Shown one piece after another: positions 1 to 60,986 of a stretch of DNA of 60,986 nucleotides. A program made the position numbers and the translations under genes. Source of the DNA: Desulfurococcaceae archaeon (GTDB lineage Archaea > Thermoproteota > Thermoprotei_A > Sulfolobales > Ignisphaeraceae). Each line of letters begins with the position of its first letter. Within the stretch, counting starts at the first letter, position 1. The notes beneath the pieces are model-generated. The model did no database searches. It was not told where the DNA came from and saw only the letters and a list, made by a program, of their open reading frames with translations. The stretch is taken from assembly GCA_020832925.1 (NCBI GenBank), contig JAJHRF010000005.1:1-60986 (forward strand), read 5' to 3'.

Positions 1-179
1 TCAGGTAACCCTAGTTTAGTCAAGATGCTCTTCAACTTCTTCTCCTGCTCACTTCTAATCCTTAACTCCTCTAACCTCCTAAGCATCTCCCCAAGCCTTC
101 TCCTATACTCAGTAATTAAATCATCTACACTTTTTATGATTTCGTTCAAATTAGCAAACTCTTTAACTATAGTAGACAA
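1..179 (-). CDS. Coiled-coil protein, N-terminal part (runs off window)
   Basis: An open frame on the minus strand begins with TTG at 179 and stays open to the window edge (59 codons seen). The product is rich in Glu, Arg, Lys and Leu with heptad-like spacing, so a coiled coil is likely. A GGTGA lies about 8 bases before the TTG, and an AT-rich TATA-like stretch (about 215-225) lies upstream on the minus strand. The family cannot be named from this piece. Confidence 0.6.
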   Translation of the reverse strand, partial: MSTIVKEFANLNEIIKSVDDLITEYRRRLGEMLRRLEELRIRSEQEKKLKSILTKLGLP

Positions 180-344
180 GACGTTTCACCAAACTTATAC
201 CTGTAGAGCAGAGATAAAAATATTTTGCTGGTACAACTCCTTTACCGCGATACTGTACAACAATGTGTTTAGCTAGAGCTGTTCTCTATAAAACCATAAA
301 TACTTTTATATACTCTTACCAAGAATAGTGTAGAGTTAAACTAG

Positions 345-1310
345 GTGTTGAAAATTATGTTTCTAGGTAGTGGAACATTTATAGAGATTGTTGAAGCAAG
401 GGTAAAAACATTACAACGTATCCTAAAAGACTATATAGATAAGAAGTTTACAGGCTACGTAATTTTTAGGAACGATGTTAGAGGTATATATGTATCCATA
501 GCTTTGATCAAAGGGTATTTAGCTGCATGTAGATCTGTTGATGAAGGGTCTGTTTATGAAGGTATAGAATGTTGTAGAACTGCTATGAAATACTTAAACT
601 TCCCTGAAGGCGTTGTTGAAGTATACGATACCTCATTCGAGACTATCGAGCTCGACATGGTCTTGTTTCCACTCTCTAGAGTAGAACGAGAAAATCCTCT
701 ATCAATTACTTTAGGAGCTAAGGTAGGGGTACCTAGAGAAGAAGTGACGATACCGCCTCCAGCACCCCAGATACCTACACCTCCAGTAACTCTTACAGCA
801 CCAGCTCCACAACCTCTACCAGTTGAAGAAGTTAAGCCTTCAACACCAGTTACACCGCCAAAGGAGGAAGTCGTAACGCAGGTCGCTATAACGAAAGAGA
901 TGCCTAGAGAAGAAGCTGTACAACCAATACCACAACCTACACCACCATCAGTAACCGTTGAGGTTGTCTCTGCGAAACCTGCGGAGATATCTCTATCTAG
1001 CGAATGCATAGATCCTGTAACTCTCTACATGGTTTTAAAGTCTGGTCAATTAATCGAAACAATTCAAAATCCTGTCTCCATCGAAGAAATTATCAATAAG
1101 ATCAAGACTATTGTAAAGGATAGGAAGCCTAGCTATGGTTATGTCAGTGGATATATAGAGAACATCGTTTTTAGAGCTCTATACGATTCTCAAAGCAATA
1201 ACATCTATATCGAGATAGAGAAAGAGGGTACAGCTGTTTGTGGTGATAATGCTAGAAAAGAACTAGAAGGTAAAACTATATCGGGTTTGAAGATATGGAT
1301 CGTGTCATAA
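345..1310 (+). CDS. Archaeal protein of unknown function with proline-rich linker (DUF2226-like)
   Basis: 321 residues in three parts. Residues 1-115 form an alpha/beta domain containing FTGYV and a glycine-rich turn, resembling the archaeal DUF2226 family. Residues about 125-220 are a Pro/Thr/Val-rich low-complexity linker. The last 90 residues form a second small alpha/beta domain. The start could be GTG 345, TTG 348 or ATG 357. A TATA box at about 306-313 puts transcription start near 335, so the leader is short. There is no signal peptide and no catalytic motif that I recognise. The family call is from general resemblance only. Confidence 0.75.
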   Translation: MLKIMFLGSGTFIEIVEARVKTLQRILKDYIDKKFTGYVIFRNDVRGIYVSIALIKGYLAACRSVDEGSVYEGIECCRTAMKYLNFPEGVVEVYDTSFETIELDMVLFPLSRVERENPLSITLGAKVGVPREEVTIPPPAPQIPTPPVTLTAPAPQPLPVEEVKPSTPVTPPKEEVVTQVAITKEMPREEAVQPIPQPTPPSVTVEVVSAKPAEISLSSECIDPVTLYMVLKSGQLIETIQNPVSIEEIINKIKTIVKDRKPSYGYVSGYIENIVFRALYDSQSNNIYIEIEKEGTAVCGDNARKELEGKTISGLKIWIVS

Positions 1311-1429
1311 GCTCATCCTAGGTATAGAGGTGTATAGGTCTAGCTACGGTATGGGATCCGGTATTGTGTTGTATAGTTGTTTATCTCCCGTTCTTTTAAA
1401 GAAATACTTCATCAATATTGTAGTAGAGG

Positions 1430-1792
1430 TTGATAAACTTGGTAAACATTTCGAGATACCTTGTGGAGAGACAGATAGTTGAAGTTGTTGAGAACGGTGT
1501 AGCGAAGGTTAATATCTTGAGAGAGCATGGTTTTACTAAAGGAGCTGAAGAAGAGCTTATATCGTCAATACTTACAACGCTTATACTTGTAAGAGCTTAC
1601 TGTATGTATTCATATCTTGAAGAAGATGTCTGCGTATCTGTAGAGAGAACACTTCTTCCTCTATACAGCCTGCTCATCAATATGCATAAAATTGATGTAG
1701 ATGTTAATCCAGGTTTACTAGAGTTTCTAAACAATATAACCGTTAAGAACTTCGTAAAGGAGGAGGCAGTCGAGGCTCAGGGAACTGCTTAG
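1430..1792 (+). CDS. Hypothetical helical protein
   Basis: 120 residues, mostly helical, with no membrane segment and no motif I recognise. The proposed TTG start overlaps an upstream GAGGT, which suits archaeal initiation, although a TATA box for a separate promoter is not clear. It follows the DUF2226-like gene by 119 bases on the same strand and may be co-transcribed. It ends 12 bases before the convergent metG stop. The function is unknown. Confidence 0.6.
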   Translation: MINLVNISRYLVERQIVEVVENGVAKVNILREHGFTKGAEEELISSILTTLILVRAYCMYSYLEEDVCVSVERTLLPLYSLLINMHKIDVDVNPGLLEFLNNITVKNFVKEEAVEAQGTA

Positions 1793-1804
1793 AAGTTATA
1801 TACT

Positions 1805-3307
1805 TCAACGTATTTTCTTGAAGAGTATGGGTGCTTCTTTAACTTCGTACCTATTTACATAGCCGATGTTGAATTGTTCTAAACCTTTCCGAATCTCTAC
1901 GTTTATAGCTTTGAATAACTTTGAGATAGTATTGGGCATTACTGGATATAGGAGGAGACTTATTAACCTGATAGCTTCGAGAGCTGTATAGATAATAGGC
2001 TTCGGGTTTGGGGTTCTCCAAGGCTCTTTCTTATTAAGATACGCATTAGCTTCGTGAGATATTTCAAGAGCATGTTTAACAGCTTCAGACACTAACAACT
2101 CGTTGTAGCTTTTCAATGCTTTGTTTTTCAGGTTCTCCAAAACTTCAACAAATTCTTTATCTAGATCTCTATCAATAACTCCGTTGAGGAATTTTTGAGC
2201 TAATACTGTTACTCTTCTAACCAGATTTCCAAAGTTGTTCACGAGATCGTTGGTGTATATCTCGTCATATATATCCCAAGAAACTTCGCTATCCTTATCA
2301 TAATTAGCTATCCTCGCTATAATGAATCTCACAACCTCCGGGTTTTCATATCGTTTAACCATATCGTCTATAGATACAACATTTCCGAGGGATTTACCCA
2401 TCTTCTGCCCTTTAAACGTTAGGTATGCATGAACAACTAAACTCTTGGGCGGAGGTATACCTAGCATAGCTAGTAGTGAAAACCATACAGCTGTATGGAA
2501 CCATAGAATATCCTTGCCTATGAACTGTATAGAGTTTCTCCAGAAGTTCTCGAATTTCTTGAGATCCTTTGGATAACCTATACCTGTTAGATAGTTCAGT
2601 AAAGCGTCTATCCATACATAAGTTGTATAGTCGCTATCGAATGGTAGTTCTATACCCCAGTACACTCTAGATTTAGGCCTTGAAATAGCTATATCTTGGA
2701 GACCCTCAGCTTCTATCTTGCCTAAAACTTCTTCTGCGTACTGTTTAGGGAAAACAACGTTGCCTTCTCTAAGAATTTTAACTACGTAATCTTTGAACTG
2801 TGATAGCTTTAAGAAGTACGCTTCTTCCTCTATGAACTCTAGAGGTCTTCGATGTACAGGGCATGTAGGCTTCCCATTCTCAACTATATACTCTTTTTCT
2901 GTAAAGTACTTCTCGCATCCAGCACAATACCAACCTCTGTAAATACCTTTATATACATAGCCTTTTCTATACAACTCGTTAAGCACATATTTAACGGTCT
3001 TCTCATGATCTCTATCTGTTGTCCTTATGAACCTGCTATACTCTATATTGAGAAGATTCCAGTACTCTACGAAAAATCTGGACATCTCATCAACAAACTG
3101 ATTAGGTGTTAAACCTCGTTTCTCAGCTTCTCTCTGTAGTTTCAAACCATGTTCATCTGTACCTGTTAAAAAGAATGTTTCGCAACCTAGAAGTTTAAAC
3201 CATCTCGAAACTATATCAGCTAAAACAGTTGTATAGGCGTGACCTAGATGAGGTTTATCGTTTGGATAGTATATGGGTGTTGTTATGTACACTCTGCAAA
3301 TATTCAT
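1805..3307 (-). CDS. metG: Methionyl-tRNA synthetase
   Basis: Cytosolic class I synthetase that charges tRNA-Met. The start chosen gives MNICRVYITTPIYYPN, the normal family N-terminus. HLGH (the HIGH motif) is at about residue 20, a CxxC...CPxH zinc knuckle at about 125-145, and KMGKS near residue 302. At 500 residues it has the catalytic core and anticodon-binding helices but no C-terminal EMAP-type tRNA-binding domain. An upstream in-frame ATG at 3349 exists, but the TATA box at 3364-3372 places transcription start near 3342, inside that extension. An AGGTG precedes ATG 3307. It is transcribed divergently from pyk. Confidence 0.95.
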   Translation of the reverse strand: MNICRVYITTPIYYPNDKPHLGHAYTTVLADIVSRWFKLLGCETFFLTGTDEHGLKLQREAEKRGLTPNQFVDEMSRFFVEYWNLLNIEYSRFIRTTDRDHEKTVKYVLNELYRKGYVYKGIYRGWYCAGCEKYFTEKEYIVENGKPTCPVHRRPLEFIEEEAYFLKLSQFKDYVVKILREGNVVFPKQYAEEVLGKIEAEGLQDIAISRPKSRVYWGIELPFDSDYTTYVWIDALLNYLTGIGYPKDLKKFENFWRNSIQFIGKDILWFHTAVWFSLLAMLGIPPPKSLVVHAYLTFKGQKMGKSLGNVVSIDDMVKRYENPEVVRFIIARIANYDKDSEVSWDIYDEIYTNDLVNNFGNLVRRVTVLAQKFLNGVIDRDLDKEFVEVLENLKNKALKSYNELLVSEAVKHALEISHEANAYLNKKEPWRTPNPKPIIYTALEAIRLISLLLYPVMPNTISKLFKAINVEIRKGLEQFNIGYVNRYEVKEAPILFKKIR

Positions 3308-3471
3308 AAATTTAGCACCTGTAAATCTTGAAAAACTTGCTACAAACATAACCCTGCTTAAAGATTTAAATACTGATTACATCTTTGTAAACGATGTTTA
3401 TTGATAACGAAGATTTTAATAGCTTAGACACTGTAATAGTAGTAGCCTCGTATTAATGATCATCAGTCGAG

Positions 3472-4878
3472 ATGGAGATTATGTATGTTAAGAAGGTAGT
3501 CTCGATCGGACCTAGCTCTGGAAATTTCGAGATAGTAAAGGCTATGGCTGAAATAGGTGTAGATGGGTTTAGGATAAATTTTGCTCACGGATCGCCTGAA
3601 GAATGGCGGAAATACGTCGAGATGATTAGAAAAGCCGAATCGGAGCTGGGGAAACCTCTAGCTTTAATTGGGGATATGCCGGGGACTTCGATAAGGATTG
3701 GAGAGCTCAAGGAACCTATAGTTGTTAAGAAAGGCGATACCCTTAAGTTTGTACTAGGGTTATCAGCTGAGGAAGCTAAAGTTGTGCCCGTACCCATTAG
3801 GAAGTTCTTCGAAATCATCGATGTAGGAGACACCCTTGTTATGGATGATGGGAAAACGAGATTACAGGTAATAGATAGAGGTTCTAGTTATATCGAAGCT
3901 TTAGCTCTTAACGATGCCGTTATAAAATCTAGGAAAACTATTATCATATCAGGTAAAGAGCTTGATCTTCCGATACTAAGCGAGAGAGATAAATCTTACC
4001 TAAAGTTTGCAGTAGAAAACGATTTCGATTACATAGGTTTAAGCTATGTTAGAACTCCTGAGGATGTCGAGATGGTGAAAGAGGTGTTAAAGAGGATGGG
4101 GAAAGATATCGGTATAATATCTAAGATTGAAACTAGGAGTGCTGTAAAGAACTTGAAGGGTATTATCGATGTAAGCGATGTTGTTCTGGTCGCACGAGGA
4201 GATCTAGGTATGAATTTCGGTTTAGAAGAGATACACTCGCTCCAGAAATACATAGTAGAGAAATGCCTTGAAATGAGAACCCCTGTAATAGTGGCTACCC
4301 AACTACTAGAATCTATGATTGAGAATCCTATCCCTACGAGAGCCGAGGTAGTTGATATCACAGTAGCTGTTGAGATGGGTGTAGATGCTTTAATGCTCGC
4401 AGGCGAAACATCTATCGGTAAGTACCCTTTAGAAGCTGTTCAATGGCTTAAAAAGATATCTGATAGAGCTGAAGCAAATCTAGATAAATTCATAGACAAA
4501 GTTATAGCTAAAGCTAGGGATAAGCTAGAGGATATAAGGGAGAAATTTGCTAAAGGAGTTCTAGAGTTAGCTGAAGATCTTGGAGGAAAACTACTTGTAT
4601 TCAGTATGCATGGAAATACTGCTAGAAGGATCTCCTCATTAAAACCGAGGATCCCTGTCTACGTAGCATCACCTGATATACGTGTACTTAGGAGATTATC
4701 GATATTATGGGGTTTGAGCACCATACATGTAGAAGCTAAAGATTACGAAGAAGGTTTGAGGAAAACCCTTGAGAAAGCTGTGAATTTGAACCTCTTAAGC
4801 TATGGAGAACTAGCAATCCTTACATATGGTCTTAGAGAACCTAAACAACATATTGAGATCCTTAGAGTAGAGTCCTAG
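3472..4878 (+). CDS. pyk: Pyruvate kinase
   Basis: Converts phosphoenolpyruvate and ADP to pyruvate and ATP, the last step of glycolysis. The 468 residues contain the N-terminal IGPSS strand, RINFAHG (usually RxNFSHG), the catalytic lysine in SKIETR (about residue 216), the metal-binding ARGDLG and the signature MLAGETSIGKYP near residue 307. A C-terminal regulatory domain follows. The Ser to Ala change in the NFSHG loop is mild. The gene is a single unit, divergent from metG, and its stop lies 13 bases from the convergent VWA gene. Confidence 0.95.
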   Translation: MEIMYVKKVVSIGPSSGNFEIVKAMAEIGVDGFRINFAHGSPEEWRKYVEMIRKAESELGKPLALIGDMPGTSIRIGELKEPIVVKKGDTLKFVLGLSAEEAKVVPVPIRKFFEIIDVGDTLVMDDGKTRLQVIDRGSSYIEALALNDAVIKSRKTIIISGKELDLPILSERDKSYLKFAVENDFDYIGLSYVRTPEDVEMVKEVLKRMGKDIGIISKIETRSAVKNLKGIIDVSDVVLVARGDLGMNFGLEEIHSLQKYIVEKCLEMRTPVIVATQLLESMIENPIPTRAEVVDITVAVEMGVDALMLAGETSIGKYPLEAVQWLKKISDRAEANLDKFIDKVIAKARDKLEDIREKFAKGVLELAEDLGGKLLVFSMHGNTARRISSLKPRIPVYVASPDIRVLRRLSILWGLSTIHVEAKDYEEGLRKTLEKAVNLNLLSYGELAILTYGLREPKQHIEILRVES

Positions 4879-4891
4879 TCGAAACAAGGTC

Positions 4892-6211
4892 TCAATCGCT
4901 TGCCTCAATAACGCTTAACATCTCTTTCGCGGATAAGTTTACGACTTTAAAGTACTTATAGCTTATCTCCTTGAGATCGGCGTTATCTCCCATAATCATA
5001 ACCGATATCAACCTCGCTTTCGCGTAGGCAAGCGATTTCTTTACTAAGCTTTTTGCGATCCTGTCTTCTCCATCCGTTATCAATACTATATCACTTACAT
5101 CCTTAGATATACTCTTCGCAATATCGTTACAAGCTGTTATAATGGATTTCGATATATCAGTTCCACCTCCATTTCTTATAGACGCTATATACTCGATAAC
5201 CTTGAGTATATCTGAAGGCTTTGCCCTCACCTTAATCTTCATCACTTTGTAAGGTTCTGAATCAAAGAACCTTATGTAGAAAGGTCTTTTCTCACTTCTA
5301 CACCTCATGAGGAGAGCTAGAGCTGTAGCTTTCGCCCAGAGGATCTTATTCCCATCCATACTCCCAGATTTATCTAGTAAAACATATATAGGGCCTATAG
5401 ACATATGTAAGACTTTGTTGTAGAGTATGAGCTTGCTTTCAGCAAGCTTTGCATAGAGGTATATACTTGGGTAAGCGAGTTCCGTAGGAACTATTCTCTC
5501 TATATCTGAACCGATGGTATAACCCTCTATCTCTCCCCTCTGATACGGTATCTTCTTCTTTATAATACTCCTTACATCGGGTATCCTCATCAAGAACTTG
5601 AGGATGTTCTTGATATCTGTATTCTTAACTAGTTTCAACGTCTTTACAACATCGTCATCAAGATCTAAAGTGTGCCCAACACCAGCTGTATAACCTTGGA
5701 TAAAGTGCTGCAATTCTTTAATTGTTTCAGCATGCTCCATAGTTTTCCTCAAAGCATTTTTAACAACTGTTCTTAAATCCTTTGTCTTCTTCCCCTCGCC
5801 CTCGCTTTCCTCTTGAGGCTGGTCCTGGGGACCTCCACCTGCTTTCCCTACCCCCATCTGACCTCTTTGCTCTTCCTCTGACTTCAACTCCTCTAACAAG
5901 TTCATGAGGAAGAGGGTTCCTATAGCTGTCGATGTAAATGCATCCGCAATCGTATAGTATCTCAACCTCTTGAACTCTTCATCGTTTAAAGCTGTTTTTA
6001 TAGTCTCGTAATGCTCTATATTCGTTAAACTTACTTTACCTATATCCTCTACGATAGGCCACGGTAGGTATAAAGAGTAGTACACATCTATAGCTAGATC
6101 GAGTTTTACTTCAGCCTGGGGTACAAGTTTTTTAAGGTTATCTACGATCTTCTGACCTCTATACCTAACAACAGGATCTTGGTAATCGATGTTCTTTAAA
6201 ACCCCTGGCAT
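4892..6211 (-). CDS. VWA-domain protein, ViaA/CoxE-like partner of MoxR ATPase
   Basis: 439 residues. The N-terminal half is helical and includes a Gly/Gln/Glu-rich linker at about residues 115-150. The C-terminal half is a von Willebrand A domain whose MIDAS motif DKSGSM is near residue 284, with downstream Thr and Asp positions (GGGTD, ITDGED) that complete the metal site. It follows the MoxR ATPase gene by 8 bases. This pairing is the RavA-ViaA type seen in bacteria and archaea, linked to chaperone-like maturation of metal or redox enzymes. The client here is unknown. Confidence 0.85.
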   Translation of the reverse strand: MPGVLKNIDYQDPVVRYRGQKIVDNLKKLVPQAEVKLDLAIDVYYSLYLPWPIVEDIGKVSLTNIEHYETIKTALNDEEFKRLRYYTIADAFTSTAIGTLFLMNLLEELKSEEEQRGQMGVGKAGGGPQDQPQEESEGEGKKTKDLRTVVKNALRKTMEHAETIKELQHFIQGYTAGVGHTLDLDDDVVKTLKLVKNTDIKNILKFLMRIPDVRSIIKKKIPYQRGEIEGYTIGSDIERIVPTELAYPSIYLYAKLAESKLILYNKVLHMSIGPIYVLLDKSGSMDGNKILWAKATALALLMRCRSEKRPFYIRFFDSEPYKVMKIKVRAKPSDILKVIEYIASIRNGGGTDISKSIITACNDIAKSISKDVSDIVLITDGEDRIAKSLVKKSLAYAKARLISVMIMGDNADLKEISYKYFKVVNLSAKEMLSVIEASD

Positions 6212-6219
6212 TGTCTAGC

Positions 6220-7392
6220 CTATCTACCCTCAATTTTCTGCCTAATCTTGTTTAGAACCTCGTTTATATCTTCAACAACTTCTGCAACCTTCTTATGAAC
6301 TTTTTCGTCGTTGGCTTCTCTAGCCATAGCTAAGACTCTGTCCCTCGTAGACTCTAGATCTCTGTAAATCTCTAGTAATCTGTACTCAACAAATCTAGAG
6401 GTTACGTTGGGGAAAGAGAGTATATAGTTGTAAACCTCTCTCACGTTCTTCTGGATCTCTTCCAATTCTCTAAGGTATTTATATGCTGTCTTAAGCTCCT
6501 CCGACAATATTATGTTTACTCTCTCGAAATCGTCTATATCTCTAGGAGCTACAAACTTCAGTACAACAAGATCTTCTTCAGTTACTGTCAATCTTCCGTT
6601 TAGAACAGCGTGAGCAGCTATAACCTTGAGAGCTTTACCTTTCCTCCTATCTGTTAGATGTATATTCTTTGACTCAAATATAGAGAATAACTTGAGGAGC
6701 TTGTTCTCAATGGGCGATAGATCTACATCGAATACTATTTTATGCAGTTCTTCGAGAACCCCTTTATCTATCTTTATACCTGGTTTCCCATAACCAAACC
6801 TCTCTATATTCCATGCATACCTAAGCAGATCTCTCCACATATCTTCTGAAACAGGTTTTACGTAATGTCTTAGGAGGAATCTATCGTACAGAGCTTCCAG
6901 CTCTGGATCTTCTGGAACTTCGTTACTCGCCCCAAACAAGCTCCACAAAGCTACCTTTATCTCTGTGTAACCATCGTAGAAAACCCTCTCGTTCATTATG
7001 GTCAGCAAGGTGTTGAGTATAGCTGAATTCGCTTTAAAGATCTCGTCAAGAAACACTATCTCCGCCTCTGGGAGCTTATTGGTTATGATCCTAACATACT
7101 TCCCATCTTTCAATGCATTTATATCAAGAGGACCAAAGAGTTCTGCAGGCTCTGTATATCTAGTCAATAAATACATGAAACACTTCATGTTCAGGATCTC
7201 GGCGGTTTTACGGATAAGCGCACTTTTAGCTGTACCCGGCTCACCTATTAGAACAGCGTGTTCTTTCGTTAGTAGAGCTAGTAGTATCACCCTAGCCTCT
7301 TCTTCCCTTCCAACGAAAGGCTTAGTCAACTCAGTTAAGATTCTTGGTGGTATCTTGAGCAGTTCTTCATTCTTAACATTTGGGGAATTCAC
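6220..7392 (-). CDS. MoxR/RavA-family AAA+ ATPase
   Basis: 390 residues. Walker A is GEPGTAKS at about residue 49. Walker B with the adjacent AAA+ sensor region is FLDEIFKAN near residue 110, followed by the MoxR-type LLTIMNER. The C-terminal third is a helical lid and coiled coil (about residues 300-390). The GTG start is preceded by GAGGT. It is the first gene of a two-gene unit with the VWA protein downstream, so the two probably form a complex. MoxR ATPases remodel or load cofactors into protein partners; which partner is served here cannot be told from the sequence. Confidence 0.88.
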   Translation of the reverse strand: MNSPNVKNEELLKIPPRILTELTKPFVGREEEARVILLALLTKEHAVLIGEPGTAKSALIRKTAEILNMKCFMYLLTRYTEPAELFGPLDINALKDGKYVRIITNKLPEAEIVFLDEIFKANSAILNTLLTIMNERVFYDGYTEIKVALWSLFGASNEVPEDPELEALYDRFLLRHYVKPVSEDMWRDLLRYAWNIERFGYGKPGIKIDKGVLEELHKIVFDVDLSPIENKLLKLFSIFESKNIHLTDRRKGKALKVIAAHAVLNGRLTVTEEDLVVLKFVAPRDIDDFERVNIILSEELKTAYKYLRELEEIQKNVREVYNYILSFPNVTSRFVEYRLLEIYRDLESTRDRVLAMAREANDEKVHKKVAEVVEDINEVLNKIRQKIEGR

Positions 7393-7436
7393 AGCAGTTA
7401 CCTCTTGTCTGCCGCTACTAGCTGTACTAATTTATT

Positions 7437-9005
7437 TCAGCAACGTAGTATATATGTTAATAACTCTAAATCGTATAATATACGTCTATAACATTCGTCT
7501 CTGCCCATCTCAATACCTTGCGGAAGATATACCACATCGTCTAGGCACATCATGTAGAAGATCTTCTCATAGATCTCTTCTCCTCGATAGATGGATTTTG
7601 GAATATATGCAGAGGTAATGATTCTATGAAGTGTTTGTAGCGTGTTCAACACTTTAGAATAATCGTCACAGTCTAGAAGCCCCTTAATTATTTTATGTAA
7701 ATAGAAAAGATTTTCAAGGGTATTCAGACCCAGAGCAAGTTCTTTAACAAGAGTTTTAACTCCGAGACCTAAAACATTCCTTAATAACCTACCTCTGTAA
7801 ATTTCGTGATACATCTTGACTAGAACATAGATCTTATTCACAATGTTATCTATGAGCCCCAGATCTATTCTATGGATAAGATCTACACTATCCAGCGTAC
7901 TATGGTATATACCGTCCTTAACAATGTCGTAGTAGTTGTGAATAGTTATACTAGGTAAACCTATTAATGTGAAAGAGAAGGAATCGAATAGCATGCTATC
8001 ATGCTCTATATCCTTATCATCAACCCCTATCCTCATGAGCATCCCCCTAGCGAGGAGATTAGATGTCGAGAATCTCACCTTATTCCCATATATAACGTCA
8101 AGATTTATAACAAGACCTACCTCGTTGAAGATCTTCTCAATATTTTTAACAACATGGTATCTAGAACCGACGAGCCAGTAGAAAGAGGATAGAGGATTAG
8201 GAAAACCTTCTTCAGCTGTGAAAAAAGCTAGAGTAATGCTAACACCAGCTAGTTTTTCGAGAATTTTCGACGATACTAAATTTACAAGCACTGCTATACC
8301 TAGAGAATCGTCTACTAAACTATTAAACCATTTATCGTGATGTGCTGTTAAATAGATAGTGCCTACATCCTTCCCATTGACTTCAGCTAAAATATTGAAT
8401 CCGTAAGATTGATCTAGAGAGGACCTAGCAGTAATACGAATCGATTTACTCTTCATAGATCTCAGCTTTAAACCTGTTGAATACGCAATATGTATAGCCG
8501 GGATCTTCGGTGGTGGGAGAGTGCTATACCTCGATATCACGTCATCTAGGGAAACTATTCTTCTCAACGTATCCATTCTATCTATAAAAACTATAGCTAC
8601 AGGGTTAAAAGATCTCAATACGTAGGAGTATACCGCTACGTAATTAGGATCTTCAATATCCTCAATAACTACTACCTTATCCTCAATAGTTTTAGAGAGC
8701 TTCGCTATATCGCTGAATCTTTTAACGAAGACTATATCCTCAGTCATTACCTCTGTATCGGTAGAGCCGCTGTATGGAGGGTGTAGAGAGCATCTATATA
8801 GAACTCCGTCGATTTCTATAACACATAGATCTTCAGTCCACGATAAGACTTCTACAGGCTCTATAACTATGTTATCCACGTAGTTCTCTACAAACATTTT
8901 TATAATTTCAATCACTTGTTTCTCTCTAGATGTACCTGCAATAACATCCCCAAACCTGGTCAAGCTCGATGCTAAACTGATTACATTTCTCGCTATACTA
9001 TCCAT
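7437..9005 (-). CDS. M28-family zinc peptidase (aminopeptidase-like)
   Basis: 522 residues. The metal-binding pattern of M28 peptidases is visible: AHHDKW near residue 218, VDDSLG about 12 residues later, TAEEG near residue 263 (catalytic and bridging Glu), and YHSTLD near residue 368 for the last His ligand. An N-terminal protease-associated-type insert (about residues 90-190) precedes the core. There is no clear signal peptide, so it probably acts in the cytosol. The ATG start has GGTGA four bases upstream. The gene lies 44 bases upstream of the MoxR gene on the same strand, but a functional link is only a guess. Confidence 0.8.
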   Translation of the reverse strand: MDSIARNVISLASSLTRFGDVIAGTSREKQVIEIIKMFVENYVDNIVIEPVEVLSWTEDLCVIEIDGVLYRCSLHPPYSGSTDTEVMTEDIVFVKRFSDIAKLSKTIEDKVVVIEDIEDPNYVAVYSYVLRSFNPVAIVFIDRMDTLRRIVSLDDVISRYSTLPPPKIPAIHIAYSTGLKLRSMKSKSIRITARSSLDQSYGFNILAEVNGKDVGTIYLTAHHDKWFNSLVDDSLGIAVLVNLVSSKILEKLAGVSITLAFFTAEEGFPNPLSSFYWLVGSRYHVVKNIEKIFNEVGLVINLDVIYGNKVRFSTSNLLARGMLMRIGVDDKDIEHDSMLFDSFSFTLIGLPSITIHNYYDIVKDGIYHSTLDSVDLIHRIDLGLIDNIVNKIYVLVKMYHEIYRGRLLRNVLGLGVKTLVKELALGLNTLENLFYLHKIIKGLLDCDDYSKVLNTLQTLHRIITSAYIPKSIYRGEEIYEKIFYMMCLDDVVYLPQGIEMGRDECYRRILYDLELLTYILRC

Positions 9006-9082
9006 AACGTCACCTTGTCAAGAACTTTTACCTTAAATACCTCAGCTACAAACTATTAAGACTAATCGAGATTAAAACGTCA

Positions 9083-10309
9083 TTACTCATATCTTAGAGC
9101 AATAGCTGGCAGTATTTTAGAAGCTCTATAAGCTGGGAATATACCCCCTAATACCCCGACAAAAATCGTTAACAAAACTGCTCTACTAATACCAGTAACT
9201 GTTATCTTTGGTGATGCTTTGATAACCATGATCGCCTGTGCAGTAGCTCTGATCTCGAAACCTCTCGATGCAAGCATATGTGCCCCTACGATACCTAGGG
9301 CTATACCTATAGCTCCCCCGATAAGGCTCATTGCCACGCTCTCCATGAGGATCATTAACAGTACCTGGAAATCTGTAAAACCTAAAGCTTTTAATACACC
9401 TATCTCTCTAGTCCTCTCGATAACCGATGTTATCATAGTTGCTGCTACACCAGCTACAGCTACTGCAAACGCTGATAAAGAGGCTGAAAACGATATAAAG
9501 TTCATTGCACCTATAATCGAGTTCGCTATGTTTGCAATACTTTGGAAAGATACTATCGTTGCTGAGTTCCCGAACATCTGCCTCAGCTTCTCCATGACGT
9601 CAGTTACATAAGTACTGCTATCTACAAGCACGAATATACCGCTCCAATCACTTAAACCTAGTATTCTCTGCCCTGCTTGAAGAGGTAGGAATATTGTTGT
9701 ATCGGGGCTTAGAATAAAAGCCCCTCCAAACTCTTTCAAAATACCTGCAATAGAGACTGAAGCTCTCTTAATTTCTTGTCTACCACTAGAGGACCTGATA
9801 TACGTGATCGTTATTACGTCGCCTAAATCGTAAACCTGGTTATTGTTATCATCGTAAGCTATCTTGTAGCCCACAAGAGCCTTTAGGTACTCTGTATCAG
9901 ACGGTGTATAGCCCTTGAATATCTCAAGACCTTTAATAGCCTCGAAAACAACGTCAATTGGTATAGCATAGACAAATATTATCCTTGTTTGTGTACCGAC
10001 CCTGACCTGCGCTTGTATTGAGTAGAAAGGCTCTGCCCTCTTAACATGAGGTAAAGCCCTTATTGCGTCCAGATCCTTCTGCGTAAATCTATAGTTGCTT
10101 TCTGGAAATAGAATAATTGCGTTCTGACCCAGCCCCTCTATCTGTGAAATCACGTAGTCTCCGTAACCATCGATAACACTCGATATCATAACCAGCGCTA
10201 AAGGTCCTATAGCTATACCTATGATTGTGAGCATTGCTCGCGTTCTTCTCTCGGTTAAAGCCTTTATTGAGAGCTTGAAAATGTCTAGGATAAACTGTAT
10301 CGAGGCCAT
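9083..10309 (-). CDS. ABC transporter permease, MacB/FtsX type
   Basis: 408 residues. One membrane helix lies near residues 25-45, followed by an extracytoplasmic MacB-type periplasmic-core domain (about 50-265) and three C-terminal helices of the FtsX fold, with the coupling motif EIGVLKALGF between them. It starts 9 bases after the stop of the 1579-residue repeat protein and is transcribed with it. The matching ATPase is encoded upstream in its own unit. Such permeases act mechanically on, or export, envelope proteins and small molecules. The substrate is unknown. Confidence 0.88.
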   Translation of the reverse strand: MASIQFILDIFKLSIKALTERRTRAMLTIIGIAIGPLALVMISSVIDGYGDYVISQIEGLGQNAIILFPESNYRFTQKDLDAIRALPHVKRAEPFYSIQAQVRVGTQTRIIFVYAIPIDVVFEAIKGLEIFKGYTPSDTEYLKALVGYKIAYDDNNNQVYDLGDVITITYIRSSSGRQEIKRASVSIAGILKEFGGAFILSPDTTIFLPLQAGQRILGLSDWSGIFVLVDSSTYVTDVMEKLRQMFGNSATIVSFQSIANIANSIIGAMNFISFSASLSAFAVAVAGVAATMITSVIERTREIGVLKALGFTDFQVLLMILMESVAMSLIGGAIGIALGIVGAHMLASRGFEIRATAQAIMVIKASPKITVTGISRAVLLTIFVGVLGGIFPAYRASKILPAIALRYE

Positions 10310-10318
10310 CTTGATACT

Positions 10319-13300
10319 TTACCTCTTCCCAACATCTACAACCATCTTCTCAATAGCTTTTGCGTAAGTCTTCAGATATCTATAGAGTACTAACCCTATG
10401 AGAGCTAGGAATACAGACACGAGGGTTATAATGATTGCGTGGTTATGTATAAGAGGTGTAGGAGTTGATGCAGTGGATACTGTTGTTACTCGTTCAACAA
10501 TTATGGGTATCGTGAAATTGACAGTATTTACACGTCCATACTCATCCCTATAGATTACCTGAATAAATACCTTATCACCTTCCGGTTGCAAGACATTGAA
10601 CTCTATTCTAAACGATGCTTGTGAAGCTGAGTCTAAGTCTCCTACCATAGTCTCTCCCTCTCCACCACCGTAGAGAGCTTTTAGAATAACACTTCTAGCT
10701 GATGCTATACCGTAGTTAGCTATAGACCCTGAAACAACCGCTATCCCTCCCCTAATACCAGCCTTAGTATCAAGTAACACTAAGTCGATAAACGGCTCTA
10801 TCATTAAAGCGATCGATGTATTGAATGCACGTAGATAGCCATTAACATCTCTGAACATTATAGACACCATAAAAGGCACCGACATGTACCTCAGATAAGC
10901 TTGACCAGCCCCGGTGGCTACAGCGAATGGGTTGTAAACAAGCTTAAAGCTTACGTTAGCTACTTTACCAGGCTCTAATACATCAACATACTTAGTTGCT
11001 TGCTGAGGTACAAGCATTGCTGCATAAGGTATCAGAGAAACATAGACATTGTATACTGGTGCAGAACCTCTGTTAACAACGCCTATAGAAAGATCCGCAA
11101 CTCCACGCTTAACGATTATAGTCGTTGGAGCTACAACCTCTATAATCTTTGCAGAACCTGGAACAGTAAAACTTATTATCAACGGTATCTCCCTAATGTT
11201 ACCCCATTGATCAACAAAGTTCAGAATAATGTTCGCCATGAATATCCCTGTTCTGTTAGTCGCTATGTTTAACCTTAGATAGAAGTATAGAAGATCCCCT
11301 GGACCGAACTGAGCTACTGTTTGTTGTTGACCTATAACCGCTGAGATTATCTGCATTATCTGAGCCTGCGTAACCGTAGCTATCTGCGGGTACTGAGCTA
11401 TATTAATAGATGTTGCAACCACTCTTACTCTAGAGGAGTTAGTATCTGACGATACTATACCTTCCGGCAAGGTTACATCCATAACAACCCCCCTCATAGC
11501 CGGGTTGTAGTTGTTCCTTAAAACAATTGCTAGTATAGCTCCATACTCTGGAGGTTCCGGGGTTTTGCCGATCCAGAAGATGTTGATAACCTCAACACTC
11601 TTGGACAAGTCGTTTACGATAATACTTACGTTGCGAACCTCTTCAACACGTATATTTGGTGCTCCAGATTCTACAACATACCTTGCTATAAGCTTTGCGT
11701 TATATTTACCGGGTTTGATATCTCCTACAGATACCGTGAACTGGGCGTTAATCTGCTGTAGGCTATTTACTGGTCCAGGGATGTAGGCTCTAGCTATTGA
11801 GCCATTCTTTGTGTAGAATCCTGGTGGCAATAGAAGCTCTAGATCAATACCTGAAACTCTATAAGGCCACTTATTAGCTATTGTAACTACGAATGTTGCA
11901 TTCTCTGTCTCTGGGTAAACAGGCCAGTTATTAGCCCACGAAGTATCGATTATCTCTAACCCTTTACCAGTAGTAGGTTCTTCAACAGGTAGCGAAACTG
12001 TAAATATAGCTTCATCGTTTACTGCTGTACCGAAGGATGTAAACATATACTTTACAGATATTTTAAATAACACCATCCCTCCTCTAGCAACATGAGCTAG
12101 ATCTACGTAAAGTGTTACTGAACAGAATGTTCCTGGAGCTAGTTGTGGTGCGCATGCCTCTGAATCCTTAACCATCATTACCGTAGAGTTCACGGGGGTT
12201 GCGTTGATCCTCACTGCCTCAACGGGATAGTAACCGGTATTCACTATCGTTACTGTGAATCCAGCATTCCTCTGGTTTATCAAGATCCTTGCAGGAGTTT
12301 GTGCTGTTCCCCAGTAAACTGATGCAAGGATTACTCGTGGTCTGTAGTAGTTATAGTTGGCTATCGGGATTGTTACTGTGAAGATGTCTCTAAATATTGA
12401 TAATGTTGAGCCGCTTCTAACACCATAAGATATGTTAAGAGCTATTTCTGCTTCTCCAGAAGCATCTGAAGCTACATCGACATCTAGATCAATTCTACAT
12501 ACTCCTCCTGGAGCAACACCATTTACACAGGTACCGCTAATATCGTTAATCTTTAGCTGTGATGATGAAGATGCTTTTACCTCTATCCATGCAATTTGAA
12601 CATTTTTAACATTTACGATATCTATGCTGATCGTTAACCCTCTAGCTGATGGCAGTAGAGGTGCGTATGTTCCTCTATACAATGTATGTATCGATAGTAT
12701 CTTCAAAGCCTGAAGACTTTCAACAACTTTTAGCGTAATGCTGACTTTTGTCCATGCTCTGTAGTATGATCCTCTAACTGTGGTTAGAACACCCGAGATT
12801 ATGAGAATTACGCTAACGGTGTTGTTCTTGACTTCAACATCGCTAAACCTTACAGTCTGAACTTCGCCATAGTTAATTGGTGTAGTAACTACCTGCACCG
12901 CTTCATTCAATCCATTCAAGTATGATGCGCCTTGGAGTAATGCTCTAGCTATTAAAGTTTCTATCGTATCTATGGAGAAAGACTGCAGTGTTACATAGAT
13001 AATAGCTCCACTAGCATTAATACCTACAGGGTTGTTTAACCATCCGTAATCAACTACGCTAAGGTTTAGTACAGGTTTGTCAACTCTTAGAAGTAGCGTG
13101 GAGTACTGAGCATACCAGTACTCCCCAGGTGTTCTAGCTAAAGCTTCTATCTTGACCACAATAGGGTAGAGACCACTTTCATCTGTTGTAATATCTATGT
13201 TCCCAATCTCGAAGTTTATGTACTGTGCATAGCCATAACTTCCACTAACAGTTATAACCTTATTCCTATTCCCATCCTCAAAAATCATCTGCTTCGGTAG

Positions 13301-15058
13301 AAACACCGTTATCTTCGGATTTACTATAGTGTACCCAGGGGCTGTGACCTGGAGGTATACGTAGATCGAGGCACCGACGGTTGTTGTGTACGCTTTGTTC
13401 CCTACCCAGCCGTAGGAGATAAGCGATAGTATCTCCTTGCCGGGTTTCTCAAATACTTTAACATTTAGAGTAATACTTGTAGTAACTGTGTAGAAGCTGT
13501 TTGTTGAAACATCGTATGCTGTACATCTAAGCGTTAGTAGGGCTGGATAGTCTCCAGAAGTGATATTAGTGTCTATCGATATAGTCGTGAACCGTATCGT
13601 TGCCGCAACTCCTCTACTAATATCGATATCTGAAACTGATATCTGATTTGGTTTAAAGCCTTGTTGAAGCTGTATTGCTGCTACACAGCTCCTGAGATCG
13701 ATGATATCGTTATTCCTCAGAGCTATGTTTAACGACGCTCCTTCTGTACCTGGATAAACTTCGCTTGGGTTCCAGTAGACGTCCACAACTTCTAGGTTTA
13801 CTGATGGCTGAGCAAGTTTTACAATAAGGTTGTAGCTTTGTTCACTCCAGAATTCTGCTCCATTGTTATCGCCGAAGATTTCAAGCTTAACAAGTACAGC
13901 TATGTAATCAGTACTACCTATTATTAGAGGGTCTGAGTAGATCGAGGCTATATCGCCGTAGTTCAGAGTTTGCTGAAGAACTGTTACAGATGTTGGGGAA
14001 TTGTTGAAGAATAGTGTACCTGGGTTAGTGATTCTGAAGTAAGCTGTTATACTCCTAATAATCTTGAAGTCTTTGTTTCTAATCACAAGGTATAACCTTG
14101 CTTGTTTAACTCCTTGAACAGGTTTTGGAACCTCAATACCATAGTCTAGGATCTGGATATTTACTGCTGGTGCAGGTCTAACTACGACACTGAAGACTGT
14201 AGTGGCTTGAGATGTGTAGATAACGTTATCATCTGTGGTCATTGTCGCATTAAGCTCTAGCTTAACTGGGTACGATGTTAATGGATATGCGTTGGGGTAC
14301 ACAGATATAGGGCCTATGGATACCGTTACAGTTTGATCTTTACCAACGTTATTGATTTGGAATCTAGCGTTATCCTCTGTATAGGAGAAGATGTCCTGCG
14401 GTAGAATCGCTTTACCAACTGCACTAATTATTGTTGAATTTCCAACATTTTTTATTATCATGTATAGTCTAACTCCTTGACTACCTGGATAGGCATCGGG
14501 ACTCCAGTACCAGTCAACGATATTTACTGAGAGAGGTGGGTATGGCGAAACCTTTATAATGATGCCCTTAACAGTTTCTGTTAACGGTGATAAGCTTCCT
14601 TGCACTCTGTAGTATATAGTTATATTTGCTTGGTAAGATCCTGGAACAACACTACTGTCAATATCTATGTGATATGTAAACACTATTACATCTCCTGGAT
14701 AAACAACGCTATACGTTGAACCGTTAGGTTTCTGCGGAGGAACACAAGCACTATAAGTTCTAGATATCGTAAAACCTTGTGGAAGCTCTATACATCCACT
14801 CGAGACTGTTATCGGCGACGAACCGTTGTAGAGAACGTTAACCATTAAAACAGTGTTTCTGCTCCCAGGGTAAATAGTTGATGTTCCTGCACTCGATTTA
14901 ATACCATAGCTTTGAACTACGAATAAACTATTCTGAGCTTTTACAGAAATTTCAAGGAGAAAAGATAGTTGCGCTAATGTTATAGCTAAGAATGTTATCA
15001 GTGCCGCCACATCTCGTAAAGATAGCGATTTTTTCTTCATACTCCTCAGCCTTGACAC
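10319..15058 (-). CDS. Giant cell-surface repeat protein (COG1361/NEW3-like) of ABC exporter module
   Basis: 1579 residues. A signal peptide or N-terminal anchor covers residues about 15-42, and a single C-terminal membrane helix lies near residue 1550, followed by a basic cytosolic tail. The large outside part is made of about nine Ig-like beta repeats of roughly 140-190 residues. Several open with an aromatic motif such as DWYWSP, DVYWNP, SYGWVG, DYGWLN, SVYWGT, DTSWAN or NIFWIG, then YPG or GA and a VxxxN strand end. COG1361-type proteins commonly sit beside archaeal ABC permeases. The start could be GTG 15058 or ATG 15040. Confidence 0.85.
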   Translation of the reverse strand: MSRLRSMKKKSLSLRDVAALITFLAITLAQLSFLLEISVKAQNSLFVVQSYGIKSSAGTSTIYPGSRNTVLMVNVLYNGSSPITVSSGCIELPQGFTISRTYSACVPPQKPNGSTYSVVYPGDVIVFTYHIDIDSSVVPGSYQANITIYYRVQGSLSPLTETVKGIIIKVSPYPPLSVNIVDWYWSPDAYPGSQGVRLYMIIKNVGNSTIISAVGKAILPQDIFSYTEDNARFQINNVGKDQTVTVSIGPISVYPNAYPLTSYPVKLELNATMTTDDNVIYTSQATTVFSVVVRPAPAVNIQILDYGIEVPKPVQGVKQARLYLVIRNKDFKIIRSITAYFRITNPGTLFFNNSPTSVTVLQQTLNYGDIASIYSDPLIIGSTDYIAVLVKLEIFGDNNGAEFWSEQSYNLIVKLAQPSVNLEVVDVYWNPSEVYPGTEGASLNIALRNNDIIDLRSCVAAIQLQQGFKPNQISVSDIDISRGVAATIRFTTISIDTNITSGDYPALLTLRCTAYDVSTNSFYTVTTSITLNVKVFEKPGKEILSLISYGWVGNKAYTTTVGASIYVYLQVTAPGYTIVNPKITVFLPKQMIFEDGNRNKVITVSGSYGYAQYINFEIGNIDITTDESGLYPIVVKIEALARTPGEYWYAQYSTLLLRVDKPVLNLSVVDYGWLNNPVGINASGAIIYVTLQSFSIDTIETLIARALLQGASYLNGLNEAVQVVTTPINYGEVQTVRFSDVEVKNNTVSVILIISGVLTTVRGSYYRAWTKVSITLKVVESLQALKILSIHTLYRGTYAPLLPSARGLTISIDIVNVKNVQIAWIEVKASSSSQLKINDISGTCVNGVAPGGVCRIDLDVDVASDASGEAEIALNISYGVRSGSTLSIFRDIFTVTIPIANYNYYRPRVILASVYWGTAQTPARILINQRNAGFTVTIVNTGYYPVEAVRINATPVNSTVMMVKDSEACAPQLAPGTFCSVTLYVDLAHVARGGMVLFKISVKYMFTSFGTAVNDEAIFTVSLPVEEPTTGKGLEIIDTSWANNWPVYPETENATFVVTIANKWPYRVSGIDLELLLPPGFYTKNGSIARAYIPGPVNSLQQINAQFTVSVGDIKPGKYNAKLIARYVVESGAPNIRVEEVRNVSIIVNDLSKSVEVINIFWIGKTPEPPEYGAILAIVLRNNYNPAMRGVVMDVTLPEGIVSSDTNSSRVRVVATSINIAQYPQIATVTQAQIMQIISAVIGQQQTVAQFGPGDLLYFYLRLNIATNRTGIFMANIILNFVDQWGNIREIPLIISFTVPGSAKIIEVVAPTTIIVKRGVADLSIGVVNRGSAPVYNVYVSLIPYAAMLVPQQATKYVDVLEPGKVANVSFKLVYNPFAVATGAGQAYLRYMSVPFMVSIMFRDVNGYLRAFNTSIALMIEPFIDLVLLDTKAGIRGGIAVVSGSIANYGIASARSVILKALYGGGEGETMVGDLDSASQASFRIEFNVLQPEGDKVFIQVIYRDEYGRVNTVNFTIPIIVERVTTVSTASTPTPLIHNHAIIITLVSVFLALIGLVLYRYLKTYAKAIEKMVVDVGKR

Positions 15059-15062
15059 TGAA

Positions 15063-15106
15063 TATGTCTGCAGATACAGTCTGCAGACACAAAAGCTATA
15101 TAAGGT
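15063..15106 (-). promoter_or_regulatory. Promoter and double palindromic operator of repeat-protein/permease operon
   Basis: Read on the minus strand, a TATA box (about 15095-15105) is followed by two copies of a TCTGCAGA palindrome, centred at 15083.5 and 15070.5 and 13 bases apart, between the TATA box and the expected transcription start near 15074. The nearest copy reads GTGTCTGCAGACT. The same element stands at the same place in the ATPase promoter. Its position would block polymerase or TFB. The divergent PadR protein is the obvious candidate regulator. Confidence 0.6.
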
Positions 15107-15126
15107 TAAAAGTTTTCATCTAGCTA

Positions 15127-15843
15127 CTATTCATAGAGAATGCACTTGCTCTTCTCAGGCTCTTTAACCCCTACTATCATACCATCTCTGATAACGTAAA
15201 TCTTCTGAGTACAGTTAGCTAATTCAGGGTCGTGGGTAACCATAGCTATCGTTACACCTTTCTTGTTTAACTCTAGAAATGTCTGTATAACAATTTTCGC
15301 ACTTGCTCTATCAAGATTCCCCGTAGGCTCATCGGCTAACAGAAGCGCCGGTTTCCCAACGATAGCTCTAGCGATAGCCACTCTCTGTTGTTGTCCACCA
15401 GATAACTGTAGAGGTTTCTTTGGAAGCCATGATAGTTCCCCTCCAGCAAGCAACAATGCCTCCTTAGCTCTCTCTACTCTTTCTAGCCTCGGTATCCCTC
15501 TGGGTATCAAGGGCATCTCAATATTTTCTAACACTGTTAACCTATTTATTAAGTTGAAGAACTGGAACACAAAACCTATCTTAAGATTTCTAATCTTGGC
15601 GATCTCTCTACTTCCCAACTTTGAGACCTCGACTCCATCAATATATATCCTCCCAGTCGTTGGTCTATCGAGAAGACCTATCATGTTTAAAAGCGTTGTC
15701 TTACCAGAGCCTGAGGGGCCCATGATCGCTATGAACTCTCCTTCATAAATCTTTAGAGAAACCCCTCTAAGAGCTTGTGTAACGATACTTCCAACTTTAT
15801 AGATCTTAACAACATCCTCTAACACTACAACCTCTCTAAGCAT
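15127..15843 (-). CDS. ABC transporter ATPase, MacB/LolD type
   Basis: 238 residues from ATG 15843 (an in-frame ATG at 15864 would add seven residues). Walker A is GPSGSGKTT, the Q-loop region VFQFFNLI, the signature LSGGQQQR, and Walker B LLLADEPTGNLD followed by the H-loop MVTHD. The length and the TGNLD ending are typical of LolD/MacB ATPases, which pair with FtsX-type permeases. It should energise the permease encoded at 9083-10309. It has its own promoter with the same palindrome as the permease operon, so the complex can be controlled as one. Confidence 0.92.
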   Translation of the reverse strand: MLREVVVLEDVVKIYKVGSIVTQALRGVSLKIYEGEFIAIMGPSGSGKTTLLNMIGLLDRPTTGRIYIDGVEVSKLGSREIAKIRNLKIGFVFQFFNLINRLTVLENIEMPLIPRGIPRLERVERAKEALLLAGGELSWLPKKPLQLSGGQQQRVAIARAIVGKPALLLADEPTGNLDRASAKIVIQTFLELNKKGVTIAMVTHDPELANCTQKIYVIRDGMIVGVKEPEKSKCILYE

Positions 15844-15880
15844 TATCCTCAATACCTGTACCATATCTTGATTAGCACTC

Positions 15881-15908
15881 TATGTCTACAGACACAAAAT
15901 TTTATAAG
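15881..15908 (-). promoter_or_regulatory. Promoter and operator of exporter ATPase
   Basis: On the minus strand a TATA box (about 15897-15908) is followed directly by GTGTCTGTAGACATA, a near-perfect palindrome centred at 15888.5. It is nearly identical to the element in the repeat-protein promoter and lies at the same distance from the TATA box. Expected transcription start is near 15876. I see no copy in the padR promoter itself. Confidence 0.6.
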
Positions 15909-16002
15909 CTTTAACTGACTTAAAGATCTTGAATATCGTGATTAGCAAGATAGGGTTCATATGAAAACTACAACAATGTATCCTGCAAGCTTCCATTAAG
16001 GG

Positions 16003-16551
16003 TTGAACAATATGGATTTAGAGACTGAAGATAGAAAAGACCTCGATATACCTATAGATATAAACTTCCTACTTATCAATGTAAGAGGATTATTTAAAGA
16101 CTTAGTCCTTTACGCTATAGCTAAGCTAGGTAAAGCACATGGGTATGCTATCAGGAAATTCATTAAAGATTTGATAAAGGTTTATACTCCAAGTAGTGGT
16201 ATCCTATACCCAACACTCCATGAACTTGAGAAAGAAGGTTTGTTGAAATCTTTTACAGAGAAGAATAAGAAGGTGTATATCTTGACCGAGAAGGGGATAG
16301 AATATATTAAGAATAGAATTGAAAATATAGAAAGAACTGTTAAGAAGCTAGATAAAGCTATGAGTATCCTATCCTATGTAGGATTAAAAGATCTATTCAA
16401 TATCATAAAAGAACTTTGGGATAACGATATAGAGCCTTCTCCAGATATGCTAGAAATCATAAAATCTAAGGTATCAGAGATCATATCCATACTAAATAAC
16501 TTGTTGAAGAATAACTTAGAATATCATAGAGCATGTAATGATTTAAAGTAG
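16003..16551 (+). CDS. PadR-family transcriptional regulator
   Basis: 182 residues. The winged-helix domain (about residues 35-110) has the PadR hallmarks: LYAIAKLGKAHGYAI, then SSGILYPTLHELEKEGLL as recognition helix and start of the wing, then YILTEKG. A C-terminal helical part follows for dimer formation. The gene is divergent from the ABC exporter ATPase. PadR proteins usually repress neighbouring transport genes and respond to a bound small molecule, so control of the exporter through the palindromes at both exporter promoters is likely, though not shown. Confidence 0.88.
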   Translation: MNNMDLETEDRKDLDIPIDINFLLINVRGLFKDLVLYAIAKLGKAHGYAIRKFIKDLIKVYTPSSGILYPTLHELEKEGLLKSFTEKNKKVYILTEKGIEYIKNRIENIERTVKKLDKAMSILSYVGLKDLFNIIKELWDNDIEPSPDMLEIIKSKVSEIISILNNLLKNNLEYHRACNDLK

Positions 16552-16711
16552 CAACTTCTCTAGGAATTTCCACAAGAAGTTTCCCTAACCATTTTAATCT
16601 TACTAGTACAAAATTTTAAAAACGTGTATAGAGTTAGATCTTGGAGAACATAGTTTAAACTATTTACAATGTTGAAGATGCTGAGCAGACCTTATAGCAA
16701 GGTGGTAAACA

Positions 16712-17980
16712 ATTGCAAAGATAATAGTGCTAGGCGCTGGAAGAGAAGTTGGCAGAGCTGGTATATTTTTAACCCTAGAAAACGATGAGAAAGGTGTTTT
16801 GCTAGACTACGGTATAGCTTTCGATGATCAGGATAGACCTGTATTCCCTCTACATGTATCACCTTCAAAACTTAAAGCTATATTGATAACTCATTCACAC
16901 CTAGATCATATAGGTGCCGCCCCCTTATTCTATGTATCTGCAAAACCCTTAGTCATAGCGACAAAGTTAACGTTGGTTACCGGAAAGCTTATGATAGAAG
17001 ATATGATAAGGTTGTCAGGGTATTACCTTCCATATGAGTATCCGGAGCTAGTGTCTATGCTTGAGAACTCGAAAGATGTAGGTATTGGGGAGACGATAGA
17101 GGTAGAAAATCTTCAAATAGAAGTTCTTAATGCAGGACATATACCTGGTAGCTGTATGTATAGAGTACATCTTAAGAGTAAAACCGTTCTCTACAGCGGA
17201 GACGTGAACACTATAGATACAAGGCTTGTTAGAGGTGCTGATGTTGCTGGTGTAGAAGCTGAAGTGCTTATAATGGAGAGTACCTACGGCTTATTCAACC
17301 ATCCTCCGAGAAGTAGAGTTGAAGAGAAGTTCGTAGAAACTTTGAGAATGGTTCTCGAAGATGGTGGTAGCGTTCTTATACCATCATTCTCTTTAGCACG
17401 AGCTCAAGAGATTTTAGCGTTATTAGCTGAGAAAATGCCTTATGCAAACATTTACTACGACGGTATGGCTAGGGATATCATGACTATATACCTAGAGTAT
17501 AGCGAGTATATAAATAGAGTTGATCTTCTAAAAAAAGCTTACACATTATTTGATGCTGTCAAGGATTCGCAGATGAGGAAGAAGATATGCAACGAACCTG
17601 GGAACATAGTAGTTGCTCCTGCAGGTATGCTGAAAGGTGGCCCTGCCGCGTACTATATTAAGAGGCTAGGCTTCAACCCTAAGAATGCTATAGTATTGGT
17701 AAGCTTTCAGTCTCCATCAACACCTGGGAGAAAACTTCTTACAGATGGGGTACTCGAGGAAGGAGGAGGCTTCGTTAAGGCTAAGGTATTCTGGTTCGAC
17801 TTCTCAAGCCATGCAGGAGCTGACGACCTAGTTAAAGTTGTGAAATCTATTAAGAACCTTGAAAAGCTTGTGCTAATCCACGGATCTGAAGACTCTGTAT
17901 ACACCATAGGTTACCGTGTTAAAGAAGAACTAGGTATAGATTTCGTAGCCCCTGCTAATGGGGATTCCATAGCTATTTAA
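16712..17980 (+). CDS. Beta-CASP metallo-beta-lactamase RNase (aCPSF2-like), apparent ATT start
   Basis: About 422 residues. It has the metallo-beta-lactamase motif THSHLDH near residue 60, later ligands in NAGHIPGS and YSGDVN, and a beta-CASP insertion with MESTYG, ending in the SSHAGADDL and HGSED motifs. Archaeal members are 5'-3' exonucleases or endonucleases in RNA turnover. The first standard codon, GTG 16727, would remove the first beta strand. In-frame ATT 16712 restores AKIIVLGAGREVGRAG, and GGTGG lies six bases before it, while a stop codon at 16706 excludes longer forms. The stop overlaps the convergent dtdA stop by 4 bases. Confidence 0.88.
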   Translation: MAKIIVLGAGREVGRAGIFLTLENDEKGVLLDYGIAFDDQDRPVFPLHVSPSKLKAILITHSHLDHIGAAPLFYVSAKPLVIATKLTLVTGKLMIEDMIRLSGYYLPYEYPELVSMLENSKDVGIGETIEVENLQIEVLNAGHIPGSCMYRVHLKSKTVLYSGDVNTIDTRLVRGADVAGVEAEVLIMESTYGLFNHPPRSRVEEKFVETLRMVLEDGGSVLIPSFSLARAQEILALLAEKMPYANIYYDGMARDIMTIYLEYSEYINRVDLLKKAYTLFDAVKDSQMRKKICNEPGNIVVAPAGMLKGGPAAYYIKRLGFNPKNAIVLVSFQSPSTPGRKLLTDGVLEEGGGFVKAKVFWFDFSSHAGADDLVKVVKSIKNLEKLVLIHGSEDSVYTIGYRVKEELGIDFVAPANGDSIAI

Positions 17981-18840
17981 TACCTGACAACCTCTATACC
18001 GTAGATCCTAGCTTTTTCCTCTATAACCTCTCTAACCTCTTTCCTCATCTTCTCCACAACAACTCTACTACACCCAGGAGTTAAATCTATAGCTTTCTTA
18101 ACGACAATTCTTAGCTCATCTAGTGTAAGCTCTTTTATTACGTAGCTAGGTATTATATGCCCATAGCATTCCTTTTCTTCAAGAGCTCTTCTCGTGAAAA
18201 GAGGTGCGTAATGTGTTCCTCCGAACCCTACTGTCACAACACAGTCGTGGTCTCCTCTTTCAGTCTTCTCTATAGCTGTCAACGTTGCTATGGCTACTAC
18301 TCTCTGTGCACGTGTATCAGTCCATTCTCTCTCACTACTCCCTAACTCTATAAAAGTTATAGGTTTAGATAGTGATGTAGGGCCATGGTGTGTTACTTCG
18401 TAACATACAGAGTATTCCTGAAGACCATGTTTAGAACTTAGTCTATACAATTCTATTAATGTATACCACATAAGTACAGGGTTCGAAGGAGGCATTTCCC
18501 AGGGTTTCCCGCCAGCATCGTTTCTTCCCCAAGGGTTTCCAGGTGTATGTGTTGTTAAGCTTGGTCTACCTGATTTAGCACTATGCTTAGACACAATAAC
18601 CATGTACTTAGATCTGTGCGAAAGCTTCTCCAGAACCTCTAGATCTACAACATCTAAGCTAAAACCTAGAACTAAAACACTACTTCTACACATATAGGCT
18701 TTCGACAAACCTTCTAAGCTATCAATACCTAAATCCCTAGTACTAGAGAGGGGTTTACAGTCTAAGCTATCGATTATATTCCTAGCTATACCGATACCAG
18801 CAACATCGTTTACAGAGTATGCTATAATCACTAGCTCCAT
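17977..18840 (-). CDS. dtdA: D-aminoacyl-tRNA deacylase, archaeal DTD2/GEK1 type
   Basis: 287 residues. Removes D-amino acids wrongly attached to tRNA. The motifs of the archaeal and plant DTD2 family are present: VSKHSAKSGRPSLTTHTPGN (about residues 82-101), YEVTHHGPTSL, FIELGSSEREW and VGFGGTHYAP, which carry the metal-binding histidines. Length and order match the family along its whole run. It is a single gene on the minus strand, convergent with the beta-CASP nuclease. Confidence 0.93.
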   Translation of the reverse strand: MELVIIAYSVNDVAGIGIARNIIDSLDCKPLSSTRDLGIDSLEGLSKAYMCRSSVLVLGFSLDVVDLEVLEKLSHRSKYMVIVSKHSAKSGRPSLTTHTPGNPWGRNDAGGKPWEMPPSNPVLMWYTLIELYRLSSKHGLQEYSVCYEVTHHGPTSLSKPITFIELGSSEREWTDTRAQRVVAIATLTAIEKTERGDHDCVVTVGFGGTHYAPLFTRRALEEKECYGHIIPSYVIKELTLDELRIVVKKAIDLTPGCSRVVVEKMRKEVREVIEEKARIYGIEVVRY

Positions 18841-18928
18841 AAAGGTCTCACTCTCTGCTTAACTCTAAACATTATAAAGCTGAATCTTATATACAGCTTG
18901 GGTTAGCTCTAGAACGAGGTCCTCCGCT

Positions 18929-19564
18929 GTGGACTCATCGCTACTAATGCTCTACATATCTAGACTCAGACTACAGCTAAACGATAGCGTTGTTCAGAAA
19001 GCTCTAAAATCTATTGAGAAGAATATTCCTTTAAGCCATATCTTAGCTGAAGTTCTTCTCTACAACTATCTGAAAAGCAAAGACTACAGATTTGTATCGA
19101 TAGAGGAGACTGTAGGGTATATGAAGTGCGATGTGTACGCTGAAGAAGATGGCAATAGTGTATGTATTGAAGTTGAGACTCTAGGTATCCCTTCGGAGTA
19201 TGTTCTCGAGGGTTTAGAGTACTTAGTAGCTAGGCATGTGAAGAAGATTGTGTATGCAGCTAAGAGCGGTATACATATTGTTTCATTTGCATATCCTTTC
19301 GGAGCTATACCGTTAATCCCTATAGAGTTCTTGAAAGAGCCTGAGGATAGAGATAAGGAGAATCTTGTCAAGCTCTTCAACATTGTTAGAAAGTACTATC
19401 CTCTAGATCTCGAAGATTTATCCTTTCTAAAACAGTGTACTGTAGGTGATGTATATATATACGATATAGCTTCCATGAAGGTGGTGTCTCTGACCAAGGA
19501 GAAGGCGCTTAACTTAGTGAACTTTTACCTAAGCTTTTTCTACGAAGATTCGTATAAAGATTAA
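18929..19564 (+). CDS. Hypothetical protein with restriction-endonuclease-like core
   Basis: 211 residues. After a helical N-terminus there is a segment (about residues 52-80) with an Asp in KCDVYAE followed by an ExE pair in VCIEVET, then a helix and strand. This resembles the D...ExK core of PD-(D/E)xK nucleases, but the lysine position is occupied by Glu/Val, so activity is uncertain. The GTG start is preceded by GAGGT. It overlaps the convergent JAMM gene by 4 bases. The family name is unknown to me. Confidence 0.65.
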   Translation: MDSSLLMLYISRLRLQLNDSVVQKALKSIEKNIPLSHILAEVLLYNYLKSKDYRFVSIEETVGYMKCDVYAEEDGNSVCIEVETLGIPSEYVLEGLEYLVARHVKKIVYAAKSGIHIVSFAYPFGAIPLIPIEFLKEPEDRDKENLVKLFNIVRKYYPLDLEDLSFLKQCTVGDVYIYDIASMKVVSLTKEKALNLVNFYLSFFYEDSYKD

Positions 19565-20241
19565 GGTGTTGTTATAACATCGTACTCGTTCTTATCCATA
19601 TCGAACCTAGCTATACAAATCTTACACACGTTTTTCATAGTTATTGTGAACTCTTCTACGATTTTCTGAAGGCTTTTAGGTGAAGGGTATGGCAGAAACA
19701 GAACCCCTAGCTCATCTTCTACTACAATATATCTGTCTACCAAGCTATAAACATTCTTAGAGAACATAGCTATAGAGTTCAGAATGTTTTTGAAATCATC
19801 TATAGGTTCTACACATATCATCGTAGCTTTAGAATCCTCTGTACGACTAAGAACACACTCTACATTGTATCCAACCTGCTTCATCGATATCAAGTCTTCA
19901 GGTGTTGGTATAGGTAGAGGAACTGGATGGGTATGCATGCCTACAACTTTGTCACAAAAATGCCTATACTTTAGTAGATGATCTGAAGGTATGTACCCTC
20001 CTTCAAATAACCCTACATCGATAAGAACACCGTCACATAGTACGTAGGCTTCTTCAACAATGTTCTTCAACGGTACTGTCTTCATTTTGTTGGTCCTTAC
20101 GTACTCTAAAACTTCTTCATTGTACATCTTCACCAATTTAAAGACTTCTTCTGTTGTAAGCATAGCAACACTGTGTACATCTACGTAAGGAGCCATGTAG
20201 GCTACGGATAGTAATAGAGCTAAATTCGATTCCTCTATCAT
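19561..20241 (-). CDS. JAB/MPN-domain (JAMM motif) protein
   Basis: 226 residues. The central HTHPVPLPIPTPEDL matches the JAMM zinc motif HxHPx6[S/T]xxD, with Thr in place of Ser. Acidic residues in the preceding strands (about residues 60-85) could supply the catalytic Glu. JAMM proteins are zinc isopeptidases that cleave ubiquitin-like tags, or act in cysteine and cofactor synthesis. No ubiquitin-like (SAMP/Urm1) or E1 gene is nearby, so the substrate is open. The C-terminal half has no recognised domain. Confidence 0.7.
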   Translation of the reverse strand: MIEESNLALLLSVAYMAPYVDVHSVAMLTTEEVFKLVKMYNEEVLEYVRTNKMKTVPLKNIVEEAYVLCDGVLIDVGLFEGGYIPSDHLLKYRHFCDKVVGMHTHPVPLPIPTPEDLISMKQVGYNVECVLSRTEDSKATMICVEPIDDFKNILNSIAMFSKNVYSLVDRYIVVEDELGVLFLPYPSPKSLQKIVEEFTITMKNVCKICIARFDMDKNEYDVITTP

Positions 20242-20478
20242 TGAGCAAACACCTACTGTATACGGTATACACTTAAGAAGTTCTGGGCTTTTTTAACCTT
20301 TTGTAATATAATCTAATCTATTTGGTATGTTACCAACTTTTGCTATTTTAATAGAACTGGATAACCTATTCGAATACCATGTAATTAGTTCCAGCCAAGA
20401 TTCACTATAAATTTTACATAGTTGTTCTGTTTGTTCTGTTTTTAGTGGTTTCGTGATGTAAGTTATTGGTGCAGAGGT

Positions 20479-20700
20479 GTGGTTAAGGCAAGGATATCGA
20501 TAGATAGAGCTAGATGCTCATTGTGTTACCGATGTGTAGAGCTCTGTCCATCTAAGGTATTTATCGTCGTAAATAAGTCCGTAGTTGCTGTAGACGATAG
20601 ATGTGTTGCATGTTTTGGCTGTGTCAAGGTATGTCCTTCTAATGCTATAGATGTAAAGATTGCGAGTTACTCTGTCGTTGAGTACGTAAGGTATAACTAG
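20479..20700 (+). CDS. Small 2[4Fe-4S] ferredoxin
   Basis: 73 residues with two cluster motifs: CSLCYRCVELCP (about residues 13-24) and CVACFGCVKVCP (about 43-54), each CxxCxxCxxxCP. It is an electron carrier in the cytosol; partner enzymes are not encoded next to it. The GTG start at 20479 has GGTGC exactly six bases upstream. The product is shorter than typical crenarchaeal dicluster ferredoxins and lacks their zinc-binding N-terminal extension. Confidence 0.88.
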   Translation: MVKARISIDRARCSLCYRCVELCPSKVFIVVNKSVVAVDDRCVACFGCVKVCPSNAIDVKIASYSVVEYVRYN

Positions 20701-20739
20701 CTATACCCTGCTTACATAAACCCTATAAATATCATGAAT

Positions 20740-20796
20740 CCTCAGAAGCGCCGACCATCATCACTAATCAGGTGGGGTTAAAACACATCATCTAAA
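20740..20796 (-). ncRNA. C/D box sRNA candidate downstream of eL38
   Basis: On the minus strand the order is: box C (ATGATGT, or the GATGA core shifted by two) at 20785-20791, a 13-base guide, box D' CTGA at 20768-20771, a 4-base spacer, box C' GTGATGA-like (TGATGA at 20758-20763), a 12-base guide, and box D CTGA at 20742-20745. Spacing matches archaeal C/D guides for 2'-O-methylation. Box C overlaps the eL38 stop codon, so it is probably cut from the rpl38e transcript. The imperfect box C lowers confidence. Confidence 0.6.
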
Positions 20797-21001
20797 GCTC
20801 TTTAACTGATTTACATACCGATTTAAGCTTCTCTATGAGTGGAGGTGCTTTATCTGATGCTACTATAAATGTGTATAGATATCTCTTTGTCTTCGCTTTA
20901 AGTTTAACAATACCTTTCTTCTCAACTCTTTTAATTCTACATTCTACAGCGTTTTTCGCTATATCGAAAAACTTGTTCTCGTCTGCTACAAAGACAGGCA
21001 T
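20792..21001 (-). CDS. rpl38e: Ribosomal protein eL38
   Basis: 69 residues, basic, matching the small eL38 protein of the large subunit found in eukaryotes and some Crenarchaeota: FFDIAKNAVECRIKRV near the start, KLKAKTKRYLYTFIV in the middle, and the VKEL terminus. A TATA-like TTTTTAAA lies on the minus strand about 35 bases upstream, giving a nearly leaderless mRNA. A C/D box sRNA begins at its stop codon. Confidence 0.82.
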   Translation of the reverse strand: MPVFVADENKFFDIAKNAVECRIKRVEKKGIVKLKAKTKRYLYTFIVASDKAPPLIEKLKSVCKSVKEL

Positions 21002-21131
21002 AGGTGTTCCCGCATCTCTATCTATACTAGGTTTAAAAATCTGGATGCTCTCAGTACACTGAGAACATAATGTTCAGTATCAACATAATCTTTTTAATTT
21101 AGATCCTAGATCAAACCTTGGGGTGTAGAAT

Positions 21132-22136
21132 ATGTTAGAGCATTACCTTAGATGGTATCAGTACACCTTAGAGTCTTTCGAATACCCTCTACACAATGTT
21201 AAGTATTTCAGTGATATCGAGAAAGTCGTTGTAGTAGGTATGGGTGGGAGTGGTATTGTAGGAGATATGTTAGCTACTATAGCTACAGAGTTTAGAGATA
21301 TAAGTGTGTACGTCTTTAAGGATTTCTATATACCTAAGAACTTTGTTACCACGAAAACCTTTGTGATTGCTATAAGCTATTCAGGTAACACTCTCGAAAC
21401 AGTAACTTCAACACTTACAGCTCTGAAATCCGGGGCAAGGGTAGGCGTAGTTGCGTCAGGGGGTAGGCTAGTAGATATAGCTAAGAGTAGAGATATACCT
21501 TACGTAATCGTAAGAAGTGGGTTAGCACCTCGACTCGCTCTTCCAATGATGTTGGTAGCAACTATTAGATTACTATCTGAATGCGGTGTAGATGTTGTTC
21601 CGGTAAATATCTTGAGGACCTCTGTGGAGGTGTTAAAAAGTGTTGATAAGGCTTCTACTATAGCTAAAGAGGTGTCAGACCTAGTTAAACAGTCGTCTAT
21701 CCCAACAGTTATTGCCACTACAAGATACTATGCACTTGCTTTAAGGTTTAAGAATGAATTCAACGAGAATTCGAAGATCCCGGTCAAGATTGAGATCTTG
21801 CCAGAGCTTTTCCACAATGATATAGTTGGTTGGGAAGCTGCTAAACTTAAGGATGTGGTTATACTTATAGACTCCGATGTAGATTACGAGAATAAGCTCA
21901 TCGGATTCTATGATGAGTACTTAAAGTCTTTAAATATCAAGACGTATACACTTAAACTCGCTGGGAATATTATTGAACGGTATCTCTATGGATCCCTTAT
22001 AGCAGGAATAGCTAGTGTATACGTAGCTCAGAACAGAGGTTTAGATCCGTTGATCACGAAGAGTATCGCTATGTATAAGAATATCCTCAAGAGTCTAGAG
22101 AACGAGATCTTCAAGTACTATAATCTAGATACCTAG
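21132..22136 (+). CDS. Bifunctional phosphoglucose/phosphomannose isomerase
   Basis: 334 residues. Interconverts glucose-6-P or mannose-6-P with fructose-6-P. It carries a tandem SIS fold: the first half has GMGGSGIVGDM (about residue 37) and AISYSGNTLETV; the second half has LPELFHNDIVGWE, with catalytic Glu and His typical of the crenarchaeal PGI/PMI family. GGTGT precedes the ATG by five bases. The downstream Trm10-like gene follows after 16 bases, so the two may share a transcript. Confidence 0.93.
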   Translation: MLEHYLRWYQYTLESFEYPLHNVKYFSDIEKVVVVGMGGSGIVGDMLATIATEFRDISVYVFKDFYIPKNFVTTKTFVIAISYSGNTLETVTSTLTALKSGARVGVVASGGRLVDIAKSRDIPYVIVRSGLAPRLALPMMLVATIRLLSECGVDVVPVNILRTSVEVLKSVDKASTIAKEVSDLVKQSSIPTVIATTRYYALALRFKNEFNENSKIPVKIEILPELFHNDIVGWEAAKLKDVVILIDSDVDYENKLIGFYDEYLKSLNIKTYTLKLAGNIIERYLYGSLIAGIASVYVAQNRGLDPLITKSIAMYKNILKSLENEIFKYYNLDT

Positions 22137-22152
22137 AGAAGGAAAGCTGTCA

Positions 22153-23187
22153 ATGATGTTGACATCGAGTATTGTAGCTACTCTGTTAGCATTAGTTCTG
22201 AAGAACTTAGATATAGACGTTATAGCGATAGATAGAAGTGCTCTTCGCTATATACCTGTAGATGCTAGAGGAAGATGTGAAGAGATACTCCATACCTTAG
22301 CAAACTTCATCATCGCTAAGAAGGTGTATGTATGTTTGGATAGAGTTTATGGTATACCTACTGGTCTATATAAAGGGGTAACCGTTCTCTACGCGATGAA
22401 GAAAGGTATCGAATCAAAAGCTGTTGTTGTAAAGAAAGGAACCGCGTGCTCAAATGACATAACCTCTACACTGAGAGAGGTATTGGAGCATTTACTACCT
22501 AGAACACCTCTTTTCATCATTGATTTAAGCCTTTGGGAATTACATCATGAGAAAGAAAAGATGAGTTTAATGAAGCAACTTGTTCTAACGGTTAACGAGA
22601 TTAGAAGATGGTTAACAGATCTAAACTTGGTGTTCGTATCGACACCTCTAGAGGTTATACAAGAACTTCAAAGTGTTGTTCCGAATAGTTCTACATACTT
22701 TGTAACGGATGAATTTTACAAGTTATTGCCTTATGAAAAAACCGTTGTTTTAGATCCATATGCAGAAGAAGAACTAACAACCAGCGATGTGTATAGATAC
22801 GACTACTTCGTTATTGGAGGTGTAGTTGATAGGTTTTTCCCTAGACCTTATGCGACATATGCTATATACAGATTACATAGAATGAACTTCGTTAGAAAAG
22901 CTATAAAATTACAAGGATCTACTGTAGGTGTACCTAACGAAATTAATAAGATAGTGGCTATAATCAATAGTGTTAGGTTTGTAGGTATAGAGTTTGACGA
23001 GGCTATAAGGATCAATATGAGTGTCGATGATAAGGTAGCACGGATCCTCTACGATTTAATGAGGGTAAGTAAGGTTAAGAAAAGAATTGATATAAGCGAT
23101 GTAGAGGAGCTAACAAAGCTTTACTCTCTTGACAAGAAGTACAAACACAGGATACTCTCTTTCATAGAGAAGTCTGGGCACCGGTAG
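22153..23187 (+). CDS. tRNA (purine-9-N1)-methyltransferase, archaeal Trm10
   Basis: 344 residues. The C-terminal half (about residues 190-290) has features of the Trm10 SPOUT fold: VVLDPYAEEEL, the YFVIGGVVDRFF strand and loop, and LQGSTVGVPNEINKI, which forms the SAM-binding knot. The N-terminal half is an alpha/beta domain. Archaeal Trm10 enzymes make m1A or m1G at tRNA position 9. Its 3' end overlaps the convergent GTPase gene by 26 bases. The assignment rests on motif memory, not a search. Confidence 0.72.
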   Translation: MMLTSSIVATLLALVLKNLDIDVIAIDRSALRYIPVDARGRCEEILHTLANFIIAKKVYVCLDRVYGIPTGLYKGVTVLYAMKKGIESKAVVVKKGTACSNDITSTLREVLEHLLPRTPLFIIDLSLWELHHEKEKMSLMKQLVLTVNEIRRWLTDLNLVFVSTPLEVIQELQSVVPNSSTYFVTDEFYKLLPYEKTVVLDPYAEEELTTSDVYRYDYFVIGGVVDRFFPRPYATYAIYRLHRMNFVRKAIKLQGSTVGVPNEINKIVAIINSVRFVGIEFDEAIRINMSVDDKVARILYDLMRVSKVKKRIDISDVEELTKLYSLDKKYKHRILSFIEKSGHR

Positions 23188-23968
23188 ATGGGGGTTGTAT
23201 GTACATCCTTATCCTGCCTCTAAGGTAATCGCGGATAATAGCTTTAGCAGCTTCAGATATGTTAAGCTCTTTATCTTTACCTACGAACCATCCCCTATGT
23301 TTAGCCAAACTCTCGAGAATCTCTATAGGTTCTGTACTATCGATACCATAAGCTTCTTTGAATGCATACCTGTTATTCTCTATGATATACAATATAAGTT
23401 TAGAGGCTAAGATTACCGGGTTCCCTATTTTCTCGATAGGTCTAGCTCTGATTTGCAGTTCAATATCGTCGCTATGCACAGGTATTACACCAGGTGTGTC
23501 TATGAGGTATATACCAGGTGCTATTTTGTACCTTTGGCTTACTTTAGTGTATCCAGGGGAGCCAGGGTAAGGACTTGTAGAAGCCGAGTTCTTACCTTTT
23601 AACGCGTTTATTAACGAGGATTTCCCTACCTTAGGGTAGCCCACAACTGCGACAAGTGTTGGGTTTGTTGTTGAGAACGATTTTATCAATTTCTTGAGAT
23701 CTCTCCTAGTCTCTCTGATTTTCGAGGAGAAACATATAGCTGTAAGACCTTCTACAGACCTTAGATACTCAACCCAAGCTCTACAAATCCTCATCGGAAC
23801 TAAATCACATTTATTTAAAACCACGACAAGATCTTTACCTTTCCTCTTAACCATGTTCTCAACAATTCTACACCTTGTAGCTATAGGATTCCTAGCCTCA
23901 ACTACCTCTAGCACTACATCAGCTTCAGATATCAACGTATCTAAGTCTCGCCACTTAATCAGTATCAT
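23162..23968 (-). CDS. Circularly permuted GTPase (YlqF/RbgA-like)
   Basis: 268 residues from ATG 23968 (TTG 23992 is an alternative). The GTPase motifs come in permuted order: G4 NKCD near residue 50, a G5-like stretch, then G1 GYPKVGKSS near residue 115, a switch region, and G3 DTPG near residue 157. A short helical C-terminus follows. Such GTPases assist large-subunit assembly. A TATA box (24012-24021) serves this gene and, since it is nearly symmetric, may also serve the C/D sRNA on the other side. Confidence 0.88.
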   Translation of the reverse strand: MILIKWRDLDTLISEADVVLEVVEARNPIATRCRIVENMVKRKGKDLVVVLNKCDLVPMRICRAWVEYLRSVEGLTAICFSSKIRETRRDLKKLIKSFSTTNPTLVAVVGYPKVGKSSLINALKGKNSASTSPYPGSPGYTKVSQRYKIAPGIYLIDTPGVIPVHSDDIELQIRARPIEKIGNPVILASKLILYIIENNRYAFKEAYGIDSTEPIEILESLAKHRGWFVGKDKELNISEAAKAIIRDYLRGRIRMYIQPPSTGAQTSL

Positions 23969-24042
23969 TTCATAGCAACCTTGAATTCTCAAGAAACTCT
24001 ACAGTTAACTAAGTTTAAATAGCTTAAAAAAGCTTTATACCT

Positions 24043-24103
24043 AGAGATGATGAGATGCGTGGGTATGACATTAGAATGATTAAGGTCTTGAGTGCTGACC
24101 TCC
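24043..24103 (+). ncRNA. C/D box sRNA candidate
   Basis: Plus strand: box C ATGATGA at 24047-24053, an 11-base guide, a D'-like ATGA at 24065-24068, a C'-like AATGATTA near 24076-24082, a 12-base guide (AGGTCTTGAGTG), and box D CTGA at 24095-24098. A TATA box at about 24013-24021 predicts transcription from about 24043, just before box C. The outer C/D pair is perfect, while the inner boxes are degenerate, which is common. Target is unknown. Confidence 0.55.
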
Positions 24104-24135
24104 CTATACACTGTAACTCTAACCTGCTAAAGACT

Positions 24136-24786
24136 TCATATAGTTCTTTGAGAACGCTGTTTAGCCGTTGATCCCTTCTCGAGAAGGAGGTTTAGTAATT
24201 CTAAAGGTGTTGGTGCCCTACCGTATATTCCTTGAAACTTATCTATTTCCAATTTAATTCTACTCCAAATTTTCTTTGCAGCTAAGCAGAAGTCCGGAAT
24301 TATAGGTTCTGGAGGTGCTGATGAGGTGTTTATCAGAATCTGTTGTTGAACATCCTCAGAGGCGAATGGATATGATAGACATGCATATGGCTTGTACTGA
24401 TGTATCGTACATCTCCAATCACTTTGGAAAACACATGGACGTGGCAAGTAGTGATTATCGCCAACCTTCTTAACAACACTAGATACACATGATCCTAATT
24501 TCTTCTCGAGATCTTCTAGATCAAAGGGGTAGAGAGGTATATCCTGACCAGATTTACAACATATACCTCCACATCTCCGACATTCATTTGCTAAATCGTT
24601 GTCTACATTCATTACTACCTGGTATATAATCAGATACGCTATAACATTGAACGAAGGTATTCTGAAACTTTTTAAGAATTTCAGTACTGTGTATAACGCT
24701 TCAATATTTCCTCTAAGAGCTTCTTTTGTTAATCGATGCAATTTTATACCATCGACTATATTAGCTGGGTTTGACCTTATAGTCAT
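24136..24786 (-). CDS. YkgJ/UPF0153-family cysteine-cluster protein
   Basis: 216 residues. A cluster of conserved cysteines is present: CRRCGGICCKSG (about residues 64-75), then CVFQSDWRC, and CTIHQYKPYACLSYPF (about 126-142). This CxxCxxxCC...C...CxxHxxKPxxCxxYPF pattern defines the YkgJ-like family, thought to bind zinc or iron-sulfur. The biochemical role is not known. It is a single gene; its upstream region holds a GC-rich structured island. Confidence 0.8.
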   Translation of the reverse strand: MTIRSNPANIVDGIKLHRLTKEALRGNIEALYTVLKFLKSFRIPSFNVIAYLIIYQVVMNVDNDLANECRRCGGICCKSGQDIPLYPFDLEDLEKKLGSCVSSVVKKVGDNHYLPRPCVFQSDWRCTIHQYKPYACLSYPFASEDVQQQILINTSSAPPEPIIPDFCLAAKKIWSRIKLEIDKFQGIYGRAPTPLELLNLLLEKGSTAKQRSQRTI

Positions 24787-24939
24787 AGGTACATTACCTC
24801 AAAATATTTCAATTATTTCTAAAACACTAAATAACATCTAAATAAATCCAATACAAAACTTAAAATTATAAATTTAAAGTTACCTTTAAAGAAAATTGCA
24901 TGTTAATGAATTTTCAACTATCTGTAACCATTTGCCCCC

Positions 24940-25118
24940 TAGATGGTTGTTCCCTTTATTTCAAAGTTTCATTTAGGGACTTCTACCTCACCCACAGAAC
25001 TCTAATAACCATTGTGAGGTCATGGATGGTCGTCGAGTTAAAACAGCGCAGAGCCCTCATCTACCTTCAACCCACCTAGGCTTAGAGCAGAACTCCCATC
25101 ACCTAAGCGGGTCACCAA
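24940..25118 (-). ncRNA. GC-rich structured island, candidate noncoding RNA of unknown family
   Basis: This stretch lies in a 662-base gene-free region (24787-25448) and is clearly richer in GC than the AT-rich DNA around it. Two strong inverted repeats are visible: 25070-25080 with 25102-25112 (11 pairs including two G-U) and a perfect 7-bp pair, 24985-24991 with 25014-25020. On the minus strand TTTATAAAAT (about 25140-25150) lies about 26 bases before the first stem. It does not show the core motifs of RNase P RNA, SRP RNA or 5S rRNA. The strand and ends are inferred. I see no gene in the rest of the gap. Confidence 0.35.
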
Positions 25119-25457
25119 TAACACATAAAGACTTCGAGATTTTATAAACTCTCGTAGGTCAACACTAATAAATACCAACGCTATGAATAATTATGGAAAA
25201 CCAAAACAATCCCAAAATAAAGTAGATCTCATATAGATGAAGGAGATGTTGCCAACTTTAAAAATTAAACAATGATTATTTAGGGATAAACAACAGTATT
25301 AAGATCTTTAAGCGCGAAATCAGCTTGCATCGATATTCTGCCAGGTAATTTAATCTTTTTATATAATCAAAGACTCTACATAGAATTCGATAATATCGAT
25401 GATCTTTATAGTATAAAGGTGTTCAAACTTTATTAACTATAGGCCCAGGTGGGAATT

Positions 25458-26216
25458 ATGTATAATATTGGGAAAATCCTTAGGTTAGGGCACATAGTTA
25501 AAGATGATAATAGAACTCTTATCGTAGCTTTAGACCACGGTTTCATGGGTATAATCCAAGGTTTAGAAGATATAGAGAAGGTTATCTCAAAGGTTATAGC
25601 TGGAGGTGCTGATGCAATACTTATTAATTTCGGTATAGTCAAAAAAGTTGCACATCTAGTTTCCCGCAAAGTTGGGATAGTGCTCTCCATACCTTCCGAT
25701 CCACAGTACGTTGAACTAGCTGCTAAGATAGGTGTTGATGCTGTAAAAACCACATACTTTGGACAAATACCTCTAAATGAGAAGGACTATGCCCGATTTA
25801 GCGCTGTAGCTGGAGCTTGCGAAGAATGGGGTATACCGTATATTGTAGAGCTCGTACCTTCAGACGAGAAAGGAAGAATTATGTATGAGCTAGAATTAGT
25901 GAAAAAAGCTGCTAGAATAGGGGCAGAGCTAGGAGGAGATATCGTGAAAACGGTATATGTAGGTCCTGTTAATGAGTACAGAAATGTTATTGAAACATGT
26001 CCTGTTCCAATAGTAGTGATGGGAGGGCCTAAGGTTAGTAATGAGAAAGAGTTTCTACAGATGATTAAGAATAGCATAGAGGCTGGCGCAATAGGTGGTG
26101 CGATAGGAAGGAATATATGGCAATATAAAGATCCTGAGAAAATGACTAGAGCAATATCAAAGATCATACATGAAGATATTACGGTAGAAGAAGCATTGAA
26201 AATACTCGAATCTTAG
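25458..26216 (+). CDS. DhnA-type class I aldolase (fructose-bisphosphate or ADTH-synthase-like)
   Basis: 252 residues forming a TIM barrel. It has the DHG motif after strand 1 (ALDHGF), KTTYFG on strand 4, the Schiff-base lysine in GGDIVKTVYVG (about residue 175), and phosphate-binding ends VVMGGPK and GGAIGRNIWQ. This archaeal DhnA family includes fructose-1,6-bisphosphate aldolase and 2-amino-3,7-dideoxy-threo-hept-6-ulosonate synthase; the sequence alone does not decide between them. ATG 25458 has GGTGG five bases upstream; GTG 25449 is less likely. Confidence 0.85.
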   Translation: MYNIGKILRLGHIVKDDNRTLIVALDHGFMGIIQGLEDIEKVISKVIAGGADAILINFGIVKKVAHLVSRKVGIVLSIPSDPQYVELAAKIGVDAVKTTYFGQIPLNEKDYARFSAVAGACEEWGIPYIVELVPSDEKGRIMYELELVKKAARIGAELGGDIVKTVYVGPVNEYRNVIETCPVPIVVMGGPKVSNEKEFLQMIKNSIEAGAIGGAIGRNIWQYKDPEKMTRAISKIIHEDITVEEALKILES

Positions 26217-26305
26217 GAATAAATGGATATTCTGAGATCTGTCAATGAGATGCGAGTATAGCGTTATAAGATTTTAATACAGCAGGAGACTATCCGTTAA
26301 TACGT

Positions 26306-26410
26306 GGTGCCGCGGCCGGGATTTGAACCCGGGTCACGGGCTTTCTCCGCGCAGCTATACTTCTTAGCTCGAGAGGCCCGCATACTTGACCGGGCTATAC
26401 TACCGCGGCG
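26306..26410 (-). tRNA. tRNA-Glu(CTC) with 27-base intron
   Basis: On the minus strand, exon 1 is 26410-26371 and exon 2 is 26343-26306, including an encoded CCA. The acceptor stem GCCGCGG pairs with CCGCGGC. The anticodon stem CGGGC/GCCCG holds loop CTCTCGA with anticodon CTC. The 27-base insert (26370-26344) sits after position 37, the canonical place cut by EndA, whose gene is also in this window. A TATA box at about 26437-26443 is shared with the divergent rnp4. Confidence 0.93.
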
Positions 26411-26435
26411 CTATGATTTCTTGATGTTGTCCTAC

Positions 26436-26452
26436 TTATAAGCTTTATACCT
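26436..26452. promoter_or_regulatory. Divergent promoter for tRNA-Glu and rnp4
   Basis: CTTATAAGCTTTATACC holds two TATA boxes in opposite directions. TTATAAG lies about 26 bases from the tRNA-Glu 5' end on the minus strand. CTTTATAC lies about 26 bases before 26473 on the plus strand, five bases from the rnp4 ATG. A tRNA gene and an RNase P subunit gene thus share one 17-base promoter core. Confidence 0.55.
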
Positions 26453-26477
26453 TTTGTATCTTTCTGTATTATTCGGT

Positions 26478-26828
26478 ATGCCTAGAACTAGAAAGAAGTT
26501 AGAAGCATTGGTTAGGAGTGCGGCATTAGAGAGGATGAATATTCTTTTCATGTTAGGTGTTGAAGCTGTTAGATGTGGTAATATTGAGTTGGCTAGAAGG
26601 TATGGAGATCTTATATACAGGATAGCTATGAGGGTTAGGGTTAAGATCCCGCGAAATATTAAGAGATGGATCTGTAAAAAGTGTCGTGTGATAATAGTGC
26701 CTGGGATAAATGCTAAAGTTAGAACTCGTAGAGATGGTAAAACACTTAGGGTTGTTACACGTTGTCTTACTTGTGGGTGGATACATAGGTATGAATTTAT
26801 GAGGTGTAGAAGAAGTGGTGAAGCTTAA
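26478..26828 (+). CDS. rnp4: Ribonuclease P protein component 4 (Rpp21)
   Basis: 116 residues from ATG 26478. The N-terminal half is helical ([17 protein letters not shown]). The C-terminal half is a zinc ribbon with CKKC and CLTC pairs, as in archaeal Rnp4/eukaryotic Rpp21. It is part of the RNase P holoenzyme that trims tRNA 5' ends. TTG 26454 would lengthen the protein, but the TATA box at 26444-26451 puts transcription start near 26473, so the short form is preferred. First gene of rnp4-yhbY-rps19e. Confidence 0.9.
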
Positions 26829-27216
26829 GGGGTTAGCTGAGGAGCTGAGGAAAGAGAAGGTTAGTGTTCATAGAGCTGATGTCAATATAGGTAAAAAAGG
26901 TATGCACCCAGGTATCGTGGAAGAGATTAAGAGGATACTGGAGAAGCAAGGTTGTGTAAAAATTAGGGTGCTGAAGAACGCTAGAAATATTGTCTCAGAG
27001 AACGATATCGAAAGGCTTGCGGGAGAGTTGAACGCTAGTATCGTCGATAGAAGAGGCTATACCTACGTCCTCATATCCAAGAGAATCATATCAAAAACAT
27101 ATAAGAGGTCTTCGCGTAGAACACAAACAACTATTAAATCCAGTCCACAGCAACAAAACCAGGTTAAAACTGAGACAGGTAAACAGGTACAGGGTAGTGG
27201 AGATGGTCACAGTTAA
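26815..27216 (+). CDS. YhbY/CRM-domain RNA-binding protein
   Basis: 133 residues. The CRM fold covers about residues 5-90 with the GxxG loop in [10 protein letters not shown] and the [16 protein letters not shown] strand-helix unit. A basic, Gln/Ser-rich tail follows. Bacterial YhbY associates with pre-ribosomes; the archaeal version lies beside RNase P and ribosomal genes here, fitting a role in rRNA maturation. It overlaps the rnp4 end by 14 bases and the rps19e start by 20 bases. Confidence 0.85.
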
Positions 27217-27688
27217 GGATGTACCAGCAGATAAGCTCATAGTTGAGCTTGTACAGTACCTTAAACAAAATGTTCCACAGATCAGGCCACCTCGATGGGT
27301 AGCCTTCGTTAAAACAGGTTCGCATAGAGAGAGGTTACCAGATAACCCTGATTGGTGGTACTATAGAGCTGCATCAATACTAAGGAAGTTGTACCTAGCG
27401 GAAGAACCTATAGGTATAGAGACTTTTAGAACAATATATGGAGGGCTTAAGAGAAGAGGTTCAGCACCACCTCATTTCAGGAAATGTGGTGGATCTCATA
27501 TAAGGAAGATACTTCAACAACTCGAGAAAGCAGGTCTTGTTATGAAAACCCCGAAAGGACGTGTAATTAGCTCTAAAGGTAGGGAGCTTCTAGATGAGCT
27601 CTCAAACAAGGTATTTCTAGAGATGGTTAAAACAAATCCGGAGCTAGCTAAATATGGATCTCCATCGCTGATGAAACAGCTTAGCTAG
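27197..27688 (+). CDS. rps19e: Ribosomal protein eS19
   Basis: 163 residues of the small-subunit protein eS19. The [15 protein letters not shown] helix, [12 protein letters not shown] loop and [16 protein letters not shown] recognition-type helix are diagnostic. GTG 27197 or ATG 27203 could serve as start. The longer form overlaps the preceding CRM gene, so the three genes are likely one transcript. Confidence 0.95.
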
Positions 27689-27817
27689 ATTAACGTGAGA
27701 TGAACTGCTGAGCGTAAAACAATTTCTACAACAACATATGTTAAGGTATAGCTACACATTTAAACCTATATCGATTTTATCTTTATAGTGTAACTAGAAA
27801 GCATAAGGTGATGTGTA

Positions 27818-28186
27818 ATGTATGTTGAGGCTGAAGGATACTACTTTGTTGAAGACGAGGAGGTCGAGGCTCTGCTTGAGAGAAGGTATAGAGAATTGCT
27901 AGCTCGTAGAAGAGAAGTTGAGAGAAAACGTTTAGAGAAAGAGCTTGAAGAAGCTAGGAGACAAGAAATCCTAAGAACTATCCTGACACCAGAGGCACGC
28001 GAAAGATTATACAATATAAAGCTTGTTAGACCTGAGCTCGCGAAGATAGTTGAAGATAGGCTTATAGCTCTAGCTATGCAAGGCAAGATAACAAGACCTT
28101 TAACAGATGAAGAGCTTAAAGCTATACTAGAAGAGATTTACGAAAGGACTAGAAGAGATTTCAGGATAAGTATTCGCGAGAAATAA
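27818..28186 (+). CDS. DNA-binding protein of the PDCD5/TFAR19 family
   Basis: 122 residues, very charged. A long N-terminal helix rich in Arg and Glu is followed by the three-helix core ([21 protein letters not shown]...[14 protein letters not shown]) that defines PDCD5. Archaeal members bind nucleic acid. GGTGA lies exactly six bases before the ATG. It opens the long ribosomal and secretion cluster; the gap before it (27689-27817) contains AT-rich promoter elements. Confidence 0.9.
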
Positions 28187-28210
28187 CATTAAACATTAGG
28201 TGGAAAACCC

Positions 28211-28369
28211 TTGGCACATCACAAACCTTTAGCAAAGAAGCTTAGGCTTATCAACAGAGAGAAGAGTAATCAGCCTATACCTATGTGGGTAACAATCAAG
28301 ACGAGGTTAAGGGTTAGAAGACCTTATAGGTTAAGGAACTGGAGAAGAAGTAAGTTAAAAGATGTGTAG
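28211..28369 (+). CDS. rpl39e: Ribosomal protein eL39
   Basis: 52 residues starting at TTG 28211, preceded by GGTGG. The sequence reads MAHHKPLAKKLRL... with PIPMWVTIKT and RRPYRLRNWRRSKL, the conserved eL39 pattern; it is extremely basic. It lines the peptide exit tunnel of the large subunit. It lies between the PDCD5 gene and rpl31e with short spacers. Confidence 0.95.
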   Translation: MAHHKPLAKKLRLINREKSNQPIPMWVTIKTRLRVRRPYRLRNWRRSKLKDV

Positions 28370-28387
28370 AACTAGAGGTGTATAGCT

Positions 28388-28660
28388 ATGCCCCAGGATA
28401 AAACTGAAGGGATATACGTAATCCATATGAGGAAAGTTTATAGAGCACGCCATAGAAGGAATAGAGATCAGAGAGCTATTAAGTATATAAGGACTTTTCT
28501 TGAGAGGCATCTCGGTGGAAAGGTTATTCTAGATCCTGCAATAAGTATCTACATATACAAGAAGAAGATAGAGAAACCGCCTAGAGTTGTCGCTGTAAGG
28601 TTTATGAAGATAGATCAAGGAGTCTACAAAGCTTGTCTAGCTTTACTCGCTAAGAGGTAG
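28388..28660 (+). CDS. rpl31e: Ribosomal protein eL31
   Basis: 90 residues with the typical segments VIHMRKVYRARHRRNRDQRAI-like N-terminus and KKKIEKPPRVVAVR near the C-terminus. It is a large-subunit protein near the exit tunnel. GGTGT lies six bases before the ATG. The next gene, eif6, starts 9 bases downstream. Confidence 0.95.
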   Translation: MPQDKTEGIYVIHMRKVYRARHRRNRDQRAIKYIRTFLERHLGGKVILDPAISIYIYKKKIEKPPRVVAVRFMKIDQGVYKACLALLAKR

Positions 28661-28668
28661 AGAGTATA

Positions 28669-29340
28669 GTGATTATAGAGAAGGCAAATTATTATGGAAA
28701 TCCCCACATAGGCCTATATATATTTACAAACGATACCGTTTCGTTTATCCCAAGAGATTCCGAACCCAAGTTAGAGAAACTCGTGGAATCAGTGCTCGGT
28801 GTTACTGTATATAGATTATCCATAGCTGATACAAACCTCATCAACTTATTCATTGTAGGAAACAACAAAGGTATACTGGTTCCCCATATAGCTAAAGATT
28901 ACGAGATCCAGATAATTAAACAAGCATTTGATAGGAATGTACTCGTTGTTAAATCTAGGTATACAGCTTTAGGAAATCTATGTCTTGTAAACGATAGAGC
29001 AGCTCTTGTCAGCCCATATGTATACAACGAACTAGCTAAGTACTTGAAAGATATTCTAGAAGTTGAGGTTGTCGAGAAGGGAACTATAGGTGAGATACCT
29101 ACAGTAGGTTCTGCAGCATTTGTAAATAATAAGGGAGGTCTAGCTCATCCTGATGCCACCGATGAAGATCTTCATAAGCTATCCCAGCTTTTCAACGTTA
29201 GATTCGATGTTGGAACTGTCAACTTCGGTATAGGGTTTATAAAGTCTGGACTTGTTGGTAATTCTAAAGGTCTACTCGTGGGTGAAAAGACGACCGGCCC
29301 CGAGATAATGAGGATCAGCAAGGTGTTCGGTGATGAGTAG
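28669..29340 (+). CDS. eif6: Translation initiation factor aIF6
   Basis: 223 residues with the fivefold pseudo-repeat of the aIF6 pentein fold, seen as recurring N-x-KG-LV/GILVPH elements (NNKGILVPH, NDRAALVSP, NNKGGLAHP, NSKGLLVG). It binds the large subunit and keeps it from joining the small subunit. The GTG start lies behind rpl31e. The end overlaps the rpl20a/LX start region by about 8 bases, so translation is coupled. Confidence 0.95.
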   Translation: MIIEKANYYGNPHIGLYIFTNDTVSFIPRDSEPKLEKLVESVLGVTVYRLSIADTNLINLFIVGNNKGILVPHIAKDYEIQIIKQAFDRNVLVVKSRYTALGNLCLVNDRAALVSPYVYNELAKYLKDILEVEVVEKGTIGEIPTVGSAAFVNNKGGLAHPDATDEDLHKLSQLFNVRFDVGTVNFGIGFIKSGLVGNSKGLLVGEKTTGPEIMRISKVFGDE

Positions 29341-29599
29341 GGAGGTAAAAGTGTATAGGATAACAGGGTTCATGCTTATAGGGCAAGATAAATACCCTCA
29401 ATGGGTAAAATTTGTCAAAGAGATACGAGCTCTAAAACCGGAGCACGCAATAGAGAGACTCTATTCCGAACTAGGTAGTAAGCATAAGGTTAAGAGAGCT
29501 AATATAAAAATCGTTGATATAGTCGAGATAAAGCCTGAAGAAGCTGAGGACCGGTTGGCTCGAGATCTTGAACGTTTAACATCGATGGTGTTAGAATGA
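29333..29599 (+). CDS. rplX: Ribosomal protein eL20 (L18a/LX)
   Basis: 88 residues from ATG 29333 (GTG 29330 adds one residue). The pattern VYRITGFMLIGQDKYPQWVKFVKEIRA-like start and KVKRANIKIVDI near residue 50 identify archaeal LX, the counterpart of eukaryotic eL20. The last codons overlap the pfdA start by 4 bases. Confidence 0.93.
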   Translation: MSREVKVYRITGFMLIGQDKYPQWVKFVKEIRALKPEHAIERLYSELGSKHKVKRANIKIVDIVEIKPEEAEDRLARDLERLTSMVLE

Positions 29600-30060
29600 C
29601 ATCTGCTATTAGTAGAGCTGATATAGAGAAAAACGTGCAGCAACTATATATGCAGCTTGAAGAGCTTAGAGCAGCTATACAAGCTCTTCAAACGAGATCG
29701 CTAGAATTAACCAACGAGATTCAGGAGATTAGATTAGCATACGAAACACTTTCATCTATTCAACAATACGGTCAATCAGATACCTTAACATCTTTAGATA
29801 GATACGGCTATGTATATGTCAAGGTTCAGCTAATCGATAAAGATAAAGCGATTGTGAGGATAACTAAAGATCTCTATGCACTGCTTCCGATAGACGAGGC
29901 TAAAAATATCTTGCTGAGTTTCGAGAGAGATATAACAGATGAGCTTAGGAAGGTAGAAGCGGATCTTAAGCAGTTGTTAAGTATATATAACCAAGTTCAG
30001 AAGAAATTACAAGAATATCTAGCGTTGCTAGTAGGAGAAGAGCCTCGGAGGACATCTTGA
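29596..30060 (+). CDS. pfdA: Prefoldin alpha subunit
   Basis: 154 residues. Two long coiled-coil helices (about residues 8-55 and 105-148) flank a beta-hairpin segment with LDRYGYVYVKVQLIDKDKAIVRI, the alpha-type prefoldin layout. It forms the hexameric chaperone that delivers unfolded chains to the thermosome. The position between LX and ftsY is the conserved archaeal arrangement. Confidence 0.93.
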   Translation: MTSAISRADIEKNVQQLYMQLEELRAAIQALQTRSLELTNEIQEIRLAYETLSSIQQYGQSDTLTSLDRYGYVYVKVQLIDKDKAIVRITKDLYALLPIDEAKNILLSFERDITDELRKVEADLKQLLSIYNQVQKKLQEYLALLVGEEPRRTS

Positions 30061-30061
30061 A

Positions 30062-30979
30062 GTGTTCTCTAAGCTTAGAGAAGTTTTAAAATCTTTTACT
30101 CAACGAGTAGCAGAAGTTCTCGGATATAGAGAGTTAAGTGAGAAAGAAATCGAGGAATTCTGCGAAAAACTCTTTGTAGATCTTGTAGAAGCTGACGTAG
30201 CTGTAGATATAGCTCAAACAATTGTAGAGTTATTCAAAGAAAAGTTGAAGAATGTTAAAGTCCCTAGAGGTAGTAATACCGAGGATACAGTTGTAGAGGT
30301 TGCAAAAGATATTGTACTCGAGCTTCTCAAACGTGGAGAAGCTCAGGATCCAGTTTTACTGATCAAGGATATGATAAGACAAAGTAAACCTGTTAAAATA
30401 ATTTTTGTTGGAGTAAATGGTGTTGGTAAAACAACAACTATAGCTAAGGTAGCTTACAAGCTTATCCAGAACTCGTTAAAACCTGTAATAGTTGCTGCTG
30501 ATACATTTCGAGCAGGTGCTCAAGAACAGTTAAAGAAGCATAGTTTAAACCTTGGAGTAGCTTTCATAGGGGGTAGGTATGGAGCTGATCCTGCAGCGGT
30601 TGCTTACGATGGTATAAACTTTGCTAAAAAGCATGGACTTGACGTAGTTTTGATAGATACTGCTGGTAGAATGCATGTAGATGTAGACTTGATGAATGAG
30701 CTGAGGAAGATTGTTAAGGTTGTGAACCCGAACTTGAAGATCTTGATTCTTGACGCGTTAACAGGTAACGATGCTATTGAGCAGGCTAAGTTATTTAATG
30801 AAGCTATAGGAGTTGACGGTGTTGTTTTAACTAAAGTAGATGCTGATGCTAAAGGAGGTGCAGCTTTAAGCGTAATAGTAGGTGTTGGCAAGCCTATATT
30901 CTACCTAGGTGTAGGTCAGAAGTACGATGATCTCGAAGTCTATAGAGCTCAAATAATTTTAGAAAGGCTTTTTAAGTAG
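30062..30979 (+). CDS. ftsY: Signal recognition particle receptor FtsY
   Basis: 305 residues, N and G domains without a long acidic extension. G1 is GVNGVGKTT (near residue 119), the insertion-box motif DTFRAGAQEQLKKH, G3 DTAGRM, G4 TKVDADAKGG, then GVGQKYDDL. It binds SRP54 at the membrane and targets ribosomes to the translocon; secE follows in the same direction. The short product is typical of hyperthermophilic archaea. Confidence 0.95.
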   Translation: MFSKLREVLKSFTQRVAEVLGYRELSEKEIEEFCEKLFVDLVEADVAVDIAQTIVELFKEKLKNVKVPRGSNTEDTVVEVAKDIVLELLKRGEAQDPVLLIKDMIRQSKPVKIIFVGVNGVGKTTTIAKVAYKLIQNSLKPVIVAADTFRAGAQEQLKKHSLNLGVAFIGGRYGADPAAVAYDGINFAKKHGLDVVLIDTAGRMHVDVDLMNELRKIVKVVNPNLKILILDALTGNDAIEQAKLFNEAIGVDGVVLTKVDADAKGGAALSVIVGVGKPIFYLGVGQKYDDLEVYRAQIILERLFK

Positions 30980-31047
30980 ATAACATAGGGTTTAATTCAG
31001 CTATCAATAGTTAGTAAGATCGTAACAGATATGCTGGGTGTAGTAGT

Positions 31048-31248
31048 TTGAGTTCATCACGAAAATTTACGGATTATTTCAAAGATATGAGGAAGGTGCT
31101 TGAGTTAGCTGAGAAACCCGAAGGTGATGAATTCAAAAATATATTCAGGATGATTATCTTAGGGTTTGTGATCGTGGGAGCGTTTTCTTTCGGTATCGTA
31201 TATCTTGTTACATGGATTCTTAACGTGTTCGGTGCAGGGCTTAGGTAA
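31048..31248 (+). CDS. secE: Preprotein translocase subunit SecE (Sec61 gamma)
   Basis: 66 residues. An amphipathic N-terminal helix with DMRKVLELAEKP is followed by a single membrane helix (about residues 36-60). Length and layout match archaeal SecE. The TTG start has GGTGT six bases upstream. It is followed directly by the Spt5 gene, as usual in archaea. Confidence 0.9.
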   Translation: MSSSRKFTDYFKDMRKVLELAEKPEGDEFKNIFRMIILGFVIVGAFSFGIVYLVTWILNVFGAGLR

Positions 31249-31259
31249 GGGTGGGGATA

Positions 31260-31787
31260 ATGGTTATGCAAGAAGATACCGAAAACATAGGTAGCGCTGG
31301 TACTTCGCAAGAAACCTCTATTTCTAGCTCTATACCTATGCGTAATACCCTTTTCATTGTAAGAACTACAGCTGGACAAGAGGTTAATGTATCGCTTCTT
31401 ATTGAAACCAGGAGTAAGATAAACAATATCCCTGTATACTCTATCCTTGCATTACCTGCTCTAAAAGGTTATGTAGTTCTAGAGACAACAGGTCTACACT
31501 ATGTTTACGAATCTATTAGAGGATTGAAGCATGTGAAAGGCAAGGTTTCAGGCACTCTTAGATGGGAAGATCTGGAATCTATGGTGAGGCCTAAACCTTT
31601 AATAGAGCTTCTACGTGTAGGAGAGGATGTAGAGATTATTGCCGGACCTTTTAGGGGGATGAAAGCTAAGATCACAGCTATCGATAAGACTCGTAATGAG
31701 GTTTCACTCAGTATTTTAGAGGCGAGCTATCCTCTAACAATTACAGTTCCTGTAGATTATGTGAGACCTGTTAAAGGTGAGAAGTAG
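31260..31787 (+). CDS. spt5: Transcription elongation factor Spt5 (NusG-like)
   Basis: 175 residues from ATG 31260 (GTG 31251 adds three). A Ser/Thr/Glu-rich N-terminal tail of about 27 residues precedes the NGN domain ([12 protein letters not shown]...[12 protein letters not shown]), and a KOW domain follows ([19 protein letters not shown]). It works with Spt4 on RNA polymerase. GGTGG is five bases upstream of the chosen ATG. Confidence 0.93.
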
Positions 31788-31789
31788 AT

Positions 31790-32299
31790 ATGGTCAAAAT
31801 AAAGATTATAAGAGTTCAGGTTAAGGGTGGAGAGGCTAAATCCGAACCTCCTCTAGGTCCAGCGCTTGCTGATACAGGTCTTAACGTAGCTGAAGTTATA
31901 GAAAAGATAAATAAAGTTACAGAGAAATACCGTGAACATACTGTAACGGTTAAGATTATAGTCGATCTGGATACCAAGGAGTATAACCTTGAGGTTGAAC
32001 TTCCTACAACTACAAGCTTACTTCTAGCAGCAGCAGGTGCTTCAGAACCTTCAGGAGATCCTGTACATAAAAAAGTTGGTAATATAAGTTTCGAAGATGT
32101 TGTAAAGGTAGCTATTATGAAGAAACCTGAGTTAACAGCTAAAACATTGAAAGCTGCTGTGAAGACTATACTAGGTTCAGCGAGATCTATTGGGATCACT
32201 GTTGAAGGTAAAGATCCTAAAGAGGTTATTAAGGAAGTTGAGCAAGGTTTATATGATGAAGTCCTTAAGCGGTACGAAGAAGAGTGGCATAGTAGGTGA
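31790..32299 (+). CDS. rpl11: Ribosomal protein uL11
   Basis: 169 residues. The N-terminal RNA-binding part has the [22 protein letters not shown] motif region and the C-terminal half has the [19 protein letters not shown] segment. It forms the base of the GTPase-associated stalk together with P0. The stop overlaps the rpl1 start by 4 bases. Confidence 0.95.
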
Positions 32300-32958
32300 T
32301 AAAAGTCGTGAGTTCGTCTCTTGAAGAGTTGAGACCTAAACTGAGAACAGCTATAGAGCTTGCGTTGAAGACTAAGAAACCTTGGAAATACGTTCAAAGC
32401 GTAGAACTTGTACTAACGTTTAGAGGTGTAGATGTTAAGAAAGAGCAAGAGTTCAGATTTAGAGACGATGTAGAGCTTCCACATGGTTCTGGTAAAGAGC
32501 CGAGGATATGCCTTGTAGCTGAAGATGAAATCGTACAGCAGTATTCAAAGCTTGTGTACATGGCTATACCGAGGAGTAAATTAGATGGTATAGCTAAGAA
32601 AGATGCTAAGAAAATTGCTCAGCAGTGTGATATAGTGTTAGTGAGGGCAACACTTATAGGTACTGTTGGAAGAACTCTTGGACCTGCTCTAGGTCCTAGA
32701 GGTAGATCTATAGTTGCTGTACCTGTTAACGCAGATATAATGAGCTACATTACGCGCTACAAAAAGATCACGAGGTTGAGATCTAAGGATCAACCATGGG
32801 TTGGGTGTAGGATAGGTACTGAGAATATGCCTCTATATCATCTAGTAGACAACGCTATGGCTGTTCTACACTATGTAGAGGAGAAGATTAAAAGACCTCT
32901 CACACAGATTGCAAAGATATACGTGAAGACCACTAGTAGTCCTGCTATAGAGGTGTAG
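32296..32958 (+). CDS. rpl1: Ribosomal protein uL1
   Basis: 220 residues with the L1 signature segments [33 protein letters not shown] and the C-terminal [12 protein letters not shown]. It forms the mobile stalk near the E site; archaeal L1 also represses its own operon. GTG 32296 overlaps the uL11 stop; GTG 32308, with GGTGA upstream, is an alternative. Confidence 0.95.
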
Positions 32959-32964
32959 AAGTAG

Positions 32965-34050
32965 ATGAAAGCAAAGCTCAGGAACAAGCTAGAGACCCTT
33001 GTAAAGATGTATAAGCTATCGAAAGAAATGCCTAAGGAAGAGAAAATCAGAGCCTCTATCCAGAGGAAACGTGTTATAGTTGAGGAGACAAAAAAGTTGA
33101 TAGAATCGTACAAAGCGATAATAATTCTAGACAATACCGGCGTACCATCAAAACTTTATAGGTATATAAGGCAGAGGTATAGCGATAAATTCTACATCAA
33201 GATGGTTAAGAATACAGTGTTTCTCAGAGCTCTGAAAGAGTTAAGTCTACCAAATGTTGAAGAGCTTGCTAAGTATTTGAAAGGATCCAACATGATCTTG
33301 TTTACAAATCTCAACTCGTTCGAAGCGAAGTTATTACTAGATAAGATAGCGGTGCCTCACAAAATTAAGCCTGGAGAAAAAATTGAGCATGAAATCGTGG
33401 TACCGCCGATGAGGACTGAGCTAAAGCCTGGCCCTATTATGAGTCTCTTCGGTAAACTTAAAGTACCTATACAAGTTAGGGACGGTGTTATCTGGATAAT
33501 GAGGGAATCAATTATAGCTAGACCAGGTGATGTAGCGACACCCGAACTTGTTTCATTGTTTGAAAAACTCGGTATAGAGCCTAAGATGTTGAAGCCTAAG
33601 ATAAAAGTAGCTTACGAGAAAGGCCTAGTTATACCAGTAGAACAGCTTGTTGTAGATATAGAGAGCACAAAGAATCAGATACTCGAAGGCTTAAAGATCT
33701 CTACAGCTTTCGCTGTAGAACTTGTTATACCGGATCCAAATGTGATCAAGTTAGCTATCTCAAGAGCTTATATTAGGGCTTGTAGTTTAGCATCAGAACT
33801 AGGAGTTGTAACCAGAGATACAGCTTCACTAGTATTCTCTGCAGCTCTAAGAAAAGCATTAGCATTAGCATCAGCTTTAGCTAGTAAGATACCTGAGCTA
33901 GCATCGATAGCAACTCCGCAAACAATTCAGCAACAAGTTGTAGTTGAGGAGAAGAAAGTAGAAGAGAAGAAAGCTGAAGAAAAAGAAGAAGAGAAGAAAG
34001 AAGTGTCAGAGGAACAGCTAGCAGAAGGTTTAGCAGCTTTATTCGGTTAA
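32965..34050 (+). CDS. rplP0: Ribosomal protein uL10 (P0)
   Basis: 361 residues. An uL10 RNA-binding domain (about residues 40-130) with LDNTGVPSKL is followed by the archaeal insertion domain and a C-terminal run of helices for L12 dimers. The tail is Lys/Glu-rich and ends with EGLAALFG, the factor-binding end shared with L12. The N-terminus is longer than usual by about 30 basic residues. Last gene of the cluster; rpl12 does not follow. Confidence 0.93.
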   Translation: MKAKLRNKLETLVKMYKLSKEMPKEEKIRASIQRKRVIVEETKKLIESYKAIIILDNTGVPSKLYRYIRQRYSDKFYIKMVKNTVFLRALKELSLPNVEELAKYLKGSNMILFTNLNSFEAKLLLDKIAVPHKIKPGEKIEHEIVVPPMRTELKPGPIMSLFGKLKVPIQVRDGVIWIMRESIIARPGDVATPELVSLFEKLGIEPKMLKPKIKVAYEKGLVIPVEQLVVDIESTKNQILEGLKISTAFAVELVIPDPNVIKLAISRAYIRACSLASELGVVTRDTASLVFSAALRKALALASALASKIPELASIATPQTIQQQVVVEEKKVEEKKAEEKEEEKKEVSEEQLAEGLAALFG

Positions 34051-34082
34051 ACCTTGAACACCTTTCTTTAAGGATTCCTCAT

Positions 34083-34715
34083 CTATACCTCTATATTAGC
34101 GTGTCTACTCCTAAGCTCTTCTTCGTCTTTCCCTAGTCTAACCATAAGCTCAACTATAACAGAGTCTAGAAATACCATAGAACAATCCTCGAATAACGTG
34201 CCTAGCGGTGCTAAAGGTTCATGTATACCTAGTACCTGTCTAGCGAAGTAATCCTCAATCTCGCTAATCTTGGTACGACCTGGAACTTCAACTACTATAT
34301 CAGCTATTTTAGCTAGAGGAGAATCTATATAAGATGTTATAGCTACAACAATTGCTCCTGTACGTTTAGCTGCTTCAGCTGCTGTAACGATTAGTGCTGT
34401 TCTACCGGAACCCGATATAGCTACCACAACATCACCTTCTCTAACGGGGGACACTATCGTATCGCCTAAGACGTAGACATCGTAACCTAGATGTTTTAAT
34501 CTAAGAGCGAAAGCTCTACCGACAAGACCACTCCTACCAGCCCCCATAACCAATACCTTCTTAGAATTATAATAAGCCTTCACGAGAGTATCAATAAACC
34601 TCTCAACTTGACTCAGCTTTAACACCGATAACGCATTTGAAATAAAGTTGCTTATCTGAAGATAAGCTCTGTAAAAAGCTTGAAGATTTTTCACTAAATC
34701 GCCTTCCATCAACAC
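34083..34715 (-). CDS. hxlB: 6-phospho-3-hexuloisomerase
   Basis: 210 residues, one SIS domain. [19 protein letters not shown] (about residues 53-71) and AISGSGRTA bind the sugar phosphate; [13 protein letters not shown] near residue 165 is typical of PHI enzymes. It converts hexulose-6-phosphate to fructose-6-phosphate in the ribulose monophosphate route, which archaea run backwards to make pentose phosphate. The partner HPS gene is not in this window. Confidence 0.9.
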
Positions 34716-34857
34716 AGATTCCCAAACGAATACCCTTTAAAAGCAAGTTTATAAGCTAAAGAGGGTATCAGATATAAATACAGCAAAGAAACTGAGAATA
34801 TGAGCAAAACAATAAAAGCTTAATAAAGCACAGCATAGTAAACAGTACAGAACAGAT

Positions 34858-34934
34858 GCCGCCGTAGCTCAGCCCGGTAGAGCGCCGGCCTTGTAAGCCG
34901 GTGGTCGCGGGTTCAAATCCCGCCGGCGGCTCCA
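34858..34934 (+). tRNA. tRNA-Thr(TGT)
   Basis: Complete cloverleaf: acceptor GCCGCCG with CGGCGGC, D arm GCTC...GAGC, anticodon arm CCGGC-CTTGTAA-GCCGG (anticodon TGT), T arm GCGGG-TTCAAAT-CCCGC, and CCA encoded at 34932-34934. No intron. A TATA-like CTTAATAAA at about 34828-34836 lies about 26 bases upstream. Confidence 0.95.
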
Positions 34935-34968
34935 TCAACTCCAAGCTATTTTGAATATTTTCAAAGTT

Positions 34969-35790
34969 CTAAGTTATGAATCTTGTCATCGAATTCGCGT
35001 TTTTAATCTCGATATCGAAGTCCCAGCCGTAGGTTATCAACCTCGATAGGAAGTATGTGTAAAACCCTTCATCAGAGCCTATAGTGTTTACCAAGTCTAA
35101 GTTTAAGCTTTGAAGTTTTGTTTTCATACTTACGATGATAGTTGATAGCATAGCTGATACTAATTGTATCTGGTGATAACAATTTCCATCTAAATCTATA
35201 TAAGATAAACGTGTTCTTAATTTTCTATGCTTTTCAATACCGCGGAATCTCCCTGATACTTGCACCTCGATTACTACTTCCTTACCTATTTTGATAGAGA
35301 TATTTTCTACTCCTTCTCTATGTAGAAATCCTTTAATCACGTTTATAACATTTTGAGTATTACCATCTTTAGCTAAACAGTTCTTCGGCACGGCTATCTT
35401 CGTCTTAAGTTCTTCTATTTCTCTATAGAGTTGCCTCAACCTCGAGATCACTATCTTAATGGTGGTTATAACGGGATGTATGTAGTAAGCTTTAGATTGG
35501 TTACAGCGGTAGTTGAGGCAGAAATCTATAACTGTTACAGGTAGTTGACGTAGTTTCTCGCTTATATCGTCCAATATAGATGGAAGCTTATCGTGGATAT
35601 TCGCTATAATTACACGTTTCTTATTAACTAGTGTTGGAAGAACTTTAAGTAGGTAACCAAGTTTTTCAGTATCTAGAGCAACTACGTAAGTACTGAGACT
35701 CTCCTTGTCTAGATATTCTGCTATTTTATATACTACATCTCTATCTCCAAGAATAAATAGGTGCAGCTCATCCATGTATAGCTTCCTCAT
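34969..35790 (-). CDS. Unknown protein in the pyrimidine operon
   Basis: 273 residues. Its start overlaps the pyrD stop by 4 bases (ATGA), so it is translated with the pyr operon. The N-terminal part (about residues 1-85) looks like an alpha/beta domain with LFILGDRDVV. A helical segment near 105-135 has coiled-coil character, and the C-terminal part is alpha/beta with one CLNYRC cysteine pair. I do not recognise the family. Co-translation suggests a tie to nucleotide metabolism, but no motif supports one. Confidence 0.7.
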   Translation of the reverse strand: MRKLYMDELHLFILGDRDVVYKIAEYLDKESLSTYVVALDTEKLGYLLKVLPTLVNKKRVIIANIHDKLPSILDDISEKLRQLPVTVIDFCLNYRCNQSKAYYIHPVITTIKIVISRLRQLYREIEELKTKIAVPKNCLAKDGNTQNVINVIKGFLHREGVENISIKIGKEVVIEVQVSGRFRGIEKHRKLRTRLSYIDLDGNCYHQIQLVSAMLSTIIVSMKTKLQSLNLDLVNTIGSDEGFYTYFLSRLITYGWDFDIEIKNANSMTRFIT

Positions 35791-36695
35791 AGTTTATGAG
35801 CTAGACCTACAGCTTGCTCTATTGATTGTAAACTCAGCATCTCAATCCATAATCTAAGACCTTTCACAATATTTTCTACAACTTCTCTTGGGTTCTTCAT
35901 CAACGCTGTACCAACTTGTACTGCTCGTGCTCCTGCTAATATCATCTCTGCTGCTGTAGCCCAATCGTAGATACCGCCGCAGCCTATTATCTCTGCTTTC
36001 GTTTCTCTATACACTTCATAAACAACTCTTACAGCTATAGGATGTATTGGTGGCCCTGAGAGCCCTCCAAAGATATTCGTTAGGAACGGTTTTGCTGTAT
36101 ATACATCTATATACATAGCTTTAACTGTGTTTATCAATGTTAAAGCTCTAGCCCCAGCTTCAAGAGCTTTGATAGCTGAGTCTACGACTTTGTCACAGAG
36201 ACCTAGTTTAGCTATAACAGGTATCTTCACTGTAGAGGATACTGCTTTTACAACATTGTAAACAATGTGGGGATCGGAGCCTATCTCTATCCCATAGCCT
36301 TTCGCATGAGGACAACTCAGGTTAAGTTCTACAGCATCAGCATTACTGGTATCAGCTTTTACAGCAACTTCAACGAATTCCTCTTCATTCCTTCCACCAA
36401 CACTGACTATGATAGGTATACGAAATTTCTTAGCTTCTGATACAAGCTCTTCAACTATATCTTTACCCGGGTTTTCAAGACCTACAGCATTTAGAAGACC
36501 TCCTGTAGGTAGTTCTACAATTATTGGAGGGTTATATCCTTCCCTAGGTTTAGGCGTTATAGTCTTCGTAACTACAGCTGATACTCCGTAGCTAGCTAAT
36601 CTAGCTATATGCTCTCTATAAGATCCTAAAATCCCACTAGCATTCATTACCGGGTGTTTCAACCTTAGGCCTGCTATATCTACAGCTAAAGACAT
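35787..36695 (-). CDS. pyrD: Dihydroorotate dehydrogenase, class 1B catalytic subunit
   Basis: 302 residues, FMN-binding TIM barrel. Oxidises dihydroorotate to orotate. NASGILGSY and TKTITPKPREG are near the start. The NLSCPHAKGYG loop (about residue 128) carries the catalytic Cys, the mark of class 1B enzymes that use NAD through PyrK, which is encoded two genes upstream. GGLSGPPI and GCGGIYDW bind the FMN phosphate. The start abuts the pyrC stop. Confidence 0.95.
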   Translation of the reverse strand: MSLAVDIAGLRLKHPVMNASGILGSYREHIARLASYGVSAVVTKTITPKPREGYNPPIIVELPTGGLLNAVGLENPGKDIVEELVSEAKKFRIPIIVSVGGRNEEEFVEVAVKADTSNADAVELNLSCPHAKGYGIEIGSDPHIVYNVVKAVSSTVKIPVIAKLGLCDKVVDSAIKALEAGARALTLINTVKAMYIDVYTAKPFLTNIFGGLSGPPIHPIAVRVVYEVYRETKAEIIGCGGIYDWATAAEMILAGARAVQVGTALMKNPREVVENIVKGLRLWIEMLSLQSIEQAVGLAHKL

Positions 36696-37967
36696 TCACT
36701 TAGACCTCGTAAAGAATGTTATGGGTAGGGGTTCTATCTTCTCAACAACATCATTCTCGTTGTATACCAAGAAGCCTCTCACTATTGTTGCTCTGATAAC
36801 ACCTTTCAACTTTGTAGATCTATAAGGTGAGAATTTCGATTTCGAGAAGAATTTCTGAGGATCTACTCGCACTTCTTTATCTAGGTCTACCACTGTGTAA
36901 CTAGCGATACATCCTTCATAGAAACATCCCCATCTACGCAGACCTACTATTTTTGCAGGTCCTCTTGAAAGTAGTTTAACTACGTCATCTAGTTCTATTA
37001 AGTTCATCGAGACCATGTTTAGAACAAGAGATCCTATAATATCTAGCGAAGCTATTCCTGATGGACATTCATTGAAATCCTTATCCTTTTCATCAACACT
37101 ATGAGGAGCGTGATCAGAGCTTATAGCATCGAATAGCTTTAGATATTTCGAGAGTATTATTCTCGTGGTATACGATCTCAATGGGGGGTTGACCTTAGCT
37201 AGACACTTCATATCCCTTTCATGAGCAGAGTCGAGGTATACATAGTGAGGACATGTATCTACTGTGAAACCGTAGTGTTTAGCTAGTATTAATGTTAATA
37301 CATTGGTTACATGAGTAATATGTATACGGATACCTTGGTTAGCAAAGAGCCTTAACCTATCTAGTGTTGATAACTCACTTTCGATAGGTCTACAAATACT
37401 TCTATAACCTTCTTCACAGTCCTCTAACATTAACGGGTCTTCAGCATGTACTACAACAAACTTTTCAACTCTATCATCGATGCTTCTCATAACGTTAACA
37501 ACCTTGTCTACCTGTTCTAAATCTTGAGGAAATATCTTCACACCGACCACCCCCTCTGACAACAGCATCCTCTTCAACTCTTCTTCATCTCTAGAAGGCG
37601 CTACATAGATACCGAAATCTACATAATTTCTATTCTTCAGAGCTTCTAGCTTCAACTCTAAAGCATACATATTATCTATTCTAGGAACAGTGTTCGGCAT
37701 ATCTATAACAACTGTAAAACCGCTATGGATAGCAGCCCTAGTTCCACTTTCTTCATCTTCTTTATAGCTAAGACCCAAGCCTCTGAGGTGTACATGTATA
37801 TCTATGAATCCTGGGAGCAGAAGCCCAGATCTAGATAGATCAAGACATTCGTATTCTCTGCAGATGTTTGTATCGATGTAGTTATACCTTTTAACTACGA
37901 AACCATTCTTAATAAGTAACATAAGCTCTTTCGAGTATCCGTCTTCGTAGACCTTAGCTATCAACAC
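36696..37967 (-). CDS. pyrC: Dihydroorotase
   Basis: 423 residues, amidohydrolase fold. DIHVHLRG near residue 58 supplies the first two metal ligands, VKIFPQD a lysine region, HITHVTN and CPHYVYLD further His ligands, and SSDHAPHS (about residue 285) the catalytic Asp. It closes carbamoyl aspartate to dihydroorotate. The TTG start overlaps pyrK by 14 bases. Confidence 0.93.
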   Translation of the reverse strand: MLIAKVYEDGYSKELMLLIKNGFVVKRYNYIDTNICREYECLDLSRSGLLLPGFIDIHVHLRGLGLSYKEDEESGTRAAIHSGFTVVIDMPNTVPRIDNMYALELKLEALKNRNYVDFGIYVAPSRDEEELKRMLLSEGVVGVKIFPQDLEQVDKVVNVMRSIDDRVEKFVVVHAEDPLMLEDCEEGYRSICRPIESELSTLDRLRLFANQGIRIHITHVTNVLTLILAKHYGFTVDTCPHYVYLDSAHERDMKCLAKVNPPLRSYTTRIILSKYLKLFDAISSDHAPHSVDEKDKDFNECPSGIASLDIIGSLVLNMVSMNLIELDDVVKLLSRGPAKIVGLRRWGCFYEGCIASYTVVDLDKEVRVDPQKFFSKSKFSPYRSTKLKGVIRATIVRGFLVYNENDVVEKIEPLPITFFTRSK

Positions 37968-38718
37968 TCTCTCTAAGATGATACCCCACCTCGTTACAAC
38001 TGAAGACAGGTCCTTCGATACATAGAAGTTTCGTTGATGATTTTATATAGCAACTACCACAGATACCTAATCCACATTTAACCATAGTTCCTAGAGCTAC
38101 ATAAACATTGTTTCCCTTAACGTACTCACATACTTTGCTAAGCATAGCTGTCGGACCAACAGCTAGTATTATGCTGTAGGCATTTATATCGATAGACCTC
38201 AAGGCATCTAAAACAGTACCGCATATACCATAGCTACAATCTTCTGTCACTATAATTAAGCTGAATTTTTCGCTGATTTCGGGGTACAGATTCTTGAGAT
38301 TGAATAGCTCTCCTCTTTCCCTGACTCCCCATACGAGGTCGAGACGTCTATACCTAGACCTAGATATAAAGAACGGTATAGGTGCTATACCTATACCGCC
38401 TGCAAGTACAAGAATATTCTCCAGATCGTTCTCTACCACAAATCCTCTCCCCAGAGGACCTTTCAACGCTATTAAATTGCCTGGATACAGAGTTGACAGT
38501 TTTCTAGTGCCTTCACCTCTTACTTTGAACAGAAATTCTATGACATCCCTTCTTCTATACGCTATACTTAAAGGTATTTCATCTACTCGTGGTACCCAGA
38601 CCATGAAGAAGTTGAACGGTTTCACATCTTCTACTCTATACAAAGGCTTTACAGCGAGTCTATACGTATTCTCAGCTAAATTCTCTATGTAGAGTATTCT
38701 CGCTGGTATCAACGGCAT
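37954..38718 (-). CDS. pyrK: Dihydroorotate dehydrogenase electron transfer subunit
   Basis: 254 residues of the ferredoxin reductase type. An N-terminal FAD-binding beta barrel is followed by an NAD-binding domain with LAGGIGIAPI near residue 105. CGLGICGSC plus a later Cys in LLCIEGPVF bind one [2Fe-2S] cluster. It passes electrons from PyrD to NAD. It lies 5 bases behind pyrI and overlaps pyrC. Confidence 0.93.
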   Translation of the reverse strand: MPLIPARILYIENLAENTYRLAVKPLYRVEDVKPFNFFMVWVPRVDEIPLSIAYRRRDVIEFLFKVRGEGTRKLSTLYPGNLIALKGPLGRGFVVENDLENILVLAGGIGIAPIPFFISRSRYRRLDLVWGVRERGELFNLKNLYPEISEKFSLIIVTEDCSYGICGTVLDALRSIDINAYSIILAVGPTAMLSKVCEYVKGNNVYVALGTMVKCGLGICGSCYIKSSTKLLCIEGPVFSCNEVGYHLRESVDS

Positions 38719-38723
38719 AGGGT

Positions 38724-39206
38724 CTATCTCCTTATAAGCCTAGGTATATCGTCTCTAGTTACTATCACTCCACAGTAATCGCATTGAAGGAGTAGAGGTT
38801 CTCTTGAAATAGTTCTAAACCTCGATTTCAAAGGTTCGCGATCTTTATTCGTTATACAGGTAGGGTTAGGGCATTTAATTATATTCTCTACTACATCGGG
38901 TACTCTAGCCTTGAACTTCTCAACAACAATAAAATTCTCTATAATGTTTATGGTTGCCGTTGGCGCTATTAACGCTATCACATTTACCTCATCTACTGTT
39001 AGCTTCTTCTTCTCTATCTTTATAATATCTTTCTTCCCTAACTTCTTGCTTTCAACATTCATAAGCACAGCTATTCTTAATCCTTCTTGACCCGATATCC
39101 CTAAGACTTTCAGTATCTCGAGAGCTTTACCTGCAGGTATATGGTCTATAACTGTTCCCTCCAGAATCTTCGGAACTATTAACGTGTGTACTTCTCCTGA
39201 CGGCAT
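38724..39206 (-). CDS. pyrI: Aspartate carbamoyltransferase regulatory subunit
   Basis: 160 residues. The nucleotide-binding N-terminal domain has [17 protein letters not shown], and the C-terminal zinc domain has CPNPTC and CDYC (about residues 112-145), which anchor it to PyrB. Its start shares one base with the pyrB stop (TAATG), and GGTGC lies six bases upstream. Allosteric control by CTP/ATP is expected from the family. Confidence 0.95.
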
Positions 39207-40132
39207 TACCCAGCACCTAGTACGAGTGAAAGTAAAGCCATTCTTATCGGTATACCTAGTTTAGCTTGGTAAAAGTATGCAGCATATTTAGAGTTATCAA
39301 CACTGTAATCAATTTCGTCTACTTTAGGAAGTGGGTGTAGAACTTTTAGATGGGGTTTACCTTTCATCAGCATGCCAAGGGTTACTATGTACGATCCCCG
39401 AACTTTTTCATATTCAACAGGATCGGGGAAACGTTCTTTCTGAATACGTGTTACGTATAGAACATCTATCTCTTCTATAACTTCAAGTATACTATTCTTC
39501 TCCTCAAACACAAGCCCTCTATCAATAAGCTCTCTCCTTACTTCATCTCTTATACGGAGTTGAGGAGGTGAAACTAGGTATACTTTCTTTGGTTTATAGA
39601 GCGTAAGTCCATATATAAACGATGTAGCTGCTCTTCCGTATCTAAGATCTCCTAGAACAGCATATGTAAGACCATCTATTTCACCAAACAATTTCTTGAT
39701 AGTGTACAGATCTATCATGGCTTGCGTTGGATGGTGTTGTCTTCCATCACCAGCATTGATAACAGGTTTTTCAGCAATTTCTGCTGCATATTTAGCTGCT
39801 CCCTCAAATCTGTGCCTAACAACTATTAGGTCTGAGTACGAATCAAGCATACGAATGGTGTCGGCAAAGCTTTCACCTTTAGCTATACTCGAAGCTTCTT
39901 CACCTACAATCGATATAACGTCTGCACCTAGCTTCTTCGCTGCAACTTCGAAACTCAATCTTGTACGTGTAGAAGGTTCGAAAAAGGCTAGGGCTACAAT
40001 TTTACCTTTGAGAATCTCGAGCTTTTCATTGATTTTTATAAATCTATCAGCGAACTCGAAAAGTGTTTCTAGGTCTTCTCTCGTGAAATCGAGTATCGAT
40101 ATAATGTCTCTAAACATAAACTTGGCGGACAT
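39206..40132 (-). CDS. pyrB: Aspartate carbamoyltransferase catalytic subunit
   Basis: 308 residues. Joins carbamoyl phosphate to aspartate. STRTRLSFE near residue 54 binds carbamoyl phosphate, followed by [20 protein letters not shown] and the aspartate-side loop [10 protein letters not shown]. Standard length. It sits between pyrE (14 bases upstream) and pyrI. Confidence 0.95.
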
Positions 40133-40146
40133 CTCAATACCCTACA

Positions 40147-40749
40147 TCACTTTCCTGTAGAGCTTTTAAATAGCGATACGTAGTTAAGAAGTTCTCTATA
40201 CTGTTCCTCTGTTATAAGCTTCTCCTCGTAGAGATGCTTAAATATATCAGATGCTCTTATGTAGCTGTAGAACTTCATACCCAACTTCTCAATCTTCTCT
40301 CTAGCACCTTGCTCTCTATCAACTACAACCAATGCTGCTAAAGGTATTCCTCCAGCCTCTTTTACAGTATAGAAAGCATGTTCAATAGATCCTCCAGTTG
40401 TAGCTACATCATCTACTATTATGCATTTCTTCTCGCTAACAACACCTTCGATAAGGGTTTGCATTCCATGCATCTTCTTTTCTATCCTTACATAGGATAA
40501 AGGTTTTCTTAATCTACATGCAAGAAAAGTTGCTAAAACTATACCCGAGGTCGCTATACCTACTATAACATCGTATTCGTTGAAGTTTATGAAATAAGTA
40601 AGCTCTTCTACAAGTTTCTCAACCAGATCTGGATAACTGTACATCAGCCTTAGGTCTATGTAGTAAGGGCTTTCGAGACCCGATGTTAATCTAAATTTCC
40701 CGAGTTTCAGCATCCCCCGTCTGTACAACTCTAATGCTAACCACGACAT
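40147..40749 (-). CDS. pyrE: Orotate phosphoribosyltransferase
   Basis: 200 residues, type I phosphoribosyltransferase. The PRPP loop is CIIVDDVATTGGS near residue 115, and the family start FRLTSGLESPYYIDLR is intact. It makes OMP from orotate and PRPP. Its ATG (GGTGA four bases upstream) overlaps the end of pyrF by 13 bases. Confidence 0.95.
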   Translation of the reverse strand: MSWLALELYRRGMLKLGKFRLTSGLESPYYIDLRLMYSYPDLVEKLVEELTYFINFNEYDVIVGIATSGIVLATFLACRLRKPLSYVRIEKKMHGMQTLIEGVVSEKKCIIVDDVATTGGSIEHAFYTVKEAGGIPLAALVVVDREQGAREKIEKLGMKFYSYIRASDIFKHLYEEKLITEEQYRELLNYVSLFKSSTGK

Positions 40750-41411
40750 TTAATCACCTTTTCTTTCTGCTCTTTTACAATATTTAAAGCTGTTTCTCTT
40801 GGCCTACTTGAGTATGTAATAGCTCTCCCAACGATCTCGTAATCAGCTCCTGCACATATAGCATCACCAGGCATAGCCCCCTGAGCTCCTACACCTGGAG
40901 CTAGTATCTTCATATCGACGCCTAGTCTACTCCTAACATACTTAATTACTTCAAGTCTTGTAGCAGGTGCAACTACGCCCCAGCTCTTAATGCTTCTCGC
41001 AATCTCTAAGAATTCGTCTAGGTGTTTATCTATAAACTCTTGCGATCCTCTATGCGACATAGATACAACTAGTACTAGCTTCAGATCCTCATCCTCGCAT
41101 ACTTTAGCTAGTACCTCGAGACCTTGATCAACACCTACAAAACTATGTGCTATAACAGCGTTAAAACCGTAGTTCTTCAACATCTTGGCGACGGTAGCCA
41201 TTATATCCCCTATATCAGCAAGCTTAAGATCAGCTATCAAAAGACCTTCATAATCCTTGAAGATCCCGGCTATATCTTTAACCCCTCGAGCCAATATAGC
41301 TGGCAACCCTATTTTAAAACCTTGAGCAACATCCTTCAGAACTTCAAATCTTTGAGATATCCAGAGCCTGGTATCTACGTTCGGAGGTGGATCGAGCGCC
41401 ACAATTAACAG
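40737..41411 (-). CDS. pyrF: Orotidine-5'-phosphate decarboxylase, apparent CTG start
   Basis: About 224 residues, TIM barrel. Decarboxylates OMP to UMP. The catalytic DLKLADIGD loop and the APGVGAQG phosphate loop are present. The first standard start, GTG 41402, begins at VALDPPP and cuts the first beta strand that carries the substrate-binding Asp. In-frame CTG at 41411 gives LLIVALDPPP and has GGTGA exactly six bases before it. A TGA at 41420-41418 excludes longer forms. It opens the pyr operon; a weak TATA element lies near 41450-41460. Confidence 0.9.
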   Translation of the reverse strand: MLIVALDPPPNVDTRLWISQRFEVLKDVAQGFKIGLPAILARGVKDIAGIFKDYEGLLIADLKLADIGDIMATVAKMLKNYGFNAVIAHSFVGVDQGLEVLAKVCEDEDLKLVLVVSMSHRGSQEFIDKHLDEFLEIARSIKSWGVVAPATRLEVIKYVRSRLGVDMKILAPGVGAQGAMPGDAICAGADYEIVGRAITYSSRPRETALNIVKEQKEKVIKCRG

Positions 41412-41557
41412 TTCTAATCACCACGTATTCTACTTAGGTCTAGATTTTGTATTAAGAAATACGCACCCAAACAATATAGGTCTTTTTACCAAATTTTGCC
41501 TCGAAAGTTTTCTTAAAATAAAGTTTACATAGATAGAGTGCCTGTAGCTAGGAATAG

Positions 41558-41941
41558 TTACATACTCTTCTTGCTCCAGAAAGGACATACAGCACATACT
41601 TCTGGATGAGCAGAGACCATTACTCTATATACGTCGCCTTCCTTAACTGTGAACATAGTAGGCATCTCTACACCTAGTTTTACGTAATTGCATAACCCGC
41701 TGATTACGTTATAGTATACGCATAGATTTCTCTTTTCCTTACCTATGAAGACCATATTCGCTAAAATTTCAGCAACATCCTTAACATCAGCATCACTAGG
41801 TCTACTATGTTGCTGAAAATCGTTTCTGATGTGACTATCGAAGTTGCCGAATATCTTTAGAACACTTCTAGCTAAATACTTCAGACCTTGACCTAAACTC
41901 TGCAACTTAGTTCTCGTAATTCTTAGTGCTGTGCTACGCAT
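41558..41941 (-). CDS. Hypothetical protein with four cysteines
   Basis: 127 residues, basic in the N-terminal half. The C-terminal part has a CVYYNVISGLC pair and a CAVC pair about 45 residues later, which could bind zinc or an iron-sulfur cluster. No family is recognised. GGTAATAGCT precedes the ATG. It is a single gene upstream of the pyr operon on the same strand, separated from it by about 145 bases. Confidence 0.65.
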   Translation of the reverse strand: MRSTALRITRTKLQSLGQGLKYLARSVLKIFGNFDSHIRNDFQQHSRPSDADVKDVAEILANMVFIGKEKRNLCVYYNVISGLCNYVKLGVEMPTMFTVKEGDVYRVMVSAHPEVCAVCPFWSKKSM

Positions 41942-42068
41942 AGCTATTACCTACTAAACTTTAGCCCTAACAACCTCTTGAAACCTTGAGAACTCTTAAG
42001 AACTACACTACTTGACCAGCACATAACCGGTACGAAAAACTCTACTCTTACTCTCTAAAAAATGTATA

Positions 42069-42122
42069 TATCAGCGCTTTGGCCCTTCATCACTGTTCAG
42101 AGTTTAGCATGTACATCATTGA
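42069..42122 (-). ncRNA. C/D box sRNA
   Basis: Minus strand: box C ATGATGT at 42113-42119, a 12-base guide, box D' CTGA at 42097-42100, a 3-base spacer, box C' GTGATGA at 42087-42093, a 12-base guide (AGGGCCAAAGCG), and box D CTGA at 42071-42074. Both guides are exactly 12 bases, the archaeal norm. A T-rich run follows box D. It lies in the 307-base gap 41942-42248, in which I see nothing else apart from the speE upstream region. Confidence 0.72.
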
Positions 42123-42248
42123 ATTGCTTCTTGAACTAGTTCATACATCGGGAACCTATCTTATGTGTTGATGCTTTCCACAAGGTTTACACTAGTTTTT
42201 CGAAGTTAATTAATATTTAAAACTTGATTATGTTAGCTAAGAAGTTCG

Positions 42249-43103
42249 GTGGTTTTAGAGATGGAATTAGGATTAATGGTTATCCAGGGTATAGGGAGAG
42301 GAAGCAGTATGGTTATCAAAGTTAGGAAAGTGCATGTAGTGAGGAGATCTAGGTATCAAGAGATAGTTGTTGCAGATGTAGAAGATTTCGGTAGATGTTT
42401 AGTACTAGACGGCTATATTCAGAGCTCCGAAGTTGATGAGCATATATACCACGAATCACTAGTACATCCAGCTATGGTCCTGCATCCGAATCCTTCAAAG
42501 GTCCTCATAATAGGTGGAGGTGAGGGTGCAACACTCAGAGAAGTTCTAAAACATAACATAGTCAGGAAAGCCGTTATGGTAGATATAGATGAAGATGTTG
42601 TTAAGGTATCCAGAGAATATCTGCAGTCTTTTCATCAAAATTCTTTCAACGATCCACGAGCTTCTGTAGTGATAGCTGACGGCTTTAAGTATATATCTGA
42701 AGTAAACGAGGTCTTCGACATTATCATACTAGATCTAACAGATCCATACTCAAGCGATATTGCGTCAGCACTATATACAGAAAGTTTCTACCGCATGGTC
42801 TACAGCAAGCTATCCGACGACGGTGTTATGGTTACCCAAGCAGGGTCTGCGTTTTTCTATAGAGATGTATACGATAGAGTAGTGCAAGCTGTTAAAAATG
42901 TTTATCCATACTATTTAGAGTACCAGGTATGGATACCATCATTTGGATACGCATGCAATTTCGTACTAGGTTCTAAGAAGTACAACCCCTACGAATATCT
43001 CAAGAGTAGCTATGTAGACAAGGTACTGCGGGAAAGAGGAGTTAGTACAAAGTTTATAAATGGGGTAAGACTTGAAGCATTAATCAACCTAGGGGTTTAT
43101 TAA
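42249..43103 (+). CDS. speE: Spermidine synthase (aminopropyltransferase)
   Basis: 284 residues. The N-terminal beta domain has YQEIVVADVEDFGRCLVLDG and IYHESLVHPAM. The Rossmann core has LIIGGGEGATLREVLKH (about residue 93), the acidic VDIDEDVV, and the catalytic DLTDP loop. It transfers aminopropyl groups to putrescine or agmatine. The agmatinase gene lies about 8 kb away. The 3' end overlaps the convergent membrane-protein gene by 20 bases. Confidence 0.93.
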   Translation: MVLEMELGLMVIQGIGRGSSMVIKVRKVHVVRRSRYQEIVVADVEDFGRCLVLDGYIQSSEVDEHIYHESLVHPAMVLHPNPSKVLIIGGGEGATLREVLKHNIVRKAVMVDIDEDVVKVSREYLQSFHQNSFNDPRASVVIADGFKYISEVNEVFDIIILDLTDPYSSDIASALYTESFYRMVYSKLSDDGVMVTQAGSAFFYRDVYDRVVQAVKNVYPYYLEYQVWIPSFGYACNFVLGSKKYNPYEYLKSSYVDKVLRERGVSTKFINGVRLEALINLGVY

Positions 43104-44424
43104 ACGAGGGTTTTTCGTATCTCTTCCAACGTTTAAAAACATAGAGCATTGCACTAACGAGGATGCAGACCTGAACTACTGTTAGAGCTAATGCTGATAT
43201 TACAACCCACATCCTAGCATCGTCTGGTTGTTGTGATAGGGCATGTCTCAAATCTTCTAATCTTGCTCTGTACAGCTCATTCTCTATCCCTACTAATCTT
43301 AAACCAGCACTATTCAATGTTCTTACAATCTCGGTTAGTAGTTGAAGAACCTCATCCTTAGTCATATTCACAACACCTTGTTCCCGTAATTCCATGTATA
43401 TAGAGATGTTGTTAACTGTTTTGTTAAGCTCAACTTTTATACTAGGATCTTGTAGGCTGTATCTATTCATTAAGTGCTCTACCAGTTCTAGAAGTACTAG
43501 TTTATCTTGAACATATGTGTAGATGAGGTTTAAAGTTTGAGCTACGAAATCTAGGCTCTTCATATTTTCTAAAAGCTCCTTCTCTTCATAGGGTAGATCT
43601 ACTCTGTAGAGAATGCCTAAAGATATGTTAAGCGTAGGTATGATCCAAGGCAAGACTATGAAAGCGTTGTAGATATCTGCTAAGCTTAGTCCTTGAACAG
43701 AGATATCTAGTAATTCAATACTTTCTACTGATGCTATATACGTATCTACCTTTGCGTACATAGGTATATAGGTCGTGTTAAAGTAGCTCAAAGCATTGCT
43801 AAGTTTATCAATTTTATTAATGCTTAAACATTTAGCTAAGTAGTAGGAGTACATCTTTGTGTCTAACTGTATATCGTAAATGCTTAGCTTTACAAGAGTA
43901 GTATTCTTTAAGTAGTTCACTTTTACGAATGCGTAGTTCATGTTTATAGTTATATTTCTGTCTAAGCATTGCAATACAATGGTCTTAGGGAATAAGAATC
44001 TATGATAAGATTTGTTCACGTATTGATTGGTATAGAGCTTCATCTCTATATTTAACCACTGTACAACTACGTACCTTTTATTTACAACTATATTGCTATC
44101 TATACTTAGCGAAAAGTTTTCTCTGCTGTAAGTGTACTGATAATACATCCTCTCATTACCTATGAGAACAATCGATAACTTAGTAGAACTCCTCCCATAT
44201 ACCGAGTTACCACTTTGCTTTATATAGTGAAAACCTTGCCTATCTATATCGAGAACCACATGCTCCATAATACCTGTACCGTTAGTACTATACCTCCAAA
44301 TAACAGAGTTCGTGTAGATGGTGATAATGTTAGAATTCTGCAATCCATAATATACTAGGGTACGCATGGTGCTCAGTACTAGTACTATCACTATTACAAT
44401 AACGTAGCGGTTTAGGTTAAGCAA
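43084..44424 (-). CDS. Hypothetical protein with membrane anchors at both ends
   Basis: 446 residues. A membrane helix near residues 7-27 and another near 410-432 flank a large domain rich in Asn, Tyr and Ser with several NxT/NxS sites, so the middle most likely lies outside the cell. The last 14 residues are basic and cytosolic. A stretch before the second helix (about residues 300-400) looks like coiled coil. No family is recognised; a cell-envelope role is likely from topology only. Confidence 0.7.
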   Translation of the reverse strand: MLNLNRYVIVIVIVLVLSTMRTLVYYGLQNSNIITIYTNSVIWRYSTNGTGIMEHVVLDIDRQGFHYIKQSGNSVYGRSSTKLSIVLIGNERMYYQYTYSRENFSLSIDSNIVVNKRYVVVQWLNIEMKLYTNQYVNKSYHRFLFPKTIVLQCLDRNITINMNYAFVKVNYLKNTTLVKLSIYDIQLDTKMYSYYLAKCLSINKIDKLSNALSYFNTTYIPMYAKVDTYIASVESIELLDISVQGLSLADIYNAFIVLPWIIPTLNISLGILYRVDLPYEEKELLENMKSLDFVAQTLNLIYTYVQDKLVLLELVEHLMNRYSLQDPSIKVELNKTVNNISIYMELREQGVVNMTKDEVLQLLTEIVRTLNSAGLRLVGIENELYRARLEDLRHALSQQPDDARMWVVISALALTVVQVCILVSAMLYVFKRWKRYEKPSFNKPLG

Positions 44425-44618
44425 TTACCTAGCCCTAACAGTATCTCCTTAAAATTTCTCCCCTATAGAAGAGCTATTTTTACCTTACGCACTTCGCTAA
44501 AATTTAAAATTCTTATCAACTATATTGCCAGAGGAAAAATTCGTACCTATAGCAATAATTAAAACATTCTTACAGCATCAAAAAGATAATGCAGAAGATT
44601 ATCTAGGTAAAGTTTATT

Positions 44619-44933
44619 CTATCGAGATGTTTTATTGACTACTTCGAGTAATTTATTGAGCTCTTCTTTCACCATAAACTCTATATCTCTCTGATGTACC
44701 CTTATGAGGTGTAGATAAAATCCACGTTTTGTGAAAGGACCTTTATCGCATAGATTACACCAAAGACCACTATCTCTTCTAACTATCGATAGAACTATTT
44801 TATCTATTGCTTTATCCATCAACGGCGTTATGGAGGGGGATACTAGTTCTCTAAGTTCATACCTCTGATTTAAAGCTGAAGCTCTTCTAGCCACGAACTC
44901 CACTAATTTTCTTAGTGCTAGCTCATACCTCAT
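44619..44933 (-). CDS. Small C2H2 zinc-finger protein
   Basis: 104 residues. CNLCDKGPFTKRGFYLHLIR followed by VH gives the C-x2-C-x12-H-x4-H pattern of a classical zinc finger, near residues 57-78. Helices flank it on both sides. Such fingers are uncommon but known in Crenarchaeota. GGTGT lies four bases before the ATG. It may bind nucleic acid; no target is suggested by the neighbours. Confidence 0.72.
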   Translation of the reverse strand: MRYELALRKLVEFVARRASALNQRYELRELVSPSITPLMDKAIDKIVLSIVRRDSGLWCNLCDKGPFTKRGFYLHLIRVHQRDIEFMVKEELNKLLEVVNKTSR

Positions 44934-45195
44934 TAAGACACCATAACTTCTCTTTTATGTCAAGACAAAATTTAAGAAGTTAGTCATTTGAGGATGTTTC
45001 TTATATACAATATAAAGCACTATATTGTTAGCAAATCAAAAATCGTTGTAGAGTTGATGAACAAAAGCTCTCCATAATGTGTAGACCGCATGAATGGGAT
45101 GATTTTGAAAACAAGTTTAGGGATGATGTTCTTTCTAAATTGTAGCTACCCTGATCATTGTTGGTTTGCGACCTTGTACATTCTTATGCTGATCA

Positions 45196-45555
45196 CTATT
45201 TTGATGCTATACATTTAACAAGCTCGACAACATCTTCTTCTCTGCACTTAGACTGGTTAATACACATTATGTTTACTATATAGGATATTGATGTACATTT
45301 TTCTTGGTTTTCTAGGCATATCGCTTCCTCGGTAACACTATACCTATAGTTATCGTCTACACATTCGCTAAACATGCCTAAGCTCCTTCTAGCTATAACG
45401 ATTTCGCTGAAATGGATCGTTTCTTCGTATAGTTTTCTATCTAGGGCATGGGGTAAGGTGTCCAGTATTGCTATAATTTTTGAAGTTTCGCTTCTGAGTA
45501 TCAAGGCTTTTCTGTGGGTATCTATGAAGAATTCTAGTATCCTTGACATTGCCAA
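45196..45555 (-). CDS. Hypothetical protein
   Basis: 119 residues, helical N-terminal half, six cysteines spread through the C-terminal half without a standard spacing. No family recognised. It follows the zinc-ribbon gene by 69 bases on the same strand and may be co-transcribed. The downstream gap 44934-45195 shows no gene. Confidence 0.55.
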   Translation of the reverse strand: MAMSRILEFFIDTHRKALILRSETSKIIAILDTLPHALDRKLYEETIHFSEIVIARRSLGMFSECVDDNYRYSVTEEAICLENQEKCTSISYIVNIMCINQSKCREEDVVELVKCIASK

Positions 45556-45624
45556 CCTTACTCCATATACTCTGCTAGAGAATTCTGTTACTATCTTCCT
45601 TCAGCAAATATCTATAGCTACTGC

Positions 45625-45852
45625 TTAGGTTAGTGTTAAGAGAAGCTTTAGCTCGGATCCGCAATAAGGACATTTCATGTGTATAGTTTTCTTCGCATCT
45701 GCTATACAGAAGTACGCATCTTGTGTTCGACTACATTTCGGACATACATATATTATGTCGTCGCCTATGTACAGCTTCTTTGCACATATTCTACATTTAA
45801 GCTCTACCCACCCTTTATGTCCTGAAGCATTGCATCCTCTAGGTTTTATCAA
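45625..45852 (-). CDS. Small zinc-ribbon protein
   Basis: 75 residues with three CxxC pairs: CRIC, CPKC and CPYC, plus two single cysteines. Two zinc ribbons could form. Proteins of this type often bind RNA polymerase, ribosomes or nucleic acid, but nothing more precise can be said. It is divergent from the phosphoesterase gene. Confidence 0.7.
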   Translation of the reverse strand: MIKPRGCNASGHKGWVELKCRICAKKLYIGDDIIYVCPKCSRTQDAYFCIADAKKTIHMKCPYCGSELKLLLTLT

Positions 45853-45937
45853 ACTTTACCCACCTTACATACTAGTGAGAAGCTAGCTGAACACATTTTA
45901 AGTATTGTTGCTCGTAGTAATTCTAGAGGTGACCTCA

Positions 45938-46663
45938 ATGCCTTTAGTTATAGCAGCTTTATCTGATGTCCATAGCCCTCGGTATGTATCACTACTTACA
46001 GCCTCTATTAATAATTTCGTGTCCAGGGGTGTGGAAGTAGATCTAGTACTGCTGGCAGGGGATCTAGTGGATAAGAATAATTATGCCTATCTCCACATAG
46101 TTCTAAAGGTTATAGAGAAGCTGAGGAATATACATGGCGAGATACCGCCTATTCTAGCTGTATTCGGTAATGAGGAGTACCAAGGATACGAAGATAGGTA
46201 TCGAAAGCTTTATCCACACGTTACTTGGATCGATGATGAAATTCGTAGCCTGAATATCAATGGAGTGGATCTCTGTATTGTTGGGAGTAGAGGGGTTTTG
46301 ATGAAGCCTACGGTATGGCAACAGAGGAATATTCCGAATATAGAGTCTGTGTATAGGGCTAGGGTTTCGAGGATTAAAGAGATGCTACGTGTATGCAGAG
46401 GAAAAGGTTTCACTATACTTGTCACACATTATGCTTCTACGCTAGCTACACTCGAAGGTGAGGATCCCCGTATACATCCGTTCCTGGGTTACCCAATACT
46501 AGAGAAGTTGAATGATAACGAGAAACCTAGTCTAGCTATACATGGTCATGTACATAACTCTGTGAAAATCTATGCTAAAGTAAATAGTGTCTCTGTTTAC
46601 AACGTATCTTTACCAGCTGCAAAGAGTGTAACTGTTATAAACATAGACCCTGGTTCTCGATAA
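45938..46663 (+). CDS. Calcineurin-like metallophosphoesterase
   Basis: 241 residues from ATG 45938, which has GAGGTGA five bases upstream (TTG 45905 is unlikely). The five metal-binding motifs are in order: ALSDVH, LLAGDLVD, VFGNEE, VTHYAS and HGHVH. Asn and His ligands are all present. It hydrolyses a phosphoester of unknown nature in the cytosol. Confidence 0.88.
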   Translation: MPLVIAALSDVHSPRYVSLLTASINNFVSRGVEVDLVLLAGDLVDKNNYAYLHIVLKVIEKLRNIHGEIPPILAVFGNEEYQGYEDRYRKLYPHVTWIDDEIRSLNINGVDLCIVGSRGVLMKPTVWQQRNIPNIESVYRARVSRIKEMLRVCRGKGFTILVTHYASTLATLEGEDPRIHPFLGYPILEKLNDNEKPSLAIHGHVHNSVKIYAKVNSVSVYNVSLPAAKSVTVINIDPGSR

Positions 46664-46729
46664 CTAAAGCTATGTTGCTGAGTACTGAAATAATATTACC
46701 TTGGGAGTAGCAGTATACCTAGGCTTAAG

Positions 46730-47356
46730 ATGGCGAAGATCAGTGTAAACTATAAGATTTGGTGGTACCAGAGAACATCTTTAATATGCCTGGCTATAGT
46801 ATTTACTGCTTACGGATTACTTCTCCGAATACCTACTCACATCGTATTTCTCGTCTTGCTCCACGTTATGCCTAGCATCTTTAGTCCTCAACATGTTTGC
46901 AAAGCTATACCTATAACAAAACGTATCTACTTCAACTACTGTGGAGCACTTCTACCTCTCCTAATAGCGTTGACGATCTTCGTGCAGAACATAGTTCGCT
47001 GGGACTACGTATTGTTATCTGTAGTATTTTCTATTACTTTATCTGTTTTGCATACCTATGTAACGGATAGGTTTACTCTTGTGAATGTGCCTAGATACTT
47101 CATAGCAATCACCTCTCTAATTATAGCATTGCTAGGGCTGGATACTGCGTACTATCTTTTACCTTTTGCAGTAGTTACGGGGATCATACTTGGCACAGAC
47201 ATTATCCCTTATACAGTGATGAGCGTGAGATCTAGGGAAAAGAGGAAGATCATTATCGGGGGATTCATGGCTCTAGACTCTATAACCTTATCCCTGATCT
47301 TCTCCCTCACAATCTTAACTACGATTAAGCTCCTCTACACAATTTATTTTTATTAA
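46730..47356 (+). CDS. Multi-pass membrane protein, DUF1614-like
   Basis: 208 residues with about six hydrophobic helices. The region LGTDIIPYTVMSVRSREKRK followed by IIIGGFMALDS recalls the archaeal and bacterial DUF1614 family, in which a conserved Gly-Asp loop sits between helices. The function of that family is not known. It follows the phosphoesterase gene by 66 bases. Confidence 0.65.
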   Translation: MAKISVNYKIWWYQRTSLICLAIVFTAYGLLLRIPTHIVFLVLLHVMPSIFSPQHVCKAIPITKRIYFNYCGALLPLLIALTIFVQNIVRWDYVLLSVVFSITLSVLHTYVTDRFTLVNVPRYFIAITSLIIALLGLDTAYYLLPFAVVTGIILGTDIIPYTVMSVRSREKRKIIIGGFMALDSITLSLIFSLTILTTIKLLYTIYFY

Positions 47357-47490
47357 AGAATTTTTAAAAGCTGATAATTACGCAGACATACCTCATCTCT
47401 TTGAATAGGATTTCTCTATGAGAACCTCAGAACAGTATATATACTTTCTTACTCACTACACCATGATGTATAGACCAAGGTGTTGAAACT

Positions 47491-48387
47491 TTGAAGATAG
47501 CAGTCATATCTGATCACGCAATACCTTTGTGGAGCTCTCGCCAGATACTTCTAGCTCTAGAGAAGCTAGGTGTAACACCGCAATACGTAAGGCCTTCAGA
47601 GCTTGTCTCAGTTTTCGGTGAAGGAGAGTACTCTGTTCTCCATCTACCTTCTCTAAAACCTCTAGATGTTGATGGAGCTATCCTGAGAGATCTTGGGACA
47701 TCTTTAACGCTCGAAACTTTCCTCAGAAGATGCAATGTTATACGACATCTCGAAATGCTTGGAACGCTAGTTGTAAACCCTATAGAATCTGTTATCACTG
47801 CTAGAGATAAGTATCGCAGCTTGCTACTTCTATTTAAAGCAGGTATTCCTGTACCTAAAACTTATGTTTTAGAAGACTTCATGATAGTGCCGAAAATCGT
47901 TGAGACGTGGGGTAAAGCTGTTGTAAAACCTATTGTAGGTAGTATGGGTTTCGGTGTAGTGATGACAGAGAACCCTGATGTTGCGTATACAGTAGCTAGA
48001 ACTCTTCTCCAGCTTAAGCAACCTATCTACATACAGAGGTATGTAGAGAAACCTGGAAGAGATATCAGGGTTTTGGTTATCGGTAACGAGATAGCGGCAG
48101 CGTACTACCGTGTTCAGGTATCGCCGAATGCATGGAAAACGAACGTAGCTCAAGGTGCTAAACCTGTCCTCATACCTAAACCAGATAAGGAACTGGAAGA
48201 CCTAGCCTTAAAGGTTATAAAGATCTTGAATCTACACTACGCTGGTATAGATGTAGTAGAATCTCCTGATGGATATAAAGTACTAGAGGTTAATGCTGCT
48301 CCTCAATGGAAAGGATTGCAAAAAGCTACAGGTATCAACCCAGCTACAAAATTAGCTACATACGTTGTTTCTCTTATAAAGCGGTGA
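47491..48387 (+). CDS. RimK-family ATP-grasp ligase
   Basis: 298 residues. A pre-ATP-grasp domain (about 1-95) is followed by the ATP-grasp core: VVKPIVGSMGFGV (nucleotide loop), IYIQRYVEKPGRDIRV, and the Mg-binding YKVLEVNAAPQWKGLQKATG near the end. RimK-type enzymes add glutamate or other amino acids to proteins or cofactors (MptN, CofF, LysX). No LysW gene is nearby, so the lysine-pathway version is less likely; the substrate stays open. The TTG start has GGTGT seven bases upstream. Confidence 0.85.
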   Translation: MKIAVISDHAIPLWSSRQILLALEKLGVTPQYVRPSELVSVFGEGEYSVLHLPSLKPLDVDGAILRDLGTSLTLETFLRRCNVIRHLEMLGTLVVNPIESVITARDKYRSLLLLFKAGIPVPKTYVLEDFMIVPKIVETWGKAVVKPIVGSMGFGVVMTENPDVAYTVARTLLQLKQPIYIQRYVEKPGRDIRVLVIGNEIAAAYYRVQVSPNAWKTNVAQGAKPVLIPKPDKELEDLALKVIKILNLHYAGIDVVESPDGYKVLEVNAAPQWKGLQKATGINPATKLATYVVSLIKR

Positions 48388-48394
48388 CAAGTAT

Positions 48395-48452
48395 ATCGAT
48401 GATGATTACGCAAACCGTCTGATACATGATGACGAGCTCTCGCACTGATTGC
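48395..48452 (+). ncRNA. C/D box sRNA
   Basis: All four boxes are perfect: C ATGATGA 48399-48405, D' CTGA 48419-48422, C' ATGATGA 48426-48432, D CTGA 48445-48448. Guides are 13 bases (TTACGCAAACCGT) and 12 bases (CGAGCTCTCGCA), and the D'-C' spacer is 3 bases. It starts within about 10 bases of the ATP-grasp gene stop, so it is likely processed from that transcript. It should guide two 2'-O-methylations; targets are not in the visible RNA genes. Confidence 0.85.
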
Positions 48453-48573
48453 TACTCTCTATACGAATGCGGAGCACACTCATAGATTTAGAGGTGTGTA
48501 TTCATATATATCTTAATAAAAAAGTGTATACTGTTGGGCAATTCTATCTTGAACTTACTTCAAGAAGAGTTTC

Positions 48574-48897
48574 CTATCCCTCTGTTCCCTCCTCTATGAA
48601 TACTATGTTGTTAGGATTGAAACCGAACTCTTCTATTAGAATCTTTTTTATCTTAACTCTATGATCTCCTTGAATCTCTATCCTACCATTTTTGAAAGTT
48701 CCTCCAGCTGCTAACTTAGATTTTAGGTAAGAAGCCAATTTCTTGAGATCGAAAGCTTTGCTATCTATACCCTCTACCACTGTTACTACTTTCCCTAGTT
48801 TTCTCCGTTCTAACTTTATCTTCACTACCTGGGATTCTGTTTCTAGTTGTGAACATAGCTCTAGAGGTAGTCCTGCGCAGAGGTTATCTAATTTCAT
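48574..48897 (-). CDS. Translation initiation factor aIF1 (SUI1)
   Basis: 107 residues. The SUI1 fold is clear: [21 protein letters not shown] (about residues 24-44), [22 protein letters not shown] and the C-terminal ILIEEFG. It monitors start-codon choice on the small subunit, which is of interest given the non-standard starts in this window. It is divergent from rpoP. Confidence 0.93.
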
Positions 48898-48975
48898 TGG
48901 CTTACGTGCCCAGATCTCTTTTTGTATAACAGTTTAAAAGTCTGACTGATCTTTGCTAGAAATTAGGTGTATACA

Positions 48976-49122
48976 ATGGTTAAGTATGTATGCATTAAGT
49001 GTGGTAAAGAGTTTGACGAGTCTGAACTAGCCGTGATGCTTAGCATTAGATGTCCGTATTGTGGGTATAGGGTTATAGCTAAAGCTAGAGGAAGCGATAT
49101 TAAGATCTTGAAAGCTGTTTAA
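48976..49122 (+). CDS. rpoP: DNA-directed RNA polymerase subunit P (Rpb12-like)
   Basis: 48 residues: MVKYVCIKCGKEF..., then CPYCGYRVIAKAR. The two CxxC pairs form the zinc ribbon of archaeal RpoP, and the length is typical. GGTGT lies five bases before the ATG. It is an RNA polymerase assembly subunit. Confidence 0.93.
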   Translation: MVKYVCIKCGKEFDESELAVMLSIRCPYCGYRVIAKARGSDIKILKAV

Positions 49123-49160
49123 ATAAATCAAAGGTTTCGAGGTTAAATTGTTATAGGTAT

Positions 49161-50144
49161 TCACTTAGCTTCCTGCCTAGCTGTTTCCTCTTTTCCTTCT
49201 CCCTCTTCAGCGCTTGGTAGCTTTAGCGAGCTCAATACCTTTGTCAACTCTTTATACCTATTCCTAACAGTAACCTCTGTAACACCTGCTGCAGCAGCAA
49301 CTTCTTTTTGCGTTCTTCTCTCATCATTTATTAGGGCTGCTATGTAAACAGCTGCAGCAGCTATTCCTGCAGGATCTCTTCCAGCTGTAACACCTATCTC
49401 TCTAGCTCTGTTTATGATTTCTATAGCTAATCTTGCTGTAGCTCCGCTAAGCCCTAGTATAGAAGCTATTCTCTGTGCGTATTCCGTAGCATCGACTATC
49501 GGTATCTTCAAGTTCAGCTCTCTAACTAAGAGCCTATAGCATCTAGCTATATCTTTCCTACTACTCTTGGTATGTTTAGCTATCTCATCGAGAGTCCTAG
49601 GAACCCCATGTATTCTACAAGCTGTGTACAGAGCTGCTGCCACCATACTCTCCATAGCTCTACCTCTAACAAGCTCTTTCTCTATAGCTTTCCTGTAAAT
49701 CAGGATAGCCTCTTCTCTTACGAACCTAGGTATATTTAATTGCTCAGCTAACCTCTCAAGCTCATTAAGTGCTTGCAAAATGTTCCTGTTTACAGCACTC
49801 TGAATCCTTGTTCTGCTATGCCACTTCCTTATCCTTATCAATTCTAGCCTACGTTTCAAGTCTAGTTTCCTACTAGAGGCATCTCTACCAAGCCAATCTA
49901 TAATCGTTGAAAGACCGCTATCCTGGAGCGCTATATTTATCGGGCCTCCAGCACGACTTCTCCTCTCCTTCTCTTCTGCTGTAAAAGCGCGCCACTCAGG
50001 ACCTCTATCAATAACATGTTCAGCTATAACCTCGCCGCTGTCTGCACATATCCATATACCGTTGATCTCGTCGTAAACAATGTTTCCGCTAGGACACCTC
50101 GAGATGATATCCTCTGGAGAAGGTTCTGAAGGGCGTATTACCAT
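49161..50144 (-). CDS. tfb: Transcription initiation factor TFB
   Basis: 327 residues. The N-terminal ribbon keeps only Cys 1 and Cys 3 (CPSG...CADS) instead of CPxC...CxxC; a similar loss is known in Sulfolobus TFB1. The B-reader and linker follow ([21 protein letters not shown]-like region). Two cyclin repeats (about residues 125-310) include [11 protein letters not shown] and the recognition helix [20 protein letters not shown], which binds the BRE. The tail is Glu-rich. A TATA box near 50180 gives a short leader. Confidence 0.96.
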
Positions 50145-50278
50145 ATTTAGATACCTTTAAGCTATACCGGCGAAAAGCTTATAAGTTTTTCGTATCATCC
50201 TCTACAAGAGTTTAACATAACAAAAGCTTAATAACACTAGAGTTCTAAGATAGAGTTCAGAAAGTAAAGAAATGTGGA

Positions 50279-50354
50279 AGCCGGGTCGTCTAGCGGTCAA
50301 GGATGCGGGGTTTTGGCCCCCGTGACCGGGGTTCGAATCCCCGCCCGGCTACCA
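50279..50354 (+). tRNA. tRNA-Gln(TTG)
   Basis: Acceptor AGCCGGG pairs with CCCGGCT, the anticodon arm is CGGGG-TTTTGGC-CCCCG (anticodon TTG), the T arm is CGGGG-TTCGAAT-CCCCG, and CCA is encoded at 50352-50354. No intron. A TATA-like GCTTAATAA lies near 50226-50234. Confidence 0.95.
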
Positions 50355-50355
50355 C

Positions 50356-51288
50356 TCACCAGCATCTATACCCTTCTACGCTGTAACCTCTGCGTAGATA
50401 TATTATAGCAGCTAACTCGATAATGATTTTCGCCGCTAGGAAAGATGTTATATCTGAGTAATCGTAGGGCGGCGCAACTTCAACTATATCTACAACTCGT
50501 ACACGTTTATCTACAACTGTCTCTAGTATCTTGAGTAGGGATAGAGGATCTATGCCTAGGGGTTCTGGGGTTTGTACCCCAGGGGCATAGGATGGGTCAA
50601 GGATGTCCACATCTATAGATATATAGATATCTTCGCATACAGCTACCCTTTTCCTCATCTCCTCTGAGACTTCCTTAGGATCTGATCCCTGCCATAGCTT
50701 AACTATTTCGAGTCTACCTCTAAACCTCTTATACTCCTCGACTTCCTCTTTGCTAACAGCTCTGACACCTACTATCAAGACTTGCCCCTGTGTTTCATCT
50801 AGTATTCTCCTAATCACTGTAGCGTGGTTGTATCTAGACCCGAGGTACTCATCCCTTAGATCAGCATGAGAATCGAATACCAGTAGGCATGGAGTTCTGC
50901 TTAAGGAAGCTAACGCTTTGAAACTTGGTAGCGTTATTGTATGTTCACCTCCAAGCAGTATAGGTATTCTACCTTCTCTGAGAAGCTCCTCAACCATCTC
51001 TTCTATTCTGCTAAGCGACGTTTTTACATCCCCTGGCGGCAGAACTATATCCCCTATATCTTCAAACCCTATCCTCTCGATATTAAGCCCTGTTAAAACT
51101 GAGCATAGCTCTAGAGATCTCGATACAGTTCTGATTCTAGTTGGAGCTTCTCTACACCCTGACCTAAACGAAGAGGATACATCAAGAGGTACGCCAACTA
51201 TTGTGAAAGGTGTTCTACCCCTATCTACGTTAAACCCTAAGAAGGCGTTCCCTTGGTCTACGCTAACTATGTACAACTTGTAATTCAT
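50356..51288 (-). CDS. speB: Agmatinase (arginase/ureohydrolase family)
   Basis: 310 residues. Manganese ligands are in GGEHT (about residue 119), DSHADLRDEY and SIDVDILDPSYAPG, and TPEPLG follows, as in agmatinases. It splits agmatine to putrescine and urea, feeding the spermidine synthase encoded at 42249-43103. Convergent with tRNA-Gln, one base apart. The ATG is preceded by GAGGT. Confidence 0.9.
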   Translation of the reverse strand: MNYKLYIVSVDQGNAFLGFNVDRGRTPFTIVGVPLDVSSSFRSGCREAPTRIRTVSRSLELCSVLTGLNIERIGFEDIGDIVLPPGDVKTSLSRIEEMVEELLREGRIPILLGGEHTITLPSFKALASLSRTPCLLVFDSHADLRDEYLGSRYNHATVIRRILDETQGQVLIVGVRAVSKEEVEEYKRFRGRLEIVKLWQGSDPKEVSEEMRKRVAVCEDIYISIDVDILDPSYAPGVQTPEPLGIDPLSLLKILETVVDKRVRVVDIVEVAPPYDYSDITSFLAAKIIIELAAIIYLRRGYSVEGYRCW

Positions 51289-51403
51289 ATCGAATACCTC
51301 AACACACTTTTCTCACGGTATAGGGTTAAGATTATTAACGTATATTACCAAGAAATATCTACAGTAGATCTGAAAACCGTTTATGCAGAGATGGTGAAGA
51401 CTG

Positions 51404-53170
51404 GTGAGTTTAACAAAGTACGAGAAGGTGATGAACTTAGCTATTAGAAGAGGTTTCCTATGGCCATCCTTTGAGATCTACGGGGGTCAATCAGGGTTCT
51501 ACGATCTGGGCCCCCTAGGCGTTCTACTTAAGAACAATATTGTAGAGCTTTGGAGAGAAGTATTCGTGAAACAACATCAAGAATTTGTGGTAGAGATCGA
51601 GACCCCTATAATAAACCCAGCTATAGTCTTCAAGGCTAGCGGTCATGAAGAACACTTCACTGATTACGCTGTTGAATGTACTTCTTGTCACCGTATTTTC
51701 AGAGCTGATCACTTAATCGAGGAGGTGCTGGGTACAAATGCCGAAGGTTTGTCTGAGGAAGAGCTTAACAAGATTATCAAAGAACACAACGTGAGGTGCC
51801 CTGTCTGTGGAGGAGAACTCTCTACTGTGAAGAAGTTCTTACTGCTCTTCCAAACGTATATAGGGCCCTACTCTTTGGAGAACTTAGCTTATCTAAGACC
51901 TGAAACTGCTCAAGGCATGTTTATAAACTTTAAACGTGTTTACGAGTTGATGAAACGTAGACTTCCTCTAGGTATTGCACAGATAGGTAAAGTCGTTAGA
52001 AACGAGATATCGCCTAGACAAGGACCTATAAGACTTAGGGAGTTCACCATAATGGAGATAGAGTTTTTCTATGATGAGAAAAACCCGCAGTGCGAGTTAC
52101 TCGACGAGAGGTGTAGCGATAATAAGATCTATATATTGACAGCTGAACAGCGTATACAGGGAGAAACCAAACCTATAAGTATCTTGCCTAGCGAAGCTTA
52201 TAAAGAGAAGATCATTTTAAGCCCTTGGCTTGCATACTGGATGTGTATAGCAGGTAAGTTTGTAAATATGTTAGGGATTCCGCTAGAGAAAACTTATTTT
52301 GAAGAGAAGCTACCTACAGAAAGAGCTCACTACTCTAAACAAACCTTTGACCAGATGGTTTTGGTCGATAAATGGGGTAAGCTAGAGGTTTCAGGGCATG
52401 CTTATAGGTATAGCTACGATCTTGAAAGACATATAGTGTTCAGCAAAAGCGATCTATATGCTGTTAGACAGCTTAAAGAACCTTTGATTGTTAGAAAGAG
52501 GGTTGCTAAATATGATAAGGTGGCTATACTAAAGCTCTTTGGGAAACAGGCAGGTGATGTATTTAAGAAGTTAGCTAAGTATTCACCTGAAGAACTACTC
52601 AAAATCTTAGAAAGCTCGCAGAGAGACGAAATAGAGATCGAAGGTATGAAGATTCCGCGGACAGTGTTCACCGTTGAAGATGTGGAGGAGAAGATCTGGG
52701 TCGAGAAGTTTATACCGCATGTAGCTGAACCTTCTTTCGGTGCTGAAAGACTTATGTATATAACTCTAGAGTATGCCTATAGAGAGCTAGAGGGTGGAAG
52801 GGTTGTTCTCTCGCTACCTAAGAAGCTTGCACCAATCAAAGTCGGTATAGCGACTCTCATCGATAAACCCCAGTTCGAGGCTCTAGCTTCTAGAATTTAC
52901 AACATGCTCAAGATGAAGTACTACGTCGTCATCCTTGAGGGAGACTCCATAGGTAAGAAGTATGCGTATGCTGATGAGGTAGGGATACCCTTCGTTATAA
53001 CGATAGATTACGATAGCGTAGTTGAGGGCTCTACGGTTACCGTTAGGGATAGGGATACCAGAAAACAGATAAGGGTACCTATAGCTGATCTAGCTAAAGT
53101 TATAGATCTAGGTCTAGAGGGTAAGGATATTACGGAGTTTGGCTACCCTGTCATTGAGCCAAAAGACTAA
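51404..53170 (+). CDS. glyS: Glycyl-tRNA synthetase
   Basis: 588 residues, class II. RGFLWPSFEIYGGQSGFYDLGP opens the eukaryote/archaea-type enzyme. Motif 2 is in RNEISPRQGPIRLREFT with YLRPETAQGMF before it, and motif 3 is in VAEPSFGAERLMY near residue 445. An anticodon-binding domain follows (about residues 480-580). CxxC pairs (CTSC, CPVC) lie in an insert near residues 88-145. The GTG start has GGTGA exactly six bases upstream. Confidence 0.96.
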   Translation: MSLTKYEKVMNLAIRRGFLWPSFEIYGGQSGFYDLGPLGVLLKNNIVELWREVFVKQHQEFVVEIETPIINPAIVFKASGHEEHFTDYAVECTSCHRIFRADHLIEEVLGTNAEGLSEEELNKIIKEHNVRCPVCGGELSTVKKFLLLFQTYIGPYSLENLAYLRPETAQGMFINFKRVYELMKRRLPLGIAQIGKVVRNEISPRQGPIRLREFTIMEIEFFYDEKNPQCELLDERCSDNKIYILTAEQRIQGETKPISILPSEAYKEKIILSPWLAYWMCIAGKFVNMLGIPLEKTYFEEKLPTERAHYSKQTFDQMVLVDKWGKLEVSGHAYRYSYDLERHIVFSKSDLYAVRQLKEPLIVRKRVAKYDKVAILKLFGKQAGDVFKKLAKYSPEELLKILESSQRDEIEIEGMKIPRTVFTVEDVEEKIWVEKFIPHVAEPSFGAERLMYITLEYAYRELEGGRVVLSLPKKLAPIKVGIATLIDKPQFEALASRIYNMLKMKYYVVILEGDSIGKKYAYADEVGIPFVITIDYDSVVEGSTVTVRDRDTRKQIRVPIADLAKVIDLGLEGKDITEFGYPVIEPKD

Positions 53171-53243
53171 TAATTTCCTGAGAGCTTAACGATATCAAGA
53201 TGAGAACGTAATTTTACGTGTTTCCAGTGCGGAGGTATACTGT

Positions 53244-53648
53244 ATGTATAATCAAGAGTCATCAGATGATCAACAAGTGAAAACACCTCTTACCCAAGAT
53301 AGTGCACAAGCAAAGGAGGAGAAAGTAGATGTAAAGAAGCTTGTAGCTATTGTCCCGCCTCCAAGTGTTCTATTCGCTAAAGAGAGGAAGACGCTACGTG
53401 AGAAGAGGATAAGGTTGGTATACGATCCTTCAGTTAACAAAGATGAAGCAAAGATCTCTAAAGCGTTAGCTGAGGAGCTCAACATCAAGAACTTCTTAGA
53501 GATAACTGTTGCCGGTAAGAAGCGGTTTAGGTTCAAAGCTGTGATAATGGATTCCCTGCCAAACGATATTGTCTACGTTAATCCCGAGGTTATGAAGATC
53601 CATGGTGTTGCTGATAAAAGTATCTGTACAATAAGAAGTGCTGGCTAA
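53244..53648 (+). CDS. Crenarchaeal conserved hypothetical protein
   Basis: 134 residues. A Gln/Asp/Lys-rich flexible N-terminus of about 35 residues precedes a compact alpha/beta part with IRLVYDPSVNKDEAKISKAL, VAGKKRFRFKA and NDIVYVNPEVMK. It looks like a small double-psi or barrel-type domain, but I cannot name the family. It follows glyS by 73 bases; GGAGGT precedes the ATG. Confidence 0.7.
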   Translation: MYNQESSDDQQVKTPLTQDSAQAKEEKVDVKKLVAIVPPPSVLFAKERKTLREKRIRLVYDPSVNKDEAKISKALAEELNIKNFLEITVAGKKRFRFKAVIMDSLPNDIVYVNPEVMKIHGVADKSICTIRSAG

Positions 53649-53657
53649 TACGGTGCT

Positions 53658-54062
53658 GTGGCTATGGAGAACCTGCTGAAAGCTCTCGAAGAAGCTGTCT
53701 ACAGTCATAGTAAGTATATAGATAAGTGTAAACAGCTTATCAGAAGAGCTAGACAAGTCGATAGTGTAACCATATCTAAAGGGTTTAAAGAGTTGGCTAG
53801 GGAGTCTAAGAAGCTGGAAGAGGTGTTGATGATTCTCAGTAAGAAGGGTTTGAATAGCGTGGCGGATAAGGATTTAGAGACGCTATCGGCTGTAGTATTC
53901 TACGTATACGAGGTGTCTACAGAAGAGGAGCGTGACCTATGGAGTAGATACTCTAAGATTGTTCCTGAAAATATTGAGGAACACCAAGCTCGCTTGAACA
54001 GAGTGAAGATTTATGCTCAGAAGATACTGGAGCTCGCTGAAAGCTATGGAGGTGGTAGGTAG
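53658..54062 (+). CDS. Hypothetical helical protein
   Basis: 134 residues, almost all helix with charged heptad-like runs, no cysteines in a metal pattern and no membrane segment. GTG 53658 or ATG 53664 could start it. It lies 9 bases after the previous gene and is probably co-transcribed. Family unknown. Confidence 0.65.
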   Translation: MAMENLLKALEEAVYSHSKYIDKCKQLIRRARQVDSVTISKGFKELARESKKLEEVLMILSKKGLNSVADKDLETLSAVVFYVYEVSTEEERDLWSRYSKIVPENIEEHQARLNRVKIYAQKILELAESYGGGR

Positions 54063-54167
54063 GAAGATCTTCTCAGCACTAGTGGATACTAACTAGAAAA
54101 CTTAAATACTATTCTTGAGAACAAAGTATGTGAGCTTAGTGTGTAGTAGAAGCTCTAGGGTTCCGAG

Positions 54168-54842
54168 ATGACAAGTGAGATAGTAGAACCCGAGCTGGAG
54201 AGGGTTAAGTTATCGTTAGCTGAAGAGAATCTGTTAGAGCAGATACGTAACTATATATCTAGGCTAGAGCCTTTGCTCCACGAAATCGAGGGTGTTATGG
54301 ATGATCTATTTAAGCAGAAGTTTGAGTCGGCTAGGACTAGGATTGCGAAAGTTTATGAAGATCTTAAGTCTGTGTACGAAACCAGACTTAGCTTAACTAG
54401 ATATGCATCTAAAGTAGCTACTTCGATTGCAAATGGTTTCTACTACATGAGCTTAGTGGAGTCTTTAACGCTGGTTACTGACTATATGCATAGGTTGTCA
54501 CTAGATCTAACGATACTGTGTTCTTCAAGACTTAGCTTAAGCGAATCTCTGGCCATATATATTCAGAATGCTGTTGGTCAGATGAGAGAGTACCTATCCA
54601 GTGTCCGGGAGATGCTTCTATACCTTATCGAGAACCCATCGAAGGTTTCGAGAGTTTCAACTTTTGCAGAGAAGAAGTTCTACGATATACTTCAAGTCCT
54701 TAAGAATCTATATGAAAGTCTTGAGTATGAGAAGCAAGAACCTATGTTACTAGACACCATAACTACCTTAACGAGCTTAGCTTACAGCCTCCGAGATCTT
54801 GGTGAAAAAACTGTATGGATATACATAGTGAGAGCCCCATAG
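54168..54842 (+). CDS. Hypothetical coiled-coil protein
   Basis: 224 residues, all helical with long coiled-coil stretches (about residues 15-75 and 95-200). No membrane helix, no catalytic motif. It overlaps endA by 28 bases, so the two are translated from one mRNA. A structural or scaffolding role is possible but not shown. Confidence 0.7.
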   Translation: MTSEIVEPELERVKLSLAEENLLEQIRNYISRLEPLLHEIEGVMDDLFKQKFESARTRIAKVYEDLKSVYETRLSLTRYASKVATSIANGFYYMSLVESLTLVTDYMHRLSLDLTILCSSRLSLSESLAIYIQNAVGQMREYLSSVREMLLYLIENPSKVSRVSTFAEKKFYDILQVLKNLYESLEYEKQEPMLLDTITTLTSLAYSLRDLGEKTVWIYIVRAP

Positions 54843-55381
54843 CCAGGGTAAAAGTTGTTGGAAGGAAAGCTCTAGTTCTGAACCCAGATGAAGGAGATAA
54901 ATTACTGAAACAGTTCTACGGTAAACCTCTATCCGTATCAAAACCGAGGATAGACCAGAGGTATAGGGAACCCCTCGTTCTATCGCTATACGAAGCTTTA
55001 TACCTCTGTAGAAGAGGTTTGGTTGAGGTAGAGCTTGAAGGGAAGGTAGTTGACTGTAAAACTCTTAGCGATTATTGCGGAAAGATTTCGCATAACTTTG
55101 CCATTAAATATCGTGTCTACGAATACCTTAGGGATAAGAATTATGTTGTGAGAGGGGGTATGAAGTATGGAGCGGATTTCGCTGTCTACACCCTGGGTCC
55201 AGGTTTCGAGCATGCTCCTTATGTCGTTGTGGTAGTGCCTAGGGATCAGAAGATAAGACCCGCTGATATCGTTGCTCTTGGACGTGTAAGCCATAGCGTT
55301 AGGAAGCATACTGTTCTAGCTATCGTGGATAGAGATACAGGTGATATACACTATATAGTTTTTAAGTGGGTTAAGCTATAG
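54815..55381 (+). CDS. endA: tRNA-splicing endonuclease, catalytic subunit
   Basis: 188 residues. The catalytic triad of EndA is visible: Tyr in MKYGADFAVY (about residue 120), His in GFEHAPYVVV, and Lys in SVRKHTVLAI. It cuts bulge-helix-bulge introns such as that in the tRNA-Glu gene of this window. Crenarchaeal EndA works as a heterotetramer with a second, inactive subunit that is not seen here. The start lies inside the preceding coiled-coil gene. Confidence 0.93.
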   Translation: MDIHSESPIARVKVVGRKALVLNPDEGDKLLKQFYGKPLSVSKPRIDQRYREPLVLSLYEALYLCRRGLVEVELEGKVVDCKTLSDYCGKISHNFAIKYRVYEYLRDKNYVVRGGMKYGADFAVYTLGPGFEHAPYVVVVVPRDQKIRPADIVALGRVSHSVRKHTVLAIVDRDTGDIHYIVFKWVKL

Positions 55382-55407
55382 GCTGTAAAGGGTTTAGATC
55401 TAACGCG

Positions 55408-56025
55408 GTGGACTCTTTGAAAGGCTCTAGAGATAGATCTTCGAAAGATTCTAGCGATACTCAAGATAAACAGAGAACCAGACAATCTAACCGAGCACCA
55501 GCTCCTCAAAGTTCTTCAACTACCATACCTCCTAGAAGGGGCCAACGTAATATACAAGAACGTCAGGAACAGTATCTGCGTCAACCCTACCAAAGATCGC
55601 TAGAAGCCCGTGGTGCTACTAGAGAACACCACGATGTACATAGACGTGGCGGACCGCCACCGAGACCTCCTTATAGAGAGCCTAGAGCTAAAGCTGAAGA
55701 ACTTAAGCCTACACCTATAGGCACTACGTGTACACCTACATGTCCACTGTTCAGATGCGATAAAAGAGCTCTGATAATCAAGCTTGTAGATGGTAAGCCT
55801 CAGGCTTTCTGTACATGGGTTAACGATGTGTGTATAGGCTATAGATGTCAATACGCATTCTGTGCGCAGAGATATCTACTACCTGACGGTAAGTGCGCAG
55901 CCGTACTCAAGAGCGGGAAGGAAGAGGAAGATTCGTTCCTGAAAGAATTAGAGAGTTCTGAAGAAGAGGACAAGCTACTATCGTTGCTAGGTAAGAAAGG
56001 GTTGAGCAAAGACGTTCTATACTAA
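55408..56025 (+). CDS. Hypothetical protein, disordered Arg-rich N-terminus and Cys-rich domain
   Basis: 205 residues. Residues 1-105 are low-complexity, rich in Arg, Gln, Ser and Pro, and probably disordered and RNA-binding. Residues about 108-170 hold nine cysteines (CTPTCPLFRC, CTWVNDVC, CQYAFC and a later C), enough for two metal sites. The C-terminus is acidic. TTG 55417 with GGTGG five bases upstream is an alternative start. Family unknown; it follows endA directly. Confidence 0.7.
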   Translation: MDSLKGSRDRSSKDSSDTQDKQRTRQSNRAPAPQSSSTTIPPRRGQRNIQERQEQYLRQPYQRSLEARGATREHHDVHRRGGPPPRPPYREPRAKAEELKPTPIGTTCTPTCPLFRCDKRALIIKLVDGKPQAFCTWVNDVCIGYRCQYAFCAQRYLLPDGKCAAVLKSGKEEEDSFLKELESSEEEDKLLSLLGKKGLSKDVLY

Positions 56026-56116
56026 GTAGTAGTCAAGACATTAGCTAGATCCCACTACCTGCAGCAATGATCTTAGTTATTTTACCTGTCCCTACAAGTT
56101 CGAGATGCTAAGAACT

Positions 56117-56404
56117 TTAGGAAGATCTGAAGATCTCTTGATAGCTCTTTTCATAGTAATGCTGTAGATTGCAAGGAGTTGCCGCTAGGGAGAGGAAGGA
56201 TACTAGAGGATTAAGTAGTGAAGCTTTTCTGTACACCTCGTTAAACATTGTGTCTGAAGCTAGTGTATAGCCTGGTAACCGCATGGCTATAGCTAGTGCT
56301 TTGCTAACCTTGTTAGGTATGCTGAGGTTCTCTAAGGTCTTTTCATCTATTAACAGCTGTGAGTATGGATGTTCTCAGACCTGCGCGAGTAAATCACTTA
56401 TCAT
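56117..56404 (-). pseudogene. Decayed ORF with one internal stop
   Basis: On the minus strand ATG 56404 opens a 96-codon frame broken by a single TGA at codon 10. After it, 85 sense codons run to TAA and show ordinary codon use and mixed residues (for example NKVSKALAIAMRLPGYTLAS). The ATG overlaps the stop of a tiny frame behind tRNA-Asn. No standard start lies between the TGA and the internal ATG at about codon 40. It fills the 420-base gap 56026-56445, where I see no other gene. Confidence 0.35.
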
Positions 56405-56445
56405 CCCTTTCGAGCTTCATCATCGCGTACTTGGAGAACTTTAGC

Positions 56446-56522
56446 TGGCGCCGGGGGGAGGATTCGAACCTCCGACCACGGGGTTAACAGCCCCGCGCTC
56501 TACCGAGCTGAGCTACCCCGGC
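56446..56522 (-). tRNA. tRNA-Asn(GTT)
   Basis: Minus strand: acceptor GCCGGGG with CCCCGGC, D arm GCTC...GAGC, anticodon arm CGGGG-CTGTTAA-CCCCG (anticodon GTT), T arm GGAGG-TTCGAAT-CCTCC, discriminator G, and CCA encoded at 56448-56446. No intron. Confidence 0.95.
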
Positions 56523-56589
56523 TCGCTACTGCTCCTGGTTTATAGATATTATTGTCGCTGGGACTTTAAGTTTATCGCTTATCGTTTTT

Positions 56590-57465
56590 CTAGAGTAGCG
56601 TTGAGTAGAAGATTATGAGTGTATACAAGGGGGCTGTGAAGGGGTCTGTGTTTATCCTTATCGTAGCTATATCGTCTCTTCTTATACCTCTTCTTGCGAG
56701 GAGTGATAGGTATTCATTAACTGTATGTTCTTCTACACTTGTGTACACCACTATATCCGGCTGTTGATGTTCTAAGCCTTTTCTCCCGATTACGTGTACA
56801 GGTATTCCTCTATCCATGAGTTCTTCTCCTGCTGCTAGAAGGGATTTGCTTACAGCTACTATCGGCACCCCCTGTCTCCTGGACTTCGTCTGGTTAACGA
56901 TGTTGAAGTACCTATCCACAAGTTCTTTTACTACGCTCTTCATATCCAGCTCTCTCTCGAACTTCTTGATCCTCGAGATTTCTCCTCTTGATAGTGTTAA
57001 AGCTAGTTTAAGCGATGAGTGTAGTACTGCAAGTCTATAGATGTCGTTATCTATATTCATGACGTAGATGTTCTGGTTATATAGCTCAAGCCTCTCTCCT
57101 AGCTTAGCTACTGTAACTGTTGGGAGTATAGCTATAGTGTCTATACCTAGCAGTGCTAACGCCTGGATAACTCTGTAGGTACAGCTAATCTCTGTAAAGC
57201 TCGCTAACAGTACTGCGTATATATCCCCAGCTACATATGGCAATACTATGTTGTAGCTGTAGTCTCCATCGAAATACACTACGTTTATCGAGGGGCTCGA
57301 TATCTTGATAGCTGAGCACAGGTGTTGGGCTAGGCCTTCCACTGTACCGCAGTAGAGAATAAATGTGGCTCCGCTTTTTGAAAAAGTTTTCGCTAAGGTT
57401 TCCGCTAAATTACTAGATATCTTCTCTGATCTGGCTACGAGATCTGATACACGTTCAAGGTCTAT
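56590..57465 (-). CDS. SIS-domain-like protein, apparent ATA start
   Basis: About 291 residues. FILYCGTVEGLAQHL resembles the first strand and glycine loop of a SIS sugar-phosphate domain, and a second Rossmann-like part follows (IVAVSKSLLAAGEEL, IPVHVIGRKG). The first standard start, GTG 57342, would begin inside that glycine loop. The frame stays open for 41 more codons to ATA 57465, which overlaps the upstream stop as ATAG and has GGTGA six bases before it. The enzyme role is not clear. Confidence 0.72.
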   Translation of the reverse strand: MDLERVSDLVARSEKISSNLAETLAKTFSKSGATFILYCGTVEGLAQHLCSAIKISSPSINVVYFDGDYSYNIVLPYVAGDIYAVLLASFTEISCTYRVIQALALLGIDTIAILPTVTVAKLGERLELYNQNIYVMNIDNDIYRLAVLHSSLKLALTLSRGEISRIKKFERELDMKSVVKELVDRYFNIVNQTKSRRQGVPIVAVSKSLLAAGEELMDRGIPVHVIGRKGLEHQQPDIVVYTSVEEHTVNEYLSLLARRGIRRDDIATIRINTDPFTAPLYTLIIFYSTLL

Positions 57466-57743
57466 CCTTCTTCACCACCGTACTCCTCTTCCCTCATGAG
57501 CTCCATGAAAAGCTCTTTGTAGTACTCCTCTCTTTCCTGCTCTATCTCTTCCTTCTTCCTCGAGTACTTCCTACCCTCGCTTACAACAGATGTTGTGAAG
57601 ACTTTTGGTTGCTGAACTGATAGCGTGTACCTAGCTGATTGTTGCTGGACTTCGTACCCACATCTACTGCACTTCAGCACTATCGAACCATCCTCTTTCC
57701 TATGGGGTGTAAGTATTCCTCCGCACTTGGGGCAGAACTGCAT
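57462..57743 (-). CDS. TFS/RpoM-like N-terminal zinc-ribbon protein
   Basis: 93 residues. MQFCPKCGGILTP and CSRCGYE form a zinc ribbon like the N-terminal ribbon of TFS and Rpb9. The second, catalytic ribbon of TFS (with its DE-containing hairpin) is missing; instead there is a charged helical tail. It is thus not a working cleavage factor by itself. GGTGT lies six bases before the ATG. It overlaps the SIS-like gene by 4 bases. Confidence 0.78.
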   Translation of the reverse strand: MQFCPKCGGILTPHRKEDGSIVLKCSRCGYEVQQQSARYTLSVQQPKVFTTSVVSEGRKYSRKKEEIEQEREEYYKELFMELMREEEYGGEEG

Positions 57744-57884
57744 TCTTTTACACCCGAAGGCATTTAGCTTGTATCTTAGCTAGTTTAAAAGCATAAATGT
57801 TCTATTTATATCGCAACAGCTAAGAAGTTTATCAGCATCTGGTGTCCTCTTCATCGCCTATAGGCTACGAGGTAATACCTTTCA

Positions 57885-58124
57885 TCACCTGCTTATCTCA
57901 AGCTTCACATTTTTTGTGTATAGCTGTAGCATTCTAAAGCTTATATCTACAGCTTCTTCATCTAAACAAGGACTGCAGACCTTCTGCCCTTCTGTAGTCT
58001 CTACCGCTATGAACTTTCTGTTCTTTCCGCATCTATGTATCGATATACTGCGTATCTTACCTACGTAAGCGTAGCTCTCTATATCTAGAACAGGTTTTAC
58101 GTCTATGCATAGAGGTTGAGGCAA
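57885..58124 (-). CDS. Small hypothetical protein
   Basis: 79 residues, beta-rich, with a Cys pair CSPC and two other cysteines. The TTG start has GGTGA four bases upstream and lies 8 bases behind argS, so it is co-transcribed. No family recognised. Confidence 0.6.
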   Translation of the reverse strand: MPQPLCIDVKPVLDIESYAYVGKIRSISIHRCGKNRKFIAVETTEGQKVCSPCLDEEAVDISFRMLQLYTKNVKLEISR

Positions 58125-58132
58125 GGTTTCAC

Positions 58133-60058
58133 CTAGATCTTCTCTATAGGTTCTATTCCTAGAACTCTAAGGGTATTAGCTAAAACTGTTTTCACTCCGT
58201 AGGTTAGTAGTATTTTCGATGCTCTGATCTTCTCGTTTTCCTCTAGGAGTATAGGTTCTTCGCTATACCAGGAGTTGAACTCGTCGGCAAGTTTTAGAGC
58301 ATAGGTTACGAGTGTTGATGGGTCTAGGCTTTGGTACGAACCGTAGAAGACTTCGGGGAAGCTCGCTACCAGCTTTACTAATCTCCATCTTTTAGCGTTG
58401 TTTTCAGCGAAACCTCTATCTGCTATCTTTATCAGTTCTTGTACCTCTGTATTTAACTCTAGTTCTCTTGCTTTCCTGAATATCCCTTCTGTTCTAGCGT
58501 ATGTGTATAGTAGGTATGGAGCTGAGTTCTTCTCGAAATCGAGTACTAGTTTCCACGAGAATTTCATGGGTCTCGATGGGGATATCGATAGTAGGTAGAA
58601 CTTCACAGCAGCAACACCTATCTTCTCAGCCAGTTCTTCTGATCTATTTCCTCGGGTCTCCAGCTCCGCTAAGGCTTTCTGTTTAGCTGTATCGAGTATC
58701 TCGTCTAACGTTACTATCCTACCTCTTCTAGAGCTCATCTTCGTACCCTCCATAGCCACTATCTCGTAGCTGTAGTGCACAAGGTTCTCCGCTTCTCTTG
58801 TATAGCCTAGGAGGTATAGGGCTAGCTTTAGCTGTGCTTGGGGTAGCTTCTGCTCCGATGCTATAATGTTTATTACTTTATCCGCATTGAATTCTCTGAA
58901 CTTCTTCAAAGTATAGGCTATGTCTCTTACGGTGTAGAGCGTTGTTCCATCGCTTCTACGTATTATTAACGGCGGTATCTCTAGATCTCTATCTATCGCT
59001 AACCTGTTCCTAACGTTTAGGTCTTTAGCTAGCTGCCCTAGGTCTACAGCTAGAGCTCCTTTGTATACCATGGTTAGCGGGGATGCCTCTAGCTTCTTCA
59101 CAACTTCTTCTACTTCTCCACTCCAGACGAGATCGCTTTCCCAGTCCCATACATCTATAAGTGCTCCGAACCTTGTCAACGTTTGCTTAAACCCCTCTAT
59201 ACACATTGTAACTATCTTCCTCACAAACGACTTCATATCCGGGTTACCCAATTCGTAGAGCTTCATTATCCTCGATACCTCTTCCTCTATGTCTATGTTC
59301 TTGAGTTTCTCGGCTACTCTATCGAATACATCTGGTGCTTGGGATCTGAGTCTCGATGCGTCTACTAGAAGTTCGTCTAGCTCTCTCTGTATCTCTTCCC
59401 TCTCTTCATCTCTCAATGCCTCTACAAGCTTCTTCTTGAGGCTCATTATCTCCGCGATAACGTTTGTTATAGCGTATACTAGCCCTACCCAGTGGTCCGG
59501 CTTCGTGTTGTTAGGGGGCTCTATGCTTTCGAGTTGCATCATTCCCAGGGTTAGTAGAGCTACTTGTCTACCTACATCGTTTATATAGAACCTCGTCTGC
59601 ACGATGTTCCCAGCTGTTTTAAGGATATTCGCTATGAACTGCCCCAGGGCTGCGTTTCGTGATGCGCCTATGTGTAGTGGGTGTAGAGGGTTCGCCGATA
59701 CGTACTCGACGACTATCCTCTTGGGGTTGGGTTCTTTGTAGATCCCGTAGCTATCTTTACATCTTACTAAGAACTCAAAGGTAGTGTCTGTGAACAGTGT
59801 TTTATTTAGTACTATATTTAGGTATATCCCGGCGCACCTGGCTTCAGATACGAATCTACAGTTCCTCACTGTTTCTATAGCTTCTCTACAGTATTCAGGG
59901 CTCAGGCCTACCCTAGGTAGGAGTATCGTTAGATCGCCGAACTCTTCCCTAGATATCTCAACGTTTTTAACGATATCTTCTACAGCTACCTTGGAGATCT
60001 GCGCAAGAGCTTCAGCTATGCAGATCTTAACACTGTTTAGAGGGTTACAGCTGTTCAT
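58133..60058 (-). CDS. argS: Arginyl-tRNA synthetase
   Basis: 641 residues, class I. An N-terminal Add-1 domain is followed by SANPLHPLHIGASRN (HIGH motif, near residue 128), a long helical insert (about 200-255), the core, the KMSSRRG loop near residue 440, and a DALR-type anticodon-binding C-terminus. It charges tRNA-Arg. One base separates it from the small upstream gene. Confidence 0.96.
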   Translation of the reverse strand: MNSCNPLNSVKICIAEALAQISKVAVEDIVKNVEISREEFGDLTILLPRVGLSPEYCREAIETVRNCRFVSEARCAGIYLNIVLNKTLFTDTTFEFLVRCKDSYGIYKEPNPKRIVVEYVSANPLHPLHIGASRNAALGQFIANILKTAGNIVQTRFYINDVGRQVALLTLGMMQLESIEPPNNTKPDHWVGLVYAITNVIAEIMSLKKKLVEALRDEEREEIQRELDELLVDASRLRSQAPDVFDRVAEKLKNIDIEEEVSRIMKLYELGNPDMKSFVRKIVTMCIEGFKQTLTRFGALIDVWDWESDLVWSGEVEEVVKKLEASPLTMVYKGALAVDLGQLAKDLNVRNRLAIDRDLEIPPLIIRRSDGTTLYTVRDIAYTLKKFREFNADKVINIIASEQKLPQAQLKLALYLLGYTREAENLVHYSYEIVAMEGTKMSSRRGRIVTLDEILDTAKQKALAELETRGNRSEELAEKIGVAAVKFYLLSISPSRPMKFSWKLVLDFEKNSAPYLLYTYARTEGIFRKARELELNTEVQELIKIADRGFAENNAKRWRLVKLVASFPEVFYGSYQSLDPSTLVTYALKLADEFNSWYSEEPILLEENEKIRASKILLTYGVKTVLANTLRVLGIEPIEKI

Positions 60059-60059
60059 A

Positions 60060-60347
60060 TCATGTTACACCGAATTGTACTAGAGGATCTTCAAAATCGT
60101 TTGGTAGAGGTTTACCTGCTGCAGTAATTTCATCGTATCTCTTCTCCAAGAACTCTATGAAAACAGGGCAGTTATCGAATTTACCGTCGAAAATGCATTT
60201 CTCTCCTAACCGGAGAAAACAGAACCTTTTCTTTCTATCGTAGAACGGGCATATTTTGTGGTGAAGTTTAGCACTTCTAATCATTCTCTGGATCCATTGC
60301 CTCTTCGAATCCCTTCCCTCCTCACCCTTCCTAGGGAGGGTACTCAT
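60060..60347 (-). CDS. Small cysteine-containing protein upstream of argS
   Basis: 95 residues. Four cysteines (CPFYDRKKRFC, EKC, NCPVF) could form one metal site; the N-terminus is basic. It is the first gene of the argS unit, starting behind a TATA-like CCTTTTTA near 60415. Function unknown. Confidence 0.7.
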   Translation of the reverse strand: MSTLPRKGEEGRDSKRQWIQRMIRSAKLHHKICPFYDRKKRFCFLRLGEKCIFDGKFDNCPVFIEFLEKRYDEITAAGKPLPNDFEDPLVQFGVT

Positions 60348-60516
60348 AACCCCACCTCATACCCTTGTACTTATTCCGTAATCAACCCAGATCTTTATCT
60401 ACAGAACAGCCTTAAAAAGGTGTAGGCTAAGAATAACCTGGATTTCTCTGCTGTTCTAGAGCGTGTAGAACTACGAGTAGGGGTAACAGGATATAAGTTC
60501 AAAAGGTGTTGCAGAA

Positions 60517-60986
<470 letters not shown>

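Follow-up and report, generated by a model that had tools for sequence, protein, structure and literature searches.

Probable initiation at AUA of a SIS-like protein gene and proposed Shine-Dalgarno-led near-cognate start codons in archaea of the Ignisphaera group

The locus analyzed here raises the question of where translation begins in a gene whose reading frame extends well upstream of its first standard start codon. The gene encodes a SIS-like protein and lies in the window, i.e., the whole stretch of 60,986 nucleotides that was analyzed, which belongs to an archaeal draft contig of the Ignisphaera group (genome in 101 contigs); the features concerned are collected in Table 1. Its upstream neighbor, here as elsewhere in the genus, is a zinc-ribbon gene, the 3′ end of which reads GGTGGTGAAGAAGGATAG. 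On the minus strand, the zinc-ribbon stop TAG (57464-57462) overlaps the ATA at 57465-57463 as ATAG, and GGTGA at 57476-57472 precedes this ATA by 6 nt, i.e., GGTG plus 7 nt. The SIS-like frame runs TGA AGA AGG ATA GAC, so that only AGA and AGG separate ATA from the upstream TGA, and the 41 codons from ATA to the GTG at 57342 contain no ATG, GTG or TTG. The initial annotation had proposed a start at ATA, 41 sense codons ahead of the first standard start, and its coordinates and counts proved to be right; the exact spacing of the layout, which it had given as GGTG-N6, is GGTG-N7.

Table 1. Coordinates of the SIS-like gene, its start region and further candidate starts in the window.
Feature	Position	Strand	Remarks
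SIS-like protein gene read from ATA	56590..57465	-	291 aa + stop; N-terminal helix/strand region kept across the genus
ATA start codon, SIS-like gene (probable)	57463..57465	-	sole start candidate common to 11/11 genus genomes
Shine-Dalgarno core GGTG	57473..57476	-	GGTGA reaches 57472; 7-nt spacer to ATA
In-frame TGA closing the SIS frame 5′ of ATA	57472..57474	-	11/11 genus genomes
First standard start GTG	57340..57342	-	rejected: inside conserved YCG-motif region, other species without it
Upstream zinc-ribbon gene (RPB9/TFS-like N-terminus)	57462..57743	-	PF02150 E = 2.5e-9; same operon
PyrF (orotidine phosphate decarboxylase) CTG start	41409..41411	-	GGTG-N7; ATG at same codon in G002 orthologue
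Metallo-beta-lactamase RNase J-like gene ATT start	16712..16714	+	GGTG-N7; G009 ATG within one codon
PyrC-like dihydroorotase, possible ATC start (weak)	37977..37979	-	GGTG-N7; GTG 4 codons on

A protein search recovered SIS-like relatives in 11/11 genomes of the genus, as well as in some of the family's other genera. The genus set includes the window's own genome, and its members are kin and so do not represent 11 independent cases; the ten other relatives show 33–42% identity in this search. The stop overlap and the GGTGA six bases before ATA, to which the initial annotation had drawn attention in the window, recur in every one of the 11 genomes, with the overlap being ATAG in ten and ATAA in one, and the TGA of GGTGA ends the SIS frame two codons before ATA. 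No standard start is common to all 11 genomes at this gene; the first one varies in position by species, from codon 4 to about 40, and falls at the conserved strand in G002. Across the 11 species, the differences within codons 2–41 amount to 0.49, 0.39, and 0.66 for the first, second, and third codon positions, respectively, and the mean amino-acid identity is 34%; this variation is of the coding type, as in the remaining gene. Alternatively, translation could begin at a standard codon further downstream, which in the window is GTG 57342, and the protein would then lack its first 41 residues; in favor of this reading, GTG serves as a normal start in the window's genome, being the first standard start in 18 of the 50 long window ORFs. 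However, the position of the first standard start is not the same from species to species, and the 41-codon stretch shows conservation of the coding type, which renders this reading very improbable.

The conservation of ATA is partly tied to the last codon and the stop of the zinc-ribbon protein. In G009, the complete single-contig genome of the genus (1,875,953 bases), TGA is the stop in 21% of ORFs and A occupies the last third position in 49%; the chance of NNA-TAR in 11/11 genomes would be about 3e-5 if they were independent, which related species are not. A change from ATAA to ATGA, a single step that keeps the stop and gives a normal start, was found in none of the 11 genus genomes. In other genera of the family (L013, L015; G015, G011), a nearby ATG just after the stop begins the SIS-like gene.

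The same 41 codons had been read initially as a helix plus the first strand of a SIS-like fold. Of this reading, the coding character is borne out by the codon-position pattern; the SIS assignment of the protein is weakly supported, with the PF01380 (SIS domain) profile matching one of nine members at E = 0.0017 and the window protein not at all. No PDB relative was found in a profile search, and no relative in a related-locus search with the SIS-like protein as the query. A single-sequence fold model (pLDDT 45), for which the PDB matches gave a TM below 0.3 versus the query, was disregarded as noise. Remote SIS-like relatives in other families (L017, L019, L020, L022–L024, L026) are located downstream of a methylthioadenosine phosphorylase-like gene, which they overlap, as opposed to the zinc-ribbon neighbor in Ignisphaera.

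The claim that this is the third gene in 61 kb with such a layout is sound, the two others being PyrF with CTG at 41411 (-) and the RNase J-like gene with ATT at 16712 (+); both near-cognate codons are equivalent in position to the ATG of relatives, exactly for PyrF and to within one codon for the RNase J-like gene (Table 1). The PyrC-like gene, with ATC at 37979 (-), is a weaker fourth case; its G009 orthologue carries an ATC at the aligned position, followed by TTG at the next codon.

Two further genes display the layout across genomes. In seven family genomes, the frame of the YchF-like GTPase lacks a standard start both at the aligned position and upstream of it, and the start codon appears to be ATA (G009, G011, G016), ATT (G014, G017) or ACG (G010, G001), located 7 nt after GGTG in 7/7; the first standard start lies 5 to 80 codons further in, and in G009, G010, and G001 it falls within the P-loop or past it. 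The other family genomes carry ATG or GTG at or near the aligned position. For the initiation factor aIF1A (L141–L158), 17 of the 18 family genomes, covering four of the five genera sampled, have ATA as the codon at the start position, 5–8 nt after GGTG. Twelve of the 17 are without a standard start upstream in frame, while the other five, including the window's own genome (G000), are ambiguous, with a standard start 3 to about 20 codons upstream. The same ATA is found in 9/9 named GTDB records of the Ignisphaera group, whereas in records of other families a standard start (ATG, GTG or TTG) stands at or beside that codon, except for two Pyrodictiaceae. The latter genes (L237, L238) show CTG at the start position, one of them with ATG five codons upstream. 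In the SIS-like, GTPase, and aIF1A genes alike, the conserved N-terminus extends past the first standard start and the frame upstream lacks one, for aIF1A in the twelve unambiguous genomes. The gene after aIF1A, RIO1 (L141–L144), has CTG as its apparent start in four Ignisphaera-group genomes, and most other RIO1 relatives have standard starts. The window's aIF1 (SUI1) gene (48619-48834, minus strand) has an apparently ordinary ATG start.

A genome-wide count of codons preceded by GGTG covered two families, using G009 and 400 kb sampled from G035, a complete genome from another family of the order. ORFs were included when 8 or more codons lay between the in-frame stop and their first standard start, and all 4-letter motifs were scanned at spacings of 4–11. 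The Shine-Dalgarno signal before ATG in G009 is GGTG with a 5–9 nt spacer, peaking at 6–7. Before ATA, GGTG-N7 was the best of all motif/spacing tests, occurring 11 times versus 1.8 expected in G009 (top of 1,579 tests, p = 6.5e-7), 5 times versus 0.7 in G035 (top of 664 tests, p = 4e-4), and 19 times versus 3.3 in the pooled count, which includes three SIS orthologues (top of 1,876 tests, p = 1.9e-10). In the pool, the same arrangement was enriched before ATT (8 versus 2.0 expected, p = 8e-4) and CTG (5 versus 0.4, p = 8e-5), and weakly before ACG (2 versus 0.3, p = 0.03), and enrichment was absent for ATC, AAG, AGG, GTA, GTT, TTA, and other control codons. At its native spacing, the Shine-Dalgarno motif is specific to codons one base from AUG. 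The signal is resolved by GGTG alone at a fixed spacing; a looser scan accepting GGTG, AGGT or GAGG gave 39 ATA cases versus 30.5, diluted by chance matches.

The ATA cases of G009 comprise aIF1A, the YchF-like GTPase, an archaeal NusA-like protein, glycogen synthase, and a molybdopterin oxidoreductase; its ATT cases are GatC and a Trm5-like protein, and its CTG cases are PurQ, RIO1, and GatD. G035 contributes ThiI and a glycerate kinase family protein (ATA), a TtuA-like protein (ATT), and a DUF1156-like protein (CTG). The names Trm5, DUF1156, and RIO1 are those that we presume from sequence recognition. In the NCBIfam models, position 2 falls at residue 3 of aIF-1A, PurQ, and TtuA, for which the next standard start is at residues 14, 25, and 36, respectively; at residue 5 of the GTPase, whose model covers residues 5–405 and whose next standard start is at residue 16; and at residue 9 of ThiI, with the next standard start at residue 10. 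The relaxed choice of start codons, suggested at first as a trait of this organism, is hence upheld and widened to the family and to a genome of another family. As a separate observation, the frame of an archaeosine tRNA-guanine transglycosylase at G009 86745 (L031:6745) begins with GTT directly after a stop. Position 1 of the family profile falls at residue 3 of this frame, whose next standard start is at residue 36, and the genome-wide count shows no enrichment of GTT.

Taken as a whole, the sequence evidence makes it highly likely that the SIS-like gene is translated from AUA, as an instance of general Shine-Dalgarno-led near-cognate initiation with the ordinary initiator tRNA. In the proposed mechanism, GGTGA would hold a 30S subunit, whether freshly recruited or still present at the overlapping stop codon, and this subunit would place the ordinary initiator tRNA (anticodon CAU) on AUA, with one third-position C-A mismatch being tolerated. 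Group-wide, initiation led by the Shine-Dalgarno motif would occur 7 nt after GGTG, most often at AUA, then at AUU and CUG, and sometimes at ACG. We infer that AUA would be used in vivo with methionine as the first residue and a weak or regulated output. A single, ordinary initiator tRNA with the anticodon CAU was identified in G009. Since AUA, AUU, CUG, and ACG each differ from AUG by one base, near-cognate pairing of the normal initiator is the simplest account. Because aIF1A and the GTPase share the layout without an overlap, overlap with an upstream stop is not required, and the idea that such starts occur only in coupled genes was rejected; at the SIS-like gene, the stop overlap may add reinitiation. 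A family-specific change of the machinery was likewise rejected as the cause, given the same ATA signal in another family and the ordinary initiator tRNA.

Archaea make agmatidine to read AUA, and a special initiator could be envisaged, i.e., a second initiator tRNA (UAU) or agmatidine modification of C34 on part of the pool, which would explain why AUA is the favored non-standard codon and why AUC is not seen. Nonetheless, no tRNA with the anticodon UAU was found in G009, which has its one ordinary initiator, and a special initiator would not read ATT, CTG, and ACG, which are also used; there is little to recommend it over pairing of the ordinary initiator with near-cognate codons. Slightly less probable still is a fusion that carries the SIS-like part and arises by programmed -1 frameshifting where the zinc-ribbon gene ends. 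The genes do overlap, with the SIS frame at -1 relative to the zinc-ribbon frame, and -1 frameshifting is known in archaea (PMC8211752). However, no slippery heptamer precedes the zinc-ribbon stop, the junction being GAAGARACATAR in most species and GAAGAAGGATAG in the window; GGTG-N7-ATA also occurs at aIF1A and the GTPase, where no upstream gene overlaps; and the family relatives in G015 and G011 carry ATG close after the stop. A sequencing or assembly error, which the initial annotation had named as grounds for refutation and which a draft genome of 101 contigs might invite, or a decaying gene, is excluded, since ATA, spacing, and overlap are kept in every member of the genus, where the same junction is common to 11 genomes, one of them single-contig, with the gene intact in all, and neither an error nor a one-off explains them.

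Start codons of this kind have precedents on the genes of initiation factors. Bacterial infC, encoding IF3, starts with AUU and is autoregulated (Butler et al. 1987; Brombach and Pon 1987, cited in PMC9845219), and changing AUU to AUG abolishes the autocontrol (Butler et al. 1987, cited in the same paper). Like infC, aIF1A presents a conserved non-AUG, near-cognate start on the gene of a factor involved in start selection; it differs in being archaeal, in encoding an IF1 homologue, in employing AUA, and in that unrelated genes use AUA too. The chloroplast infA gene (IF1) of Chlorella starts with UUG, as described in PMC9845219, and is similar in that an IF1/IF1A gene is held at a weak start codon, although UUG is a standard alternative start and AUA is not. 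The SIS-like junction resembles ATGA-type termination-reinitiation overlaps, in which the start shares bases with the stop and the Shine-Dalgarno motif lies inside the upstream gene, but its start is ATA (ATAG/ATAA), and the layout works without overlap as well. Finally, the aIF1 of Sulfolobus disfavors non-canonical start codons in vitro (Hasenohrl et al. 2006, 2009, cited in PMC8211752). That work concerns the same initiation machinery and accounts for the expected weakness of a near-cognate start, whereas the genes that seem to bear such starts here are natural ones; it follows that these starts should be weak and responsive to factor levels.

The conserved ATA at the SIS-like gene and aIF1A suggests that a weak start may be kept on purpose there, and feedback of aIF1A on start-codon stringency, in the manner of infC, is plausible by analogy. 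The conservation of the aIF1A ATA across the family is the strongest single lead for autoregulation. More speculatively, and with doubts prevailing, aIF1A of Ignisphaera-group archaea might use its conserved AUA to adjust both its own abundance and how strictly start codons are chosen. In that case, genes such as the SIS-like one would retain AUA because their output thereby tracks this stringency, near-cognate-start genes would form a regulon of aIF1A, and the system would be an independently evolved archaeal counterpart of infC.

To our knowledge, AUA has only very rarely been described as a natural start codon in cellular prokaryotes. The literature searched, which was mostly open-access and does not prove their absence, contained no account of archaeal AUA starts; the gene selection of PMC5397173 includes annotated AUA starts, of which the passages available from that source give no account. 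If AUA initiation holds true, the start sites of conserved genes in Ignisphaera-group archaea need redrawing. Gene finders normally accept only ATG, GTG, and TTG, and genes that start with ATA would therefore be truncated or missed in annotations. It would also imply that the start-decoding machinery of archaea, which is close to that of eukaryotes, accepts near-cognate codons under Shine-Dalgarno guidance, and in the case of aIF1A, archaeal feedback on start-codon stringency, as in bacteria and eukaryotes, would become directly testable.
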